NCBI GenBank assembly: GCA_020523885.1
Contig: JAJAPY010000018.1
Coordinates: 1 to 64,000, forward strand
From: Candidatus Liberimonas magnetica
Lineage (GTDB): Bacteria > Elusimicrobiota > Endomicrobiia > Endomicrobiales > JAFGIL01
DNA length: 64,000 nt
Reading direction: 5' to 3'
Positions 1-64,000 of this stretch are shown here, one piece after another. A model generated the notes under the pieces. The model ran no database searches and was not told the DNA's origin. It saw nothing but the letters and a program-made list of their open reading frames with translations. Numbering within the stretch: the first letter of the stretch is position 1; the number at the start of each line of letters is the position of its first letter. Position numbers and translations under genes: made by a program.

Positions 1-135
1 TTAATCTGGTTTGTTTTCTTGATCTGTATGTGTTCATTAACACCTATTTTCACGTCTATTTGTATCTTTTGACTAATTCCATTTTTCAAACTGAAATCTG
101 CAATCTTACTCCCACCTCCAAGGTGGTATTGGTTA

Positions 136-1542
136 TTACAACTTAAAAAGCAATTTAAGGCCGGCTAAAAGCTGGTCTTTTAGGAGGCGCAGGGTGAATA
201 TGTGTTTAAAATAATTATTGAAGATATATGCTGGCCTTGAGTAAAAACTTTTATATGCATGATATGAGATACTTTCTAGTTCCTGTTTTGAAAAATCTCC
301 GGGGCAGTAAGTGCTCTCTATTTTGTAAGTCGGGTCTGCGGCATATCTCTGCCAGAAATCTTCTTTTACATGGCCTTTTGCCATGGCATCCTTATAAAAA
401 CCTGTGCCTGGGAGCAGTTTCGTTATGGCAAATACGGCAAAATCAAGTTTCAGCTCTTTGGCAAACTCAATGGTCTTATTGATCTCTTCTTTTGTTTCGG
501 TCGGCGATCCTATCATGAAATTACCGTAAGTCAAAATACCGGCATCCTGCGTCATTTTGACCACTTCTCTTATCTTATCAAGAGCTATATTTTTCCCAAG
601 GAGTTTTTGCACCCTGTCCGTACCTGACTCTATGCCAAACTGGATAAGGGTACATCCGGCTTTTGCCATCGCATCCACCATCTCCTTATCCATTGTCTGT
701 ATCCTTGCCCTTATGTTCCACCTGAACTTCAAGTTTCGCTCGTAGATGCCCTTGGATATTTCAAGGACCCTCTTTTTATTGAAAGTGAAAAGTTCGTCAA
801 AGAACAAGATATCTTTTATTCCTAGCGCCAGGCATTGTTCTATCTCATCTAAGACAAGTTTTACAGAACGGTCTCTTATCTTTGTGCCGCCTGCGGGGCA
901 AAACGGGCAATTAAAACAACAGCCCCTTGAACTCATTATCGTAGTTATCGGTTTTCCCCGCGCTATGAGCGAGAAATACCGCTTATAATCCGTCAATTTT
1001 CTGTCAGGTACAGGCAGTTTGTCCGGCTCATCAACAATTACATTAGGTAAAACTTGATAATTCTTGCCTTTCACCAGGACACCTGGCAAGTCATCTATGG
1101 ATTTATTTTCGCTGAGCCTGTCCAGTATCTCTTTAAAAACAATGTCTGCTTCTCCGCGAACTGCATAATCAACCTCAGGTATATTGATGGTTTCTATCGG
1201 ATACAAAAAAACATGCGGCCCGCCTACAATGACCTTTATATCTTTACCTGCCTTTTTAACTGCCCTGGCAGTTAAATACCCGTCTCCAAGGTATTCCGTA
1301 TTCCAGCTTATCCCCACTATTTCGGGGGTTTCCTTTCTTACGATATCTTCTATCTGGCTATAGCTCAGGTTATCAAGGCATGCATCTATCAGTTTTATCT
1401 TATGTTTACCTTCTTTCACAACCAGCGTAGCAAGGTGCAGGAGTCCAAGCGGAGGAAAAGACCCTGCATCTTCCATATAAAACTCAACAGGCCCAGCCGA
1501 AGCCGGACTTTTCTTTGGTGGAAAAATAAGTAATACTTTCAT
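136..1542 (-). CDS. Cobalamin-binding radical SAM protein (1 of 4)
   Basis: 468 aa. Residues ~1-165 look like the Rossmann-type cobalamin-binding domain (opening MKVLLIFPP, GGPH turn at ~107-110). Residues ~195-420 are the radical SAM barrel, with the Fe4S4 motif C208-x3-C212-x2-C215 in RGCCFNCPFC. The DxHxxG base-off motif of classical B12 methyltransferases is absent, which is common in the BchE/HpnR/methylase-like superfamily, so the substrate cannot be read. The tail ends in a basic, amphipathic stretch that could touch the membrane. It is the last gene in the direction of transcription, 61 nt after another paralogue. The ATG is preceded by an A-rich stretch without a clear Shine-Dalgarno. 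The family is certain; the reaction (methylation, ring formation or other radical chemistry) is unknown. Confidence 0.9.
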   Translation of the reverse strand: MKVLLIFPPKKSPASAGPVEFYMEDAGSFPPLGLLHLATLVVKEGKHKIKLIDACLDNLSYSQIEDIVRKETPEIVGISWNTEYLGDGYLTARAVKKAGKDIKVIVGGPHVFLYPIETINIPEVDYAVRGEADIVFKEILDRLSENKSIDDLPGVLVKGKNYQVLPNVIVDEPDKLPVPDRKLTDYKRYFSLIARGKPITTIMSSRGCCFNCPFCPAGGTKIRDRSVKLVLDEIEQCLALGIKDILFFDELFTFNKKRVLEISKGIYERNLKFRWNIRARIQTMDKEMVDAMAKAGCTLIQFGIESGTDRVQKLLGKNIALDKIREVVKMTQDAGILTYGNFMIGSPTETKEEINKTIEFAKELKLDFAVFAITKLLPGTGFYKDAMAKGHVKEDFWQRYAADPTYKIESTYCPGDFSKQELESISYHAYKSFYSRPAYIFNNYFKHIFTLRLLKDQLLAGLKLLFKL

Positions 1543-1604
1543 GTTTTTTTGTTTTTGTCTTTGCCTTTTCTTACAGCTTACCGCTTATAGCTTATCGCTG
1601 CCGT

Positions 1605-3044
1605 TCACGCTCTTCCCGTAGCGGTTCTTAAAAGCACCTTAAACCCCTGCCAGGCTGTTTTAAATTGTACCCAGGTCCTGAATTTTAGCAGGAACCTGAA
1701 CAGGTTAACAGGGTTAAGATAAAACCTCATATAAGTTTCTTTTCTTACTTTCTTTACAAGTTCATCAGAAACATATTCAAAAATCCGTTTGAAATCACTT
1801 TCAATAAATGTGTCCCAGTCAATATCAGAAACATTATGATATCTCTTCTCGATATAATAATCAAACAACTCTGTACCGGGATACGGGAAAGCCATGCTTA
1901 TTAATACTTTATCAAGCGGAAGTTTGCCTATAAGTTCAGAGGTCATTAGTATATCTTCGATTTTTTCTGTAGGATAACCCATAATGAAGAACCCCTGCAT
2001 GATAAAGCCGAGCCTGTTTGCTGTCTTTATCGATACTTTTGCCTTTTCAAGGTCTAAAGACTTCTTGCACAGCTCAAGAATCCGTTTTGAACCGAACTCT
2101 ATGCCGAATGACATATAGTAACAACCTGCTTTTTTCATAAGCTTTAATAGCCCCTCATCTAACTTGTCCGCGCGTACGCCGTTCGGCAAACTCCAGGTAA
2201 TGTCGAGCTTTCTTTTGATTATCTCATTACAGACCTCGGCTGCATGGTCGCGGTAAAACGTAAAATTATCGTCTATAACCTGCAGCTCTCTTATTTTATA
2301 ATTATTAGCCAGGAACTCCAGCTCATCCACAAATTTCTTCGGGTCTCTCATCCTTATTTTTGAGCCGTGGATAGTCCTTGCAGCACAAAAACTGCATTGA
2401 TACGGGCAGCCGCGTGAGCTTACAACCTGAGTAATGGGCAGCCTCTTGGCTATGAATCCATGGACCTGGCCGCGCTGATAGTCAAGCGGGTTTATAATAT
2501 CCCACGGATAACACAAATCATCAAGGCCTGTAATGCTTTTTGGAGAGTTTGACCTGACTTCAAGGTTCTCTCTGTAGACCAAGCCAGCTACAGAATTAAA
2601 ACCGTTATTTTTATAAATAGTTTCAATTAAATCCGGGAAGGATTCTTCCCCTTCTCCTGAAATAACAAAATCTATTTCCTGATCTTTCTTTATTATCAAA
2701 CCTGACAATACACTTGCGTGGGGCCCGCCCAGGACTGTGATGATGCCGGGATTTGCTTTTTTTATGGCCTTTGCGATCTCCAGTATGCTCTTGTACTGGA
2801 AACTAAACCCTGTGATCCCCACGATATCCGGGCCAAACTCATTTAAAACGCTCAACAGTTCCGGCCTGTGGTCTTCAAAAAATGTCGAATCAAATATCCT
2901 GACAGAATGATTTTGTTTTTTTAATGAAGCTCCTATATAACCTATGCCTAAATTAGGCGTAGAATACCTGAACAAATTTTCATCCTGAGGAGGTATAACC
3001 AGTAAAACCTTACTGGGGTATGATTTAATATTATAATTTTCCAT
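1605..3044 (-). CDS. Cobalamin-binding radical SAM protein (2 of 4)
   Basis: 479 aa. An N-terminal B12-binding fold (KVLLVIPP, LGGPHA at ~105-110, SGEGEE at ~129-134) is followed by a radical SAM barrel with C213-x3-C217-x2-C220 in RGCPYQCSFC. The GEGE segment after the B12 domain and the GIEFGS turn in the barrel are typical of this superfamily. The C-terminal ~60 residues are basic. It starts 3 nt after the stop of the upstream GT2 gene, so it is almost surely cotranscribed with it. Its sequence differs clearly from the other three paralogues in the window, which suggests distinct substrates rather than a recent duplication. Confidence 0.9.
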   Translation of the reverse strand: MENYNIKSYPSKVLLVIPPQDENLFRYSTPNLGIGYIGASLKKQNHSVRIFDSTFFEDHRPELLSVLNEFGPDIVGITGFSFQYKSILEIAKAIKKANPGIITVLGGPHASVLSGLIIKKDQEIDFVISGEGEESFPDLIETIYKNNGFNSVAGLVYRENLEVRSNSPKSITGLDDLCYPWDIINPLDYQRGQVHGFIAKRLPITQVVSSRGCPYQCSFCAARTIHGSKIRMRDPKKFVDELEFLANNYKIRELQVIDDNFTFYRDHAAEVCNEIIKRKLDITWSLPNGVRADKLDEGLLKLMKKAGCYYMSFGIEFGSKRILELCKKSLDLEKAKVSIKTANRLGFIMQGFFIMGYPTEKIEDILMTSELIGKLPLDKVLISMAFPYPGTELFDYYIEKRYHNVSDIDWDTFIESDFKRIFEYVSDELVKKVRKETYMRFYLNPVNLFRFLLKFRTWVQFKTAWQGFKVLLRTATGRA

Positions 3045-3047
3045 AGT

Positions 3048-4034
3048 CTAAACTGTTTTTCCTTTTATTTTGTACCTGTCCAGGATCAATTCCTGCATAA
3101 AACCTATATTCCAGAATATGACGGTAATAACCAGCATAAAAAGAAATTTAAGGCTTTTAAATAAGTCTTTGGTTTTGTAAGTAAAATATATATAAACAGT
3201 TAATAAAATAATAGAACAAAGCAAAACGAAGGACTTTAATTTTATTGATATGCAGAATCCGATAAAGGCAAATAAGATCAAAGGTATATAATGAATGAAC
3301 CTGAACAGCCCGTACGTTTTAACCAGAAAACTTTGAGCCCTGCCGTAATTAAACATCATCCGTACAAATTTCTTGAAACTATCCGGCCTGTAATGGTAGA
3401 CAACTGCTTTCGGATTGAAATTGAACTCATACCCTTTTTTTGCAAGCCGGTAATCTATATCCAGGTCCTCTCCGGGCCAAAGGCCTTCAAGGAACCCGCC
3501 GATATCAGTCAAAACTTTTTTTATGTACATCACGTTGCATGTAGGATTATGTTTTGTTTTTTTTATTACATCCGAATTCTTGACATAATCTGCCGTAAAA
3601 CCCACTATTTTTAAAAAATCCTGAACCATCCGCCCGAACACGGTTTCATCCTGAGGACTCTGCTGGTCACCGCCGGTACTAACAACGGGTCCTGAGTCCT
3701 GAGCCATGAGTCCTGAGTTAAAACCTTTTAGCAGCTCGTTAAGCCATTGTGGATGAACTATGCAATCGGCATCGGTAAAGGCAACATATTCCCCTTTTGA
3801 CTCTTTTATTGCAAGGTTCCTTGCGGCAGAAGGGCCTATGCCGGTTGTTTCAAGTACTTTTATATCTTTAAAACCTGATAGGATATCTTTTGTCGAATCG
3901 CAGGATCCGTCATTTACTATTATCAACTCATAGTTCGGATAATCAAGTTTTTTCAATGACTCTATACATTTTCCAATATATGAAGATGCATTTCTTGCAG
4001 GGATGATAACTGATACTAAAGGGTTATTGCCCAT
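3048..4034 (-). CDS. Family 2 glycosyltransferase with C-terminal membrane segments
   Basis: 328 aa. The GT-A fold opens with LVSVIIPARNA (res. 6-16) and VNDGSCDSTKD (40-50). A DxD-type metal site, TDADC, lies at 87-91, and EDLDIDYRLAKKG supplies the later acidic motif. Three to four hydrophobic segments after ~240 anchor it to the inner membrane. It overlaps the upstream membrane-protein gene by 11 nt. An oddity lies at residues ~106-128: the low-complexity segment NSGLMAQDSGPVV is encoded by a tandem nucleotide phrase (about 3688-3718) resembling the intergenic phrase repeats, with a partial inverted copy at about 3649-3665. It looks like an in-frame insertion. Acceptor and sugar donor are unknown. 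Confidence 0.88.
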   Translation of the reverse strand: MGNNPLVSVIIPARNASSYIGKCIESLKKLDYPNYELIIVNDGSCDSTKDILSGFKDIKVLETTGIGPSAARNLAIKESKGEYVAFTDADCIVHPQWLNELLKGFNSGLMAQDSGPVVSTGGDQQSPQDETVFGRMVQDFLKIVGFTADYVKNSDVIKKTKHNPTCNVMYIKKVLTDIGGFLEGLWPGEDLDIDYRLAKKGYEFNFNPKAVVYHYRPDSFKKFVRMMFNYGRAQSFLVKTYGLFRFIHYIPLILFAFIGFCISIKLKSFVLLCSIILLTVYIYFTYKTKDLFKSLKFLFMLVITVIFWNIGFMQELILDRYKIKGKTV

Positions 4035-6033
4035 GCTTTACTCCTATGACTACAAGCCCCATTTCGTTCACAAATACAGGCGGTTCGAAATACTTTTTAT
4101 ATTTCTCTATCTCCGGAGCTTTTTTCTCGTATGTGTCCCTTAACAGGACCAGGGAGTCTATGTCATTTATATATTTTTCAAATGATCCCATGTACTGGTC
4201 GTTCAAAGGATCTTTAAAGAAACCGGTCCATACATCATTTCTCGGGTTCGGATCAAAACTCGGCGGCAGGCCGTGAAAACAGGGATGTATGAAAAGGTAA
4301 TGAGCGAACATTGTCGGCCAGGTCCAGGCTATTTTAGTATCCGGAAATATCCTTGTCCCGGGTTTTATGTATTTATCAATAACATTGTTATAGGACAGGG
4401 TCTGTTCTATGTTCATTTCCCAGGCAGAGGAAGTGTAATTTATGCCTTTCTGATATTTATTTATAAAAGGAAGCAAACAAATAAAAACACCCGCTAAGAT
4501 CAGAGTTACAACTTTTCTGCTTATCCATTTAGTTTCATCGCTGATGATATACAGGACTCCCGCAACAAGCAAGGCTATCGGGGCCAGTTCTATAAAACGA
4601 TAGATCCTATCCAATGGAGGATTGGCTTTTTTAAACAGGTACAATATAAAAGGATTGAATAATATCAGCTCAAGGCATATCAGAGGTGCCGACAGGAAAA
4701 CCTTCCATATTTTTTTTACCTTAAATGAAAATAGTACAGGGATAAGGCAAAGAAGCGAAAAACCGAAATAGTAGTTCCTTACAAAGTATTGCCAGAATTT
4801 CAAAACAGGGTATTTCCCGTAAATATAAGTATAAAAACTCCAGCCTATGCTTTCAGGCGACATAAAAATAGGGTTTACGATGGCGGAATCCAGAAGCTGT
4901 TTGTAATATAATGTATATCCTATCGAAGGAATGAACAGAAAAGAATAAGTGATCGCTCCTTTTTTATATAATTCGGTTTCTTCAGTCTTTACAAAATAAC
5001 AGGCTAAAAATACTGCCAGATACACGAAAAGAAGCAGGAAGAGGTAATAAAAATGTATGAAAGGTATTAATACGGATATCACTAATATTTCCCTTTTAAA
5101 CAGCCTATGCTCATTTATGCCCTTAAAAATATAATAAAAGAACATGGGAATAAGCATATCCCTGGCAAGTGATGAAGGGTAAGCATTCTCAGACCAGAAC
5201 CACCTGTGCTCGAGCAAGGGTGTTTCTCCTGTCGTGATATTTAATCCAAGGAAAGAAAAGTATATAAGGTAGATGACCGTACTTACTTTGCCCCAGTAGC
5301 TGTCCTTAAAAAGCTCTCTTGCTAATAAATAAAAACATGCTATTTTGATCACAGTCAGGTAGAAGTTGCTGTACAACCATACATAAGCCGTATCCTTTGC
5401 ACTTATATAGCTTATGAACGCAAGGAATAAATGCCAAATATTACAGCCGTACTGCGGGTAAGGCAGTTCTTTTATCAGGAAATTATTGAATAATACAGGA
5501 GATATCTCGCGCAGTTTCCTTATTGCAGAACCATGCCAGGTGTAATCTCCGCTGAGCCAGCAGCCGTATTTTATCCCAAGGTAAACTGAATATAAAACCG
5601 CTGCGAACATAAACAGGTTTATCAGGCTGAACATCTCACCCTTTGGGTCTTTCCTGCCTTTGTCAGCGGATTTTGCATCATTTACCGTATTTTTGCTTTC
5701 CAAAAATTTAGCCGGCGTTAAAACAGCAAGGCACAAAAAAACCATATATACTGCGAACAACATTCCAAGCGTAAACTTTAACAAATATGCCAGCAAAGAA
5801 GGCACCAGAAAAAGAGCAAGTGCATTAAGAAAAACAAACGGCAAAGAAATAAACAAATTTTCCCGTTTTCGTTCTACGAACGGGAAGTTGGCATTATACG
5901 AGATAACAAATATCAGGAATACCGCCGCAAGGATATCCGCTTCAGCCATCCCGGTCGAGACATACGATGACCGCAAAGCGAACAAGAGAAAAGCGCATAC
6001 GATAGAAACATAAAAACCAGGTTTAAACTTCAT
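4024..6033 (-). CDS. Multi-spanning membrane protein, possibly GT-C-like
   Basis: 669 aa, mostly hydrophobic, with roughly 12-14 predicted membrane helices up to about residue 540 and a ~120-residue extracytoplasmic C-terminal tail. I recognise no conserved motif. The layout (many helices, first large loop after helices 1-4, soluble C-terminus) resembles GT-C-type lipid-linked-sugar glycosyltransferases, but no catalytic acidic motif can be assigned with confidence. It overlaps the upstream methyltransferase by 4 nt (ATGA) and the downstream GT2 by 11 nt, so the three are translationally coupled. Context points to sugar transfer onto a lipid carrier or extracellular glycan; that part is inference. 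Confidence 0.75.
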   Translation of the reverse strand: MKFKPGFYVSIVCAFLLFALRSSYVSTGMAEADILAAVFLIFVISYNANFPFVERKRENLFISLPFVFLNALALFLVPSLLAYLLKFTLGMLFAVYMVFLCLAVLTPAKFLESKNTVNDAKSADKGRKDPKGEMFSLINLFMFAAVLYSVYLGIKYGCWLSGDYTWHGSAIRKLREISPVLFNNFLIKELPYPQYGCNIWHLFLAFISYISAKDTAYVWLYSNFYLTVIKIACFYLLARELFKDSYWGKVSTVIYLIYFSFLGLNITTGETPLLEHRWFWSENAYPSSLARDMLIPMFFYYIFKGINEHRLFKREILVISVLIPFIHFYYLFLLLFVYLAVFLACYFVKTEETELYKKGAITYSFLFIPSIGYTLYYKQLLDSAIVNPIFMSPESIGWSFYTYIYGKYPVLKFWQYFVRNYYFGFSLLCLIPVLFSFKVKKIWKVFLSAPLICLELILFNPFILYLFKKANPPLDRIYRFIELAPIALLVAGVLYIISDETKWISRKVVTLILAGVFICLLPFINKYQKGINYTSSAWEMNIEQTLSYNNVIDKYIKPGTRIFPDTKIAWTWPTMFAHYLFIHPCFHGLPPSFDPNPRNDVWTGFFKDPLNDQYMGSFEKYINDIDSLVLLRDTYEKKAPEIEKYKKYFEPPVFVNEMGLVVIGVKHGQ

Positions 6034-6932
6034 TTTTTTATCTTTTTAGAAACCGTGATCAGTTCCTCGTCACCTAAAAAATACCAGTACTTCAGCACCA
6101 GGCTCGAGATTTTTATTGCCAGTTTCTGATAAAGCGAAATTACATCTTTTTTTGATTTTAATCCGAATATAGAAGATAATATCAGGAGCCAAAAAAGAGA
6201 ATCCGCACCTCTTTTTACTGTCTTTAATATACTAAACCCCCTGTCTTCAAAAAGCCTTCGCAATGACTGTTCAGAGAAATGGTGTATATGCACGGGCACC
6301 TGCCACCAACCCCAGTGTTTTTTAAAAATTGCAGCTGTTCCTGCCCTGCTGTTAGGCACCAGCAGTATCAGGTAATCGCCTTCCTTTAAATATTTGTTCA
6401 GCCTTATTAAATAATCTTTTACGTCTGCAATATGCTCTATTACATGGGACAGGACAAAACATACAGTCTTGTTGTTTTCTCCCGTCCCGCCTTCTGCTAT
6501 CCATTTTTCAAAGGTACCTTCAAAAACGTCAAACCCTTTTCTCCTGCATTCTTTTACCGCATTACTGCCTATTTCTATCCCTAAGAGGTCGTTATACCCC
6601 AAGCTCCTTAATTCTTCAAGAAAAAAGCCGTACATGCACCCTACATCGATTATTCTTGCATTCTTCGGCACTATCTTTTCAAACACTGCCAATGTTTTTC
6701 TTATCCTCCACTTTTTCTCCGAGGATATCTCAAGGTGCGCAGAGTAATTGTATGTTTCGTCATATATCCGGCTTAATTCAGCTTGATCCGGCGGGTTTGA
6801 AAGATAAATATGCGAGCAGTTTAGGCATGAAACAAGAGTATAAGGTTTTGTCGAATAAACAGATGAGACTTCTCCGAAAAATTCACTATTATTGCCTTTG
6901 CAAATAGGACATTCATTTAAATTATTGTTCAT
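6030..6932 (-). CDS. SAM-dependent methyltransferase with N-terminal zinc ribbon
   Basis: 300 aa. An N-terminal zinc-ribbon (C8-x2-C11 ... C36-x2-C39) precedes a class I methyltransferase fold with motif I IIDVGCMYGFF at ~94-104 and the later acidic HVIEHIADV segment. This architecture (zinc ribbon plus Methyltransf_23-type domain) is frequent in O-antigen and lipid-linked glycan clusters, where it methylates sugars or processes nucleotide-sugar intermediates. The C-terminal ~60 residues contain one hydrophobic stretch (LFWLLILSSIFGL). It is coupled by a 4-nt overlap to the downstream membrane protein. The substrate cannot be named from sequence. Confidence 0.85.
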   Translation of the reverse strand: MNNNLNECPICKGNNSEFFGEVSSVYSTKPYTLVSCLNCSHIYLSNPPDQAELSRIYDETYNYSAHLEISSEKKWRIRKTLAVFEKIVPKNARIIDVGCMYGFFLEELRSLGYNDLLGIEIGSNAVKECRRKGFDVFEGTFEKWIAEGGTGENNKTVCFVLSHVIEHIADVKDYLIRLNKYLKEGDYLILLVPNSRAGTAAIFKKHWGWWQVPVHIHHFSEQSLRRLFEDRGFSILKTVKRGADSLFWLLILSSIFGLKSKKDVISLYQKLAIKISSLVLKYWYFLGDEELITVSKKIKK

Positions 6933-6958
6933 TTCTTGATTCTTTTTCTGAACCTTTT

Positions 6959-8134
6959 CTAAACCTTAAAATATGTTTCTTCTATCTTTTTTAAAACATC
7001 TTCCACGGTTATCTTATCCATGCATTCCGCGCTCTGTTTAGAACAAATTATACGCTTTGAGGAATGCACGTTCATGCACGGGCTGCAATCGATGTTCTTA
7101 AAAAACACTATGTCGCCTTTTCCAAGCGGGCCGCACAAAGAAGGCGTTTCCGGCCCGAAGAAAGATACCGTACGCAGTTTCACGGCTACGGCAAGATGCA
7201 TAGGACCGCTGTCGTTCGTTAAAAGGAACATGGCTTTTTCGAAAAGGCATGCCAGCTGGCCGAGACTCGTCTTGCCCGCAAGGTTAAGAAGGTTTTCTTT
7301 TTTCACTATTCCGGCTGCTATATCGGCTACATAGCCAGCTTCCTTGCTGCTGCCTATCATGACTATCTTTGCTCCGTGTTTTTCTATGAGCTTATTTATA
7401 ATCTCTTGATAATTCTTTTTAGGCCACCTTCTTTCATAAGCCATAGGGTCATTGTTGACGTTGACTGCAATTAACCGTTCATAAGAGCGCCATTTTTCGC
7501 TCAGCAGCCTTTCCACGATCTTCCTGTCATCGTCCGAGAGGGCCAGGGGCGGCAGATCATTCGAATTAACTCTGACACCTATCAGTGAAAGCATATTGTT
7601 GAAATTATCCGTTAAATGCCAGTACCTGTTGAACGGGACCTTGACCGTATGGAAATTGCCCCTCCAGACTTCCCACGTATTGAAACCGACGCTTACTTTT
7701 GCATTGACAAGATAGGTCAAAATAGAGGAAAACCTCGTAAAGAATTCAAAGTCCAGCAAAAGATCGAACCTTTCCTTCCTTAAACAGACCAGCACAGATA
7801 AAAGGTCCTTTAAAAATATCATTATGCCGTTATCAAGCCTCACCGTGACGACTTCCTCAAACAGGTTAAGAAGTTGGCATATCTCCCTGTTCCTTGAAAG
7901 TGTCAAAAAAGTTATACGTGCGTCCTTATAACCGTCTCTTAGAGCCCGGAGCGCAGGTGAGGCCATAATTATGCTTCCCATACCCCAGAACTTCATTACA
8001 ACTATTTTATTTATTTTATCGGGTTTTCCCTGTTTTTTCCAGAACAGAGATAATAATTTATCAAAAACGGTTATAAAAGAGCATACGAACACTCCCACTA
8101 CAGCGTCTATTGACCTCATCAAATTATAGTTCAT
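6959..8134 (-). CDS. Family 9 glycosyltransferase with membrane-anchored N-terminus
   Basis: 391 aa. A ~40-residue hydrophobic extension (MRSIDAVVGVFVCSFITVF...) precedes the GT9/heptosyltransferase fold, which begins KIVVMKFWGMGSIIMASPAL. The C-terminal donor-binding domain carries the signature NDSGPMHLAVA and FGPETPSLCGPLG, and the usual Cys-rich end (CSPCMNVH...C...C). The position normally occupied by the catalytic Asp (GD in WaaC; GD in the three other GT9 domains of this window) is Ser here (GS). It may therefore use another base, or transfer another sugar. It lies 20 nt after a radical SAM gene and 26 nt before the zinc-ribbon methyltransferase. Confidence 0.87.
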   Translation of the reverse strand: MNYNLMRSIDAVVGVFVCSFITVFDKLLSLFWKKQGKPDKINKIVVMKFWGMGSIIMASPALRALRDGYKDARITFLTLSRNREICQLLNLFEEVVTVRLDNGIMIFLKDLLSVLVCLRKERFDLLLDFEFFTRFSSILTYLVNAKVSVGFNTWEVWRGNFHTVKVPFNRYWHLTDNFNNMLSLIGVRVNSNDLPPLALSDDDRKIVERLLSEKWRSYERLIAVNVNNDPMAYERRWPKKNYQEIINKLIEKHGAKIVMIGSSKEAGYVADIAAGIVKKENLLNLAGKTSLGQLACLFEKAMFLLTNDSGPMHLAVAVKLRTVSFFGPETPSLCGPLGKGDIVFFKNIDCSPCMNVHSSKRIICSKQSAECMDKITVEDVLKKIEETYFKV

Positions 8135-8154
8135 GTTCTCGCCTTTGATTCTAT

Positions 8155-9591
8155 CTATGCTCTTTTTATTCCAAGCAAGTTTTTTAAAAGAAAAACCGGT
8201 ATCTCTATCAAAGCTTTCAGGTTATAGTTATACGACGATTTATCAAAAAACAGGCCGAACGCTTTTAATGGGTGCAGGGCAAAAAATAAAAAGTATGCCG
8301 CTGAACGCCACCTCTGCAATTCTCCCATACGAATATCGGACAGTTCATAGCAGTCATAGCCGAACTGCTGGTAATTTTCCCAGTTGTTTGAAAGCACCCG
8401 AGCCCCGCTTCCCGGGGTCTCGGCTATTTTTCTGAGTTCGGTTCCCGGGTTAGGTATAATTAGGCCGAACGAGAGCGCGTCGGGATTAAGCCTCAGGGCA
8501 AAAACTATCGTTTGAAAAATAGTCTTTCTTGTCTCTTTGTAATGGCCGAGAGTAAAAAAACACCTCAGCTTGACCTTATTCCTTTTTATTATCTTCACTG
8601 CCTGTATTATATCGAGTATCGATTCGCCTTTTTTTATTACATCCTTAAGTATGTCCTTGTTCCCGCTTTCAACCCCGAGAGCTATCCATTCGCAGCCCGC
8701 TTTTTTCATTGTTTTTACAAGCGAATCGCTTACGATATCAGCCCTTGTTTCGCAGTCCCACCTTATTTTTTTACTTATGCCGGTCTTTATCATTTCCTCG
8801 AACAACAGGCCGGACTGTTCTTTGAACAAACCCATAGTTGCATCGCAGAACTGGACTCTTGAGATCCCGAACTTTTCTGCAATAAGCTTCAATTCCTCGA
8901 TTATGCTTTTATGGTCCCTTACCCTGACCTTTTTGCCCAGGTAATTCGGAGTGCAGAAATAGCATTTGAACGGGCACCCTCTTGTCATAGCCACTGGTAA
9001 TAGGTCGTTGTATTCCTTAAGCCTAAATTTTTCCCATAAAGGAAAAGGCAGGCCGTCAATATTTTCAATGACCGGCCTTTCTTCGTTCACAACGATGTCC
9101 TGGCCGCTTCTGAAAGCAAGTCCTTTTATGTTTTTAAGAACCCCTGGATTATTACCGTTCCCATTTTTTATCTGCGTAATCAATTCAACAAAAGTTTCTT
9201 CTCCTTCTCCCCTGACACAAAAATCTATAGCACTGTTCTTGCGGAGCATTTCTTCGGGAAGTATGGTGGCATGGGGCCCGCCCACTGCGAGCGGCAGTTC
9301 TTTGAAGTTTTCTTTTATTTTTTCACAAAGGATGCCGGCATGTTTCATATCGTTCGTAAATGCAGTTATGCCGGCCAGTAAAGGCTTGTTGCGGGATATA
9401 TCTTCAAAAAGATTTTCCAGGCTTTCGCTTTTAAGCCTCAGGTCTATAACCCTTGAATCTATACCGTTTCTTTTGCAGTAAGCAGCGATACTCGCAAGGC
9501 CAAGGGAAGGCACAAGAGCTTCATTGGCATAAATTATATCTTCCGTTCCCATAACCTTTCTGGAAGGATGAATTAGGAGTACATTATCCAT
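8155..9591 (-). CDS. Cobalamin-binding radical SAM protein (3 of 4)
   Basis: 478 aa. The B12-binding domain (VLLIHPS, VGGPHATILPEE at ~103-114, RGEGEETF at ~128-135) is followed by a radical SAM barrel with C206-x3-C210-x2-C213 in RGCPFKCYFC. The barrel also shows LGVESGN and, near the end, NPGTELRKIAE, both typical of the family. It is spaced 24 nt and 20 nt from its neighbours, consistent with one operon. The C-terminus is rich in aromatic and hydrophobic residues. No SPASM or other extra cluster motif is visible. The reaction is unknown. Confidence 0.9.
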   Translation of the reverse strand: MDNVLLIHPSRKVMGTEDIIYANEALVPSLGLASIAAYCKRNGIDSRVIDLRLKSESLENLFEDISRNKPLLAGITAFTNDMKHAGILCEKIKENFKELPLAVGGPHATILPEEMLRKNSAIDFCVRGEGEETFVELITQIKNGNGNNPGVLKNIKGLAFRSGQDIVVNEERPVIENIDGLPFPLWEKFRLKEYNDLLPVAMTRGCPFKCYFCTPNYLGKKVRVRDHKSIIEELKLIAEKFGISRVQFCDATMGLFKEQSGLLFEEMIKTGISKKIRWDCETRADIVSDSLVKTMKKAGCEWIALGVESGNKDILKDVIKKGESILDIIQAVKIIKRNKVKLRCFFTLGHYKETRKTIFQTIVFALRLNPDALSFGLIIPNPGTELRKIAETPGSGARVLSNNWENYQQFGYDCYELSDIRMGELQRWRSAAYFLFFALHPLKAFGLFFDKSSYNYNLKALIEIPVFLLKNLLGIKRA

Positions 9592-9615
9592 AGAATATTT
9601 CCGTTCTTTAATGTT

Positions 9616-11064
9616 TCAGCATTTCTTGTAGTCAGCAAAAAGATAGGATAAAAAATTAAATGCACCTCTTATTTTGCGGTAAAGATCAGGCAGGCCTCTT
9701 GTACGGAAAAGAAAATTTAACATATATCCCGGCCTTAGATAGAACTTTTTTAACCCGTAGTCTACATAATGCTTAATTCTCTCGCCGCTTATACCGGGAT
9801 ACTCTACCACAGGAGACTGCTCGCCGGAATCAAGCCACTGGCTCCATTTTGTGGCCTTTAGCCAGCCCTTGTCCACGCACATATTATAAAAATCAGTCCC
9901 TGGAAAAGGCACAGCTCCGGAAAACTGTAACGTGGTAAGGCCGAGGTTCATAGCATAGTCTAAAGTCTTTTTTGCTGTCTCTTCGGTTTCGCCCGGAAGG
10001 CCTATAACGAAACAGCCGTGAACGTCAAACCCGAATTCTTTTGCGGTTCTGGTAAACTCTTGCGCCTGTTCGATTTTGAGCTTTTTATGGCTTTTGTCTA
10101 ATATCTCCTGGACACCGGACTCATAACCGACAAGGAGCTCCCTGCACCCTGCTTTCCGCATTATCTCAAACATCCGCCTGTCACAGTTGTCGGCTCTAGC
10201 ATTGACTGAAAAAGTTATTTTATGCCCGCGCCGCAAGATCTCTTCACATATACCTACAGCCCTTTCTGTATTTACTGTGAAAGTATCGTCTTCAAAAAAA
10301 AACTCTCCCCCTTTTAGAACATCAGGGCAGAGCTTTATGTCGTACTCTATTTCGTCAACCACGTTTTTTGAAGAGCGGAACCTGTAGTTTTTGCCGTGCA
10401 TGACCTGGGGCCAGAGGCAAAATACGCACTGGTTCGGGCAGCCTCTCCCCGAGATAATGTCTATATAAGGGTAGAGTTTCCCGCCATCAAAATATTTCAT
10501 CAGGTCAAGGTGATGCCAGGCCGGAAAAGGGATTTCATCGAGGTTGCTGATAGGTTCACGAAGTGGAGTCACAAGAGGCGACCCGTTTTCAAGATAGCAT
10601 ATCCCCTTTACGTTTCCCAGCTTTTTATACCCTTCTATTACATCCCTTACCGTATAATCGTATTCACCGATACATGCCACATCTACAGCCCCGCCTGCTT
10701 CCATTATGGTTTCTTTTGGGAATATGGAAATATGCGGGCCCACCATGATGACTTTTGCGTTAGATTCCTGCTTTACGATCTGGGCACACTCTATATCCGA
10801 ATAAATGGAAGGAGTGGTTGAATCAAGAACAACAAAATCCGGCTTTTCGCTTTTTATAAGGTTTCTAAGCTCTTTCTTGTCCCAGCCCATAGCAGGAAAA
10901 TCAAAAAGTTTTACCTCGCAGTCTTTTATATCTCTTTCTATGACAGCCGCAGCATAAGCCAGCCAGTCCGGCGCCCTCAAGACCCGGCCGCGCGTTTTTG
11001 CCGCCCACCTCTGCGTCCGGCAAAAATCTTTTACAAAAGGTTCGTTGATGATTAATATTTTCAT
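9616..11064 (-). CDS. Cobalamin-binding radical SAM protein (4 of 4)
   Basis: 482 aa from the ATG at 11064. A longer frame opening upstream at 11109 runs back into an inserted inverted-repeat element and is rejected as the start. The B12-binding domain (MKILIINEPF, VGPHISIFPKE) precedes the barrel with C209-x3-C213-x2-C216 in RGCPNQCVFC. YESGVQEILDKS and FVIGLPGETEE are recognisable barrel motifs. The immediate leader is only 13 nt of non-element DNA and shows no Shine-Dalgarno, so the insertion may have replaced the original leader and altered expression. It is the first of the four radical SAM genes in the direction of transcription. Confidence 0.9.
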   Translation of the reverse strand: MKILIINEPFVKDFCRTQRWAAKTRGRVLRAPDWLAYAAAVIERDIKDCEVKLFDFPAMGWDKKELRNLIKSEKPDFVVLDSTTPSIYSDIECAQIVKQESNAKVIMVGPHISIFPKETIMEAGGAVDVACIGEYDYTVRDVIEGYKKLGNVKGICYLENGSPLVTPLREPISNLDEIPFPAWHHLDLMKYFDGGKLYPYIDIISGRGCPNQCVFCLWPQVMHGKNYRFRSSKNVVDEIEYDIKLCPDVLKGGEFFFEDDTFTVNTERAVGICEEILRRGHKITFSVNARADNCDRRMFEIMRKAGCRELLVGYESGVQEILDKSHKKLKIEQAQEFTRTAKEFGFDVHGCFVIGLPGETEETAKKTLDYAMNLGLTTLQFSGAVPFPGTDFYNMCVDKGWLKATKWSQWLDSGEQSPVVEYPGISGERIKHYVDYGLKKFYLRPGYMLNFLFRTRGLPDLYRKIRGAFNFLSYLFADYKKC

Positions 11065-11077
11065 AAAATAGTAGACA

Positions 11078-11280
11078 GTAGTAGGGGCGGGCCTTGCGTC
11101 CGCCCGCAACGATACAGAATTGTCAACAATTCTATTACCGTGAATATGATTTGCATGATAATATATTGACCCAATTCGATATTGTCATATTGTTTTTTAA
11201 TATTTTGTCATTATTTTGCCCAATTTTGATAATTTTATGCTATTTTCATTTCGGGCGGACGCAAGGCCCGCCCCTACTAC
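11078..11280. mobile_element. 203-bp MITE-like element with 29-bp perfect terminal inverted repeats
   Basis: Bases 11078-11106 (GTAGTAGGGGCGGGCC... ending CGCCCG) are exactly the reverse complement of 11252-11280. The 145-bp interior is strongly AT-rich, unlike the GC-rich arms, has no ORF, and contains an 8-bp palindrome pair (AGAATTGT/ACAATTCT near 11115). It fills the whole gap between the GT2 stop and the radical SAM start. No transposase is present, so it is non-autonomous. An obvious target duplication could not be fixed because of the short GTA repeats at the ends. Confidence 0.8.
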
Positions 11281-11283
11281 CTC

Positions 11284-12414
11284 CTATTTTTCGTATTTTA
11301 TTTGAAGCATGCTTGTCAAAAATGCCGCAAATATAGTTTGTATGCCCATAGCTACGAGCGTCAGGGAAACAAGACCGGTTTTTATCTGCTCAAGCTCTCC
11401 AAAATCATTGAGCGCCCAGACAATTATTATATAGATACTGAAGCCCAGGCCCAAAACAAAAAGTAAGATGCCGAGAAGTATTGAGCGTTCAAGAGAAAAT
11501 ATTTCAAGCGCCTTTTTGGTAAAACCGCTTTCTTCAAGGCCGACCTGGTGGGCATATATCTTCGCGCAAAAACCAAGGTTTAGGACCTGCCAGCCGAGTA
11601 TTGCAAGCAGGCTTGAAAAAACCATCACGTGTATGTCCCATTCCCTGCCGGCAAAATATACAGAGCCGAACAGGAACCTTATAGTGATAAAAAATCCAAG
11701 GCCGAAGAATATAAGCCCGGGCAGGAAAAACAGGTAATTCGGGCTGTATACAAGCATAAACCTTATATGCCTCCAGGCATCGCGGAAAGATTCGAGCTTT
11801 GACTCTCCCTGCCTGGCATGATATGTGATAGGGACTTCGGTTATTTTAAGTTTTTTCTTCAAACTATGTATGACCATCTCTGAAGCAAATTCCATACCGG
11901 TAGCGTGAAGACCCATCTTACCATACGCTTCTTTCGTAAAAGCTCTAAGCCCGCAGTGCGAGTCAGAAACCGTACCTCCGAAAAACAACCGCAGTAAACC
12001 TGAAAGTATCGGATTACCGATATATCTATGCGACCAGGTCATTGCACCGGGCAGGATATTACCTTGAAACCTTGAACCCATGACCAGCTCATAACCTTTT
12101 GCCAGAAGAGAGACGAATTCATCAAGTTTCGAGAAATCGTAAGTATCATCGCCGTCTCCCATAACTATATATTTGCCGGAAGCTTCTTCTATGCCTTTTA
12201 TCAGAGCGCTCCCGTACCCTTTTCTAGGTTCAAATACGACCTTTGCCCCGGCCTCCCTTGCTATCTTGACCGAATTATCCGAAGAACCGTTGTCTACAAC
12301 AACGATTTCGCCTGTCAGCCCGGATTTCAAAAAACCTTCTTTTGCCTTTTTAATACAGGAGGCAATCGACTTTTCTTCGTTCAAACAAGGTATGACCACT
12401 GAAATATCAACCAT
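11284..12414 (-). CDS. Polyprenyl-phosphate-type family 2 glycosyltransferase
   Basis: 376 aa. The GT-A domain is of DPM1/GtrB type: ISVVIPCLNEEKSIASCI at the N-terminus, VVDNGSSDNSVKIA, and the DxD-like GDGDDTYDF at ~96-104. About four membrane helices follow after residue ~235. This family moves a sugar from a nucleotide donor to a polyprenyl phosphate, feeding flippase and GT-C enzymes. It overlaps the upstream PilZ gene by 8 nt, so c-di-GMP sensing and glycosyl transfer are translationally linked. The donor sugar is unknown. Confidence 0.88.
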   Translation of the reverse strand: MVDISVVIPCLNEEKSIASCIKKAKEGFLKSGLTGEIVVVDNGSSDNSVKIAREAGAKVVFEPRKGYGSALIKGIEEASGKYIVMGDGDDTYDFSKLDEFVSLLAKGYELVMGSRFQGNILPGAMTWSHRYIGNPILSGLLRLFFGGTVSDSHCGLRAFTKEAYGKMGLHATGMEFASEMVIHSLKKKLKITEVPITYHARQGESKLESFRDAWRHIRFMLVYSPNYLFFLPGLIFFGLGFFITIRFLFGSVYFAGREWDIHVMVFSSLLAILGWQVLNLGFCAKIYAHQVGLEESGFTKKALEIFSLERSILLGILLFVLGLGFSIYIIIVWALNDFGELEQIKTGLVSLTLVAMGIQTIFAAFLTSMLQIKYEK

Positions 12415-12892
12415 TTTTATGCCCTGCCATCCTGAGCTTTTGCTCTTTTTCTTCTTCTTTTGAAATATTCTGTGAAATAAAATCCGTTATAAGTTTGCTT
12501 GTTTTATGCCCGAGTTTTTTAAACGATACCCCGACTATGACCTGCGTAGCTTTTTTATCTTTTTCTAAACAAAGCTCTTTCTTGTTCCAAACGCTTTTGC
12601 CTACTGCTTTTATATATTCCACATCGCCTTTAAACACTGTTTTTTTCTTGAAGTACAGGGGTATCTCTAATTCTAGAACCAGTTTCTTATCAAGCATAAT
12701 TTGTTTTCTCTTTTTATCCGGGTCAAGCAATGCAAGGCAGATGCCGCCTTTGCTTATATCCCTGCTTATCCCGTATTCCCATTCGGTTTTAGAAGTATTT
12801 TTTGATCCGCCTAAAGCCCTGAACCTGACCAGAACAGGCTTATTAAGCCTTACATACCTTCTTTTTTCTATACCGCTAAATTTGTTTTTCAT
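12407..12892 (-). CDS. PilZ domain protein (c-di-GMP receptor)
   Basis: 161 aa. It carries both c-di-GMP binding motifs of PilZ: RRYVR (RxxxR) at about residues 11-15 and DISKGGI ((D/N)xSxxG) near 49-55. A β-barrel continues to about residue 150 and the lysine- and glutamate-rich C-terminus ends the chain. No other domain is present. Its stop lies inside the next gene (8-nt overlap with the GT2), which suggests that it controls that transferase directly. No diguanylate cyclase or phosphodiesterase lies in the window. Confidence 0.85.
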   Translation of the reverse strand: MKNKFSGIEKRRYVRLNKPVLVRFRALGGSKNTSKTEWEYGISRDISKGGICLALLDPDKKRKQIMLDKKLVLELEIPLYFKKKTVFKGDVEYIKAVGKSVWNKKELCLEKDKKATQVIVGVSFKKLGHKTSKLITDFISQNISKEEEKEQKLRMAGHKNG

Positions 12893-12909
12893 CTGTATCC
12901 CTCTCTTGT

Positions 12910-12984
12910 GTCATACCCGCGAAAGCGGGTATCTAGAAGTTCTATGATCGATTTGAAAACTGGATTCCGGCTTTCGCAAAAACG
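12910..12984. repeat. GTCAT-type palindromic element, copy 1
   Basis: Arms GTCATACCCGCGAAAGCGGG and CTGGATTCCGGCTTTCGC face each other over ~75 bp. The same architecture recurs at 57883-57959 and 61819-61893. It resembles the widespread GTCATTCCCGC...GCGGGAATGAC family of small palindromic elements. This copy has a degraded right arm. Confidence 0.6.
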
Positions 12985-13002
12985 TTGTGCCAGCAGTGTT
13001 CT

Positions 13003-13383
13003 TTAAGCCCCTAATTTCGACTCTATAACTTCTACCAGGGACTCCACCGGAAAAGGTTTTGTTATAAAACCTTCGACACCGCAATTTTTTGCATTTTTTC
13101 TGTCTGGTTCGGAGATATGCGAAGTTATAATAAAAACATGTATATTTTTTAGCTTTTTGTCTTCTTTGAGTATCTTCGTAAAAGCACAGGCATTTACTTT
13201 CGGCATATTTTCTTCAATAAAAATAATATCAGGCAGGAGTTTGCTCCTTTTTAAGACCTCTATTGACACTATCGCATCCGAAGAAGGTTCGATTTCATAG
13301 CCGTATCTTCCCAGGTTCGCGCATACAAATACCCTTATGGTCATTGAATCATCGATTACCATGATCCTTTTCGGGCGGTTCAT
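13003..13383 (-). CDS. Stand-alone receiver-domain protein with Glu at the phospho-acceptor site
   Basis: 126 aa, a single CheY-like receiver. The acidic pocket is D11-D12 (VIDDS), the conserved Ser/Thr lies in IITSH at ~84-88, and the conserved Lys is in TKPF at ~108-111. The phospho-acceptor Asp expected in the LxDxxMP motif is Glu57 (FIEENMP; codon GAA). Glu can mimic constitutive phosphorylation, so this may be an always-on or non-phosphorylated pseudo-receiver. No output domain or histidine kinase is adjacent. Its start overlaps the hemW stop by 4 nt. Confidence 0.88.
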   Translation of the reverse strand: MNRPKRIMVIDDSMTIRVFVCANLGRYGYEIEPSSDAIVSIEVLKRSKLLPDIIFIEENMPKVNACAFTKILKEDKKLKNIHVFIITSHISEPDRKNAKNCGVEGFITKPFPVESLVEVIESKLGA

Positions 13384-14459
13384 ACAAATTCCTTCATTAC
13401 CTGATTTGCCATCAATAAGCCCTGACGGGTAAGCTTGATGTTCTGGTTATCTTTTTGGAGCAGACCCTTTTTTATCAGTACTTCGATAACATTCCTGTAT
13501 TTTTGTTCTATATGTTTGTGCAAAAAAAACCCGCTCGTACAGCGCAAATTCAAGATTATCTCTTCGCTGAGCTTCTTATTATAATCTATGTTCTCATATT
13601 CCTGTATCGGGCTTGCCCCGACTTCTATTAACCTTATGTATTCTTCAAGGTTTGAAGTGTTTTTCTTTCTGAAACCTTTTATATAAGAAGCCGCCGATAC
13701 TCCGATACCGATATACTCATAGTTATGCCAATAGGTTAGATTATGCCTGCACTTAAACCCCTCTTTAGACCAATTGGATATTTCATATTGACGGTAACCT
13801 TTTGATGCTAAATAATCCATGGAACACTCATACATACCGGCTTGTTCATCCTCGTCAACTGCAATATTAGACGAGGCAAAGGGCGTTCCGGGCTCGATTG
13901 TCAACGGATAAATAGAGATATGTTCCGGCGCCAGAGAAACCGCTGTCTGAAGGGTCCTTTGCCAATGCAGGAGCGTCTGGTTCGGCATTCCATAGATAAG
14001 GTCAATATTTATATTCGCAAAATCTACCCGCCTTGCCAAATCGTAGGCATTTAAAAAATCCTGAAAACTATGGACTCTGCCAAGATAGAAAAGCTCTTCA
14101 TCCATAAACGACTGCACTCCTATTGAAAGCCTGTTTACACCTATGGTCTTAAGCGTTTTTAATTTATCCAGAGTTAAAGACTCGGGGTTAGCTTCGACTG
14201 TAACTTCCGAAAGCCTGTGGCAATTAAAATTTGTTCTTATGCTTTTAAACAAGGTTTCAAAATTTGCGCAGGACAACAAGGTCGGGGTACCGCCGCCGAT
14301 AAAGATCGTAAATATATGGTTAGTGGAATATTTTTTCATTTCTTTTTCAACGGACTCCAAATATACAGGGATCGTTTCTTCCTGTCCGTGAAAAGAGACA
14401 AAATCGCAGTAATTGCACTTCTTTCTGCAAAAAGGTATGTGAATGTATAAACTGTACAT
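13380..14459 (-). CDS. hemW: HemW-type radical SAM protein (heme chaperone, HemN-like)
   Basis: 359 aa. It opens YSLYIHIPFCRKKCNYCDF with C11-x3-C15-x2-C18. The fourth Cys that distinguishes true coproporphyrinogen dehydrogenase HemN is missing (CDF rather than CGC), which points to HemW. IFIGGGTPTLLS, VEANPESLT and GVQSFMDEELFYLGR are standard HemN/HemW barrel motifs, followed by the HemN C-terminal domain from ~280. Known HemW proteins bind heme and insert it into respiratory proteins. It overlaps the receiver gene by 4 nt, an unusual partner. Upstream lies a phrase-repeat hairpin. Confidence 0.92.
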   Translation of the reverse strand: MYSLYIHIPFCRKKCNYCDFVSFHGQEETIPVYLESVEKEMKKYSTNHIFTIFIGGGTPTLLSCANFETLFKSIRTNFNCHRLSEVTVEANPESLTLDKLKTLKTIGVNRLSIGVQSFMDEELFYLGRVHSFQDFLNAYDLARRVDFANINIDLIYGMPNQTLLHWQRTLQTAVSLAPEHISIYPLTIEPGTPFASSNIAVDEDEQAGMYECSMDYLASKGYRQYEISNWSKEGFKCRHNLTYWHNYEYIGIGVSAASYIKGFRKKNTSNLEEYIRLIEVGASPIQEYENIDYNKKLSEEIILNLRCTSGFFLHKHIEQKYRNVIEVLIKKGLLQKDNQNIKLTRQGLLMANQVMKEFV

Positions 14460-14462
14460 GAT

Positions 14463-14564
14463 TTAGACTACAGACAGCAGACTTCAGACCACAGACTAAA
14501 GAACTCGGAGTTCAGTTGATGATTTTTTGTCGGATGTCTGTTGTCTGATGTCTCAAGTCTGTCT
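14463..14564. repeat. CAGAC-phrase hairpin
   Basis: Tandem variants of ACTTCAGACCACAGAC on the left arm face GTCTGTTGTCTGATGTCT variants on the right arm across an AT-rich centre. It abuts the stop codon of the SPFH gene (TAG flows into the phrase AGACAGACTTGAGAC on the minus strand). It could fold in mRNA and act as a 3'-end stabiliser or weak terminator; function is inference. Confidence 0.7.
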
Positions 14565-15446
14565 CTATTTTTTCTTCTCTTCTTTATCGAAAAGTTCTTT
14601 TATGGCTCCGAGAGAGCCGAGCACACTCGTAGTTTCAAGCGGCAGGAATATCTTTGTTGCCGTGCCGTTAGCTACTTTTTCAAGTGTTTCCAAATACTTT
14701 ATTGCTATCAGGTCTGTAGTAGGGTTGCCTGAGTGAATAGCTTTATAAACTACTTCTATCTGGTATTTTTCCGCATCAGCGACTTTTTGAATAGCCAGAG
14801 ACTTTCCTTCGGCCTCAAGTATCTTGGCTAATTTATCGCCTTCGGCTTTCAAGATCGCCGCCTGCCTGAAGCCTTCAGCATCAAGGATGTTCGCCCTCTT
14901 TTCCCTCTCGGCTTTCATCTGTTTTGACATGGAATCCGTAATATCTTTCGGCGGGTCTATCTTCTGTATCTCAACTCTTGTAACCCTTATGCCCCATTTA
15001 TCGGTAGCTTCATCAAGGACCTGCCTTAACTGCAGGTTTATTTTCTCCCGTGATGTGAGGGTCTGGTCAAGCTCCATATCGCCTATGACATTACGAAGGT
15101 TTGTCTGGGCGAGTTTTAGGGTCCCCAGAGCAAAATTGGATATGTTGTAAACCACTTTTGTCGGGTCGGTTATCTGGAAATAGATAACAGCATCGACCGT
15201 GACCATAACATTGTCTTTTGTTATAACATCCTGAGGGGGTACATCAATGACCTGCTCCCTCATATCGACTTTTCGCAAGTTTTGAAAAGGCGGGAAGATA
15301 ACTACAAGGCCTGCATCTACCGTCTTTGTATACTGCCCCAGAGTCTCTACTAAACCTTTCTCAAACTGCTGAACGATCCTTACGGCGCGTGAAACATAAA
15401 TAAAAACCAATATTACAAGTACTACAATTAATCCCGGCGGCATCAT
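14565..15446 (-). CDS. SPFH/band 7 (stomatin-like, slipin) membrane protein
   Basis: 293 aa. One N-terminal membrane helix (res. ~4-20) is followed by the SPFH domain ([23 protein letters not shown]-type segment, [14 protein letters not shown]) and an Ala/Glu/Lys-rich coiled coil at ~175-230. It ends with the usual hydrophobic and Lys-rich tail. Such proteins form oligomeric cages or microdomains in the inner membrane and work with NfeD, whose gene is immediately upstream. A strong Shine-Dalgarno (AAGGGAGG) lies 5-8 nt before the two adjacent ATG codons. Confidence 0.93.
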
Positions 15447-15465
15447 AAATCCTCCCTTATGTCGC

Positions 15466-15602
15466 GTCCCGCCTTTGGCAGGACTTACCTTCGCTTTGCT
15501 CAGGATTGTTCCTGCTCGAAATGTAACTTTTTCGCAGGAACGCTCCCGGAGGGAAACTAAGTTTCCCTTCCGCGCTCGGCAAAGAAGTAAAACTTCTTTG
15601 CC
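15466..15602. repeat. String of four consecutive small hairpins
   Basis: Perfect or near-perfect palindromes lie head to tail: 15466-15484 (GTCCCGCC/GGCAGGAC), 15509-15540 (TTCCTGC/GCAGGAA), 15551-15567 (GGGAAACT/AGTTTCCC) and 15578-15602 (GGCAAAGAAGT/ACTTCTTTGCC, 11-bp stem, 3-nt loop). They sit between nfeD and the SPFH gene and none has a U-tract on the transcribed strand. Confidence 0.65.
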
Positions 15603-15661
15603 TCACTGAACCCTTCTATGTTGTCAATTTCCTCACTTATTTTACTATTTCTCAATAGGTA

Positions 15662-16090
15662 CTATTCTTTGATCTGCTTTACCTGCAGATGTACTCCTTG
15701 CACGCTTTCTATCTCTACCAATGTATTTATTTCTATGCGAGTATCGCTTTCCGCCCTCCAGAGGTCTCCGTCAACCTTTATCATCCCGGGTTTGACCGGA
15801 TCTATTACTTCAGTCACTACAGCCTTTTTTCCTATAAGAGCGTCTACGTTAGACTTAACTATATTCTTTGCTTTAAACAAGCGCATCGCGATAGGCCTTA
15901 TAAAATAAATAGAAAGAACTGATGCAAAAACAAAGAAAACCCATTGTACCCATAAAGGAATGACAAACAGGACCAGCAATGCGGTTAATAAAGCTCCTAT
16001 GCCGAGGCACGCAAAAAAGAACATACCGATGCCTATTATTTCACTTATGAAAAGTATAATTGCGATTATTAACCAAATAGACCAAGACAT
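15662..16090 (-). CDS. NfeD-family membrane protein
   Basis: 142 aa from the ATG at 16090. That start is chosen because AAGGAG sits 7 nt upstream; the frame also extends 10 codons further. The start MSWSIWLIIAIILF leads into three to four membrane helices over residues 1-75. A C-terminal OB-fold domain follows (IGKKAVVTEVIDPVKPGMIKV, ending in WRAES and VEIESVQGVHLQVK), which is the short NfeD1b type without the ClpP-like protease. NfeD partners SPFH proteins, here encoded next downstream. Confidence 0.92.
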   Translation of the reverse strand: MSWSIWLIIAIILFISEIIGIGMFFFACLGIGALLTALLVLFVIPLWVQWVFFVFASVLSIYFIRPIAMRLFKAKNIVKSNVDALIGKKAVVTEVIDPVKPGMIKVDGDLWRAESDTRIEINTLVEIESVQGVHLQVKQIKE

Positions 16091-16140
16091 AACAGTTCTC
16101 CTTATACAAAAAATAGACATAACAACAATTCGTACTCAAA

Positions 16141-16169
16141 ATTATATTACTTTTTGCTTGATTTGTAAA
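16141..16169 (-). promoter_or_regulatory. Sigma-70-type promoter of nfeD-SPFH
   Basis: On the minus strand TTTACA (16169-16164) and a perfect TATAAT (16146-16141) are separated by exactly 17 nt. This predicts a start of transcription near 16134 and a leader of about 45 nt to the nfeD ATG. It is the best match to a housekeeping promoter that I found in any gap here. Confidence 0.65.
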
Positions 16170-16258
16170 CCCCGATTGAGGTCAGATTGAGGCCAAAGAG
16201 ACAGGGTTAAGAGTACAGGTGAGAGGGCTAGGAATAGAAGTTTGTTTTTTTAATATTT

Positions 16259-16837
16259 TTATGCTTGTTTAATTAAAACACAACCTACTGTTCCGCTTAA
16301 GCCGGTTAATTCCTGCTTCAGGAAAAACCCGGCTTCATAAACATCTGTTAAACCTTGTTTGAACTCAAGGTTTTTTACGACGAGTTTTGGTTCAGCGTAG
16401 ATTAAGAGGCCTTTGGGTTTTAATGCATTATAAAACTCCTTGAAAACTTTTTTCCTGTCTGGCATCTCATGAACGACAGCAAACGCAAAAACCAGGTCAA
16501 AACTCCCTTTTAGACCTTCGATATTTAGATCGTCACTTTTGCATTCACGAATTTCCACTCTTTCGGAAAGCCCTCTTTTTAATAATCTTTTTTTAAGGGC
16601 ATCTATCATCTTCTTTTGTATGTCAACAGCTACAACTTTGCCGGATTCTCCAACCATTTTTGCAAACGGTACCGTAAAAAAACCCATCCCGCTTCCGACC
16701 TCAAGCACCCTCATTCCTACGGTAATAAAAGGAGTAAACACTTTTTCAGGATTTAACATCAATTTCCTGAATGGGCTTATCAGCCAATACCCCATCCACC
16801 ACGGACACAGGTGATGCTCATGTACTTTTTCAGTCAT
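16259..16837 (-). CDS. Class I SAM-dependent methyltransferase
   Basis: 192 aa. Motif I is MRVLEVGSGMGFF (~41-53), followed by VAVDIQKKMIDALKKR and FDLVFAFAVVHEMPDR, the Methyltransf_11/UbiE-like pattern. The N-terminus has HHLCPWWMGYWLISPFRK, seen in small-molecule methyltransferases of this type. There is no membrane segment. It is 29 nt from the following small gene. The nfeD promoter lies in the gap after its stop, so it belongs to the upstream transcript. The substrate is unknown. Confidence 0.87.
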   Translation of the reverse strand: MTEKVHEHHLCPWWMGYWLISPFRKLMLNPEKVFTPFITVGMRVLEVGSGMGFFTVPFAKMVGESGKVVAVDIQKKMIDALKKRLLKRGLSERVEIRECKSDDLNIEGLKGSFDLVFAFAVVHEMPDRKKVFKEFYNALKPKGLLIYAEPKLVVKNLEFKQGLTDVYEAGFFLKQELTGLSGTVGCVLIKQA

Positions 16838-16866
16838 TTAGAACCCCCGTCATTTAAGATATTTTA

Positions 16867-17097
16867 TTATTTGCTCAAGTAAGCTAATATCTGTTTTTTG
16901 GAATAATAACGTGTTTTTTTAATGCGTATCCTTGAAAAACCCAATTCTACAGCTTTAATCACCGCTTTATTTACATTTAATTCAAAAATCTCAGCTAATT
17001 GTTCTTCAGTTACAAACTTACCGCATGATTTTAATATCTCTTCAGCTTTTTCATTTGTGATACGTGGTATATGATGTCTTGCTGGTTTCAACCGCAT
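16867..17097 (-). CDS. Small basic protein, possibly DNA-binding
   Basis: 76 aa, not recognised. It is Lys/Arg-rich, with a helical part containing EEQLAEIFELNVNKAVIKA (res. ~36-54), which could be a helix-turn-helix, and a C-terminal segment ending KKTRYYSKKQILAYLSK reminiscent of a MerR-type or winged-helix region. A GAGG sequence lies ~7 nt before the ATG. It is sandwiched closely between recQ (40 nt) and the methyltransferase (29 nt). Codon use looks like that of its neighbours. It could be a regulator of the local genes; no stronger claim is possible. Confidence 0.5.
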   Translation of the reverse strand: MRLKPARHHIPRITNEKAEEILKSCGKFVTEEQLAEIFELNVNKAVIKAVELGFSRIRIKKTRYYSKKQILAYLSK

Positions 17098-17137
17098 ATG
17101 GCCTCGTCTTTTTCTTTTTATATTGGTCTTAATTAAG

Positions 17138-18943
17138 CTACTCTTTATATGCTCTTATTATTTCAGTAAAAATCTCACCGTATTCTTTTTGTTTTGCGGC
17201 CCCGACACCGAACACTGCGGCAAACTGTGCTATAGTTATTGGTTTTATAACTGCCATATCCCTGAGGGTTTTATCGCTGAATATTATATATGCCGGAACT
17301 CTTTTAGCATTTGCAAGCTCGGCTCGTTTAGCGCGCAGGATTTCAAATAGTTTTGTATCAATACCCTCCCATTCCAAGGAACGTTTAGACCTTCTTTTCT
17401 TTTCAATTTCTTTCTTTTTCGCTGCGACAACGGGTTTTGCAAGTATCGGCACAGTTTCCCCTTTTAACAAACTGCGGCCTGAATCAGTAATAGCAATTGT
17501 CATAAACTCGCCTTCGCGGCGCAAGAAACCCTGGCCGATCAGCTGTTCGATCATAAATCTTATAAAAACCTTGGTTTCCGAGCTCATTAAAGCAAATGTT
17601 GAAATGCTTTCATGTCCCCGCTGTTTTACAACCGGAGTATTATTGCCTTTTAAAATATCCGCAATGTAATCAGCCCCAAACCTTTCATGTACTCTGGCAA
17701 CACAGGAAACTATTTTCTGGCCGATAACAAGCGGATCTGGCACCATTTCCACTTCACCCAGGCAATAATCACACGCGCCGCAATTATTGCCTTCATATTT
17801 TTGAGTAAAATAATTCACTAAATACCTGTGCCTGCATTCAGGACGCACGCAAAAATTGTACATCGCACGAAGTTTTGCCAAAAGCACTTCCCTATCGGAT
17901 GAATCGCGGAGCATATACTCCCAAGTCCGGTAATCTGCTCCGGAATAAAAAAGATAACAGTCTGCAGGCAGGCCGTCGCGTCCGGCCCGGCCTGTTTCCT
18001 GCTGGTAATGTTCAATTGATTTTGGCATTGCCGCATGGATTATATAGCGGATATTCGAGCGGTCAACGCCCATACCAAAAGCAATGGTCGCAACGATTAT
18101 ATTTACTTTTTCTAAGGAAAACTCTTCCTGGTTATTTTTTCGGTCATTGTCGGAAAGCCCTGCATGATAAGGCAGATTATTAAACCCGAGGCCGTTAAGT
18201 TTTTTTGATATTTCATCTACATCGGTCCGCCTTAAACAATATATTATTCCCGGTTCACCGGGATGTTTTTTGATCGCTTCGACTATCTGTCCGAGCACAT
18301 TGCCTGAACGCGGCAATATCCTGTAATTTAAGTTCGGCCTGTCGATATTCCCCACATAAATATGAGGCGCCTCAAGATTCAGCTGTGCAATTATATCTTC
18401 CTGCACCTGGATAGTGGCCGTTGCAGTAAAAGCGTGGACACTGATATTTTTAAACTCTTTTTTTATCATGCCGAGCATCCTGTATTCAGCACGGAAATTA
18501 TGGCCCCAGTGGCTGATGCAATGAGCCTCATCAATAACAAAAAAAGAAAGTTTAACGCTTTTTAAAAGATCAGCTGTATGTTCTATCATAAGCCGTTCAG
18601 GAGAGATGTAAAGGAGTTTTAAAGTACCTGCCCTGATCTTATCTACAACTGCCTGCTGATTTCTTGCAGTGAGGCTGGAGTTTAAACAATCGGCGGATAT
18701 CCCCATATCCTTAAGATAATCGACCTGGTCTTTCATCAAGGATATTAAAGGAGAGATTATTACTGCCATTCCGTCACAAATAAGCGCGGGTAGTTGGAAA
18801 CAGACAGATTTTCCGCCTCCGGTAGGCAAAACAGTAAGAGTATCCTTTTCGTCCAATATGGAAAGAATGGCATCTTCCTGAAATGGCCTAAAACTGTTAT
18901 AACCCCAGTATTTTATGAGTGTTTGAAGTATCCGATTTTTCAT
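17138..18943 (-). CDS. recQ: ATP-dependent DNA helicase RecQ
   Basis: 601 aa. The RecQ core shows Walker A TGGGKS (41-46), DEAH box IDEAHCISHWGHNFR (137-151), and motif VI QETGRAGRDGLP. Zinc-binding Cys residues lie in the RQC region (C..C..CGACDYC around 370-395). A winged helix and a C-terminal HRDC domain (~525-601, FEILRAKRAELANAKRVPAY) complete the usual long architecture. It unwinds forked and recombination intermediates with 3'-5' polarity. It is 6 nt after the engB stop, so the two are probably cotranscribed. Confidence 0.96.
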   Translation of the reverse strand: MKNRILQTLIKYWGYNSFRPFQEDAILSILDEKDTLTVLPTGGGKSVCFQLPALICDGMAVIISPLISLMKDQVDYLKDMGISADCLNSSLTARNQQAVVDKIRAGTLKLLYISPERLMIEHTADLLKSVKLSFFVIDEAHCISHWGHNFRAEYRMLGMIKKEFKNISVHAFTATATIQVQEDIIAQLNLEAPHIYVGNIDRPNLNYRILPRSGNVLGQIVEAIKKHPGEPGIIYCLRRTDVDEISKKLNGLGFNNLPYHAGLSDNDRKNNQEEFSLEKVNIIVATIAFGMGVDRSNIRYIIHAAMPKSIEHYQQETGRAGRDGLPADCYLFYSGADYRTWEYMLRDSSDREVLLAKLRAMYNFCVRPECRHRYLVNYFTQKYEGNNCGACDYCLGEVEMVPDPLVIGQKIVSCVARVHERFGADYIADILKGNNTPVVKQRGHESISTFALMSSETKVFIRFMIEQLIGQGFLRREGEFMTIAITDSGRSLLKGETVPILAKPVVAAKKKEIEKKRRSKRSLEWEGIDTKLFEILRAKRAELANAKRVPAYIIFSDKTLRDMAVIKPITIAQFAAVFGVGAAKQKEYGEIFTEIIRAYKE

Positions 18944-18949
18944 TTGGAT

Positions 18950-19591
18950 TTACTGCAATTTAAGCACTTTAGATACTGCAGTGCGGAGTTCTTCAATGCC
19001 TGTACCTTTTTTGGCACTGGCCCAGATGATCGATTCTTTGGAAATTTCCAGTTGTTCTGAAAGTTTTTGTTTCTGTTCTTCAAGCATCGGCTTTGAAATA
19101 CGGTCCAGCTTGTTCGCTATTACGCGATAAGGCATTCCGAGGCTGTTGAGCCAATAAAGCATATCGCGGTCAAGCTTTGTTGTGCCCGTAAAAGCATCTA
19201 CTATGACAAAAACGGTTTTTAGGTTAGGCCTTCCTGCAATATAATATTCTATCATATGCTGCCACCGGCCTTTATCTTCTGCAGGTACCGCAGCAAAACC
19301 ATACCCTGGCAGGTCAACCAGCCACTTGCCGTGCACAACGGAAAAAACATTTATCCTACGGGTCTTGCCGGGAGTCTTTGAGACCTTTACGAGCTTTCGC
19401 CTTCCGCACAGAGCATTGAGCATCGAACTTTTGCCGACATTGGACCTGCCGGCAAAAGCAACCTCCGCATCCGCTATGCCGAGTTTTTGAGTCGAATCTA
19501 CGCTTAAAATAAACTGTGCTGAATTAAATATGTTTCCATTCATAGTGCCGCATTCCCACTCTTTTTCATTTTGCTTTTTATTTCTGTTCAT
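18950..19591 (-). CDS. engB: Ribosome biogenesis GTPase EngB/YsxC
   Basis: About 213 aa from the ATG at 19591. A second ATG at 19543 gives 197 aa and matches the family's usual length, so the true start is uncertain; a TTG at 19597 is less likely. GTPase motifs are G1 GRSNVGKSS, G3 DLPGYGFA and G4 NKLDR, with the family's KTPGKTRRIN switch I segment. EngB assists late 50S assembly. The next gene, recQ, follows at 6 nt. Confidence 0.94.
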   Translation of the reverse strand: MNRNKKQNEKEWECGTMNGNIFNSAQFILSVDSTQKLGIADAEVAFAGRSNVGKSSMLNALCGRRKLVKVSKTPGKTRRINVFSVVHGKWLVDLPGYGFAAVPAEDKGRWQHMIEYYIAGRPNLKTVFVIVDAFTGTTKLDRDMLYWLNSLGMPYRVIANKLDRISKPMLEEQKQKLSEQLEISKESIIWASAKKGTGIEELRTAVSKVLKLQ

Positions 19592-19717
19592 TTTCAAAAA
19601 CAGATAATTTATTTGTGAATCAGCGTTAGCGAGTTTACCCAGAAAACAAAATACCCTATCACCTGGCTGTTACGGAGCAAAATATTGTTAGATATAGCCG
19701 TGGGAGCAGGGAAAATT

Positions 19718-19948
19718 TCAATACTGATTGAGATACTTTATAAAAGCAACGGCAAACGGCACTGATGTTATAACGAATGCATAAAATATAAGCTTTCTCA
19801 TCTTCATTACCAATTCAAATGAGATCGTGCCCTTTATCACAAAAACAGCTATTATTATTGCCCAGTTGAAGAACCCTGTATAAAGGAATATCTTCATTAT
19901 CAACAACTCCATAGTTTCCGATAAACAGATCTTCAATGCTTCGAACAT
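19718..19948 (-). CDS. Small two-helix membrane protein
   Basis: 76 aa, not recognised. Two hydrophobic segments (about 19-40 and 53-70) are separated by a short charged loop with a MKMRKL patch. An AGGGGA sequence lies 6 nt before the ATG, which supports translation. It stands alone between lepB and engB with >110 nt on both sides. No homologue comes to mind. Confidence 0.45.
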   Translation of the reverse strand: MFEALKICLSETMELLIMKIFLYTGFFNWAIIIAVFVIKGTISFELVMKMRKLIFYAFVITSVPFAVAFIKYLNQY

Positions 19949-20077
19949 ATTTCATCCCCTGCTCGATCACAGCATTAGCTTAGCTGAAGTAAAAAAAGTA
20001 TCTTGAAAATAGAAATGCCCCGGTTTGATCACAGGGCATAGCGGAAAGACTTGTGTTGAGCTGTATTTCTAATTGCC

Positions 20078-20851
20078 TTATCTGATCAGCCGTACCCTGG
20101 TTATTGGCCAGTAAAGAAAAAGCGCTTTTCCTTTCATCAGTTTATCTGGCAGCGGTCCCCAGAAACGCCCGTCAAATGAGCGGTCGCGATTATCACCCAT
20201 AACAAAATAGGAGTCTTTCGGCACGGTTATAGGGCCGAAATTATCGGTTACCATTTGAGCGGCAAGAGAAGTGAATTTCCCCTCTTCCCAGGCTTTCTGG
20301 TATTCGGCTGTAGAACGAAGGACATCGTATTTGGGGTATGAGATATCGTCCGCAAAACTCACATACGGCTCTTCAACAAGAGTCCCGTTAACATAGAGCT
20401 TCTTGGCCCTTATAAGTATCACATCGCCCGGAAGCCCTAAACATCTTTTAATAAAATCCTTCGTTATTTTTTCCTTCTTTTCTGCTTCGCTGAGAGCGCT
20501 CGGCGGGCACGTAAAGATCACTATGTCTCCTCGTTTTATTTTATGGATAGGCCAGAACCTTTTTCCACCTGAAAACGGGATATGGAAACCGTATATGAAT
20601 TTGTTCACGAAAAGATGGTCTCCTTCAAGAAGGGTCATGCGCATGCTCCCCGAAGGGATCTTGAACGCTTGAACGAAAAAATACATTATTAAAGCTGCCA
20701 AAATAACCGCAGACCAGCCTGTTTCTACCCATTCATAGGCCTCATAATAGATCTTCTTAAAAAACGGTTTTTGCACCTTCGGTATGAATTTTTTCATTAT
20801 CCTGGCTATGATAAAAACAATAACGCCTGCAATAAGAAGTTTTTGTTCCAT
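20078..20851 (-). CDS. lepB: Signal peptidase I
   Basis: 257 aa. N-terminal membrane helices lie at ~4-20 and ~48-66. The nucleophile Ser lies in IPSGSMRMTLLEGD (~72-85), and the general-base Lys is in KDFIKRCLGLPGD. The box E motif MGDNRDRSFDGR and GPLP follow. The residue after SGSM is R-M rather than the commoner x-P, a small deviation. It cleaves signal peptides on the periplasmic face of the inner membrane. An AAAGGA sequence precedes the start. It follows lepA in the usual lepA-lepB order. Confidence 0.95.
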   Translation of the reverse strand: MEQKLLIAGVIVFIIARIMKKFIPKVQKPFFKKIYYEAYEWVETGWSAVILAALIMYFFVQAFKIPSGSMRMTLLEGDHLFVNKFIYGFHIPFSGGKRFWPIHKIKRGDIVIFTCPPSALSEAEKKEKITKDFIKRCLGLPGDVILIRAKKLYVNGTLVEEPYVSFADDISYPKYDVLRSTAEYQKAWEEGKFTSLAAQMVTDNFGPITVPKDSYFVMGDNRDRSFDGRFWGPLPDKLMKGKALFLYWPITRVRLIR

Positions 20852-20873
20852 ATTTGTTTATCCTTTCGAATTT

Positions 20874-20944
20874 AGCGTAGAGCGTAGAGCGGGTAGCGTA
20901 TAGGAAAACAAAAGTCTTTACTATACGCTCTACGCTAAACGCTA
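20874..20944. repeat. GCGTAGA-phrase hairpin
   Basis: TAGCGTAGAGCGTAGAGCGGG on the left faces CTATACGCTCTACGC on the right, each made of repeated 7-8 nt phrases. It fills most of the lepA-lepB gap. A one-armed relative is at 44378-44418. Confidence 0.7.
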
Positions 20945-20957
20945 TCTGCTTGATTCT

Positions 20958-22742
20958 TTATCTCTCCATTTTCAATACCGCTACAAAGGCTTCGGTCGGT
21001 ATCTCCACCTGGCCGAACTGCCTCATTTTCTTTTTTCCTTCTTTCTGTTTTTCCAATAACTTGCGCTTTCTTGTTATATCTCCGCCGTAGCATTTTGCAA
21101 TAACATCCTTGCGCAGTGCACGTATATTATCGCGTGCTATTATTTTATTGTTAACCCTAGCCTGTATGGGTATCTCAAACATCTGCCTCGGTATTATACC
21201 TCTTAGTTTTTCAACGAGGAAGTGTGATACGGACTGCGCCTTGTCTTTCGGGACTATCAAGGAGAGGGCGTCTACGATCTCCTGGTTTACAAGAACCTCA
21301 AGCTTTACAAGGTCCCCCTGTTTATACCCTACATGTTCATAATCAAAAGATGCATAACCTTTTGAGATGGATTTTAAAGCATCGTAAAAACCAACGATTA
21401 TCTCCGCCAGAGGAAGGTCATATTTTACAACAACCCTCTTTACGTCTAAATACCTGAAAAGTATCTGGACCCCTCTTCTTTTTTCGCAAAGGTCAAAGAC
21501 AGCGCCTATATATTCGACAGGGCATATTATCGTAGCAAGAACGTAGGGTTCAAGAGTTTCAATGATGTCTCCGTAATTCGGGAATTGAGCAGGGTTATCT
21601 ATTTCTATAGTTTCACTGTTCGTAACAACTTTGTATTCCACGTTAGGAGAAGTTATCAAAAGGTTAAGGTTAAATTCCCGTTCGAGCCGTTCTTTCACTA
21701 TCTCAAGATGCAGCGACCCCAAAAAACCGCACCGGAACCCGAAACCAAGAGCTGAAGATGTTTCGGGTAAATAGGACAGAGACGAATCCGACAAATGCAA
21801 TTTTTCTATAGCTGTCTTTAAATTATCATAATCTGAGGTATTCAAAGGATATAGCCCTGCAAACACGAACGGCTTTATCTCTTTATAGCCCTGATGAGGG
21901 GTAGTGGTCGGCCTGAGTTTCTCGGTTATTGTGTCGCCTATGCGTATGTCGTGTATATTTTTTATTCCTGCCACGATATAGCCGACTTCTCCTGCATCCA
22001 GTGAATCGGTTTTCATCATTTTTATCTGCATGTACCCGACTTCAAGGATCTCATACTCGGTATTTGAAGACATGAACTTTATTTTCATGCCGGCCTGGAC
22101 TTTCCCTCCAAAGATCCGGACGATAACTATGGCTCCTCTATAGGAATCATAGAAAGAATCAAAAACAAGGGCAGAAAGAGGCTTTGAGGTATCAACGGAC
22201 GGCGCAGGAATATTGTCAATGACCGATCTTACTATCTCGTCTATTCCTTTTCCAGCTTTTGCGCTTGCAAGTATGGGGTCTTCCAGTATCTCTAAACCTT
22301 CTGTGATCTGATCCAGCGTGCTTTCCACATCAGCCGTTGAGAGGTCAACCTTGTTTATGACAGGTATTATCTTCAAATTAGCCTGCTTAGCAAGGTAAGT
22401 GTTAGCCAGGGTCTGGGCTTCCACGCCCTGCGAAGCGTCCACAACCAGGATAGCGCCTTCGCAAGCAGCAAGCGCCCTTGAAACCTCATAAGTAAAGTCC
22501 ACGTGCCCTGGAGTGTCTATAAGGTTTAGCATATATTCTTTGCCCTCGGGAGTTTTATACATCATCCGTATAGCTTTTGATTTTATGGTAATGCCCCTTT
22601 CGCGCTCAAGGTCCATTCCGTCAAGTATCTGGTCGCGCATCTCGCGTTTTGATATGGTATTCGTAAACTCGAGCAGCCTGTCGGCAAGCGTGCTTTTTCC
22701 GTGGTCAATATGAGCAATAATGCAAAAGTTCCTTATTTCCAT
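20958..22742 (-). CDS. lepA: Elongation factor 4 (LepA)
   Basis: 594 aa, typical length. The GTPase domain shows AHIDHGKSTLADRL (res. ~9-22), DTPGHVDF and NKVDL. The LepA-specific C-terminal domain carries KCYGGDITRKRKLLEKQKEGK near the end. EF4 is a ribosome-associated GTPase that can back-translocate stalled ribosomes or aid initiation and assembly. It sits between ptsI and lepB with phrase hairpins on both sides, so it may form its own transcription unit. Confidence 0.97.
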   Translation of the reverse strand: MEIRNFCIIAHIDHGKSTLADRLLEFTNTISKREMRDQILDGMDLERERGITIKSKAIRMMYKTPEGKEYMLNLIDTPGHVDFTYEVSRALAACEGAILVVDASQGVEAQTLANTYLAKQANLKIIPVINKVDLSTADVESTLDQITEGLEILEDPILASAKAGKGIDEIVRSVIDNIPAPSVDTSKPLSALVFDSFYDSYRGAIVIVRIFGGKVQAGMKIKFMSSNTEYEILEVGYMQIKMMKTDSLDAGEVGYIVAGIKNIHDIRIGDTITEKLRPTTTPHQGYKEIKPFVFAGLYPLNTSDYDNLKTAIEKLHLSDSSLSYLPETSSALGFGFRCGFLGSLHLEIVKERLEREFNLNLLITSPNVEYKVVTNSETIEIDNPAQFPNYGDIIETLEPYVLATIICPVEYIGAVFDLCEKRRGVQILFRYLDVKRVVVKYDLPLAEIIVGFYDALKSISKGYASFDYEHVGYKQGDLVKLEVLVNQEIVDALSLIVPKDKAQSVSHFLVEKLRGIIPRQMFEIPIQARVNNKIIARDNIRALRKDVIAKCYGGDITRKRKLLEKQKEGKKKMRQFGQVEIPTEAFVAVLKMER

Positions 22743-22745
22743 AAA

Positions 22746-22842
22746 AATAGAACAAACTCTAAATAAACCCTAAACACAAAGCTTAAAAGATTTCTAATTT
22801 CCTATGATTCAGTATTTAGGATTTAGAGTTTAGGGTTTGCTT
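22746..22842. repeat. AAACCCTAAA-phrase hairpin
   Basis: Left arm: variants of ACTCTAAATAAACCCTAAA. Right arm: TTTAGGATTTAGAGTTTAGG. They are separated by ~45 nt and fill the whole ptsI-lepA gap. A related hairpin, split by an insertion, lies at 24600-24838. Confidence 0.7.
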
Positions 22843-24582
22843 TTAATCAAGGTATGGGCTTTTATTGATCTTTTTAACAATATATTCCCAGTCAGTAGAA
22901 CTGAATATCTCATTTACCAAGTTTTTTGCGTCTAACAGCGACAAATTCCTTATAATCTTCTTAACTTTAGGTATCTGCAAAGGAGAAACACTCAATTCAT
23001 TGATACCTAAACCAACAAGTATAGGTGTAACCAACGGGTCTGAAGCCATTTCGCCGCACATCCCGACCCATTTACCGGCACCGTGGCCTGCTTCGATAAT
23101 AGATTTTATCAAACGTAGTATAGAAGGATGGAACGGTTCATACAGGTTCGCCACATTCTCGTTTACCCTGTCAACAGCAAGAGTATACTGGATCAGGTCA
23201 TTAGTACCAATAGAAAGAAAATCCACCTCTTTTGCTATCATATCCGCCGTAAGCGCTGCAGAAGGTATCTCTATCATAACACCTACTTCCAGCTTCTCAT
23301 CAAATTTTTTTCCTTCACTTTTAAGTTCTTCCTTTACTTCATCAAGTATTTTGTTCGCAGCTCTTATTTCTCCTATACCTGATATCATCGGGTACATTAT
23401 TTTTACCCGGCCTTCTGCAGATACACGGAGTATTGCTCTAAGCTGAGTCTTGAAAATAGCTGGATATTTCAGGCACAGCCTTATCGCCCTTAGCCCCAAA
23501 AACGGATTATTTTCTTCCGTAATTCCTTCGAGGCCCAGGCCGGAAAGCTTATCTCCTCCCAGGTCTATCGTCCTTATGATAACGCTGTAAGGAAGCATCC
23601 TCTGAACCACTTTTAAATAATTCTGATAGTGCTCTTCTTCCGAAGGAAGTTCTTTCCTGTTGAAATATAAAAACTCGGTTCTGTAAAGCCCCACGCCTTC
23701 TGAACCATGGTTTAAGACGGATTTTATTTCATCTGGATTATCTATGTTTGCAGCTATAACTATGCGGGTCCCGTCTGTAGTTTGTGCGGGCAGGTCTCTG
23801 AGTTTTTCAAGCTCTCTTATCTGTGCAAGCTGTATCTCTTGTTCCCTGCGGTAATTTTCCAGTATCTCAGGCACAGGATTAATGAGGGCTATGCCCTGGT
23901 TACCGTCTATAATTATTGTATCGCCTTCTTTTACCCTAGCTGTTATATTTTTTAATCCGACAACGGCAGGGATTTCAAGGCTTTGGGCAAGTATAGCCGT
24001 ATGGCTGGTTTTCCCTCCGATATTCGTTGCAAATCCTTTTACCATATTTTCCCGTAACGAGATAGTATCTGAAGGCGCCAGGTTATGTGCCACAACGATT
24101 GATTCAGAGTTTATTTCCGATAAAGGCCTTTTTTCCTTTCCCATCAGGTTATGGAGTATCTTCTTTCCTACATCCTGTATGTCATGTTTGCGTTCCCTGA
24201 AATATTCATCATCTATCATTTCAAAAGACCTCATGACCTGTTCCAGTATGCGGAAAAGCGCATATTCGGCATTGACCCCCTCTGATATCTTTTTTGCGAC
24301 ATTTCTGGTAATTATCGGGTCATCTAAAATAAGAAGGTAAGCGTCTGCAAGGCGCGCAAATTCCTTGCCGAGTGTCTTATGTATCTTTTCCTGGGTCGCT
24401 AACATATCGGTACGGGTCTTCGCCAATGCCTCTTTGAACCGGTTCGTTTCTTTTTTTATTTCTTCTCTGGATATTTCCCTGTGGATAAGGCAATATTCTT
24501 CATCCTCAATTAGAAATACTTTCCCTATTGCGATCCCGGGTGACGCAGGGATGCCCTGTAAAAGATTAGCTTTATCAACCAT
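22843..24582 (-). CDS. ptsI: PTS enzyme I (phosphoenolpyruvate-protein phosphotransferase)
   Basis: 579 aa. The N-terminal domain carries the phosphorylated His194 in GGKTSHTAILAQ. The PEP-binding TIM barrel shows GLYRTEFLYF, PMISGIGEI, IGTNDLIQY and the active Cys509 in WVGMCGEMASDP. It transfers phosphate from PEP to HPr, encoded next upstream (24846-25112). AGAGAGG lies 6-8 nt before the ATG. It is the last gene of the PTS block, with a complete set of EII subunits present, so sugar uptake through this PTS is plausible. Confidence 0.97.
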   Translation of the reverse strand: MVDKANLLQGIPASPGIAIGKVFLIEDEEYCLIHREISREEIKKETNRFKEALAKTRTDMLATQEKIHKTLGKEFARLADAYLLILDDPIITRNVAKKISEGVNAEYALFRILEQVMRSFEMIDDEYFRERKHDIQDVGKKILHNLMGKEKRPLSEINSESIVVAHNLAPSDTISLRENMVKGFATNIGGKTSHTAILAQSLEIPAVVGLKNITARVKEGDTIIIDGNQGIALINPVPEILENYRREQEIQLAQIRELEKLRDLPAQTTDGTRIVIAANIDNPDEIKSVLNHGSEGVGLYRTEFLYFNRKELPSEEEHYQNYLKVVQRMLPYSVIIRTIDLGGDKLSGLGLEGITEENNPFLGLRAIRLCLKYPAIFKTQLRAILRVSAEGRVKIMYPMISGIGEIRAANKILDEVKEELKSEGKKFDEKLEVGVMIEIPSAALTADMIAKEVDFLSIGTNDLIQYTLAVDRVNENVANLYEPFHPSILRLIKSIIEAGHGAGKWVGMCGEMASDPLVTPILVGLGINELSVSPLQIPKVKKIIRNLSLLDAKNLVNEIFSSTDWEYIVKKINKSPYLD

Positions 24583-24599
24583 TTTTTACCTCTCTATTT

Positions 24600-24838
24600 T
24601 GAATCAAAAACTCTAAACACTAAATCCAAAATCCTAAGTGACGCTCCTCCGGATGAAGCCGGAGGCTTCTTTAATAACGCGGCCTACTGCGACATCATTG
24701 TGCATTCATCCTCCGACTAAAGTCGGAGGTTTTCATGTCGCATGTAATAAATACAAATTCTCAAAATATAACATTCAAAACAAAATCCATTTGTTTTTAA
24801 GTTACTTGGGTTTTGAGTTTATTTAGGGTTTAGAACTT
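24600..24838. repeat. AAACCCTAAA-phrase hairpin interrupted by a PATE-like insertion
   Basis: Left arm 24606-24638 (CTCTAAACACTAAATCC...ATCCTAAGT) and right arm 24804-24838 (ACTTGGGTTTTGAG...TTAGGGTTTAGA) are imperfect reverse complements of each other. They belong to the same family as 22746-22842. A separate two-hairpin element (24639-24745) lies between the arms. Confidence 0.6.
24639..24745. mobile_element. PATE/IS200-IS605-like non-autonomous element, copy A
   Basis: Left hairpin CCTCCGG-(6)-CCGGAGG (24646-24665); right hairpin CCTCCGACT-AA-AGTCGGAGG (24710-24729) nested in an outer stem TGCGACAT/ATGTCGCA. The middle carries CATCATTGTGCATTCAT. Copy B at 57981-58080 shares the left hairpin, the CATCATT...CATTCAT core and the nested right hairpin. 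Subterminal hairpins are the hallmark of IS200/IS605 ends; no transposase is present. Confidence 0.6.
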
Positions 24839-24845
24839 AATCTTG

Positions 24846-25112
24846 TTAGTCTTCGCCAAAACCGCTTTCCAACAGCTTCATAACCTCATTGGCAGTCGCT
24901 ACTTCATCTATCCCTTCAACTATTATCCTCAACTCAGTGCCACGGGCTGCAGCCAGAGTCATTATGCCCATTATGCTCTTGCCGTCTACTTCCTGGTCGC
25001 CTTTTAATATCTTGACTTTCGATTTGAATTTTGAAAGCGTCTGTACGAGCATTGCTGCAGGCCTGGCATGTAGTCCGAGCCTATTTTTTATCGTCACAAT
25101 TCGTTCTAACAT
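24846..25112 (-). CDS. ptsH: PTS phosphocarrier HPr
   Basis: 88 aa from the ATG at 25112, chosen because AAAGGA lies 7 nt upstream; an in-frame ATG eight codons earlier is not needed. His15 (GLHARPA) is the EI phosphorylation site and Ser46 (GKSIMGI) the HPr-kinase site, both at canonical numbering. Ser46 together with hprK at 31065-32003 argues for ATP-dependent regulation of the PTS. Its spacing to EIID (72 nt) puts it in the same operon. Confidence 0.96.
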   Translation of the reverse strand: MLERIVTIKNRLGLHARPAAMLVQTLSKFKSKVKILKGDQEVDGKSIMGIMTLAAARGTELRIIVEGIDEVATANEVMKLLESGFGED

Positions 25113-25184
25113 TTCATTTCCTTTTCGTTCGGCCAACTAGGAGACTGCTGCCCTTGATCATGACTTCCTTTAATAAAACAGTAC

Positions 25185-25958
25185 CTAAATAACTTTAAAA
25201 TAAGAGCTTAAAATGCAGAATAGTATAACTGCATATACCAATATTTCAGTCGATAGATTTATGCTTATTATAACCGCAGAAAGCAACATCACCACAAGGG
25301 CCAAAACTATCCAGTTCATGAACATTAATCCGAAATAAAGATATGATATTGTCATCACGATCAAAAGGACAAGCCCGATATACCTTGTTATATCGATTAT
25401 ATACCTAAATTCTAAGTCTGCTATTACCCTTACTGTTTTATTCCTGAAATGATAGCTTATCTTAAGGCTCCAGAAACGAAAAAATAGAATAAAGATATTA
25501 TAGAAGAAAAGAAAAAATAAAGGAGCGATCCAATTGGCCAAAAACGTATGCGAGCCTCTAAAAAATAAAATAAAACAGATTCCCAGTAAAGCAGTAAACG
25601 GCCTCCAATTAGCCCAAAAGAACTTGTCACCGATCGCTGCCAGCGGCCCTGCGGTATTTTTCTTTATTGAAGATATCTCTTTAGGGTCAATGGATTTTCC
25701 CAGGCTCAACGTCTGCTCCATCGCCGCTATAAGCCCGAAAATTATATTAGCCATATAAGGATTGGTGTTAAAAAACTCCATGTGCCTTAAAAGGACTTCC
25801 TTTCTTTTTTCAGGATCAGGATAATGTTTTTTAATAAAAGGCAGTAACCCGAACAGAAAACCCACATTTTGCATTCTTTCAAAATTCCACAGACATTGCA
25901 AAAAGAATGAGCGGAAAAAAATACTAAACATCAGTTTATTCGATTCTCTTATTTTCAC
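25185..25958 (-). CDS. PTS Man-family membrane component EIID
   Basis: 257 aa from the GTG at 25958. The GTG is preferred because AGGAGTATTTGCAG stands before it; a TTG two codons earlier also opens the frame. FERMQNVGFLFGLLPFIKK, EKRKEVLLRHMEFFNTNPYMA and GLIAAMEQ are EIID signatures (res. ~25-95), as is AIGDKFFWANWRP. Several C-terminal helices follow. It is a bit shorter than ManZ (~280). With EIIC it forms the sugar channel. Its leader is shared, almost base for base, with kdsB. Confidence 0.92.
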   Translation of the reverse strand: MKIRESNKLMFSIFFRSFFLQCLWNFERMQNVGFLFGLLPFIKKHYPDPEKRKEVLLRHMEFFNTNPYMANIIFGLIAAMEQTLSLGKSIDPKEISSIKKNTAGPLAAIGDKFFWANWRPFTALLGICFILFFRGSHTFLANWIAPLFFLFFYNIFILFFRFWSLKISYHFRNKTVRVIADLEFRYIIDITRYIGLVLLIVMTISYLYFGLMFMNWIVLALVVMLLSAVIISINLSTEILVYAVILFCILSSYFKVI

Positions 25959-26088
25959 CTGCAAATACTCCTAATTTTTCTTTTAAAAACGATAAAACTT
26001 CTTTGATAATTCATTGATTTACTTTTTACTAACTTTCCTATAGGTGATCCGGCGAAGCAGTAACAACGATGCGCCGAACACTACTTTT
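25956..26088 (-). repeat. Shared ~130-nt leader element, copy 1 (EIID)
   Basis: From TTCGGCGCATCG (minus strand, ~26084) through GTAAAAAGTAAAT to AGGAGTATTTGCAGGTG, this leader aligns along its whole length with the kdsB leader at 38385-38512. The two genes are unrelated. In the distal part, differences are mostly silent in one reading frame (F-G-A-S-L-L-L-x-R-R-I), hinting at a decayed coding origin. Confidence 0.65.
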
Positions 26089-26713
26089 TGATCTTTAAGA
26101 ACTTATAATTATAATTAATAAGTATTACGGTAAAACCGGTCATAGGCAGGAACCACCAAGCCAGGTCCAGCCCTTTTATTGTTTGTATAGAAAGATGTAC
26201 ATAAACTTTATTTATTATAGACTGCCCTACCGGTATTAATATAATATAAAACAAAAACGCTTTAATGAAAAATAAAAATAAGCCCAGATATATTCCCTCA
26301 TCTATCCTGCACTCTTCACCCCTTTTTATGCCTTCTTCTATCCAATGCACTATTTTTATATTTATATTCCTTATCCATATTTCAGTATATTTAAATAAGA
26401 TCCCGGCTATAGCTGCCAGGGCCAAAGATAAAATCAGCACACTGTTCTGTTTAAAAGGCGAACCGATCCCCCATATACTGGTTAGTATCGCAACGGATGT
26501 TGAATCGTGAGGTATAGCTGCACCCATCGGTATCTCTTTTGTCCAAATCAGCTCAATGATCATGCCCAGCCATAACCCGCTTTTTATATCGCCCAATAAA
26601 TAACCGAAAATAGGGCAAACTACGATCGGCCTTGAAATCATGAACTGCCCAAAAGCAGTCACATCAAGGCTGAATATCGCTGCTAGACCTGAAAGAGATA
26701 TTAATTCAAACAT
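26081..26713 (-). CDS. PTS Man-family membrane component EIIC
   Basis: 210 aa with about six to seven helices. SLDVTAFGQFMISRPIV (res. ~16-32), IFGYLLGDIKSGLWLG and the LIWTKEIPMGAAIPHDST segment are characteristic of EIIC of the mannose/sorbose class. It is shorter than ManY (~266 aa), mainly at the C-terminus, as in deltaproteobacterial homologues. It pairs with EIID and receives phosphate via EIIB. It is separated from EIIB by the GH57 gene. Confidence 0.9.
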   Translation of the reverse strand: MFELISLSGLAAIFSLDVTAFGQFMISRPIVVCPIFGYLLGDIKSGLWLGMIIELIWTKEIPMGAAIPHDSTSVAILTSIWGIGSPFKQNSVLILSLALAAIAGILFKYTEIWIRNINIKIVHWIEEGIKRGEECRIDEGIYLGLFLFFIKAFLFYIILIPVGQSIINKVYVHLSIQTIKGLDLAWWFLPMTGFTVILINYNYKFLKIKK

Positions 26714-26723
26714 GATTTAAAAG

Positions 26724-26846
26724 TCAAATGTAAAATGAAAAGCTCAAAATGAAAAATTGTTGTATCCCTCTTTGCGGGATTAATTTAAATGAGACCACCG
26801 TAGCGGACACCTTAATTTTGCACTTTCCATTTTGCATTTTGAATTC
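26724..26846. repeat. TGCAAA-phrase hairpin
   Basis: Left arm AAATGTAAAATGAAAAGC...; right arm TTTTGCACTTTCCATTTTGC..., enclosing a CCCTCTTTGCGGG palindrome module that recurs at 49930. Fills the GH57-EIIC gap. Confidence 0.65.
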
Positions 26847-26852
26847 CTTATA

Positions 26853-28943
26853 CTATAAAACGCTTACTGCGATCTTTATTTCGGCTGATTCTAAATGGCT
26901 TAAATGCAATTTAAAAATAGGCAGCACTACCGTGCCCTGATAAGTGCGTTCAAAGCCGTTTTCGGACAAGGAAACGGTTTCTAAAGGAAATGCCCAAAGG
27001 TCTGCCGGCGCAGAGAATTTCATGGTAAACTCTAACCCATAACCGGAATCTTTATGCGACCATTCCTTTATGCTAGTTAAAAGGCTTTTTTCTTCTTCCT
27101 TAAAATAGGAAAAGGCGAAGTTAAACTCAGGGGCGAAAACAAGGCTTTGTTCACTTTGGTACAAATTCACAATATGATAAGTAACTTCAAAACCCGTTTC
27201 ATCGGGTGATACAGTTTTATTAACTTCCAGGTTCCTTTTTTCATTGTTGACCCAAACTGCACCTTTTCTCGAAAGTTTTATCTTATTATTGGCTATTTTC
27301 GAATCATATTCTCCCAAAACAAAATCTCCCTGTTCGCCGAACTTGGATTTTCTAAAGTCTTCAGGCTTAGTTTCAGGATGCAAAAAATGATCCAGCAGAG
27401 ACACCCTCGGATACCAGTCATAATCTAAATATTTATCTAGATTATCTTCCTTAACACTTATCATATCATGGATAGTTTTTACTCCGGATCCGGATCCTCT
27501 GTTCTTATCCGCTAAAAACTCTGTCAGCCTTTTATGATAGGCTTCAGGCCTTCTGGTTAATACATTGCCCAAGTTTATTTTCTTATCTAACAGGTCCCAT
27601 TCAAACAAGGAACCTCCGTCCTTGGGAGAAAAATACAGGTTTTGTTTTTTACTTTCATAAACATCTTCTTTAGAGCCGTCAAAATTAAAATCGAATGCTT
27701 TCCAGGCAGGTTTTTTAAGGTTTTTGCTTAAAATCTCTTCGGCGTTCAAAAGTTCCCTGTAAATCGAGTTTCTTAAATGAGGCAAATACAATCCGCCAAA
27801 AACTCCGTGCCAATAGGCGCAATTGCATTGACCCGCATATAACGCATCTAAAGATTTTATTTCCTCTGTTTGCAGGTTGCCTGTTACCGGAATATCTTTT
27901 TTGGACAAACATTTCGTTGTCTTAAATGCCTCATTCAACCGCTGGCTGACATAAAGCATTTTTTTATGCATGTTATTGGACTCGGGGTATTTTGTTAAAA
28001 AATTTCTCCAAAACCCGCCGCGTAAAAACCTTTTTACATCAGGCTGTGATTCAAACCTCTTAATGATAGATTCGAACTGGCCCTGGGTTTCCTGGGGCAG
28101 GGACCATTCTGACATTTCAAAATAAGATGCCGTGGGAAGGTAAATCCTGCCCTGTGGAGGAAATTTTTTCATATACTCCGAGAAAGTTATGGTTTCGATC
28201 CAATCTAAATTCTTATCAATGGCGTTAAAAAAATTATTAAGCCACCCTTCCTGGTAAACATGTTTATAGGTTCCTGGCCACAACCCGAACTTTTCACCGT
28301 CATCCGCCATTACAAGAGACGGGTTAAAAGAGCTCTTTAGCGCGTTTGAAAAATGCCCTATCGTATACTCCACAGGTTTAAACGGGATGTAATAGCGCAT
28401 AAGCTGGCTTATAGGAAAAATATTGAGTTTTTGCCCCTGGTCTTCCGAAACATAATAGCCTTTTAATTTCTCTATCTCCTGGCCTGCGGCCGCAAAATGT
28501 GCGTCATCTAAGACGGTATATTTTATTCCAGTATCAGAAAGTATTTTAGCAAGCTGAGGTTCCCATACACGCTCTGCAAGCCATAATCCTTTTGCGTCAT
28601 AATTGAATTCATCTTTAATGAACTTCGTCAGTTTTTGGATCTGCCCCTTTTTGTCTATATCGGTTATGGCAGGCATTATGGGTTCATAATAACCTCCGGA
28701 TATCAGCTCTACTTGGCCGGAATTTACCATTTCCTTCACCACCGCGATATACTCAGGGTGTTTATCCATGAAAAAATCCCATAAGATCCCGCTTGAATGA
28801 AGCGACCATTTTATCCTAGGATAACTCTTAATGGCCTTAATAAAAGGCCAGTAGGATTTATTGAAAGCTTCTTCGAATACTCCCGGAAAATTGCCTACAG
28901 GCTGATGATTGTGGATACTGAGTATAAAATAAAATTTATTCAT
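26853..28943 (-). CDS. GH57 4-alpha-glucanotransferase/alpha-amylase
   Basis: 696 aa. The GH57 barrel begins FILSIHNHQPVGNFP; the nucleophile is Glu124 in WLAERVWEP and the acid/base Asp214 in VMADDGEKFGLW, numbers that match the Thermococcus 4-alpha-glucanotransferase group. Middle (DUF1925-like, ~315-400) and C-terminal β-sandwich (DUF1926-like, ~420-696) domains complete the ~660-700-aa subfamily. There is no signal peptide, so it acts on cytosolic alpha-glucan. Its ATG lies inside the EIIB stop region (8-nt overlap), placing it inside the PTS operon between EIIB and EIIC. Confidence 0.93.
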   Translation of the reverse strand: MNKFYFILSIHNHQPVGNFPGVFEEAFNKSYWPFIKAIKSYPRIKWSLHSSGILWDFFMDKHPEYIAVVKEMVNSGQVELISGGYYEPIMPAITDIDKKGQIQKLTKFIKDEFNYDAKGLWLAERVWEPQLAKILSDTGIKYTVLDDAHFAAAGQEIEKLKGYYVSEDQGQKLNIFPISQLMRYYIPFKPVEYTIGHFSNALKSSFNPSLVMADDGEKFGLWPGTYKHVYQEGWLNNFFNAIDKNLDWIETITFSEYMKKFPPQGRIYLPTASYFEMSEWSLPQETQGQFESIIKRFESQPDVKRFLRGGFWRNFLTKYPESNNMHKKMLYVSQRLNEAFKTTKCLSKKDIPVTGNLQTEEIKSLDALYAGQCNCAYWHGVFGGLYLPHLRNSIYRELLNAEEILSKNLKKPAWKAFDFNFDGSKEDVYESKKQNLYFSPKDGGSLFEWDLLDKKINLGNVLTRRPEAYHKRLTEFLADKNRGSGSGVKTIHDMISVKEDNLDKYLDYDWYPRVSLLDHFLHPETKPEDFRKSKFGEQGDFVLGEYDSKIANNKIKLSRKGAVWVNNEKRNLEVNKTVSPDETGFEVTYHIVNLYQSEQSLVFAPEFNFAFSYFKEEEKSLLTSIKEWSHKDSGYGLEFTMKFSAPADLWAFPLETVSLSENGFERTYQGTVVLPIFKLHLSHLESAEIKIAVSVL

Positions 28944-29448
28944 GGTTTTCTTTTGTTGTATTTATAAACTCTGCTTTCAGGACTTCCATTATATTATTGC
29001 GCTCATCGTTCGGCAGTACTCTTCCTTCCAATTCAATGTTCATATTGCTTATTTCTGTAAGGGTATCTACATCTTTTTTATTTACGGAAAGTGTGCGGAG
29101 GATCTGTTTTTTCCCTTCTACGTAGTGCATGCCTCCGACATTTATAGAAGTAAGCTTAACCCCGCTTTTTAAAAGGCGAAGTGTGTCGTCAGGAGTTGAA
29201 AACAAAAGTAATATCATCTCATTATCAAGATGTGCACTTAACAACCTTTTTGCAGAATCCTCTATAGATAAACATTCGATTTTAACGTTTTTTGGCACAG
29301 CGATAGTAAGCAATGTCTGCTGCAGCCTGTCCTTTGCCACATCATCGGAAACTACTATTATGTAGCTGGCTTTTATCACCCGCAGCCATCCCTCGACCAC
29401 CTGCCCGTGGACAAGCCTATCATCGATACGTGCTAAAACAATTGGCAT
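28936..29448 (-). CDS. PTS Man-family EIIB
   Basis: 170 aa. ARIDDRLVHGQVVEGW contains the phosphorylated His14. SYIIVVSDDVAKD and the VNVGGMHYVEGKK segment complete the EIIB(Man) fold, and the length is typical for a stand-alone EIIB. It accepts phosphate from EIIA and gives it to the sugar. Its 3' end overlaps the GH57 start by 8 nt, and a phrase hairpin separates it from EIIA. Confidence 0.94.
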   Translation of the reverse strand: MPIVLARIDDRLVHGQVVEGWLRVIKASYIIVVSDDVAKDRLQQTLLTIAVPKNVKIECLSIEDSAKRLLSAHLDNEMILLLFSTPDDTLRLLKSGVKLTSINVGGMHYVEGKKQILRTLSVNKKDVDTLTEISNMNIELEGRVLPNDERNNIMEVLKAEFINTTKENHE

Positions 29449-29464
29449 GTAAACTCCTTAACTA

Positions 29465-29559
29465 CAAGGTAGACGGTAAACGGTAAAGGGTAGACGAATT
29501 CATAAAACCTATAAATCATTTTAAATCCGTTTACCATCTCCTGTCTGCCATCTCCCGCC
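29465..29559. repeat. GGTAAACGG-phrase hairpin
   Basis: Left arm GGTAGACGGTAAACGGTAAA variants face CCGTTTACCATCTCCTGTC variants on the right. It fills the EIIA-EIIB gap. Confidence 0.65.
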
Positions 29560-29964
29560 TTATTTAAGCTTTTTTAAAAATATCTCTTTTGCATTATTTA
29601 TGCTTTTTTTGCCGTCGTTTATTACTTTGCTGGCAAGATCTTTTAGGTCCATATGATTACGGTTTATAAAACTTGAAAGTATCATATATAAATTAACACC
29701 TGTTATCACTTCTATATTTTTTGTATTGCAGAAAGGAAGGCATGCATTGCACGGTGTGCCCCCTAGCATGTCTGTAAGAATAAGGGCTCCGTTGCCGTCA
29801 ATATCCTTTAAAGCCTGTCCAACCTTTTCAACCATGGTAGACAAGCTCTCTTGAGGAGTCAGTGTCAGGATAACTGCATTTTCCTGTTTTCCTACTATCG
29901 ATTCTGCAGTACGAAGTATTTCTGCACCGAGCTGTCCGTGAGTTATAACGATAACTTTAATCAT
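29560..29964 (-). CDS. PTS Man-family EIIA
   Basis: 134 aa. Active His9 in VIVITHGQLG and the LTDMLGGTPCNAC motif (~64-76) define EIIA(Man). The C-terminal basic tail lacks a fused EIIB. It could carry phosphate to EIIB or act as a regulatory EIIA, as in organisms that keep only this subunit. It follows rapZ by 94 nt. Confidence 0.94.
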   Translation of the reverse strand: MIKVIVITHGQLGAEILRTAESIVGKQENAVILTLTPQESLSTMVEKVGQALKDIDGNGALILTDMLGGTPCNACLPFCNTKNIEVITGVNLYMILSSFINRNHMDLKDLASKVINDGKKSINNAKEIFLKKLK

Positions 29965-30058
29965 TAAATTCCCTTTATTAAGAATGGCTTCCCCCCTTCG
30001 TTACTGCCATTTTTGGCCCGAAATTATTTTTTTACTCGTTTTCTTGAAGTATAATATT

Positions 30059-30922
30059 TTATCTTATAATCTTTTCAATATCCCGGTGATGGACGAAAAC
30101 TGAAAATTTATTTAACTTTAAATATTTGGCTATGCTTTCAGCTACTACCACCGAACGGTGCCTTCCGCCTGTACAACCGATGGCTAAAGTAAGATGGCTT
30201 TTTCCTTCTTTTATGTAGAGAGGTATCAGAAATTGAAGCAAATTGTAGAACCGTTTAAAAAATTCTTTCGAAGTTTTTTGCCTTATAACATAATCTTTTA
30301 CTTTTATGTCCCTTCCGGTTTTATGCCTTAATCTTGGGATATAGTTAGGATTAGGCATGAACCTTACGTCTATAACCAGGTCCGCATCTGTGGGAATACC
30401 GTATTTATACCCGAAAGAAAGCAGAGAAACTGTTATTTTTTTTGACAGGCGGATATTCATCTCTTTCCCGATTATTTCTTTTAACTCGCCCAGGGTTAAA
30501 TTAGACGTATCTATCTCCTGGTCTGAAATAACACGGATCCTTTCCATGAATTTTCTTTCTCTCTTAATACCCTCCATTACCCTTCTCCCCAGCGGATGCC
30601 GGCGCCTGGTTTCGGAATAACGCTGAAGAAGGGTGTCATCGTTCGCATTGAAATATATAATCTTATATTTTATCCCTTTTTTCTTGATCTTATCTAAAAC
30701 CTGTTTTAAGGATAATAACGATGATTCCCCTGCCCTAATGTCTATACCGATAGCTACCTGGTTCCATTTCGTCTTATAATCCTTGTAAAGATCTGCAAAT
30801 TTCTGGACAAGAGCTATCGGCAGGTTATCTATGCAGAAAAATCCCATGTCTTCTAATATTTTCAGAGCCTGGCTTTTTCCTGCTCCGGATAAACCTGTAA
30901 TAACAAAAAACTGATGGTTCAT
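30059..30922 (-). CDS. rapZ: RapZ-type nucleotide-binding RNase adaptor
   Basis: 287 aa from the ATG at 30922; a TTG ten codons earlier is rejected, although no clear Shine-Dalgarno supports either start. Walker A GLSGAGKS starts at residue 8. FCIDNLP and the C-terminal GCTGGRHRSV complete the YvcJ/RapZ family. In enterics RapZ directs RNase E to GlmZ and so controls glucosamine-6-phosphate synthase. Its place between hprK and PTS genes is the classical neighbourhood. Confidence 0.95.
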   Translation of the reverse strand: MNHQFFVITGLSGAGKSQALKILEDMGFFCIDNLPIALVQKFADLYKDYKTKWNQVAIGIDIRAGESSLLSLKQVLDKIKKKGIKYKIIYFNANDDTLLQRYSETRRRHPLGRRVMEGIKRERKFMERIRVISDQEIDTSNLTLGELKEIIGKEMNIRLSKKITVSLLSFGYKYGIPTDADLVIDVRFMPNPNYIPRLRHKTGRDIKVKDYVIRQKTSKEFFKRFYNLLQFLIPLYIKEGKSHLTLAIGCTGGRHRSVVVAESIAKYLKLNKFSVFVHHRDIEKIIR

Positions 30923-30953
30923 GTTAAAACCGTCGATTACATAGATTAACAAA

Positions 30954-31005
30954 GAAGATTACGCAGATCTCATAAGTGATTTTATTTATAATCTGCGTAA
31001 TCTTC
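30954..31005. repeat. 15-bp perfect inverted repeat
   Basis: GAAGATTACGCAGAT (30954-30968) is the exact reverse complement of ATCTGCGTAATCTTC (30991-31005), loop 22 nt. It lies between hprK and rapZ. On the minus strand no U-tract follows, so it is more likely a processing site or intergenic repeat than a simple terminator. Confidence 0.7.
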
Positions 31006-31064
31006 TATAAATCTGTTAAGCATGTATAGAATTTTTTAATCCCTATACTTCAAAAAGCGCTAGT

Positions 31065-32003
31065 CTAGGCTTTGCTTGACATCATATTTATTAACCGCGC
31101 ATTAAGTTCTTTAGCGCTGTAAAAACCTCTTTTTTTAAGCTGCTGGTTTAAACTTGCGATCTCAATTAAAACTGCAAGGTTCCTGCCGGATCGTACAGGA
31201 AAAATGACTTCCGGAATATCAATACCGAGAATCATCGTATGCTTTTCTTCAAGGCCTATTCTGTCATATTCTTTTTGGGGGTCCCATTCTTCAAAACGAA
31301 CGACAAGCTCAATCCTTGACTTATCAAGGATAAATCCTACACCGAAAAGCCTGTCGACATCTATTATCCCCAGCCCCCTAAGCTCCATATGGTATTGGAT
31401 GGTTTCATCTCTATTTGCGATCAAAATGCCGCCCGAATGCCTATGTATCTGGACAATATCGTCCGCAACAAGCATGTGGTTTCTTTTTATAAGTTCCAGC
31501 GCACATTCAGATTTTCCGATACCCGCATCCCCCACTATCAAAACACCAAGCCCGTATACGTTCACCAGGACACCATGCATTGTCGTAGATTCGGCCATCT
31601 TTTCTTCCAGATATGTTATTAATTCCGCCATAAGGCTTGAAGTCGTAAGTTCGGTGGTCATTAACGGAACTTTATTTTTTTTATGGGCACTCAGCATTTC
31701 AGGTAAAGGTTTAAGACCGCGGGAAAGGATACAACATGGTATATCCTTAAATGTAAATATTTTCTTAAAGACTTCAGTGCGCTTTTCTGAGGTAAGTGAC
31801 CTAAGGTAAGAATACTCGCCTAACCCGATTATCTGTATACGCTCGCTTGAAAAATGCTCTAAATACCCGGAAAACGTCAGTCCCGGCCTGTTTATCTCTG
31901 AAACTTTAATTGCCCTTGACAGCCCTGCCTTCCCCTCATGAAGTTTAAGCTTTAAGGCTTCCCCCTTTTCTTTTAAAAAAGTTTCAACGGTTAATGCGGA
32001 CAT
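31065..32003 (-). CDS. hprK: HPr kinase/phosphorylase
   Basis: 312 aa. The N-terminal domain (~1-130) is followed by the kinase domain with His143 (TTMHGV), Walker A GDAGIGKS (158-165), RDETIQYHMELRGLGIIDV and the family signature FPVRSGRNLAVLIEIA near 280-295. It phosphorylates HPr Ser46 with ATP and reverses it with phosphate. The presence of the HPr Ser46 site and of the kinase argues for a functional carbon-status circuit. Confidence 0.96.
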   Translation of the reverse strand: MSALTVETFLKEKGEALKLKLHEGKAGLSRAIKVSEINRPGLTFSGYLEHFSSERIQIIGLGEYSYLRSLTSEKRTEVFKKIFTFKDIPCCILSRGLKPLPEMLSAHKKNKVPLMTTELTTSSLMAELITYLEEKMAESTTMHGVLVNVYGLGVLIVGDAGIGKSECALELIKRNHMLVADDIVQIHRHSGGILIANRDETIQYHMELRGLGIIDVDRLFGVGFILDKSRIELVVRFEEWDPQKEYDRIGLEEKHTMILGIDIPEVIFPVRSGRNLAVLIEIASLNQQLKKRGFYSAKELNARLINMMSSKA

Positions 32004-32040
32004 ATATTCCTTTAAGTTAGTTTCTCTATGAAACTAACTT

Positions 32041-32160
32041 AATTGCAAATTGAAAATTGCAAAGTTCAAAGTGCAAATTTAACTACTTTTTCTTTTAAAT
32101 ATTTTACCATTTTTCGTTTTTGAATTTGCTATTTGCAATTTTTCGATTTACAATTTGCTT
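32041..32160. repeat. TGCAAA-phrase hairpin
   Basis: Left arm AATTGCAAATTGAAAATTGC..., right arm GCTATTTGCAATTTTTCG...TTACAATTTGC, with an AT-rich centre. Fills the ptsN-hprK gap. Confidence 0.65.
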
Positions 32161-32165
32161 AATTA

Positions 32166-32624
32166 TTAATATTCATCTTCCTGCTTTATTATTTTTACAA
32201 CTTCCTGGGGGGTTTTTGCATTACGCAGTGCTTGCCTGAAAAACTTGTCTTTAAATAGCCTTGAAACACGTGCAAGAGCCTTTAAATGCTGGCCGGCGAC
32301 TTCTATGGGGCCTACAAGTAAAAATATCAGAAATACGGGCTCGCCGTCCAATGAATTGAACGCTACGCCTTTTTGAGAAATTGCAAGAGCTCCTACTTGT
32401 TTATCAATAATATCGGTCTTACCATGTGGGATTGCAACACCCTGCCCGATGCCGGTTGAACCAAGCTTTTCTCTTTCAAGTATAGTTTCATTTATTTTAG
32501 AAGAGTTCTTGATCTTTTTTAAAGAGCTTAAAAGCCCTACAATTTCGGAAATCGCTGATTTCTTATCCTGAGCTTTCAAATCCAAAATTATAGAATCTTC
32601 ATCAAGAAAATCCATTATTTTCAT
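32166..32624 (-). CDS. ptsN: PTS EIIA, fructose/nitrogen type (PtsN-like)
   Basis: 152 aa from the ATG at 32624, which has AAGGAGG seven nt upstream; the frame opens six codons earlier. His67 in AIPHGKT is the phosphorylation site. FLLVGPIEVAGQHLKALARVSRLFKD is the family's C-terminal motif. PtsN works in a regulatory PTS branch affecting potassium, nitrogen or envelope physiology. It follows hpf by 47 nt, the usual hpf-ptsN pairing. Confidence 0.92.
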   Translation of the reverse strand: MKIMDFLDEDSIILDLKAQDKKSAISEIVGLLSSLKKIKNSSKINETILEREKLGSTGIGQGVAIPHGKTDIIDKQVGALAISQKGVAFNSLDGEPVFLIFLLVGPIEVAGQHLKALARVSRLFKDKFFRQALRNAKTPQEVVKIIKQEDEY

Positions 32625-32670
32625 CTTATGCCTCCTTGGCAAATCCGGATAGATTATAACTCTTAAGCCA

Positions 32671-33207
32671 TTATTTCTTAGGCCTTATCAAACCGTACGA
32701 GTTCTGGTCTTTAAGATAAACGACGTTGATTTTTGAAGTTTCAATATTGTTAAACATATAGAACTTATCTTTAATTTTTATCATTTCTCTAATAGCTTCC
32801 TCTACGGATAAAGTCTTGATATCATATTGTTTTATTTCATCAATGTTTTTTCCGAAATTCTCAAGATCAAAATCCAATTTATCAAGATCGCTTATCTGTA
32901 TCATGGAAGTTTTCTGTTTGTGTATGTTTTTAACAATTTCTTTATGTTTTTTCAATTGTTTTTCGATCTTATCAAGAGCCAAATCAATTGCCGCATATAG
33001 GTCAGTTGACTCTTCCTTTGATCTAAATGTTATTTTTTTAGCATGAATAACGATCTCTGCCAATTGCCTGTGTTTTTCAACGGAAATAATAACTTGTGCC
33101 CAGACAATGTGATCAAAGTATTTTTCGCATCTTTCCACTTTCTTCTGGATATAATCCGCAATAGGGTTCGTTAATTTTAAATGCCTTGCTGAAATATTAA
33201 TTTGCAT
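32671..33207 (-). CDS. hpf: Ribosome hibernation promoting factor, long form
   Basis: 178 aa. The N-terminal RaiA/YfiA domain (MQINISARHLKLTNPIADYI) is followed by a linker and the C-terminal dimerisation domain of long HPF (KDKFYMFNNIETSKINVVYL...YGLIRPKK). Long HPF pairs 70S particles into 100S dimers in stasis. The upstream 84-nt gap is AT-rich with a weak promoter-like pair (TTGCAG-N17-TATAAA on the minus strand). The rpoN gene usually found between lptB and hpf is absent. Confidence 0.95.
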   Translation of the reverse strand: MQINISARHLKLTNPIADYIQKKVERCEKYFDHIVWAQVIISVEKHRQLAEIVIHAKKITFRSKEESTDLYAAIDLALDKIEKQLKKHKEIVKNIHKQKTSMIQISDLDKLDFDLENFGKNIDEIKQYDIKTLSVEEAIREMIKIKDKFYMFNNIETSKINVVYLKDQNSYGLIRPKK

Positions 33208-33291
33208 AGTTCATCCTTTATTTATATATATAATACTATTTGAAATTGATTTATATCATATTTTCAATAAATCTGCAAGTTTCTAAGCATT

Positions 33292-34011
33292 TTACATCTT
33301 GAATTTTTCGCCAAGATAGACCCGCCGTGCTTCAGGGCTTTCTAGTAATTCCCTGGCATTTCCTTCAAGCAATATCCTGCCTTCGTAAATAATATATGCC
33401 CTGTCAATGATCTCCAGGGTTTCCCTGACGTTATGGTCAGTAATAAGTATGCCAAGGCCTTTCTTTTTCAATTCTGCGATTATATTCTGAATATCACATA
33501 CCGTTATCGGGTCAATGCCTACAAAAGGCTCATCTAACAAAAGGAACTTCGGATCGGTTACAAGAGACCTTGCAATCTCGCACCTTCTTTTTTCGCCTCC
33601 TGAAAGCGTCGAAGCAAGCTGGTTTCTTAAAGGCTTAAGCCCAAGTTCGTCTAAAAGGCGCTCCACTTTATCTTCTTTTTCCTTTTTGCTCAAGGGAAGT
33701 ATCTCAGCTATCGCCCAAAGGTTGTCTTCTACGCTAAGCCCGCGGAATATCGAAGGTTCCTGTGACAGGTAGCCTATACCTTCACGCGCTCTCTGATACA
33801 TCGGCATATCACTGATATTTTTTTGGTCAAGATAGATACTTCCGCCAAAAGGTTTTATCAAACCTACGGTCATATAAAAAGTCGTTGTCTTGCCGGCTCC
33901 GTTCGGCCCTAAAAGGCCTACTATCTCTCCCTGATTGACTTCCATGCTGATATCGTTTACAACAAACCTTTTTTTATATTTTTTTCTCAAATTGACGCTT
34001 TTTAGTATCAT
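33292..34011 (-). CDS. lptB: LPS export ABC transporter ATPase LptB
   Basis: 239 aa from the ATG at 34011, which has AGGAG nine nt upstream; a TTG two codons earlier is also possible. Walker A GPNGAGKT, the Q-loop near YLSQEPSIF, signature LSGGEKRR and Walker B FLLLDEP are all intact, with a D-loop and His switch (ITDHNVRET). LptB drives LPS extraction from the inner membrane with LptFG, absent here, and connects to LptC and LptA upstream. Confidence 0.97.
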   Translation of the reverse strand: MILKSVNLRKKYKKRFVVNDISMEVNQGEIVGLLGPNGAGKTTTFYMTVGLIKPFGGSIYLDQKNISDMPMYQRAREGIGYLSQEPSIFRGLSVEDNLWAIAEILPLSKKEKEDKVERLLDELGLKPLRNQLASTLSGGEKRRCEIARSLVTDPKFLLLDEPFVGIDPITVCDIQNIIAELKKKGLGILITDHNVRETLEIIDRAYIIYEGRILLEGNARELLESPEARRVYLGEKFKM

Positions 34012-34050
34012 AAACAATTTCTCCTATACCTACCGCTGGACTTGATATGT

Positions 34051-34076
34051 AGATCGTTGAAGTTTTTCAACGATCT
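34051..34076. other. Perfect 11-bp hairpin at the lptA stop codon
   Basis: AGATCGTTGAA (34051-34061), 4-nt loop, TTCAACGATCT (34066-34076). It overlaps the lptA stop codon (34075-34077). No U-tract follows on the minus strand, while T-runs follow it on the plus strand, where there is no gene. It may tune lptA-lptB read-through. Confidence 0.6.
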
Positions 34077-34758
34077 ATTTTTTATTTATTTCATGTACAA
34101 ACCCTTTGACGTTCCCTTCAAGTATCATTCTTTTTTTATCAACAAACATCGTTATTTTGTCCGCAAAAAACCTGTCTTTCTTGCCCTGGCCATAATACAT
34201 GACCTCAGGCTGTTCGGCCAACCCTGTTAAATACATTTTTTTATCTGTATAAAAAAATAATGCCCTGTGAGAGAAAGCCGATGCAGACGAAGATATGATC
34301 TCCACATTGCCTGTTGCATCAGCCTGTTTGGCCTCATTGTTAAAATTTATCGTATCTGCAGAAAGCGTAACAGGCGATGTCGAGTTTATAGTAGCATAAA
34401 AAAGTTTCGGCCTTTTCCCGGATAATTCTCCGGATTTACTTTTAAGGTTATATACCGCTTTGTAAGACAGCCCTCTTAACGGTTCATTTTCATTTATTAT
34501 CGTAAGAAAGCTGACATTCCCTTTTGCATTTATTACATCTGCCACCTTGTCCTGTATTATCTCATCGGCTTTTAATACATCCTGCCCGTGTACCACCTGC
34601 GCATTGCCTGAAAAAATTACTTTTTTCCCGGCATCGAGCATTTCCATGCTTTCGCCGGTTACGATAGTTTTTGCCTTGTTCTGCGCAAAAGAACCATTAT
34701 TAGAACCGGCACATAAAACAATGCAGCAAGATATAAAGTATGCCCGATAGATTTTCAT
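34075..34758 (-). CDS. lptA: LptA/OstA-family periplasmic LPS bridge protein
   Basis: 227 aa. A signal peptide (~1-25) ends near GSFA-QN. The remainder is a β-jellyroll OstA fold (VIFSGNAQVVHGQDVLKADE, MYLTGLAEQPEV...), with more repeats than the ~185-aa enteric LptA. It forms the LPS bridge to the outer membrane between LptC and LptD. Start and lptC stop overlap by 4 nt. Confidence 0.88.
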   Translation of the reverse strand: MKIYRAYFISCCIVLCAGSNNGSFAQNKAKTIVTGESMEMLDAGKKVIFSGNAQVVHGQDVLKADEIIQDKVADVINAKGNVSFLTIINENEPLRGLSYKAVYNLKSKSGELSGKRPKLFYATINSTSPVTLSADTINFNNEAKQADATGNVEIISSSASAFSHRALFFYTDKKMYLTGLAEQPEVMYYGQGKKDRFFADKITMFVDKKRMILEGNVKGFVHEINKK

Positions 34759-35270
34759 TTATTATCTTCCATTTCAACCAACTGCTTTTTTATAATAACG
34801 GATTTCAGGTCCGGAGTAGCTTCAAGCCCTTTGCCATATATGACTTCTGTAGGCCTGATAAGCTTTACATTTTCTTCTGTGACGATCTTTTTGATGTCTG
34901 AGCGATAATGCAGATTGCTCGTGAAAAGTTTTTCTCCCTTGGCAGTGACGAGTACACAGTCGCTGTCACCCCAGATATCATATGTCTCGGTATTTATCCT
35001 GCCTGATTTTGCTTTGAGGTTCGAAGTATATTCCCCCTTCTCGTAAAATTTTATCTCGGGCAACGTTAAGAATATCTTTTTTTGTTCTTCGAAAATTTCC
35101 GCAGAAATAGCATCAAGCACCCAGTCCGGTTTTCCTTTGTTCGACTCAGAAATGCTGAACTTTTCTATTATCTGTTTTTTCAAGGGTGTGCTGTTCATTA
35201 TTTCTTTTTTGCTGCCGCATGCCGGTACCATTAAAAGAACTGTTATTAAATAAAATATAAGCTTTCTCAT
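34755..35270 (-). CDS. lptC: LptC-like LPS export protein, lipoprotein form
   Basis: 171 aa. A hydrophobic signal ending in a lipobox-like MVPAC (Cys18) suggests lipidation, whereas enteric LptC is anchored by a helix. The LptC domain (PDWVLDAISAEIFEEQKKIFLTLPEIKFYEKGE...) follows. It accepts LPS from LptBFG and passes it to LptA. It overlaps its two neighbours by 4 nt each (lptA; the acyltransferase). Confidence 0.85.
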   Translation of the reverse strand: MRKLIFYLITVLLMVPACGSKKEIMNSTPLKKQIIEKFSISESNKGKPDWVLDAISAEIFEEQKKIFLTLPEIKFYEKGEYTSNLKAKSGRINTETYDIWGDSDCVLVTAKGEKLFTSNLHYRSDIKKIVTEENVKLIRPTEVIYGKGLEATPDLKSVIIKKQLVEMEDNK

Positions 35271-36163
35271 TTACCGAACCTTGTTTTCCATCTCTTGTGC
35301 ATCCAGACCCACTGGCTTGGATATTTACGAATATGGTCTTCTATGAGCTTTGTTATCATCTGAGTATTCTCAAGTACATCTTTTTCCATGTTATCCGTCT
35401 TAATAAGCTCCAACGGCCCTGTAAGCAAGCATTCATGCCTGTCATCCGGCATCCTGACATCAAGAGCAAGGACAACTGAAGCTCCTGTCCTTAAGGCAAG
35501 TGCTGCCAGCCCTGAAGGTGTCCAGGCTGGCCTGGAAAAAAAATCCACAAAAACACCGTTCACCTCTGTGTCCTGGTCTATCAGCATCGCTATAGCTTCG
35601 TTATTCCTCAGGCCTCTAAGCATCTCTTTTGCTGAAGATCTATCTGAACGCAAAATCACGTTCATTCCTTTTGATTTCCTGAAATTAACAAGCATATTAT
35701 TTAATCCTTCGATATAAATATGCTTTGCTATAACGTTTATGGGAAACCCGCTCTGTGCCAGGGATGAACCCATTATTTCCCAGTTTCCGCAATGAGCGCT
35801 GGCTATGAACACTCCCTTTTTGAAAGACAGGGCTTGAGCCATGGCGTCTTTGTTCTTTATAGAGGCTAATTCAAGGAGCTGCTCTTTTGTTATCTTAGGG
35901 AAAAGGAATAATTCAAAGAGGTTTTTACCCTGATTTATAAATACTTCTTTTGATATCCTTTTTATTTCTTCGCCAGTTTTTTCGGACAGGCATAAGCGCA
36001 GATTATTGAAAGTTATATCTCTTGCATCTTTGATCAAATAATAAGCCAAAAGACCGAGCAATCCGCCGAATTTAACTGCAATTTTATATGGAAAAAATAA
36101 AATTATCTTCGAGAACAGTAATGCAAGAAGATAGTAAATTTGACGGGCTATTTTTTTAAACAC
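35267..36163 (-). CDS. LpxL/HtrB-family lipid A late acyltransferase
   Basis: 298 aa. An N-terminal membrane helix (~10-25) precedes the LpxL fold with the HX4E catalytic motif in SAHCGNWEIM, and IDQDTEVNGVFVDFFSRPAW. It adds a secondary acyl chain to Kdo-lipid A. It shares a 4-nt overlap with lptC, tying acylation to export. Which chain it adds cannot be told. Confidence 0.92.
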   Translation of the reverse strand: MFKKIARQIYYLLALLFSKIILFFPYKIAVKFGGLLGLLAYYLIKDARDITFNNLRLCLSEKTGEEIKRISKEVFINQGKNLFELFLFPKITKEQLLELASIKNKDAMAQALSFKKGVFIASAHCGNWEIMGSSLAQSGFPINVIAKHIYIEGLNNMLVNFRKSKGMNVILRSDRSSAKEMLRGLRNNEAIAMLIDQDTEVNGVFVDFFSRPAWTPSGLAALALRTGASVVLALDVRMPDDRHECLLTGPLELIKTDNMEKDVLENTQMITKLIEDHIRKYPSQWVWMHKRWKTRFGK

Positions 36164-36187
36164 TCAAGTTGAACTCCACTTTGCTTC

Positions 36188-36286
36188 ATTGACTTAATTA
36201 CAAATTGGTAATCTATTCATTAAAATTATTTATCATCTTTCAATCTGTATTTTGCATTTTGCATTTTTCAATTTGCATTATAGTAT
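36188..36286. repeat. TGCAAA-phrase half-hairpin
   Basis: Left arm ACAAATTGGTAATC..., right arm GTATTTTGCATTTTGCATTT..., weaker on the left. It fills the gap after the zinc-ribbon gene. Confidence 0.5.
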
Positions 36287-36292
36287 TCTATC

Positions 36293-36559
36293 TTACCCCA
36301 CAGATTGTTGTTTAGGCATATCCTTCAGCCAGGGAGTAATATCCGAAGGAATTTGCCTCATATAAGGTTTTAAGAAATGGTTCAGCAGAAAAAAAAGTAC
36401 TAATAAAACCGTATATATTACCGCCAGGGTTCTAGCATGCCATCTCCAGGAAGGCCTCCAAGTGGGCAAGTCCTGGGCCGGGGGTTTTATATCCGTGCCG
36501 CATTTCTTGCAGAATTTAGCACTTTCTTTATTGTCAATATTGCATTTCGGGCATTTCAT
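36293..36559 (-). CDS. Zinc-ribbon membrane protein
   Basis: 88 aa. N-terminal zinc ribbon C3-x2-C6...C17-x2-C20 (MKCPKCNIDNKESAKFCKKC), a Trp-rich linker (LPTWRPSWRWH) and one membrane helix (~44-66). Such short zinc-ribbon/TM proteins are common and functionally undefined. It lies between kdsA and the LpxL-like gene, where kdsC/kdsD are often found; it is neither. Confidence 0.8.
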   Translation of the reverse strand: MKCPKCNIDNKESAKFCKKCGTDIKPPAQDLPTWRPSWRWHARTLAVIYTVLLVLFFLLNHFLKPYMRQIPSDITPWLKDMPKQQSVG

Positions 36560-36574
36560 AAAAACCTCCTAAAA

Positions 36575-36672
36575 TCAGACTTTAGACAACAGACCACAGA
36601 CTTTGATAACAGACAAAAACCAGGAAGAGATTTTGATTTTAGACTGTAGTCTCATGTCTGATGTCTGTCGTC
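36575..36672. repeat. CAGAC-phrase hairpin
   Basis: Left arm ATCAGACTTTAGACAACAGACC; right arm CTGTAGTCTCATGTCTGATGTCTG. Its right arm runs 20 nt into kdsA and encodes the C-terminal residues and stop of KdsA (DDRHQT then TGA). Confidence 0.7.
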
Positions 36673-37497
36673 TTTCTTTATCAATTTATCTATTTTTAAG
36701 ACTATGTCCATTATTTCAGGCAGCTCCTTTAAAGAAAGGCTGTTTTGACCGTCGGAAAGAGCTTTTTCGGGTTTTGAGTGCACCTCAACAAAAACTCCGG
36801 CTATACCTGATGAAACAGCAGCTTTCATTAACGGTTTTATGAACTCTCTCTCGCCGCCGGATGATTTTTCCGGCCCGCCCGGTATTTGAACGGAATGTGT
36901 TGCGTCAAATATAACCGGATAAAAAGTCTTTTTCATTATCTCAAGTGACCTGATATCAGTTATAAGATTATTATAACCGAAAGAAGTTCCCCTCTCCGTA
37001 AGGATGATCTTTTTATTGCCGGCATGTTCAACTTTTTTTACTATATTGTTAACTCCATAAGGAGAAAGAAACTGCCCCTTTTTTATGTTTACGATTAGTC
37101 CAGTTTTTGCACACTCCGTTATAAGGTCGGTCTGACGGCACAAAAAAGCAGGAATTTGTATTATATCTACAACCTTTGCCACTTCTTTTACATCCAACCT
37201 GCAATGAACATCCGTTAGGACCGGCAGGTTGTATTTCTTTTTTACAAGAGACAATATCCGTAAACCTTCTTCAAGACCCGGTCCTCTGAAAGATTCTATC
37301 GAAGAACGGTTAGCTTTATCATATGAAGCTTTGAAGATCAGCGGGACTTTAAGTTTTGCGGCTATTTTCTTCAACTCATACGCGATCCGGAGCGTTTGAT
37401 TTTCATTTTCGATAACGCAGGGACCTGCAATCAAAACCAAAGGCAACGAGTTGGATATCTTAATGCTGTTTTTGAGTTTTATCGTTTTATAATTCAT
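36652..37497 (-). CDS. kdsA: 3-deoxy-8-phosphooctulonate synthase
   Basis: 281 aa from the ATG at 37497, which has GAGGG nine nt upstream. IAGPCVIENENQT, SFRGPGLEEGL, TERGTSFGYNNLITD, FDATHSVQIPGG and GGEREFI are KdsA signatures. It condenses PEP with arabinose 5-phosphate to Kdo-8-phosphate. The last residues (DDRHQT) are encoded by a phrase-repeat arm rather than by ancestral coding sequence. It follows kdsB. Confidence 0.97.
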   Translation of the reverse strand: MNYKTIKLKNSIKISNSLPLVLIAGPCVIENENQTLRIAYELKKIAAKLKVPLIFKASYDKANRSSIESFRGPGLEEGLRILSLVKKKYNLPVLTDVHCRLDVKEVAKVVDIIQIPAFLCRQTDLITECAKTGLIVNIKKGQFLSPYGVNNIVKKVEHAGNKKIILTERGTSFGYNNLITDIRSLEIMKKTFYPVIFDATHSVQIPGGPEKSSGGEREFIKPLMKAAVSSGIAGVFVEVHSKPEKALSDGQNSLSLKELPEIMDIVLKIDKLIKKDDRHQT

Positions 37498-37518
37498 ATA
37501 TTTAACCCTCATACATAG

Positions 37519-37656
37519 AATCAAATCCGAAATACGAAATCCGAAAAAATCTGCAAATAGAAAAGACTTCCATATTTAAAATAAATTTAATTTTGCTATT
37601 TGCTGTTTTGGTTATTCAATATTTTTTCGGATTTCGATATTCGTGCTTCGAAATTG
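37519..37656. repeat. CCGAAA-phrase hairpin
   Basis: Left arm AATCCGAAATACGAAATCCG; right arm CGGATTTCGATATTCGTGC. They pair as ACGAAATCCGAAAAAAT versus its complement. Fills the kdsB-kdsA gap. Confidence 0.7.
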
Positions 37657-37664
37657 CCTCTCTT

Positions 37665-38387
37665 TTATAGCATTTTCTCAATTTTCTTTATATCTTCAGG
37701 TATATCTACTCCGAATGAATCTACGGCCGAAATTATGACCTTTATTTTATAGCCGTTCTCAAGAGCCCTTAATTGCTCAAGTTTCTCTGCTTTTTCAAGC
37801 GGTGTTTGTTTTAAGGCTGAGAATCTTAAAATAAAATCTTTTCTGTATGCATAAATACCTATATGTTTATAATGTTTTGTTTTGCCATAACCCCTGTTAA
37901 ACGGTATAGGAAAACGGGAAAAGTAAACTGCATTCTTATCTTTATCAAAAACAACTTTAACGACATTCGGGTCTCTTATCTCTTGCTTTACTTTTATATG
38001 GTATGCCGCAGTTGCCATAACAATACCTTTATCCGATCTAATGGCTTTTGCAATGTTGTCTATTAAAAACGGAGATATCAAAGGCTCATCTCCCTGGATA
38101 TTTATAAGAATGCCAGCTTCTTTATTTAATTTTCTTGCCACTTCTGCCAGCCTGTCGGTCCCGGTCCTGCAAGCTCTTGAGGTCATTAGCGTTTTGGCGC
38201 CAAAGGTTTTGCATACCGCTTCAATGCGCCTGTCATCTGTCGCAATTATGATATCATCAAGGGTTTTAGATTTTAGCGCCTGCCTATAGACCCTCTCTAT
38301 TAAATACTGCCCTTTGATCTTTATCAAAGGTTTTCCGGGCAGCCTTGTTGAATCATACCGTGCAGGGATTACGCCTATTATTTTCAC
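37665..38387 (-). CDS. kdsB: CMP-Kdo synthetase
   Basis: 240 aa from the GTG at 38387, supported by GAGGAG nine nt upstream. IGVIPARYDSTRLPGKPL at the start, INIQGDEPLI and HIGIYAYRKDFI are KdsB motifs. It activates Kdo with CTP for WaaA. Its leader is a near copy of that of EIID. Confidence 0.97.
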   Translation of the reverse strand: MKIIGVIPARYDSTRLPGKPLIKIKGQYLIERVYRQALKSKTLDDIIIATDDRRIEAVCKTFGAKTLMTSRACRTGTDRLAEVARKLNKEAGILINIQGDEPLISPFLIDNIAKAIRSDKGIVMATAAYHIKVKQEIRDPNVVKVVFDKDKNAVYFSRFPIPFNRGYGKTKHYKHIGIYAYRKDFILRFSALKQTPLEKAEKLEQLRALENGYKIKVIISAVDSFGVDIPEDIKKIEKML

Positions 38388-38512
38388 CTGTAAATACTCC
38401 TCAATCTTCCTTTAAAAACCACTTGGCACTTTTGATAGTTCAATCAATTTACTTTTTACAAACTTCTACTACAGATGATCCGCCGAAACAGCAACAGCGA
38501 TGCCCCGAATAG
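38385..38512 (-). repeat. Shared ~130-nt leader element, copy 2 (kdsB)
   Basis: TTCGGGGCATCG through GTAAAAAGTAAAT to GAGGAGTATTTACAGGTG, aligning with 25956-26088. The similarity ends near TTCGG at the distal side and in the first codons at the proximal side. Confidence 0.65.
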
Positions 38513-38561
38513 GCGCGTTTATCGCAGGTACGTCTTGCTCAGGCGGGTCATTCATCTAATT

Positions 38562-39542
38562 CTATTTAAAAGTCTGTATGGCCAGTTTTAATTCCTCAGG
38601 AGTAACCGTCGCTGTGCCCAGTTTTGCCACGACAAGGCCTGCGGCAAAGTTCGCTATCTCCGCAGCTTCCCTGAAGTTCGCCCCTGAAGCTATTGCAAGA
38701 GTAAACGTCGCAATAACGGTGTCCCCGGCACCCGTAACATCAAAGACCTCTTTAGCCCTTGTAGGAATATGTGTTATCCTGTTTCCATGCTCAAAAAGAG
38801 TCATCCCCTTTTCACCCAGTGTAATAAGGACTGTTTCAGACTGCAGTTTTCTCAATATTTTATTGCCGAGATCGAGGATGTCTCTATCTTTTGTTACTTC
38901 TTTATACCTCATGCCGGCTATTGCTTCTGCCTGGTTGGGAGTTATACAGGTAACTTTTTTGTAGCTTAAAAAATGTTCTATCTTCGGGTCAACAGTAACT
39001 GGAATCCTGCATTTATGAGCCAGGCTTATTGTCTTTTTTAAGACCGTTTTATTTATTACTCCTTTCCCGTAGTCAGAGATTATAATGGCATCGATCATAG
39101 ATATAATAGTTTCAAGGCGGCTGATCAGTTCATCGTTCAGTCTTTGGTCAAGCTCTCCTTTCAATTCCTTATCTACCCGTACCACCTGTTGGTGGGCGGC
39201 GATTATCCTTGTTTTAATGCTGGTAGGTCTAAAATCATCGCTTATGATGCCTTTTATATTTATGCTGTTTTTAATAAAATCCTTTTTAAGGTCGTCACCA
39301 ACGCTGTCTTTTCCTATTACCCCGAAAAGAAAGACCTCAGAACCCAGGCTCCTCAGGTTATTTGCCACGTTGCCGGCGCCTCCGAGTGCATAAGTCTCCT
39401 TATCTATGAGAACGACAGGCACAGGCGCCTCTGGTGATATCCTTGTAACCTTTCCCCATACAAACTTGTCAACCATTAAATCCCCGATAACAAGTATCTT
39501 TTGTTTTTTAAACTCCGGGATAAATTTTATCAACCTGTTCAT
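38562..39542 (-). CDS. hldA: D-glycero-beta-D-manno-heptose-7-phosphate kinase (HldA/HldE-N)
   Basis: 326 aa. A PfkB/ribokinase fold: IGDLMVDKFVWGKVTRISPEAP, ALGGAGNVANNL, and the C-terminal VTGAGDTVIA with the catalytic Asp. It ends without the adenylyltransferase domain of bifunctional HldE, so an HldC would be separate. It makes heptose-1,7-bisphosphate for ADP-heptose. GGAG lies 8 nt upstream of ATG. Confidence 0.95.
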   Translation of the reverse strand: MNRLIKFIPEFKKQKILVIGDLMVDKFVWGKVTRISPEAPVPVVLIDKETYALGGAGNVANNLRSLGSEVFLFGVIGKDSVGDDLKKDFIKNSINIKGIISDDFRPTSIKTRIIAAHQQVVRVDKELKGELDQRLNDELISRLETIISMIDAIIISDYGKGVINKTVLKKTISLAHKCRIPVTVDPKIEHFLSYKKVTCITPNQAEAIAGMRYKEVTKDRDILDLGNKILRKLQSETVLITLGEKGMTLFEHGNRITHIPTRAKEVFDVTGAGDTVIATFTLAIASGANFREAAEIANFAAGLVVAKLGTATVTPEELKLAIQTFK

Positions 39543-39582
39543 TAGGTATTCTCCATATATATATTTATATACTTATTATTTG

Positions 39583-39612
39583 ATTTTACTATATTTTTCA
39601 TCTGTTTTTCAA
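39583..39612 (-). promoter_or_regulatory. Possible promoter of hldA
   Basis: TTGAAA (39612-39607) and TAAAAT (39588-39583) on the minus strand, spaced by 18 nt in a 157-nt AT-rich gap. Confidence 0.3.
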
Positions 39613-39699
39613 GCTGTTTTTGAGATTTTCGAGGTTTTGTTTTAGATTGGTAGGTTGGCTGGTTTGATTACTTAATCTATTTTTTATAGTTACGGGATT

Positions 39700-40833
39700 T
39701 TACTCCAGCATTTTGTTATCTTTTATTGTCTGGAAAATCATTTCCTGAAGGATTGAATTTCCTTTTTCATTTAGATGACAGTGGTCATTCTTCGCAAAGA
39801 TATCTTTTCCCGGGATTCCGTGTCCAGCCGCAAGGCAAACAGCACTATCTACATCAACAAGAGGAGTTTTCGTGTTTTTGCTTATTTTTTTTATTATTGA
39901 GTTTGTAGTCCTTGACGCTCTGTGCGGCCTCAGATCGGCATCCAATCCAACTTCTAATAAGTTCAAAGCTTCATTATATTTTCCTTTATTGTAAAGTTCT
40001 ATGCCTTTTTCAAAATCCGCACCTTTCTTTTTAAAAGGTTCGTTTAATCTGTTATAGGCAACCGTAGATATGGCCATTTTAATATGCTTTTTTCTTGCCA
40101 GGAAGATCATTTGTAAAATATTGTTATTATATCTCTGGTATATATAGTTTTTTGCATCCTTATCAAAATCAATGTTCCAAGAAACTCTATTTTTAATATT
40201 ATTAGGGAAAAACGGAATTTTACCCGCCTTATTTAAATCTACAACCTTCTGAAGGGCCACCGCTGTAGTTTTATTGATACCATAGCATAAAAACTGATAT
40301 ATTCTTGAATGCTCGATCAACAGGTCGTTTAATTGCCTAAGCGGACCGTTTCTTGCCGCTATCTCTTCTATGAATTTTTCTTCGAATTCGTTGTGGCCTG
40401 AATATAGAACCATAATATCCGGTTCATAGCCCAGGACTTCCTGAAAACTTAAAAGCAGCCTTGATGTCCCGTAAGAATTGCCGCCGATATTAATGATCCT
40501 TATTACCTTATCTCCGGCAATGTTTTTTAATTTTTCCTGAAGAATACCAGCGTTTCCCAAATTATATACGCTTGATCCGCCAAAAATGAATATCCTTATC
40601 TCATTTTTGCTTTTACTTACCGGGAAACTTTGATCAAGAAATACGCCTATCTTATCTTTTTTTGTCCTATAATTGTCCCCCTCAATATCGAATATTTTGT
40701 ATTCAGGTGTTATCTGGAAACCTGCATCCGGGGGGATATAGCTAAACCCTGACACCCGCAAGGTCATTTCTATAGCAAAAACAAGGAAGGCACAGGTTAC
40801 GTATAATAACAATATTAGTAATATTTTTTTCAA
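39700..40833 (-). CDS. SGNH/GDSL-type membrane-anchored protein
   Basis: 377 aa. An N-terminal helix (~4-22) precedes an SGNH-hydrolase-like fold: FIFGGSSVY (Ser87/88), NIGGNSYG (117-122), YSGHNEF (Asn148) and a final DHCHLNEKGN with the Asp-x2-His type dyad near 350-360. A short TPR-like segment (GIELYNKGKYNEALNLLEVG) lies at ~265-290. Possible roles are ester hydrolysis or O-acyl transfer on cell-surface glycans; the substrate is unknown. It is 30 nt after the TPR giant. Confidence 0.75.
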   Translation of the reverse strand: MKKILLILLLYVTCAFLVFAIEMTLRVSGFSYIPPDAGFQITPEYKIFDIEGDNYRTKKDKIGVFLDQSFPVSKSKNEIRIFIFGGSSVYNLGNAGILQEKLKNIAGDKVIRIINIGGNSYGTSRLLLSFQEVLGYEPDIMVLYSGHNEFEEKFIEEIAARNGPLRQLNDLLIEHSRIYQFLCYGINKTTAVALQKVVDLNKAGKIPFFPNNIKNRVSWNIDFDKDAKNYIYQRYNNNILQMIFLARKKHIKMAISTVAYNRLNEPFKKKGADFEKGIELYNKGKYNEALNLLEVGLDADLRPHRASRTTNSIIKKISKNTKTPLVDVDSAVCLAAGHGIPGKDIFAKNDHCHLNEKGNSILQEMIFQTIKDNKMLE

Positions 40834-40863
40834 TAATTTACCTGGCCCGTTTATCTGATTTTT

Positions 40864-43800
40864 CTACCAATCTATTTTCTGGCCTTTTAAATATTTTTGT
40901 GATTGTAAATCTCCGAGCCTGGCAGCCTTTTTTAGGCAATCAAACATCATTTTAGAGTTTCCTTTTTTGTAATATAAGGCACTCATATTTTGGTAGGCTT
41001 CTACGTACTTTGGATTGATACTTACCGCTTTCTCATACATCTCAATTGCTTTGTCGGAATTTCCTTTATCGTTATATGCATTACCCATGTTAAAATATGC
41101 TGTAGCAAGTTTTGGATTGGCACGTACCGCTTTTTCATACAGTTCTATCGCCCTATCATGGTTTTTCTTTCTATAATATGAATTGCCGATATTGGTATAA
41201 GTCTGTGCATACTCTGCGGTAATATTTATCGTTTTTTCATAATCAGGATTGATATTTATCGTTTTTTCATACATCTCAACTGATTTGTCGCGGTTTCCTT
41301 TTTGGTTATAAAGAACAGCCAGATTAAAATATGCAATCGCAAACTTTGGGTTGATGCTCACCGCTTTCTCAAGCCTCTCAATTGCTTTGTCGTAATCTCC
41401 TTTTTTGTAATATGCAACGCTCATATTTTGATAGGCTTCCACATACTTTGGATTGATACTTATCGCTTTCTCGAATATTTCGATTCCTTTATCGTAGTTT
41501 CCTTTGTTGTCATATGCAACACCCATATTAAAATAAGCCGTCGCAAACTTTGGGTTGATACTTACCGCTTTCTCATACATTTCGATCGCTTTGTCGTAGT
41601 CTCCTTTTCTGAAATATGCATTACCCTTATTGGTATAGGATTGTGCAGTCTCTGGAACCGGAGCTGAAGATATAGTTACCGCTTTCTCAGTCCCTGGTGT
41701 AATATTTGCAGCTTCCTTTCGCACATCAATCGCTTTTTCTGGGGTTGCTTTTTTTGCAAACGCCAAACCCAGATTCCGATACGCTTCTGCACGTTTTGGA
41801 TTGATACTTGCCGCTTTCTCATAAAGCTCGATTGCTTTATCGTGGTTCCCTTTTTTATCATAGGCCAAACCCATATTGGCATAGGCTTCAGCATACGCTG
41901 AATTGATATTTATCGCTTTCCCGTACATCTCAATTGCTTTATCGTAGTCCTCTTTGCTGTCATATGCAATACCCATATTAGAATATGCTACCGCAAGTTT
42001 TGGATTAATCTTTACTGCGTTTTCATACATCTCGATAGCTTTGTCGTGGTCCCCTTTTTTGTCATACGACAAACCTAAATTTCTGTAGGCTTCAGCGTAT
42101 GAGGGATTAATGCTTACTGCTTTCTCATAAAGTTCAATTGCTTTGTCTTGGTTACCTTTTTTGTAATATGCAAAACCCATATTCCTATAAGCTTCCGCAT
42201 AAGCTGGATTGATATTTACCGCTTTCTCAAATAGTTCAATTGCTTTGTCTTGGTTTCCTTTGCTGCTATATGCCAAGCCCACATTGTTACAAGCTTCAGC
42301 ATATTCAGGATTGATATTTACAGCTTTCTCGTACATCTCGATCGCTTTATCGTGGTTCCCTTTTTTATCATAGGCCAGACCCATATTCTGATAGGCTTCA
42401 GCATATTCCGGATCTATACTTACCGCTTTCTCATACATCTCGATGGCCTTGTCGTAGTCTCCTTTGGTGTCATAGGCTGAACCTTTATTTAAATATGCTG
42501 TCGCAAGCTTTGGATTAATACGCAGAGCTTTATCATACATCTCAATTGCTTTATCCCGGTTCCCTTTTTGGATATAGGCAAAACCTATATCCCGATACGC
42601 TTCAGCATACTCAGGATTGATGCTTACCGCTTTCTCATACATATCAATTGCCTTGTCATGGTTTCCATTCTCGTCATACGCACCCCCCATATTCCGATAA
42701 GCTTCAGCATGTGACGGGTCGATACTTACCACTTTCTTATACAGATCAATTGCTTTGTCGTAGTTCCTTTTTTTGTTATAGGCAAAACCCATACCAAAAT
42801 ATGCTTCAAGCTTCGGATTAATGAGTACTGTTTTCTCATACGGCTCATTTGCTTTCTCGTAGTTGACTTTGTCATCATACGCAATACCCAAAAGGGCATA
42901 AACTCTCATATCTTCCGGATTGGTAGTTACCGCTTTCTCGAACATTTCGATGGCTTTGTCATGGTTCCCCTTTTTATCATAGGCCAAACCCAGATTCCGG
43001 TACGATTCCGGATGGTCCGGATCTAAACTTATCGCTTTCTCATACATCTCAATTGCTTTGTCGTAGTTCCCTTTTCTGTCATAGGCCAACCCCATATTCC
43101 TATAGGCTTCAGAATTCTTTGGTTCAATACTTACTGCTTTCTCGTACAGCTCAATTGCTTTGTCGTAATTTCCTTTGTTGTCATATGCGATACCCATATT
43201 GAAATATGCTGTCGCAAGTTTTGGATTAATACGTATCGCTTTTTCGTACATCTCGATCGCTTTATCGCGGTTCCCTTTTTGATTATATGCAAAACCCATA
43301 TTCCTATAGGCTTCAGCATATTCCGGATTTATATGTACCGCTTTCTCGTACAGCTCAATTGCCTTATCGTAGTTTACTTTTTGGTTATATGAAAATCCCA
43401 TATTCCTATAGGCTTCAGCATACTCCGGATTTATGCTTACCGCTTTCTCATACATCTCCATGGCTTTGTCGTGGTTACCTTTTTTGTCATATTCCAAACC
43501 CATATTGTTATAGGCTTTTGCATGTTCCGGATTGATGCTTACAGCTTTTTCATACATTTCAATTGCTTTATCAATTTTTCCTTTTATGTCATACGTAATT
43601 CCCAGATTAAAATATGCTGTCACAAACCTTGGATCGATGCTTAGCGCTCTGTCATACATCTCTATGGCTTTATCATAGTTTTCTTTTTCTGCATATTCTG
43701 CGGCCATATCGTTATAAGCTTGTGCGTCGTCTGCCTTGAAGCTTGCCGCTTTTCCATACATCTCTATGGCTTTGTCATAGAGCCTCAAATTCAATGCATC

Positions 43801-44355
43801 ATACCCGTTACTGAACAGCTGATATATTTTAAAATTTTCCGTAGGGTTTATTTTTATTTCTTTTTTTTCATTTTCCTTTAACACCATTTTTAAACTGTCA
43901 ATTAAACTAAGAACTATTTTATCTTGAAGTTTAAAAATATCATCCATACTTCCTGTTGCTTCTGCGGTCCCAATTGCTTTTTTAGTTTCTACATCCATAA
44001 ATCTTGCGCGCACCTGCAAGGTGCTCCCCTTAACCTGATAAGAGCCTAAGACCATCACGTCAACACCATACATTTTCCCTGCCTTAACTGAGGTTTTTTC
44101 TTCGACTACACCGGACGTTTCATATTTTATCCTATTCAATATCTCCGATACCTGTTCTCTGTCAAGCAAATTTATCTTCTTTACTTTTGCAAGTTTTCTA
44201 GTCAGGGTTTCCGCAAAACCAGCACCTATCCAGTTTATTTCTTTGTCTTTAGATAAATTGTTAAAAGGCATTACCGCTATATTTTTTGAAAACACAGGAC
44301 AAGAAAAAAGGAAAACAAAAGCAATCAATATAGTAAAATGTTTTCCAAACCTCAT
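40864..44355 (-). CDS. Large TPR protein with CsgG-like N-terminal domain
   Basis: 1163 aa. A signal peptide (~1-23) precedes a CsgG/FlgO-like domain (IAVMPFNNLSKDKEINWIGA through ~165, QVSEILNRIKYETSG, VDVMVLGSYQ). About 28 TPR units of 34 residues then run from ~180 to the end (consensus AYxNMGxAYxxKGNxDKAIEMYEKAVSINPEY). A ~20-residue linker (PGTEKAVTISSAPVPETAQ) splits units 21 and 22. Segmental duplication is visible: units 5-9 resemble units 12-16. It is periplasmic or outer-membrane-associated, a protein-interaction scaffold; the partner is unknown. Confidence 0.9.
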   Translation of the reverse strand: MRFGKHFTILIAFVFLFSCPVFSKNIAVMPFNNLSKDKEINWIGAGFAETLTRKLAKVKKINLLDREQVSEILNRIKYETSGVVEEKTSVKAGKMYGVDVMVLGSYQVKGSTLQVRARFMDVETKKAIGTAEATGSMDDIFKLQDKIVLSLIDSLKMVLKENEKKEIKINPTENFKIYQLFSNGYDALNLRLYDKAIEMYGKAASFKADDAQAYNDMAAEYAEKENYDKAIEMYDRALSIDPRFVTAYFNLGITYDIKGKIDKAIEMYEKAVSINPEHAKAYNNMGLEYDKKGNHDKAMEMYEKAVSINPEYAEAYRNMGFSYNQKVNYDKAIELYEKAVHINPEYAEAYRNMGFAYNQKGNRDKAIEMYEKAIRINPKLATAYFNMGIAYDNKGNYDKAIELYEKAVSIEPKNSEAYRNMGLAYDRKGNYDKAIEMYEKAISLDPDHPESYRNLGLAYDKKGNHDKAIEMFEKAVTTNPEDMRVYALLGIAYDDKVNYEKANEPYEKTVLINPKLEAYFGMGFAYNKKRNYDKAIDLYKKVVSIDPSHAEAYRNMGGAYDENGNHDKAIDMYEKAVSINPEYAEAYRDIGFAYIQKGNRDKAIEMYDKALRINPKLATAYLNKGSAYDTKGDYDKAIEMYEKAVSIDPEYAEAYQNMGLAYDKKGNHDKAIEMYEKAVNINPEYAEACNNVGLAYSSKGNQDKAIELFEKAVNINPAYAEAYRNMGFAYYKKGNQDKAIELYEKAVSINPSYAEAYRNLGLSYDKKGDHDKAIEMYENAVKINPKLAVAYSNMGIAYDSKEDYDKAIEMYGKAININSAYAEAYANMGLAYDKKGNHDKAIELYEKAASINPKRAEAYRNLGLAFAKKATPEKAIDVRKEAANITPGTEKAVTISSAPVPETAQSYTNKGNAYFRKGDYDKAIEMYEKAVSINPKFATAYFNMGVAYDNKGNYDKGIEIFEKAISINPKYVEAYQNMSVAYYKKGDYDKAIERLEKAVSINPKFAIAYFNLAVLYNQKGNRDKSVEMYEKTININPDYEKTINITAEYAQTYTNIGNSYYRKKNHDRAIELYEKAVRANPKLATAYFNMGNAYNDKGNSDKAIEMYEKAVSINPKYVEAYQNMSALYYKKGNSKMMFDCLKKAARLGDLQSQKYLKGQKIDW

Positions 44356-44377
44356 GTTTCAAACCTCCAATTTATTT

Positions 44378-44418
44378 TTAGCGTATAGCCGTATAGCATA
44401 CAGCGTGTAGCGTATAGA
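44378..44418. repeat. GCGTATAG-phrase repeat
   Basis: TAGCGTATAGCCGTATAGC, then CATACAGCGTGTAGCGTATAG, tandem 8-10-nt phrases related to the 20874-20944 hairpin, upstream of the TPR gene. Confidence 0.6.
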
Positions 44419-44508
44419 ATTTTAGCACACCATGAGTAAACAACTCAAGTACCCTTATTCTTTACACTTTTCCATATCGTATTATCAAACTATGTCCCTA
44501 CTCTTCGC

Positions 44509-45078
44509 CTAAGTATGTTTCATTATCCAAAGAGCGGCAGTTAACAGGTTTTTTTCTAGTACATCGGGTTTGAGCTTTCCTTTGCTGTTCTTTATCTTTA
44601 TGTATTCTTCTTTTCCATGGCCCGTAAGGATAAATATGCCCGTGCCGCCCATGTTCTGGCCTAAGAGAAAATCATTCGTATGGTCGCCTATCGAAAACGA
44701 CCTTTTCAGGTCAAGGTTAAATTTCTTTTTTGCCTTTTCTATCATGCCAAGCTTCGGCTTCCGGCAGATGCACCCGTCATCCGGCAGATGCGGGCAATAG
44801 TAGAGAGCATCAACACCGGCGCCTTTTCTTTTAAGAAGTTTAATTAAATAATTATTGATCTGTTTCAGTTTTTTCTCTGTAAGGTACCCCCTGCCTATTC
44901 CTGACTGGTTGGTTACGATTACAATCTTAAAATCTCTATCTTTAAGAAGCTTTAAAGCTTTTATGACCCCTGAAAGCAGCTTGATGTCCTTGACCTTTCT
45001 TAAGTAATGTCTTTCTTTTACTATTGTGCCGTCCCGATCTATAAAGACTGCGATATTTTTTTTATCTCTTTTTGCCAA
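44509..45078 (-). CDS. gmhB: D-glycero-D-manno-heptose 1,7-bisphosphate phosphatase
   Basis: 189 aa. HAD family: Asp14/Asp16 in FIDRDGTI, VTNQSGIGRGYL, and the zinc-binding CPHLPDDGCICRKP loop. It removes the C7 phosphate from the HldA product. Its ATG lies 40 nt inside the lpxK 3' end, an unusually long overlap; no later start fits the fold. Confidence 0.93.
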   Translation of the reverse strand: MAKRDKKNIAVFIDRDGTIVKERHYLRKVKDIKLLSGVIKALKLLKDRDFKIVIVTNQSGIGRGYLTEKKLKQINNYLIKLLKRKGAGVDALYYCPHLPDDGCICRKPKLGMIEKAKKKFNLDLKRSFSIGDHTNDFLLGQNMGGTGIFILTGHGKEEYIKIKNSKGKLKPDVLEKNLLTAALWIMKHT

Positions 45079-46082
45079 ATTTCTTCTCCTTTTGTGAATT
45101 GAACCTCGATATTCAGATAGTAAAACCTGTCTTTTAAATCCTTGTGCAATTTATCCGTCACGACCCTTAGCCGGACAGCATCTTTCTGCGTAGTAATAAA
45201 TATATCGTTTTTTCTGGAATGTTTAAGTATTTCCATGACCTCGGTTTCATCAAACCAATGATGGTCCCTGAACTTATAATGTTTAAGGACTTTAAAACCT
45301 GCTTTTTCAAGCGTGGCATTAAAAGCTTCATTTTCGCCTATAGCAGAAATAGCTATCACTTCTCTACGTTCTATATCCTTAAGTCCAAAATTATTTGCAT
45401 TGGATAATCTTATTATGCTTGTAGGCATGTATTTTGATATTAGTATTTCAGCCTGGCTATATTTCTTTATTTCGTTTTCAACAACCTCGGTTTTTTCTAT
45501 GCCAGCCAGGTTGCTGGAAGTCAGGACTATGACCCCGGACCTTTTAAGCGAAGAAAGCGGCTCCCTTAATATCCCTGCGGGTATAAGATAGCCGTTCCCG
45601 AACGGATTTTTTGCGTTTATGCATACAATATCGAGCCCTCTGGATATCTTCCATTGCTGGAATCCGTCGTCTAAAATAAAAATATCTACCGGATAACTTT
45701 CCAGTGCTTTTAAAGCCGCAGAAGATCTGTCCGCTCCTACAACTACGATCGCATCTTTAGCGCTTTCAGCTATTAAATACGGCTCGTCCCCAGCCTCTGC
45801 AGGTGAAACAAGTATTTTTGAACCGTCGCTTACAACGAGCGGTTCCTTTGTTTTTATTTTCCTTTTATATCCCCTTGTAAGGACCGCCGGCTTAAGCCCG
45901 TTCTTAATGAGTTCCTTGGCTATTTTTATTACGATAGGAGTTTTTCCTGTACCACCCCATGTAATGTTTCCTACACTTATTACCGGCTTGGAAAGCTTCC
46001 GCGGATCCGTGAACTTCGAATCCAAATAGGACAAAATCCTGTAAATTAAAGTAAAGGGGTAAAGTATGATTTGCATATTCAT
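45039..46082 (-). CDS. lpxK: Tetraacyldisaccharide 4'-kinase
   Basis: 347 aa. Walker A NITWGGTGKTP (res. ~39-49), TRGYKRK, DEPYLIA and the DDGFQQW signature of LpxK. It phosphorylates the lipid A precursor. It overlaps the upstream GT2 by 4 nt and gmhB by 40 nt; these overlaps argue for coupled translation of the three genes. Confidence 0.95.
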   Translation of the reverse strand: MNMQIILYPFTLIYRILSYLDSKFTDPRKLSKPVISVGNITWGGTGKTPIVIKIAKELIKNGLKPAVLTRGYKRKIKTKEPLVVSDGSKILVSPAEAGDEPYLIAESAKDAIVVVGADRSSAALKALESYPVDIFILDDGFQQWKISRGLDIVCINAKNPFGNGYLIPAGILREPLSSLKRSGVIVLTSSNLAGIEKTEVVENEIKKYSQAEILISKYMPTSIIRLSNANNFGLKDIERREVIAISAIGENEAFNATLEKAGFKVLKHYKFRDHHWFDETEVMEILKHSRKNDIFITTQKDAVRLRVVTDKLHKDLKDRFYYLNIEVQFTKGEEIWQKEIKKISQSL

Positions 46083-46834
46083 TTTCTAGTTTTCTCCCAG
46101 AGTTTCACATATTTTATCAAAGTATAATAGGAATACATAACCGACAATATAAAACCTTCTTTACCGTCTAAATAACCGGCTTTTAGGATATACATCCTGG
46201 CAAACATCGCAAGAGGGTTGATTATTATTTGATAAACTTTGAATCTTTTGCCTTCCTTGGTCATCTCATCTGCTCGTAAACTGGAATACCTTTCCATTTT
46301 TTCAAAGAACTGGCTTAAAGTCAAAAACGGAAACTGAAGGATATGTTCCTTCATGTAACCTACTCTGCCGTTAAGTTCAAAAGTTTCATGGACCATCTGC
46401 TCCGTATACCTCATTTTCTTTTTATTGAAGAACTGCGGCTGCCTGTAATCCGGATACCAGCCGCAGTGCCTTATTCTATGGTCAAGAAAATGGCTGATCC
46501 GGGGAACATAATAAGCATCTTTGTCCGGCCCGTCTGCAAGTTTTTTTAGCACCTCATTCTTAAATTCCGGGGTTACTCGTTCATCCGTATCCACGCTTAA
46601 AATCCAGTCGTAAGCAGTATGTGCTAAAGCAATGTTCCTGAGCTTGCCGAAACCGACGAATTCCTGCTGGAATATCTTATCTGTATATTTTCTTGCGATC
46701 TCAACCGTTTTATCCGTACTATAAGAGTCCAGGACGACTATTTCATCTGCCCATTTTACGCTTTCAAGGCAGTCGCCGATCTTGTCTTCATTATTGTATG
46801 ACATTATATAGACCGATAATTTATTTGCCGGCAT
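46079..46834 (-). CDS. WaaE/KdtX-like family 2 glycosyltransferase
   Basis: 251 aa. LSVYIMSYNNEDKIGDCLES, ADEIVVLDSYSTDKT and the DTDERVTPEF motif are those of core beta-glycosyltransferases (WaaE/KdtX, LgtF). The C-terminal region is basic and amphipathic. It probably acts on the inner core. Downstream genes are lpxK and gmhB; a phrase hairpin lies upstream. Confidence 0.88.
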   Translation of the reverse strand: MPANKLSVYIMSYNNEDKIGDCLESVKWADEIVVLDSYSTDKTVEIARKYTDKIFQQEFVGFGKLRNIALAHTAYDWILSVDTDERVTPEFKNEVLKKLADGPDKDAYYVPRISHFLDHRIRHCGWYPDYRQPQFFNKKKMRYTEQMVHETFELNGRVGYMKEHILQFPFLTLSQFFEKMERYSSLRADEMTKEGKRFKVYQIIINPLAMFARMYILKAGYLDGKEGFILSVMYSYYTLIKYVKLWEKTRK

Positions 46835-46846
46835 AAAAACCTCCTG

Positions 46847-46952
46847 AATCAGACTTAAGACTAATACTTCAGACTACAGACTTCAGGCCAGAAACTACAA
46901 CAAACCTTTTTATTTTATAGCTTTTAGCTGTTGTCTGCAGTTTGCAATCTGA
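46847..46952. repeat. CAGAC-phrase hairpin
   Basis: Left arm ATCAGACTTAAGACTAATAC..., right arm TGTTGTCTGCAGTTTGCAAT, with imperfect pairing. Confidence 0.6.
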
Positions 46953-46955
46953 TTT

Positions 46956-48050
46956 TCATAGACTTTTATAAACTTCAATTATATTGTTTATAGTCGAATC
47001 TATGCTGAACTTTTCTTTTACAGAATTTGAAGCATCCGCGCCCATCTTCTTTCTTTTTGCTTCATCACTTAGAAGTATTTCAAGTACCCTTACCAGTTCC
47101 TTTGAATCTTCTTTCGGCACCAGATAACCGGTCTTTCCCGAATCAAAAGTCTCGGGTATCCCCCCGACATTTGTGCCTATCACGGGTTTTCCCATAGCCT
47201 GAGCTTCGATCATGACCTGCCCCAAGCCTTCTTTATCCCATGACAGCAGGCAAAATATATCCATCACAGCAATGAAATCCTGGATGTTTTCCTGGTATCC
47301 CGCAAAGATTATCTTGTCATGCAAACCGGATTCATCGGTTAATTCTATTAAGGTCTTTTTAAAAGGACCGTCTCCCAGTACAAGATAATAAACATCCGGA
47401 TATTTATCTCTCAATACTTTAGCTGCTTCAATTAAATACTGCTGCCCCTTTCCTTTTGGAAGGTTCATCGCTCCGATGTTCCCAATAACTACCTTGTTTT
47501 CAAGCCCGTATTTTTTTCTTACTTCCATCCCAGAAACATTTGAATTAAATACCTTAAAATCCAATCCGTTATAGATTACCCTGACCTTATTTTCCGGTAT
47601 ATTTTCATTTATGATAAGGTTATCCTTAACTGCCTCAGATATAGCTATCACCTTGTCTGCCCATCTGTAATGGCTTCTTGAATACCATTTGTGCGGTATA
47701 TCGGCATGCCTGTGAAATACTACTTTAAGCCTGGACCCTTTTAACCATTTTACGAATATGCACGGCCAGAATACTTTTCCCTGATGCGCATGAATGATGT
47801 CAGCTTTTTCTTTATTTACCGTGTTCCATAATTTTATAAATCCAACAGGGTCGAACGAACCTTTTATAGCGACAGGGTAAACCTTTATGCCAAGGGCCTT
47901 TGCCCTTTCAAACAAATAACTGTCCTGCGGGCATGCTATTGCGTTGTCTATCCCTCGTTTCTGGAGCTCGTTTACTATGGAAAGCATTACTTTTTCTGCA
48001 CCGCCGGCTGTCCAGGAAGAATAAACATGCAGTATCTTTTTTAAACCCAT
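46956..48050 (-). CDS. Family 4 glycosyltransferase
   Basis: 364 aa from the ATG at 48050 (GAGG upstream; a TTG one codon earlier also opens the frame). The GT-B fold starts KKILHVYSSWTAGGAEKVML. The C-terminal donor site has EGLGQVMIEAQAMGKPVIGT with the E-x7-E pattern. It adds a sugar to core or O-antigen. Confidence 0.92.
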   Translation of the reverse strand: MGLKKILHVYSSWTAGGAEKVMLSIVNELQKRGIDNAIACPQDSYLFERAKALGIKVYPVAIKGSFDPVGFIKLWNTVNKEKADIIHAHQGKVFWPCIFVKWLKGSRLKVVFHRHADIPHKWYSRSHYRWADKVIAISEAVKDNLIINENIPENKVRVIYNGLDFKVFNSNVSGMEVRKKYGLENKVVIGNIGAMNLPKGKGQQYLIEAAKVLRDKYPDVYYLVLGDGPFKKTLIELTDESGLHDKIIFAGYQENIQDFIAVMDIFCLLSWDKEGLGQVMIEAQAMGKPVIGTNVGGIPETFDSGKTGYLVPKEDSKELVRVLEILLSDEAKRKKMGADASNSVKEKFSIDSTINNIIEVYKSL

Positions 48051-48061
48051 CAATAAACCTC

Positions 48062-48182
48062 AATGCAAAATGCAAATTGAAAAGTGCAAAATTAAGGTGT
48101 CCTGACTTGAGTCATGACAATTTAAATAAGTTCTACAAAGAAGAACACCTCAATTTTGCATTTTACACTTTTATTTTTGCAT
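48062..48182. repeat. TGCAAA-phrase hairpin
   Basis: Left arm AATGCAAAATGCAAATTG..., right arm AATTTTGCATTTTACACTT..., with inner GGTGTCC/GAACACC modules. Fills the PIG-L to GT4 gap. Confidence 0.65.
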
Positions 48183-48899
48183 TTATTTATATATTTTATT
48201 TCCCAGCTCGGCATACTCTTTAAAACTCGCTTTAAAAAACGTCTCAACAACTTCAAGGTTTTTTGCCTTTACACAAGCCCAATATTGGCCCAAAGAATAG
48301 CTCATTTTAACATAATCCCTTGTAAGCATCTGGGATTTATAGCATTCTAGAGCTTCTTTTTTTACAGGCCATTGGCTTGAGATATCAACCAAAATGTTCG
48401 GATAAACAGGAAACCAAATTGGATATGCATATACCATAAAATCGAAATTCATATTTTTTTCTAAACCTGTAAATGCCTGGTTTATCGCCCTGTGGTCAAC
48501 ATGGTTGTCAAGAAGGAACGGCAAAAACACGATCTCGGGTTTTTTATCCTCAATTATTTTTGAAAGGACATCTGATAATCCGGTATTGCCGGAAAGTGAT
48601 TCGGCTTTATTTTGCAGGAAAGTATAAGACTCCACCTCTAATATTTTTAGCGCATTAAGCGATTCTTTGTCGCGTTCTTCTGAGTCATGAGTAAAGTAAA
48701 CTATATCGCAGGTCCCGCCTTGTTTTATGTGTTTATACAAAGTCCCGCCGCAGCCGATTACCTCATCATCCTGGTGGGGAGCAAGAACCAAGACTTTTTT
48801 TCCGGGTAATTTATCTTCCAGATGAAGAGAGTATTTCAAGTAAGGCTGTATCGTTTCATATAAGCGGAATAACCTGCTATAGCGTATAAAATTTACCAT
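48183..48899 (-). CDS. PIG-L family deacetylase
   Basis: 238 aa. The zinc motif APHQDDEVIGCGG (res. ~38-50) and the distal DNHVDHRAIN are intact. Members deacetylate N-acetylglucosaminyl lipids or LPS sugars. It lies between GT2 and GT4 genes, so it probably deacetylates a core or O-antigen sugar. Confidence 0.92.
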   Translation of the reverse strand: MVNFIRYSRLFRLYETIQPYLKYSLHLEDKLPGKKVLVLAPHQDDEVIGCGGTLYKHIKQGGTCDIVYFTHDSEERDKESLNALKILEVESYTFLQNKAESLSGNTGLSDVLSKIIEDKKPEIVFLPFLLDNHVDHRAINQAFTGLEKNMNFDFMVYAYPIWFPVYPNILVDISSQWPVKKEALECYKSQMLTRDYVKMSYSLGQYWACVKAKNLEVVETFFKASFKEYAELGNKIYK

Positions 48900-48913
48900 T
48901 TAAAACTCCTAAA

Positions 48914-48984
48914 ACAGACCAGAGACATCAGACTACAGACTTCAGACTAGAACCAACATTATTTATGTCTCTTGTCTGTAGTCT
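48914..48984. repeat. CAGAC-phrase hairpin
   Basis: Left arm ACAGACCAGAGACATCAGAC, right arm GTCTCTTGTCTGTAGTC. It provides the TAG stop of the downstream-lying GT2 gene (48983-49855) and separates it from the PIG-L gene. Confidence 0.7.
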
Positions 48985-49855
48985 ATATTTTCACAAGATT
49001 AAAGTTCCTGTGCTGTCCAATAGTTACGCGCTTTAAAAAATCCTGCATTATATCTTTTAAACTTCTGCATTTTAAGTATTGTTCTTTTACGGCTTTTATA
49101 AAAATATCATTTTCATGGCTCAGGATACCGCTCATTACAGAAGGGTGTTTTCCCGAATAACCGGCAAGATTTCCAAGGTCAGAAAAATAATCGGTCAGCT
49201 TTTTGTCACAGGTATTCTTGTCTATCCACGCATCATCATGCCAGAAATGGTGGAATGATTTTATCTTTTCAAGCATTATTTCCGGAGGTCTTGCCCAGCC
49301 GTAATGGAATATCCTTGCGCCGCAGTCAACAGCGCTTATCTTTTGTCCGTTTTTCCTGAAACCCTGGGCATCCCCGAAGGATCTTATCCCTGCGTTGTTG
49401 CGGATTACCCTGACTTCCTGTTTATACCAGTTACGGCCGGTTTGTACCGTAAAATAACTGCCATAAAAATGAAGGTATTTAAAAGCCAAACCGTCGATAC
49501 TTTTGTTATCCTCGATTATTTCAAGCAGGGGTATTATATTCTGGAAATCGTCTTCATGCACCGCTTCATCTGCCTGCAAATAAAATATCCAACTTCCCTT
49601 GCATTGTTCAAGCGCCAGATTGGTCTGTTGTGAAAGGACAGCCCCTCCTGTCCTGTTATTCATATCCCAGACAGTATCTATTATTTTTACCTTTGGATCG
49701 TTGATATTTTCTATCATTTTTCTTGTCTGATCTTGTGAATCGCCGACACCGACAATAACTTCTCCGCAAATCGGCAAAACAGACCTTATGGACTCAATAA
49801 AAGGATATCCGTACTTTACCCCGTTTCGAACTATAGTGCAGCCGCTTAATCTCAT
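48983..49855 (-). CDS. Family 2 glycosyltransferase-like protein
   Basis: 290 aa. It starts LSGCTIVRNGVKYGYPFIES, a GT2 fold without the usual VVDDGS (it has EVIVGVGDSQDQTRK) but with YLQADEAVHEDD as the DxD equivalent. CGARIFHYGWARPP and the C-terminal region resemble sugar transferases in O-antigen loci. The substrate is unknown. A phrase hairpin abuts its stop. Confidence 0.82.
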   Translation of the reverse strand: MRLSGCTIVRNGVKYGYPFIESIRSVLPICGEVIVGVGDSQDQTRKMIENINDPKVKIIDTVWDMNNRTGGAVLSQQTNLALEQCKGSWIFYLQADEAVHEDDFQNIIPLLEIIEDNKSIDGLAFKYLHFYGSYFTVQTGRNWYKQEVRVIRNNAGIRSFGDAQGFRKNGQKISAVDCGARIFHYGWARPPEIMLEKIKSFHHFWHDDAWIDKNTCDKKLTDYFSDLGNLAGYSGKHPSVMSGILSHENDIFIKAVKEQYLKCRSLKDIMQDFLKRVTIGQHRNFNLVKI

Positions 49856-49887
49856 TTAAACCCCTCAAGTTATTCCCGCTTTGCGGG

Positions 49888-49990
49888 ATAGCTTAAATGC
49901 AAAATGTAAAGTGCAAAGTGCAAAATTGTTGTATCCCGCAAAGCGGGACACCTTAATTTTACATTTTTCATTTTGCATTTTGAATTCTTT
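49888..49990. repeat. TGCAAA-phrase hairpin
   Basis: Left arm AATGCAAAATGTAAAGTGC..., right arm ATTTTTCATTTTGCATTTTG, centre TATCCCGCAAAGCGGGACACC. The same centre sequence recurs around 26765. Confidence 0.65.
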
Positions 49991-50006
49991 AAAACATCTT
50001 AATGTT

Positions 50007-51215
50007 TTAAAGAGTAAAGTTTCTTTGCCCCATAATAAGCCCAGTAAGCCAGAACAACTCCATCGCTACCCCGGGCCCGCGCAGAAGAGTATCAAGGCAA
50101 TCTCCGAACATAATTCCTATTATACCCCAGAACAAACCGAAGGCTACAGCTTTATAGAAACCATCCGATAAAAGATACATTTTCCAAACTTCTTTTAACC
50201 ATGAATAAAATACAAAAAACAATACCAACATACCCAATAAACCGAATTCAGCAGCAAAATTAAGATAGAACGAATGAAGGTGAGGGTGGTGCCTTAAAAC
50301 AGGTGTCTGCGCATTGTCCGGCAGCATTTTGTAGAACAACTCCTGCCTTATTCCCTGGCCCGGCCCGTAGCCAAAAACAGGGCTTGCTTTTATTTCCCAT
50401 AACGCTACTTTGTATAAGCTCAATCTTTCCTGAACGCTTCCGTCGTTATAATTAGTTCTGCTTATTCGCGCACGTATCGTAGGAGATAAAAAATACAGCG
50501 CAGTTATAACTAAAACCGTTGTAACAGTGATGACCTTTAACTTAGAATTTATGGCCCATGACCTTATTCCATATACTGCGCCTAATATTAAATATGTGAT
50601 CAAAGCTGCCGCATAATAACCCCTTGAACCGGTAAGGAAAATAGATCCTAAAAAGAATAATAAAAGAAAAATAAAGAAGTTCTTCACTGGCATTTTAAGT
50701 CCAGAATTATGCAGATAATGTCCAAGTGACAAAAACGAAGCCAAGAGGCATAAAGCTGCTAAAGCTATATGGGAACGCCCTCCTTTTAGCAGGCCTTCTT
50801 TTGCAAATTCAAAATCTGTAAATATTATTTTTGGAAACAAACCAAAAAATGCCAGTATTGACAGGAAAACAAGAATTGTAAATGTAATATAATATGTCCA
50901 GAAAGATTTTCTAAAAGATGAGAAATCCGGCAACGTATATCCCAGAACAAAAGGGAACATCCATTGCGTCAAATAACCCAACATCGCCATATAACCTATA
51001 TTCGGCTCTTCTGAGAAAAATGAACGGATAAGCCCGTATATCATTAATATTTTCAGCCAGAAAAATAACTTTTCATGCCTTAACCTTTTCCACTGGTCCC
51101 AGGAAAAAAGAAAAGCTACCCCTCCCGTAATATACCCTATTACATGCGTAAACGGCATGCTCAATGCAAATAAATAGTTTAATATTTTTAGTACTTTATC
51201 CGTTATTTTGTTCAT
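50007..51215 (-). CDS. O-antigen ligase/polymerase (Wzy/WaaL family)
   Basis: 402 aa from the ATG at 51215 (a TTG two codons earlier is possible). About ten membrane helices and a large periplasmic loop with R..YNDGSVQERLSLYK, SPVFGYGPGQG and HPHLHSFYLNFAAEFGLLG, the Wzy_C signature. It ligates or polymerises O-antigen on the lipid carrier. It is followed by GT2 and PIG-L genes. Confidence 0.9.
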   Translation of the reverse strand: MNKITDKVLKILNYLFALSMPFTHVIGYITGGVAFLFSWDQWKRLRHEKLFFWLKILMIYGLIRSFFSEEPNIGYMAMLGYLTQWMFPFVLGYTLPDFSSFRKSFWTYYITFTILVFLSILAFFGLFPKIIFTDFEFAKEGLLKGGRSHIALAALCLLASFLSLGHYLHNSGLKMPVKNFFIFLLLFFLGSIFLTGSRGYYAAALITYLILGAVYGIRSWAINSKLKVITVTTVLVITALYFLSPTIRARISRTNYNDGSVQERLSLYKVALWEIKASPVFGYGPGQGIRQELFYKMLPDNAQTPVLRHHPHLHSFYLNFAAEFGLLGMLVLFFVFYSWLKEVWKMYLLSDGFYKAVAFGLFWGIIGIMFGDCLDTLLRGPGVAMELFWLTGLIMGQRNFTL

Positions 51216-51272
51216 ATTCAATTTGTTTGGTGTTTTGGTTTCTTTTTCTTAATTCTTATAGCTTATAACTTA

Positions 51273-53786
51273 CTACTGGTTTATATATCCCCACTGCTCA
51301 AGCATGGACTTAAGCTGTGCAGATGAGTTTCCAATATTTTCTTTTGCCTGCATCTTATCCGATACAGTGCCTAAAATGACCTTTGGCAGAGTATATATTT
51401 TTGAAATAATGCTTTCTTCCGGCCAGCCGCTTATAAGTTCCAGGGATCTTTGATCCAAGGCCAGGCTTTGCAGTACAGGAAGCGCCATCTCCCCAGCCAG
51501 AACCTCTTGTTTTTTAAGGATTATTTTATCAACAAAACAGTTTAAAGTAAAGGTCTGGCCAGGATTATTAGTATTAAATACAATATCCTGCCCGTTACTT
51601 AATTCGACACTGAACATATTTCCTGTCTTTTTGAGCATTTTTCCTGAAGTCTTCATATCATACAAAAGCCCTTCTTCTATTTGTTCAAACTTAATCGAAA
51701 CTACGGCTTTGCTATTCTTTTTTCCAATAAACAATAATTTATTCTCGCTGTTATCCGGAATAAAATTCCTTAAAAGTCCTCTTGTCTTGGAGGTAACCGA
51801 CAAACTCCAAGGATGTATCAACGCTAAATTTTTCAGGCACATTATATCTTCTTTTAAGTCATAGAGCTCTTCGGGAACGACTGATTCTTTAGGGAATCCG
51901 TCACGTTCTTTGAAATTATTTATATACAGCCACCTGCCTTTCCAGTATACTCCCCTGTTCTGCCATCCCTGATGAAAACTTACCAAATGTCCACCGAATT
52001 TCCCGGAATCAAAGGAAGAAAGCAAACTCTTGCCCTTAAAACCCTGCGGTATCTTTGAGCCGGTTAAATCCAATATGGTAGGCGCCAAGTCCAGAAGCTG
52101 GACATATGTATCTATCTTTCTTGGGGGCTTTGCAGCATAAAACATCAAAGGCACGTTTATATCGTCCGGTGTAAGAGAAACACCGTGGGAATGGAATGTC
52201 ATCCTTTTCTTTTTCCAGGCACCGAACTTGGTTGGCCAGTCAAATACGAGGCTCCGGAAAGTCACTCCGTGGTCAGCTGTAAACACTATCACGGTTTTTT
52301 TATCCAGTCCCGAAGATTCCAGGAATTCCCTTAAATAACCGATATACTTGTCGTGGTAAGCCACATCTCCCATATAAAGCATCTTTCGTACATTCGACAG
52401 CACGTGGCCTTGTTTCATCGAGGCCCACAAGTATCTTAAAGGGGGCCTGTACGGCCCGTGAGGCCCGTCATAATAAAGCATAAGGAAATATTTTTCCTGC
52501 CCGTGTTTTTTCAACCAGTCTATGCCCGTCATTGTGACATGAGGCGGGCTGTACCCGGAATGTTCAAGGTTTATAACTTCATCAAAGCCAAGGTCTGCAG
52601 AAAACCCGTGGCCGTCGCAAAACAACGAACAGGAACCGATGGCTGCAGTACGGTATCCGTTCTTTTTTAGTACCGAAGGCAGGGTTTCAAGTTTTCTTGA
52701 ATAGAATTTTTCTCTTTCAATTTTTGTGACATCATAATGCATGCTGATCTCAGCTATCTCCGTAGGATACCTTGACATAAGGAAAGAAGGCACTGAAAGC
52801 TTTGTCATATTGCCGTTTGAAAGGGCTTTTGTAAAATCCACACTTTCTTCTTTATATCTGTAAAGGTTAGGAGTATAACCTTTTGAGATGCAATCCCCTC
52901 TCAGTGAGTCAATAACGATCAAAATAACGTTAGGTTTATCTATATTACTAACTTTGTTGTATACAGCAGGCTGGCCCCAGAAAGCAAGCCCCTGGCAACC
53001 ACCTCTTTTAAAGATATCACCGGCATCCCTGAGGGGCATTGTAAAACATCTGTCTGGATTGCTCTTTTCAATTTCATCCATATTATAAAGATTTCTGTTC
53101 ATGCTTATTTTTTTTGTGATAAACTTTATTTTTACTTTCTGGCCTGCAAAATCCTCCAGGCTTATATTTTCAAAATTCCAGGCACCGTCCCTGTCTTTCA
53201 TCCCTGGATAAAAATATTTATAAAAGTCTTTATAATACCGGTCCGTGCTTTCATATTTAAAAGGGTAAAAAGAAAATTCGTTTTTTTCAAATATCTTGTG
53301 TTCTTGATTGTCCTTATCTATTACTATTACAGAAAACCTCATGGGGTCACACAGCTGCCTGTTGATGGAAGATATTGTTCCATAATTAAACTTCAAGACC
53401 GGTTTATCTGGCAATAAAAGGTTGTATTCTATTTGTGTAGTATCGGGTGCAAATATGCAGTCTTCATGATGTGTCTTTAACGGGAACCACCCCAAAGATA
53501 AATGCAGGTTCATCTCATGAGAGTGCAAATAGGGCGAATTTTGCTTATAAGGGTATTTTAGAAGCGCTTTATTTGCACTTTCGATGTTCGGGCTTAGGAT
53601 GTCAGCCTTCGGGAGCATTTTTATAAGGTCATAGATAAGCAAATGCCGGTTCCCGATCCTATCCGAATCAAAATCCGGCATATTTATCCTTGAATCGTTC
53701 GGGATTACTAAAAATATATAGAATAAGCCGAACAAAACAACTACCGCCCCAAGAGATTTAAATAAAATATTCAGTGTTTTTTTCAT
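51273..53786 (-). CDS. Alkaline-phosphatase-superfamily (sulfatase-like) enzyme, Ser type
   Basis: 837 aa. A TM anchor (~10-28) and a ~250-residue N-terminal domain of unknown fold precede the sulfatase-like domain (NVILIVIDSLRGD, Asp293 metal ligand, TADHGVTF). At the catalytic position the motif is S331-V-P-S-F, i.e. Ser where sulfatases have Cys/Ser and Phe instead of the Arg of CxPSR. It is therefore unlikely to be a formylglycine sulfatase; phosphoryl transfer or hydrolysis is more likely. A ~200-residue C-terminal part follows. It faces the periplasm. Confidence 0.82.
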   Translation of the reverse strand: MKKTLNILFKSLGAVVVLFGLFYIFLVIPNDSRINMPDFDSDRIGNRHLLIYDLIKMLPKADILSPNIESANKALLKYPYKQNSPYLHSHEMNLHLSLGWFPLKTHHEDCIFAPDTTQIEYNLLLPDKPVLKFNYGTISSINRQLCDPMRFSVIVIDKDNQEHKIFEKNEFSFYPFKYESTDRYYKDFYKYFYPGMKDRDGAWNFENISLEDFAGQKVKIKFITKKISMNRNLYNMDEIEKSNPDRCFTMPLRDAGDIFKRGGCQGLAFWGQPAVYNKVSNIDKPNVILIVIDSLRGDCISKGYTPNLYRYKEESVDFTKALSNGNMTKLSVPSFLMSRYPTEIAEISMHYDVTKIEREKFYSRKLETLPSVLKKNGYRTAAIGSCSLFCDGHGFSADLGFDEVINLEHSGYSPPHVTMTGIDWLKKHGQEKYFLMLYYDGPHGPYRPPLRYLWASMKQGHVLSNVRKMLYMGDVAYHDKYIGYLREFLESSGLDKKTVIVFTADHGVTFRSLVFDWPTKFGAWKKKRMTFHSHGVSLTPDDINVPLMFYAAKPPRKIDTYVQLLDLAPTILDLTGSKIPQGFKGKSLLSSFDSGKFGGHLVSFHQGWQNRGVYWKGRWLYINNFKERDGFPKESVVPEELYDLKEDIMCLKNLALIHPWSLSVTSKTRGLLRNFIPDNSENKLLFIGKKNSKAVVSIKFEQIEEGLLYDMKTSGKMLKKTGNMFSVELSNGQDIVFNTNNPGQTFTLNCFVDKIILKKQEVLAGEMALPVLQSLALDQRSLELISGWPEESIISKIYTLPKVILGTVSDKMQAKENIGNSSAQLKSMLEQWGYINQ

Positions 53787-53826
53787 AGTAAAAGCTTTAT
53801 TTTCTATATGCTTTTTATTGTATTTT

Positions 53827-55908
53827 TCAATCTTTTATTAAGACATTTTCGTTATTTTCTAGAATATTTACCAGATATTTCTTCAGTTCCTGGAGTTTTG
53901 CCAGGTTTTTGCCGGATATATCGGTCAAATAACCGTCCGGAGAGCCTACATTATACAGCTCATATTTTACACCGTCGCGAGTAGGTATATAGATAAGCCT
54001 GTACTTGCCGTCATCAACCATCCTGTGTTTTGCCACGACAACGGTAGCCTTGTATTTGTTTTTAATAACAGGCTCAAGGTTATATGTAAAATCCACTTCC
54101 GAAATGCCTGTTATATCCGGGTAGTTTATTCTCTGTTTCTGATAAAACCCGTCCGTTATGTCGCTGAACCATATACCTGTTTCAGAAAATGCTTTTAATC
54201 CTAAGCTATCTTTTTCTTTTCTTAGTACAGGCATCAAGGATTGCCCGTCAAGTTTTGTTAATTCTTCTTCTCTTGCCAGTGTTCTTTTATTGCCTGCATT
54301 ATATTTGGAATACCCCAAATGTTCCAAAAGCGTGGGCATAACATCTATCTCTCTTGTTACGCAATCGATCTTTGTCTTAGCATACTCATTCTTGGGGAAT
54401 TTAATGATCAAAGGTAACTTTATTGCATAAGGCCCTCTCAAATGCTCGCCATGGCCTATTGACCACCCGTTCTCATAAAGGTTCTCTCCGTGGTCTGCTG
54501 TTATGATTATGATAGTATTATCATACAGGCCGTTTTTCTTTAAATATTCTACAGCCGTTGCTACGGATGAATCAAAAGCGCTTACACACCCGTCGTACAA
54601 GGCATTTATCTGCTTAATATCGTCCTCGGTTATTTTTTCTTTTTCATAAATGGTCGGAGGCTTATGATACTTATACCTGCCAGTATAACCGTCTGGAGTA
54701 TACTTTTTATAAAACGGGTATGGGGCAGCATAAGGAAAATGGGTTGCGGAATAAAATGTCAGGCAAAAGAATTTTTCATTTTTTTTTAGGCAGTTTAAAT
54801 TAGATTCAAGTTCCTTTTCAAGGATAAAGGGGTCTGCATTATTTGCAAACTCTTTTAACTCCGGGAATACCTTCCTTGCGAAGTTATTGGTCAAATAGGG
54901 CAAAAGGAAAAAATGCATTTCAAGGCTTCTCTGGTTTATTAAAGTCACAAAATTAAAATACGGCGCAGCTATTCTTTCAAAACCTATCTGCATCCTTGAA
55001 AAAACATCTCCGGCAAAATCACCCACGACGGCAGTTGAATAGCCTGCATTTTTTAAATCCTCGACGAAACTGTAAGGCCGGAGATCCCTGTTCCACTTAT
55101 CAGGGAACATGTGCCTGACACCGTGATGCACGGGGAATCGGCCTGTTAATAGTGATATCATCGCAGGGAACGTGCGGGGCAGAGAACTGAAATGAGACCT
55201 GAAGATGACTCCTTCATCGATCAAAGCATTGATGTTAGGAGCCAGGTCTTTTCTATCATATACTCTGTCGAACCTTAAGGAATCAGACGCAAGTATTAAA
55301 ATATTCGGGCCTGTATTCTGTACGTATCTTTTTGGAAATATGATGATTTTTACTATACAAACAGATAAAACAAATACTAGAACACAGGAAATTATATATA
55401 AGCTTCGTTTAAAATTCCGTAACATCCAGGAGATAAGCGAAAAACCAAAAAAAAGACAAAGGAAGTAATTAAATGTTTTGAAGAACCCGAAAGGTATGCT
55501 ATCAGTTATAAAGACCTGGAAAGACCTTAATATGCCGCCTCTATCGTAGAATGTTTCAGTATATAACTGCGGGTATATTTTTATGCTGTATATGAGTAAA
55601 TATGAAGTTATAAACACAAGTAAAAAAAATTTCATCCCTTTAAACTTGAAGACTGTGTTTTGGCCTATAAATTCAACTATGAAGCCTGTCAATAATCCTA
55701 GACTTAAATATGCTAAGAGTATTTTCAACTGTATAAAAATAACTTCAGGCCAAAACCTCGAAACGATAAACTTGCTTACTTCGGACTGTTTAACTCCCAT
55801 AGCGCTGAAACCTGCATTCCATAATAAGGATATAACAAAAAGGAACAGGTAAAAGAATATCCCGCTATAAATACCGTTGAAAAATAAATACTTGGATATT
55901 TTATTCAT
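53827..55908 (-). CDS. LtaS/EptA-like alkaline-phosphatase-superfamily enzyme, Thr type
   Basis: 693 aa. Five membrane helices in the first ~190 residues, then an extracytoplasmic sulfatase-like domain (PNILILASDSLRFD; DHGENLYENGWSIGHGEHL). The catalytic residue aligns with Thr246 in RTFPAMISLLTGRFP, as in EptA, LtaS and OpgB-type enzymes that move phosphoethanolamine or phosphoglycerol. A role in LPS or surface-glycan decoration is plausible. It lies 40 nt upstream of the Ser-type paralogue. Confidence 0.83.
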   Translation of the reverse strand: MNKISKYLFFNGIYSGIFFYLFLFVISLLWNAGFSAMGVKQSEVSKFIVSRFWPEVIFIQLKILLAYLSLGLLTGFIVEFIGQNTVFKFKGMKFFLLVFITSYLLIYSIKIYPQLYTETFYDRGGILRSFQVFITDSIPFGFFKTFNYFLCLFFGFSLISWMLRNFKRSLYIISCVLVFVLSVCIVKIIIFPKRYVQNTGPNILILASDSLRFDRVYDRKDLAPNINALIDEGVIFRSHFSSLPRTFPAMISLLTGRFPVHHGVRHMFPDKWNRDLRPYSFVEDLKNAGYSTAVVGDFAGDVFSRMQIGFERIAAPYFNFVTLINQRSLEMHFFLLPYLTNNFARKVFPELKEFANNADPFILEKELESNLNCLKKNEKFFCLTFYSATHFPYAAPYPFYKKYTPDGYTGRYKYHKPPTIYEKEKITEDDIKQINALYDGCVSAFDSSVATAVEYLKKNGLYDNTIIIITADHGENLYENGWSIGHGEHLRGPYAIKLPLIIKFPKNEYAKTKIDCVTREIDVMPTLLEHLGYSKYNAGNKRTLAREEELTKLDGQSLMPVLRKEKDSLGLKAFSETGIWFSDITDGFYQKQRINYPDITGISEVDFTYNLEPVIKNKYKATVVVAKHRMVDDGKYRLIYIPTRDGVKYELYNVGSPDGYLTDISGKNLAKLQELKKYLVNILENNENVLIKD

Positions 55909-55918
55909 TTTTAAAGTC

Positions 55919-56875
55919 TCATTTATACAGAGAAGAGATGGCGGAAAAAACTTCTTGTGGGGTTATTTCCATCATTGCATTTTTCTTAATTACTGTGTTT
56001 TTTTCTAAAGGAAACGGCCCTACCTGGCCCGGATCGGTCAGAGCGAACAATGCCACAACCGGCACTTGAAGGCTTGCGGCCAGATGCATAGCCCCGGAAT
56101 CTATGCCGGCAAATAACCTTGCTTTTTTCATAAGCGCCGCAAGAGGCATTATCCCTTCGTTAGGAACAAATATCCTGACAGGCCCGTTTACATCTTTAGC
56201 TATCGCCGCCAGTTCTCCATATTCATTCGGAGCTCCTGTAAGTACGGGGATAAGGCTCGTATTTTTTATCAGCTGGATAACTTTTACCCAGTTTTCTTTT
56301 ATCCAGCATTTTTCTTTTCTTTTTTTGCTTGCACCGGGAGATATAACGACAAAACCGGAAGTTATCCTTTCTTTTGCAAGCCAGCTCTGAGCTTTATTCA
56401 GTTCTATCTCAGGGACCGCAACAAGCCCTGAATAATCATCCGGTATACCGGTTAAACCAAGGCTGCCGGCAAGGCTTTTGTTATTAGCTATTGACGGAAC
56501 ACCCATTCTTGGTGTCTTGTTTGTCAAAAGGGAGTTTAAGGAAGCGGTTTGAAACCCGTACCTTTGAGGTATATTCGAAAAATAACTCAACAACAGCGAT
56601 TCCGGCGATTCAGAAAATAATACTGACTTTTTAAAGCCTTCCTTTTTTAATTTATTCAATAAGTCTAACTTACTAAATAAATCATCAGGTTTAATTATAA
56701 CTTCATCTACAAAACCCGCCGCTTTTAAGATAGCGGCAAACTCCTTTCTTGCTAAAGAATATATCTTTTTATCCTGCCAGGTTTTTCTTGCTGCGGCTAA
56801 TAAAGGAAAGCTAAAAAGAAGGTCACCCAGCTGGTTCATATGGAAAAATATTACTTTTTCTTTTTCTATATCCAT
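55919..56875 (-). CDS. Family 9 glycosyltransferase (heptosyltransferase)
   Basis: 318 aa. FFHMNQLGDLLFSFPLL keeps the catalytic Asp, and GIDSGAMHLAASLQVPVVALF with the final GPFPLEKN marks GT9. It adds heptose or a related sugar to the core. It overlaps the upstream GT9 gene by 10 nt. Confidence 0.9.
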   Translation of the reverse strand: MDIEKEKVIFFHMNQLGDLLFSFPLLAAARKTWQDKKIYSLARKEFAAILKAAGFVDEVIIKPDDLFSKLDLLNKLKKEGFKKSVLFSESPESLLLSYFSNIPQRYGFQTASLNSLLTNKTPRMGVPSIANNKSLAGSLGLTGIPDDYSGLVAVPEIELNKAQSWLAKERITSGFVVISPGASKKRKEKCWIKENWVKVIQLIKNTSLIPVLTGAPNEYGELAAIAKDVNGPVRIFVPNEGIMPLAALMKKARLFAGIDSGAMHLAASLQVPVVALFALTDPGQVGPFPLEKNTVIKKNAMMEITPQEVFSAISSLYK

Positions 56876-57846
56876 TTTTTTATTTTACCTAAAACCTCTT
56901 CAGGTTTTATATCTTTTAAGCACGGAAAATCTTTGCAAATAGGGCTTGTCCTGCACGGAGAGCAGGGATAATCTTTTTTCAATATAGACAGTTTTTTTGA
57001 AACAGGGGACGTTTCATTCACATCAGAACCGCCGAATATCATTACAACCGGTATATCAAGCGAAGCAGCAAGCTGCATAGGGCCAGTATCCCCGCCTATT
57101 ACTACTTTGGAATTGCCTAATATCACAACCAGCTCATGTATAGAAGTCTTACCGCATAAATCCATAACTCTCTCACCCGATGTTTTAAAAGGCAGGCTCT
57201 TGTTCCCAAGAATAACGATTTTTGTTTTTTCAAATTCTTTAAGAAGAAGGGTAGCGAGTTCTTCGTAATAGGCAAGCGGCCAGATTTTGGAAAGACCGCG
57301 TGAAAAAGGAAGCATAGCAATTACCTTTTCACCCGGACCAAGTTTAAGGTTATCAATGATGTTTTTCCCTGTTTCCTTAACCTCTTTGGGTATCTTTATG
57401 TTGAATTCAGGGTTTATTTTTTGTCCTGACAGATAGCGTACGGTTTCAAGATTCCTTTTTATCGCATTTAAATTTTTATTTTCCGGATAAACTTCTCTGA
57501 TAAAAATATTACTAAATTCTTTTAAACCCGGGACACCTATTTTTTCTTTTGCTCCTGAAAGAAAAGATATCAAACCTGTCCGGAATAATCCCTGAAGGTC
57601 TATGACCAGATCAAATTTTTCCTTTCTGATAAGGCGTACTACCCTCGCAAACTCTTTTATGCCGCCTTTCCTGTCCCAGACTATCGTATTATCCAGGCCG
57701 GGGAAAAGCGCTAGTATATCTTTAAAAGAATCAAAAACAAGCCATGTAATATGGGAATCATTATAGAGCTTTTTTAAAGCAGCAATCACAGGATTTGCAT
57801 GTATAATGTCTCCGAATGAGCTTGGTTTTATTATTAATATCTTCAT
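56866..57846 (-). CDS. Family 9 glycosyltransferase (heptosyltransferase)
   Basis: 326 aa. MKILIIKPSSFGDIIHANPVI (Asp conserved), FDLVIDLQGLFRTGL, GGDTGPMQLAASLDIPVVMIF and a C-terminal Cys pair (PCSPCRTSP) identify a WaaC/WaaF-class enzyme. It is separated from the DUF374-GT9 fusion by two intergenic elements. Confidence 0.92.
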   Translation of the reverse strand: MKILIIKPSSFGDIIHANPVIAALKKLYNDSHITWLVFDSFKDILALFPGLDNTIVWDRKGGIKEFARVVRLIRKEKFDLVIDLQGLFRTGLISFLSGAKEKIGVPGLKEFSNIFIREVYPENKNLNAIKRNLETVRYLSGQKINPEFNIKIPKEVKETGKNIIDNLKLGPGEKVIAMLPFSRGLSKIWPLAYYEELATLLLKEFEKTKIVILGNKSLPFKTSGERVMDLCGKTSIHELVVILGNSKVVIGGDTGPMQLAASLDIPVVMIFGGSDVNETSPVSKKLSILKKDYPCSPCRTSPICKDFPCLKDIKPEEVLGKIKKWI

Positions 57847-57882
57847 AATATTTATTTTTATATGAATCCGGTCTTAAAAGGT

Positions 57883-57959
57883 GTCATTCTCATGAAAATG
57901 GGAATCCAGTAAGTGCAGAGTCCAACGAAAGATTGGATTCCTGCTTTCGCAGGAATGAC
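57883..57959. repeat. GTCAT-type palindromic element, copy 2
   Basis: Arms GTCATTCTCATGAAAATGGG and TGGATTCCTGCTTTCGCAGG, ending AATGAC, ~77 bp. Same family as 12910-12984 and 61819-61893. Confidence 0.65.
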
Positions 57960-57980
57960 AAAATCAGACTTTTTAGAGTG

Positions 57981-58080
57981 GAACCCCTCCGGCAGGAGCC
58001 GGAGGCTCCTTTGAACAACGTGACATCCCGCCATCATTACATTCATTCCCGCCAAGGCGGGACTTACATCACGGCGGGGT
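57981..58080. mobile_element. PATE/IS200-IS605-like non-autonomous element, copy B
   Basis: Left hairpin CCTCCGG-(6)-CCGGAGG (57986-58005); core CATCATTACATTCAT; right hairpin TCCCGCC-AA-GGCGGGA (58047-58062) inside an outer stem CCCGCC/GGCGGG. Same layout as 24639-24745. Confidence 0.6.
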
Positions 58081-58092
58081 AACCTCTTATAT

Positions 58093-59778
58093 TTAATCTT
58101 TGATTCCTAATTGTATTTTTGCTGCTTCAAAAACATCCTGGACACTGATGCGTTCCATGCATACCTTCGTTCTACAGTTCCGTTCCCTGCACGGCTGACA
58201 GTCCACTTTTTTTGTGACTATTATTGTGTCACCTTTATAAGGGCCCGTCCGGCCCGGATCAGTCGGCCCTATTATGGCAACAGTCGGAAGGCCCAGAGCA
58301 ACCGCTATATGCATGGGCCCGGCTTCATTTCCAATGAACAAACTGCTTTTTTTGTACAATGCCATTAACTCTTTTAAATCTAATTTATCGGTCAAATCTT
58401 TAACATCGCTTTTAGAAGAAGACCTTATCTTTTCATTTAATCCTTTCTCTTTACTTCCGCCTTCTTTCCCCCCGATCAGAATAACCTCGGCTTTTAGTTC
58501 GAGTACTAACCTGTTTATGAGCTCGCTGTACCTTTCCGGGAACCATCTTCTTGCGACCCAACCGCCGCCAGGATGTATTAATATCAGTGGTTTAGCACGG
58601 TCGATCTTCAGGGCCTTTAATATCTCATCAACTTTTGTGGATTTCTCTTCATCTACATTGAATTTATAATCAATCTTTCCCGTATCACAGCCAAGGTATG
58701 CCGCAACTTCAAGATGCCTCTCTATGCAGTGCATATTTTGGCTTGGGGCCTTTATCTCTCTGGATATAAGCCAGGATAATTCTCTCATCCCGTTAGTAGA
58801 CGACGAAGCCAGTTTAAAATGCGCACCAGCCAGCCAGGCCATAAAAGCGGATTTAAAAAGACCGTGCAAGTCGAGGCTTACATCTATTTCTTTTTTCCTT
58901 AAACTTTCTTTCAGGCTTCTCAGGTAAGTATATGACACATTGCTTCTGTCAAAGACTATTATTTCATCAAGGTCGGGATTTCCTTCTAAAAGTGGAGCAC
59001 AGCGTTCATCGACAAACCAGCCTATCCAGGCTTTCGGATATTTCTTTCTTAAAACCGATAAGGTCGGCAAAGAGAATACAACATCCCCCATACGGCTCGG
59101 CTGTATCATAAGTATCTTCGGATTAGGATGATGTTCAAGGTACTCCCTCGGCTCTTTTGACCAGTAATACTTGTGCGTAAAAGCTGTCAATTCTTCCATT
59201 GAATTTTTCATTTCAGCCAGGTATCCGGCAAGGGCTTTATCTTCCTTGACCTCTATCGGTTTACCGTAACAGACTACAGCAGGGCTGAAAGGAACAGGCA
59301 TCTCATACTTGTCCCAGGCTTTAGTGAACACTATACGATGTTTTGAGGCGCTGATAGCAGGAATATACATCGTGTTGGATTTCATAGGAAGATAGGCTAC
59401 TCCAGGTTTTATTTCGTGATAGGGCCCCCGCGGCCCATCTACGGCAAAAGCACAGGAAAAACCTTTTCTTATAAGCCTTATCATCTCTACCAATGCCCGC
59501 TCGCCCCCCCTGGATGAAGAACCTCTTACTACATTATATCCGAAGCGTTTTAATATGCCTGCCTGCATCTCGCCGTCTTTTGAAAGGCTGCTCATTATCA
59601 CAACGCCTTGATTTTTATGACAATAACACAGAATAAACTGCTCGCCGTGCCAGAAACCAAAAACAACATTTTTTCTTTCTTTCCATACCTGGCTGTTTAT
59701 TCTCCTGATCCGCAAGGTTATGCCTATCAAATTTATTATTATCCATCCTAATAACGATAATATTTCTGTTTTTGCCAT
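58093..59778 (-). CDS. DUF374-type acyltransferase fused to a family 9 glycosyltransferase
   Basis: 561 aa. Residues ~1-200 are DUF374 (lysophospholipid-acyltransferase clan): FWHGEQFIL, SLSKDGEMQ, VRGSSSRGGERAL and VDGPRGPYHEIKPG. Residues ~223-561 are a GT9: ILMIQPSRMGDVVFSLPTL with the catalytic Asp, and the NEAGPMHIAVALGLPTVAI donor site. The two activities normally belong to separate genes of lipid A/core assembly. Fusion implies that acyl and heptosyl transfer act on the same membrane intermediate. It follows waaA. Confidence 0.9.
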   Translation of the reverse strand: MAKTEILSLLGWIIINLIGITLRIRRINSQVWKERKNVVFGFWHGEQFILCYCHKNQGVVIMSSLSKDGEMQAGILKRFGYNVVRGSSSRGGERALVEMIRLIRKGFSCAFAVDGPRGPYHEIKPGVAYLPMKSNTMYIPAISASKHRIVFTKAWDKYEMPVPFSPAVVCYGKPIEVKEDKALAGYLAEMKNSMEELTAFTHKYYWSKEPREYLEHHPNPKILMIQPSRMGDVVFSLPTLSVLRKKYPKAWIGWFVDERCAPLLEGNPDLDEIIVFDRSNVSYTYLRSLKESLRKKEIDVSLDLHGLFKSAFMAWLAGAHFKLASSSTNGMRELSWLISREIKAPSQNMHCIERHLEVAAYLGCDTGKIDYKFNVDEEKSTKVDEILKALKIDRAKPLILIHPGGGWVARRWFPERYSELINRLVLELKAEVILIGGKEGGSKEKGLNEKIRSSSKSDVKDLTDKLDLKELMALYKKSSLFIGNEAGPMHIAVALGLPTVAIIGPTDPGRTGPYKGDTIIVTKKVDCQPCRERNCRTKVCMERISVQDVFEAAKIQLGIKD

Positions 59779-59799
59779 ATTACCCTATGCTTTTATCTA

Positions 59800-59830
59800 A
59801 GCCATTACCGATGCGGGATCGGTAATGGCT
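59800..59830. other. Perfect 13-bp hairpin between waaA and the DUF374-GT9 gene
   Basis: AGCCATTACCGAT, 5-nt loop GCGGG, ATCGGTAATGGCT. There is no U-tract on the minus strand. It may slow RNase decay or tune read-through. Confidence 0.6.
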
Positions 59831-59833
59831 TTA

Positions 59834-61087
59834 TTATTCCATTATTTTATTTACTATATCCAATGTCCGCTCTATAGAACCTGTCTGGCTTTCAAAGGCT
59901 TTTTTTGCTTTTTGGCCGGTATCTAAGCGGGTATTCTTGTCAGAGATTAATTCACCGGCTTTTGCGGCCAATTCATCTTCATTTTTTACCTCTATAGCTC
60001 CGCCGTATTCTTTAAGTATTTTAGATTCATTTGAAAAGTTTTCCATATAAGGGCCGAACAATATCGGTTTAGCACAGCGTGCGGGTTCTATCGGGTTCTG
60101 CCCTCCTTTATCCACAAGCGAGCCTCCAACAAAAACAATATCGCTCATAGGATAGAAATTCTGCAGCTCTCCGAAACTATCCAACAAAAAGCAGTCAAAT
60201 TTATCGTTTGTAATAGAAGACCTTTTAGTATATGCTATGTTATTTTTTTCAAATAACCGGATTATTTCATGGATCCTTTCAAGGTGCCTTGGAGCAATTA
60301 AAAGTTTTACCCCTTTATTTGATGCTATTACCTTCTTCCAGGCATTAATAATTATCTCTTCTTCTTTGCTTCTGGTGCTGGCACACAGCCATATTAAGTC
60401 AGTATCATTAAAATTGAAATCTCTGCGTGAAAACTCATTTCCTGAAGAAAGGAAATTATATTTGAGGTTGCCCGTATTTTTCACATTTTCGCTGCTGCAT
60501 CCGAGGCTTATGAACCTTTCCATATCCTTTTGCGACCTTGCAGATATAAAATCTATCTTTCTTAAGAGCTTTTGCCATAAGAATTTTAGCCTTAAATAAT
60601 TCGGGTATGAATGATCCGACAATCTTGCATTAATTATTATTACTCTTAGATTATTCTTTTTTGCGGTGTTTATCATGCCCGGCCAGAGTTCTGTTTCTAT
60701 GATGAGCAGGACATCCGGCAGAAATGAATCTATGAATTTCTGAACGATAAAAGTAAAATCAAGCGGAGCATAATAAATATGATCTGAAAGTTTATTATTT
60801 ACCGCATATTCTTTGGCGGACCGGGTTAAAACAGTTATGACCACAGTATATTTTTCCTTCAACGGTTTTGCCAAGGATTCCACAACCCTTATTTCTCCGA
60901 GAGAAGCGCAGTGGATCCACAATACCTTCTTGGACTTTTCATCCAGAACATTTTTTTCAAAAAATCCAAACCTTTCCTTTATCCCCGGGGAAAAGTCTGT
61001 ATAAAAGCGTTTTCTATTATGCAGGTATAGGAATATTACGGCAGGGACCAACAGAATAAATAGGAATAGATTGTAGAAAAAAATCAT
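59834..61087 (-). CDS. waaA: 3-deoxy-D-manno-octulosonic acid transferase
   Basis: 417 aa. An N-terminal membrane helix precedes the GT-B fold. The catalytic Glu lies in WIHCASLGEIRVVES; PLDF, ETELWPGMI, NARLSD and FVGGSLVDKGGQNPIEPA follow, typical of KdtA. It adds one or more Kdo residues to lipid A; number not predictable. It starts the LPS core block in the direction of transcription. Confidence 0.96.
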   Translation of the reverse strand: MIFFYNLFLFILLVPAVIFLYLHNRKRFYTDFSPGIKERFGFFEKNVLDEKSKKVLWIHCASLGEIRVVESLAKPLKEKYTVVITVLTRSAKEYAVNNKLSDHIYYAPLDFTFIVQKFIDSFLPDVLLIIETELWPGMINTAKKNNLRVIIINARLSDHSYPNYLRLKFLWQKLLRKIDFISARSQKDMERFISLGCSSENVKNTGNLKYNFLSSGNEFSRRDFNFNDTDLIWLCASTRSKEEEIIINAWKKVIASNKGVKLLIAPRHLERIHEIIRLFEKNNIAYTKRSSITNDKFDCFLLDSFGELQNFYPMSDIVFVGGSLVDKGGQNPIEPARCAKPILFGPYMENFSNESKILKEYGGAIEVKNEDELAAKAGELISDKNTRLDTGQKAKKAFESQTGSIERTLDIVNKIME

Positions 61088-61217
61088 TTAGGTGGTTTTG
61101 CACGGGAAAAACATGGAATAAAAGAAAAACTTCTATCTTTTTACTCAAGTTCCCTTGGTTTAGTGGTAGAGTTGATACCGGCTTAAAGGAAATTTTAAAG
61201 CCGGCTCCGGCCTTGCT

Positions 61218-61793
61218 TTACCTCTTCTTTTTTGTGTTTGGGACCCAGAAAAACACTCCGCAGGATGTATATTGAGGCTGAAGCTCTTTGCTTTCCAGCA
61301 AATTCACGCCTATTTTATCAACTGAGATCATTTTAAATATTTTTTCCAGAACTGCATAAGAAGATACTTTCTGGCGTTCCGATATTTCACAGCTTTCTTC
61401 TTTTGCTTCATCGGACAGGAGCCTGTTTATGAAATTAGCCGACTGCTCCAAAGCTTCAAGAAAAATAGAATGAAGTATCTTTTCTAAAAGGTTTTCTGAA
61501 GCTTCCTTGGCATCGGTTATATCCTTTTCAACGGCACTGCCCAGAGTAGCAACAAAAAAACTCGCAGCGATCCAGCCTTCTGGCATATCCACTCCGAGCT
61601 CAAAATCTATTTTTTCTTTAGGTATGGTTTCAAAAACAGCAGACGGTTTAACGGCTTTCTCAAACCTTGCTTTTTCCCTTTTTACAGCTTCTTCAAGCTG
61701 CAGCGTGATTTCAGAGATGTTGGCCGTAGCCTTCAAAAACCGCAATATTTCCCTGAACCGCAAGTTTATCTTAAATCCCTTTATCTTTTTCAA
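61218..61793 (-). CDS. Unrecognised 191-aa protein
   Basis: 191 aa, mainly helical, with no membrane segment. PEGWIAASFFVATLGSAVEKD (res. ~74-94) and LEALEQSANFINRLLSDEA at ~114-132 are reminiscent of the methionine-synthase activation (AdoMet-binding) fold seen in stand-alone B12-associated proteins, and the Y-T-S-C-G-V-F-F end resembles its Ser/Cys pocket. The match is weak and by eye only. It lies between secF and waaA and shares no obvious pathway with either. Confidence 0.55.
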   Translation of the reverse strand: MKKIKGFKINLRFREILRFLKATANISEITLQLEEAVKREKARFEKAVKPSAVFETIPKEKIDFELGVDMPEGWIAASFFVATLGSAVEKDITDAKEASENLLEKILHSIFLEALEQSANFINRLLSDEAKEESCEISERQKVSSYAVLEKIFKMISVDKIGVNLLESKELQPQYTSCGVFFWVPNTKKKR

Positions 61794-61818
61794 TCGTTAT
61801 CCCTAAAGATAGCTAGTT

Positions 61819-61893
61819 GTCATGCCCGTGAAAACAGGCACCAAGAGTTTCCTAAACCGCAGGAAGATAGATTCCCTCTTTCGCGGGAATGAC
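61819..61893. repeat. GTCAT-type palindromic element, copy 3
   Basis: Left GTCATGCCCGTGAAAACAGG, right ATTCCCTCTTTCGCGGGAAT plus GAC. It is 75 bp long and lies upstream of the 191-aa gene. Confidence 0.6.
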
Positions 61894-61973
61894 TTAGCTT
61901 CGAATTCAAATCTCAAAACTATAGTTTTCTTCGTACTAGATTATCCAATTTGGATACACCTGGTCCTTAAAGA

Positions 61974-62900
61974 TTATTTTTTATATTTTAAAGTCGCTAT
62001 TTTCTGCATTCTTTTTTTCTTGAAGATTTCCCACTCGTAGATCAGCGGGCTTGCGATAAATATAGTTGAATAAGATCCGATAATTACGCCTATAAGAAGC
62101 GCAAACGCAAAATCATGTATCACTTCGCCGCCAAAAAGGAACAGCCCGATAACCACGATAAAAACAGTAAATGACGTTATCACGGTCCTTGACAGGGTCT
62201 GGTTTATACTGTCATTTAATATTTTATAGAACGTTTCTTTGGTATAAAAACGGAGGTTGTCCCTTATCCGGTCAAAAATTACTATCGTATCGTTGATAGA
62301 ATAACCTGCCAGGGTCAAAAGTGCGGCTACAACCGTGACCGTTATCTCTTTGTTGAGCACAGAAAACAACCCGAAGGTTATAAAAACATCATGAAACAAC
62401 GCCACAACGCCAGCCGTACCCCACAACCCCGAATGAAAACGAAACGCCACGTAAACTATTATGCCGAGCATCGAAAAAACCACCGCCAGGTATGCCTGCT
62501 TCGCAAGATGCCTTCCTACCGTAGGCCCGACAAACTCCTTTCTTTCAATAACCGGCTTAAATTCCATGTACTTCTGACTCAAGACATCTATCACTTTGGC
62601 TGCAAAAGCATCCGAGTCAATATTCTGATGTTTGACCCTGAGAATAACGGAGTTACCCGAACTCTGGAGTTCAGTGCCCGTAATACCGGCCTCGTTAAGG
62701 GTTGAGCGTAAAGCTACCATTTCGACAGGTTTATCAAAACCAATCTGTATAAGTAGACCGCCTACAAAATCAATCCCGTAATTCGGGCCGCCCCTGAGTA
62801 TTATTGACACTATCCCTAAAAGAATAAAAAAACCTGAAACTCCGTAAAAAAAATATCTTTTCCCTACAAAATCAACGTTAGTTTTTTTTAACAGTTCCAC
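61974..62900 (-). CDS. secF: Protein translocase subunit SecF
   Basis: 308 aa. Six membrane helices. The periplasmic loop and the conserved GIDFVGGLLIQI near the start and TVAALLTLAGYSINDTIVIFD and the NQTLSRTVITSF motif are SecF signatures. It uses proton motive force to pull preproteins through SecYEG. It follows secD by 32 nt. Confidence 0.97.
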   Translation of the reverse strand: MELLKKTNVDFVGKRYFFYGVSGFFILLGIVSIILRGGPNYGIDFVGGLLIQIGFDKPVEMVALRSTLNEAGITGTELQSSGNSVILRVKHQNIDSDAFAAKVIDVLSQKYMEFKPVIERKEFVGPTVGRHLAKQAYLAVVFSMLGIIVYVAFRFHSGLWGTAGVVALFHDVFITFGLFSVLNKEITVTVVAALLTLAGYSINDTIVIFDRIRDNLRFYTKETFYKILNDSINQTLSRTVITSFTVFIVVIGLFLFGGEVIHDFAFALLIGVIIGSYSTIFIASPLIYEWEIFKKKRMQKIATLKYKK

Positions 62901-62932
62901 CTTAACCTCCTAATGTTATCTAAAAGATCATG

Positions 62933-64000
62933 CTAAAATTTTATTTCTTCTATTATGTGTTCCTGGAACAAGAAGTCATAAATAGTTTTTGTTACGAATA
63001 CCGCCGTAAATATTGATATCGCCAGACCGATGATTAAGGTAACCGCAAAACCTTTTACAGGCCCGGTGCCAAACTGAAACAGAAATACCGCAGCGATAAC
63101 TGTAGTCAGGTTTGAGTCGAGTATCGTTACGAAAGCTTTTTGGTAGCCTGCATCAATGGACAGCCGCGGGCTTTTGCCTGCTCTAAGCTCTTCTCTTACT
63201 CTTTCAAGTATAAGCACATTGGCATCAACAGCCATGCCCAGGGTAAGTATCATACCGGCTATGCCAGGCAAAGTCAGGGTAAACCTGAAATATGCCATTA
63301 CGCCTAAGAGAAATACAAGGTTGAGCAACATAGCAAAGTCGGCTATCAGGCCTTCGGACTTGTAGTAAACAACCATAAATATTATTACTAACAGTACCCC
63401 GGTCAAACCTGCGACAATGCTTGACTTGATGGAATCTTCCCCGAGGGTAGGTCCCACGGTTCTTTCTTCGATAATCCTGACCGGGGCAGGCAGTGCGCCG
63501 GCGCGCAGCACCGTTGCAAGGAGCTTTGCGTCTTCCATTGTAAAATTACCTTCGATTATCGCTTTTCCATCGGGTATCCTTGAACGGATAACCGGTGCCG
63601 ACTGTACAACGCCGTCTAAAACTATGGCCAGGTTTTTTTCAACATAGGCTTCCGTTACCCTTGCAAATATCTTTGCTCCGTCATTATTGAAAGTCAGCGA
63701 TACATGAGGGTAGCCGAACTCGCCGCCCAGCTGAACCTTAGCGTCCACTAGTGTGGCTCCCGTAAGCTCCGGGGATGATTTTACTACGTAAAACCTGTCT
63801 TCCTTGCCAGGCAGGATAAGTCGGTCTTTGGGCAGGAGTTTTAGTATTTCGGGATATTTATCTATCTCGGCCATTTTTGCATTTTTCTGTTGAAGTTTTT
63901 CGGTTATCTCGCCCAGAGCGGTTGAATCATCTACGAGCCTGAATTCTAAAAGAGCCGTTTTGCCTATAAGGTCTTTTGCTCTTTCCGGATCCTTTATCCC
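62933..64000 (-). CDS. secD: Protein translocase subunit SecD (5' end beyond the window)
   Basis: The open frame continues to the window edge: before the internal Met at 63874 it reads IKDPERAKDLIGKTALLEF, typical of SecD's P1 region, so that Met is not the start. LDGVVQSAPVI and GFAVTLIIGLAISIFTAVF mark the conserved SecD parts. The C-terminus holds six helices. About 355 residues are visible; roughly the first 100 or more are missing. It pairs with SecF. Confidence 0.96.
   Translation of the reverse strand, partial: GIKDPERAKDLIGKTALLEFRLVDDSTALGEITEKLQQKNAKMAEIDKYPEILKLLPKDRLILPGKEDRFYVVKSSPELTGATLVDAKVQLGGEFGYPHVSLTFNNDGAKIFARVTEAYVEKNLAIVLDGVVQSAPVIRSRIPDGKAIIEGNFTMEDAKLLATVLRAGALPAPVRIIEERTVGPTLGEDSIKSSIVAGLTGVLLVIIFMVVYYKSEGLIADFAMLLNLVFLLGVMAYFRFTLTLPGIAGMILTLGMAVDANVLILERVREELRAGKSPRLSIDAGYQKAFVTILDSNLTTVIAAVFLFQFGTGPVKGFAVTLIIGLAISIFTAVFVTKTIYDFLFQEHIIEEIKF

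Follow-up and report, generated by a model that had tools for sequence, protein, structure and literature searches.

The window, a stretch of 64,000 nucleotides from an Elusimicrobiota bacterium, begins (window base 1) at one end, the start, of contig C18 of an assembly that comprises 3.39 Mb in 29 contigs, and a compact run of minus-strand genes is read towards this end. In the order of transcription, it consists of hemW, a small receiver-like protein, a PilZ-like protein, GT2b, RS4, RS3, GT9, MT, MEM, GT2a, RS2 and RS1, with the contig ending after the latter (Table 1). From RS4 to RS1 the successive intergenic spacings are 24, 20, 26, −4, −11, 3 and 62 nt, while 219 nt separate the end of GT2b from the start of RS4. 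The start of RS4 was set at 11064, where its orthologues begin with MK(I/V), and not at the mechanical TTG at 11109. The first-pass annotation had described four genes combining B12-binding and radical SAM domains with a CxxxCxxC motif, and in the same direction a GT9, a zinc-ribbon methyltransferase, a 669-aa membrane protein and a GT2, separated by short spacings or overlapping. The coordinates and the matches to PF01075, PF13489 and PF00535 agree with that description. Beyond that first reading, the GT2 gene located upstream, GT2b, also belongs to the set.

Table 1. Genes of the run at the start of contig C18, in the order of transcription (window coordinates)
Gene	Product	Coordinates	Strand	Supporting match
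hemW	radical SAM heme chaperone	13380..14459	-	NCBIfam TIGR00539, 326 bits (cut-off 205)
PilZ-like	weak PilZ-like protein	12407..12892	-	PF07238, E 7e-4, below cut-off
GT2b	GT2 glycosyltransferase	11284..12414	-	PF00535, 98.6 bits
RS4	B12-binding radical SAM protein	9616..11064	-	Pfam, both domains above cut-off
RS3	B12-binding radical SAM protein	8155..9591	-	Pfam, both domains above cut-off
GT9	GT9 glycosyltransferase, heptosyltransferase-like	6959..8134	-	PF01075, 96 bits
MT	SAM methyltransferase	6030..6932	-	PF13489, 77 bits
MEM	669-aa polytopic membrane protein with soluble C-terminal part	4024..6033	-	
GT2a	GT2 glycosyltransferase	3048..4034	-	PF00535, 110.7 bits
RS2	B12-binding radical SAM protein	1605..3044	-	Pfam, both domains above cut-off
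RS1	B12-binding radical SAM protein, last before the contig end	136..1542	-	Pfam, both domains above cut-off

At the upstream end, hemW is the border gene of the island described below and lies outside the pathway. The small protein encoded between hemW and the PilZ-like gene resembles, as judged by eye, a response-regulator receiver. The PilZ-like gene shares 8 nt with the beginning of GT2b and was not seen at the equivalent place in the island maps of relatives with which it was compared; its product is a possible regulator.

In each of the four radical SAM proteins the B12-binding domain precedes the Radical_SAM domain, and the cysteine motif is present in all of them (CCFNCPFC, CPYQCSFC, CPFKCYFC and CPNQCVFC). 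The DxHxxG motif is absent from all four sequences, as is usual in the cobalamin-dependent radical SAM class. Pairwise identities are only about 27–30%, none of the four reaches an NCBIfam equivalog cut-off, and in the tree they fall into four separate, conserved and well-supported clades. The earlier view of a cluster with several radical steps is borne out, and the enzymes lie outside the named families.

Such divergence might also be expected if unrelated radical SAM genes had simply gathered by chance in a genome rich in them. The genome has 95 Radical_SAM and 41 B12-binding matches in 3.39 Mb, four of the 41 being in this run, and clustering of B12-radical SAM genes is a habit of this genome: six lie within 322–344 kb of contig C2, and several other loci hold such clusters, some of them including glycosyltransferases. 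With randomly placed genes, we estimate that about 0.015 clusters of this kind would be expected. The genes of the run also lie on a single strand with small gaps and overlaps, and their orthologues co-occur elsewhere in the same type of locus, partly in the same order. RS2 and RS1 adjoin in two other genomes (G084:C11 and G087:C52), G091 carries RS4-GT2a-RS1 as an uninterrupted series, G094:C62 has RS4, GT2a and RS2 together, and G166:C165 has RS1-like, RS3-like (49% identical) and RS4-like genes within 7 kb. The first-pass annotation had proposed that separate conserved clades with unrelated neighbours would point to a chance gathering. The clades are indeed separate; the neighbours, on the contrary, are related. 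Given that loci of this type repeatedly bring the orthologues together, we reject a chance gathering, which we consider extremely improbable; the four-gene radical SAM cluster is real. Its members are distributed unevenly. Within the phylum RS1 has the widest distribution, being matched at E 1e-75 in 31 of 248 genomes, whereas RS3 is rare, with matches in only two other genomes at the same threshold, one of them 49% identical; its clade-mates in the tree are L113, L116 and L121. RS2 has orthologues in G084, G087, G094 and G001 (57%, between hrcA and grpE).

The cluster occupies a fixed chromosomal site extending from hemW to hrcA-grpE-dnaK, an island whose frame is kept in relatives while its contents are swapped. 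The hemW border was also found in G001, G003, G004, G005, G007, G084, G085 and G094. In G004 and in G001, the nearest relative and a member of the same family, the island reads hemW-GT2b-RS4-...-MEM-GT2a-RS1-...-PMT-like-...-hrcA-grpE-dnaK. G005 has the same borders, GT2b, GT9, MEM, RS1 and a PMT-like gene, with a different radical SAM gene at the position of RS4. Exchangeable genes of glycan type, including GT4, nucleotidyltransferase, PMT_2 and LPG_synthase_TM, populate the islands of relatives, and GT9 homologues (39% identical) are present in those of G005 and G098. In the genome studied here, hrcA lies near the end of another contig, C20, which from its end carries a short RhuM-like frame (assigned by eye), a PMT-like gene, RS5 (a fifth B12-radical SAM gene), a GT2 gene, hrcA, grpE and dnaK. 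In relatives the PMT-like gene follows RS1 on the same strand at a distance of 0–10 kb, and C20 is thus most likely the continuation of C18. Comparison of the ends of C18 and C20 revealed neither common sequence nor overlap, so that the join is based on synteny; by this reasoning most of the remaining part of the island is probably on C20. With high confidence, we regard the region as the window-side part of a glycan-assembly island.

The glycan assignment draws on the three glycosyltransferases of the run plus GT2b. In GT2b the GT2 catalytic domain is accompanied by four C-terminal hydrophobic segments (residues 227–366), and the best NCBIfam model is AglJ, whose score of 173.9 bits stays below the cut-off of 325; by sequence, the protein appears to be polyprenyl-phosphate-hexose synthase-like. 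MT has a zinc-ribbon-like stretch with two CxxC pairs at its N-terminus. MEM has no Pfam or NCBIfam match, and a search against PDB sequences found nothing. Its homologues occur in 5 of 150 genomes and, in all five as checked, in similar islands. An AlphaFold model of MEM, built from a four-sequence alignment, has a pLDDT of 40, too low to be of use, and profile-profile comparisons gave a weak 56-column match to STT3 (probability 33%) and a weak match over 379 aligned columns to a PMT-like family (probability 3%). We suspect that MEM is a GT-C-type glycosyltransferase and treat it as a candidate. No flippase was recognised in the window part of the island. Overall, the likely product of the island is an unusual sugar chain at the cell surface. 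A cluster for a RiPP or another small molecule, likewise with several radical steps, might be read from RS2, since its best model is the RiPP enzyme ApyD (188.7 bits). However, the ApyD cut-off of 750 is far off and BchE scores equally for RS2, no peptide-modifying gene was recognised in the run, and both the three glycosyltransferases and the glycan-type site common to relatives speak against this reading, which is scarcely credible.

Of all the genes in the island, RS4 offers the clearest view of a conserved functional context. Its orthologues, 55–72% identical, form a tight family present in more than 10 bacterial phyla as well as in archaea; the hosts include Omnitrophota, Elusimicrobiota, Sumerlaeota, Nitrospirota, Chloroflexota, Thermodesulfobacteriota, Myxococcota, Planctomycetota and others, together with archaeal metagenome-assembled genomes (MAGs). 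In two of the archaeal loci a type II/IV secretion ATPase gene adjoins. Misbinning of MAGs may affect single cases, but not the overall pattern. Partner genes were assigned with profiles that left a clear score gap (at least 301 versus at most 126 bits for GT2b; at least 213 versus at most 171 bits for GT2a). By this measure, GT2b accompanies RS4 in 29 of 48 loci, GT2a in 34 and either of them in 40, and many of the contigs end close to RS4. In a sister clade about 38–45% identical, used as a control, neither GT2b nor GT2a was found in any of 27 loci. GT2b lies directly upstream of RS4 in 19 loci and GT2a directly downstream in 25. The divergence of RS4 also runs parallel to that of its partners, with correlated distance matrices (Mantel r 0.79 for GT2b and 0.73 for GT2a, p 0.0002), as would be expected of genes that travel or descend together. 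The association of RS4 with the same two glycosyltransferases in bacteria and archaea suggests that a sugar is reshaped on a membrane lipid. The pair of GT2b and RS4 is not obligatory, since the two also occur apart: six genomes of the phylum sample have GT2b without a close RS4, so that GT2b may also serve other enzymes, and in G091, which has RS4, no GT2b was detected on the 6-kb contig. PMT_2 proteins are encoded near RS4 in several loci, and in Omnitrophota an STT3-type oligosaccharyltransferase accompanies RS4 in 11 of 16 loci. A search of the present genome for STT3 found none; the link observed in Omnitrophota is therefore not directly transferable. Among the open-licence papers searched, we found none describing a GT2b-RS4-GT2a module or the family that RS4 represents, which is related to HpnJ and tied to two glycosyltransferases across domains.

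The relationship to HpnJ bears directly on what RS4 might do. HpnJ (TIGR03471) is the best NCBIfam model for RS4, at 376 bits, with BchE next at 142. The HpnJ cut-off of 577.6 bits is missed both by RS4 and by four of its relatives (349–404 bits), whereas HpnJ of Mycetohabitans scores 844. In the FastTree tree HpnJ groups with RS4-like clades, support for the whole group being 100 and the inner order less sure. The two proteins are similar over their full length (about 35% identity) and share CxxxCxFC-LWPQ, in which LWPQ directly follows the cluster-binding cysteines; they also have in common 111 of 199 positions conserved in the clade, and both have a glycosyltransferase as a neighbour. The neighbours themselves differ: true hpnJ has HpnI and HpnK beside it, neither of which had a match among the scanned island proteins, whereas RS4 is partnered by GT2b and GT2a. 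HpnJ acts on lipid-borne glucosamine and yields a cyclitol ether (PMC12583986).

This kinship, along with the several radical steps, might be taken to favour a pathway for a membrane lipid or glycolipid of unusual type, be it hopanoid-like, ladderane or tetraether. Squalene-hopene cyclase (PF13243), however, has no match in this 97.8% complete genome, and we therefore rejected the hopanoid route. All four radical SAM proteins score only 122–124 bits with the ladderane model TIGR04072 against a cut-off of 360, and there is no lipid-synthesis gene among the annotated genes of the island, either here or in relatives. A pathway of this sort thus seems very unlikely. The first-pass annotation had left the product as an unusual lipid, glycolipid or small molecule; a lipid-linked or surface glycan is better supported than a free lipid or small molecule.

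Structure prediction points to a second relative. The AlphaFold model of RS4 (pLDDT 91) has as its best match among solved structures AprD4 with its aminosugar substrate (TM 0.78). AprD4, a radical SAM diol dehydratase acting on paromamine, thus provides the closest fold and a precedent for action on an aminosugar compound, but the fold alignment gives 20–22% identity between it and RS4, the AprD4 model yields 102 bits for RS4 against a cut-off of 500, and the substrate of AprD4 is soluble, not lipid-linked.

Given the kinship with HpnJ, the lack of a detectable cyclase and the synthase-type GT2b, an economical proposal is that RS4 rearranges a sugar on polyprenyl phosphate. In the scheme that follows, the substrates, reactions and cofactor use of the island enzymes are those that we infer. 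GT2b would load a hexose onto polyprenyl phosphate, and RS4, a predicted cobalamin-type radical SAM enzyme, would then rearrange the lipid-linked sugar by radical chemistry, most likely in an HpnJ-like rearrangement of the skeleton or ring or in an AprD4-like dehydration. GT2a and GT9 would extend the glycan, and at the outer face polytopic proteins of GT-C type, MEM in the window and the PMT-like protein encoded on C20, would take lipid-linked sugars as substrates. RS1, RS2, RS3, RS5 and the methyltransferase may be further sugar-tailoring enzymes that make up the variable part of the island. As the best overall explanation we favour, with moderate confidence, a glycan, either lipid-linked or on the surface, whose sugars are modified by radical chemistry and which is made by this succession of GT2b, RS4 and transferases. 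That RS4 acts on a lipid-linked sugar is, by itself, an evenly balanced proposition, and the assignment of its reaction as a rearrangement of ring or skeleton is tentative and less likely than not. The most specific version, in which RS4 of the GT2b-RS4-GT2a module turns a polyprenyl-phosphate pyranose into a carbocyclic (cyclitol) or otherwise skeleton-rearranged sugar that bacteria and archaea then incorporate into glycans at the surface or attached to proteins, is speculative and, as formulated, improbable.

A different division of labour has some appeal. RS4 and the other radical enzymes might be C-methyltransferases or deoxygenases whose substrates are nucleotide sugars or the glycan as it grows, with GT2b supplying an ordinary lipid-linked hexose. 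Methylation is the reaction of most known cobalamin radical SAM enzymes (PMC13142503), GT2b and RS4 are sometimes found apart, and the top structural match of RS4 is a dehydratase of a soluble aminosugar compound. On the other hand, HpnJ, the nearest family in sequence, is among the few cobalamin radical SAM enzymes listed as non-methylating (PMC13142503), and the GT2b-RS4-GT2a linkage is tight with correlated divergence. We regard this alternative as rather unlikely.

If RS4 does act in the proposed manner, radical carbon-skeleton chemistry would be added to lipid-linked sugar biosynthesis, a step whose familiar enzymes, to our knowledge, are confined to epimerases and redox editors like DprE1/E2. 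The glycans of several little-cultured phyla and some archaea would then hold sugars that current annotation cannot predict. GT2b-RS4-GT2a would constitute a precise and testable module, approachable through a homologue in a cultured carrier; one such homologue (L104, 55% identical to RS4) is found in Solidesulfovibrio alcoholivorans DSM 5433.

In its overall organization, the island recalls familiar glycan loci. O-antigen and capsule loci sit between fixed housekeeping genes, and here too the borders (hemW and hrcA-grpE-dnaK) are fixed and the glycosyltransferase content is exchanged among relatives. The variable part of the island differs in holding many B12-radical SAM genes, and no gene of Wzx, Wzy, Wzm or Wzt type was recognised among the annotated island genes. 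A second parallel is with lipid-linked sugar systems composed of a GtrB-type synthase, a flippase and a GT-C enzyme: GT2b resembles the synthase, and PMT-like proteins are encoded within the islands. As for editing of the sugar on its lipid carrier before use, DprE1/E2, whose redox chemistry alters ribose while it is bound to decaprenyl phosphate (PMC11127046), provide a precedent; in contrast to that system, the proposed editor here would be a radical SAM protein.

Between hemW, one border of the glycan-type island, and GT2b, a GT2 glycosyltransferase gene, lies a pair of genes for PilZ-like and receiver-like proteins that is found only in G000 (Candidatus Liberimonas magnetica) when its island is set against the maps of its relatives; these proteins possibly place the island under c-di-GMP or two-component control. 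The nearest relative, G001, has peculiarities of its own: its hrcA and grpE are separated by an inserted orthologue (57% identical) of the B12-binding radical SAM protein RS2, and one island protein is a fusion. At the end of contig C20, which by synteny most likely runs on into the window, a short RhuM-like frame is a plausible cause of the break in the assembly ahead of the window.

Features of the G000 and G001 islands (L026 and L027, G001 stretches; L055, C20 stretch)
Feature	Location	Remark
PilZ-like protein	window:12407-12892	weak; between hemW and GT2b
Receiver-like protein	window:13003-13383	between hemW and GT2b
RS2 orthologue	L027:1-1120 with L026:18625-20000 (G001:C13:38625-41689)	at hrcA/grpE
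GT2 domain + PaaK-like adenylate-forming domain, one protein	L026:2613-4790	725 aa; G001 island
RhuM-like frame	G000:C20:63868-64338 (L055:18868-19338)	short; between PMT-like gene and contig end; judged by eye

Elsewhere in G000, more than 20 Radical_SAM matches fall within less than 40 kb (C4:224686-262945). Many of these belong to short proteins that lack a B12-binding match, and this dense region differs in kind from the window cluster. Another Radical_SAM match (C21:53763-54056) lies inside a 7031-residue open frame. The Solidesulfovibrio carbinolicus plasmid NZ_CP026539.1 (L162:8350-25404) carries several radical SAM proteins together with glycan-type genes (epimerase, acyltransferase, glycosyltransferase).

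STT3-family oligosaccharyltransferases, rare among bacteria, adjoin GT2b-RS4-GT2a, the radical SAM gene RS4 with its conserved GT2 partners, at loci L066, L067, L069, L072, L073, L075, L077, L082, L083, L085 and L097, whose hosts include Omnitrophota and Nitrospirales. This adjacency hints at N-glycosylation-like systems.
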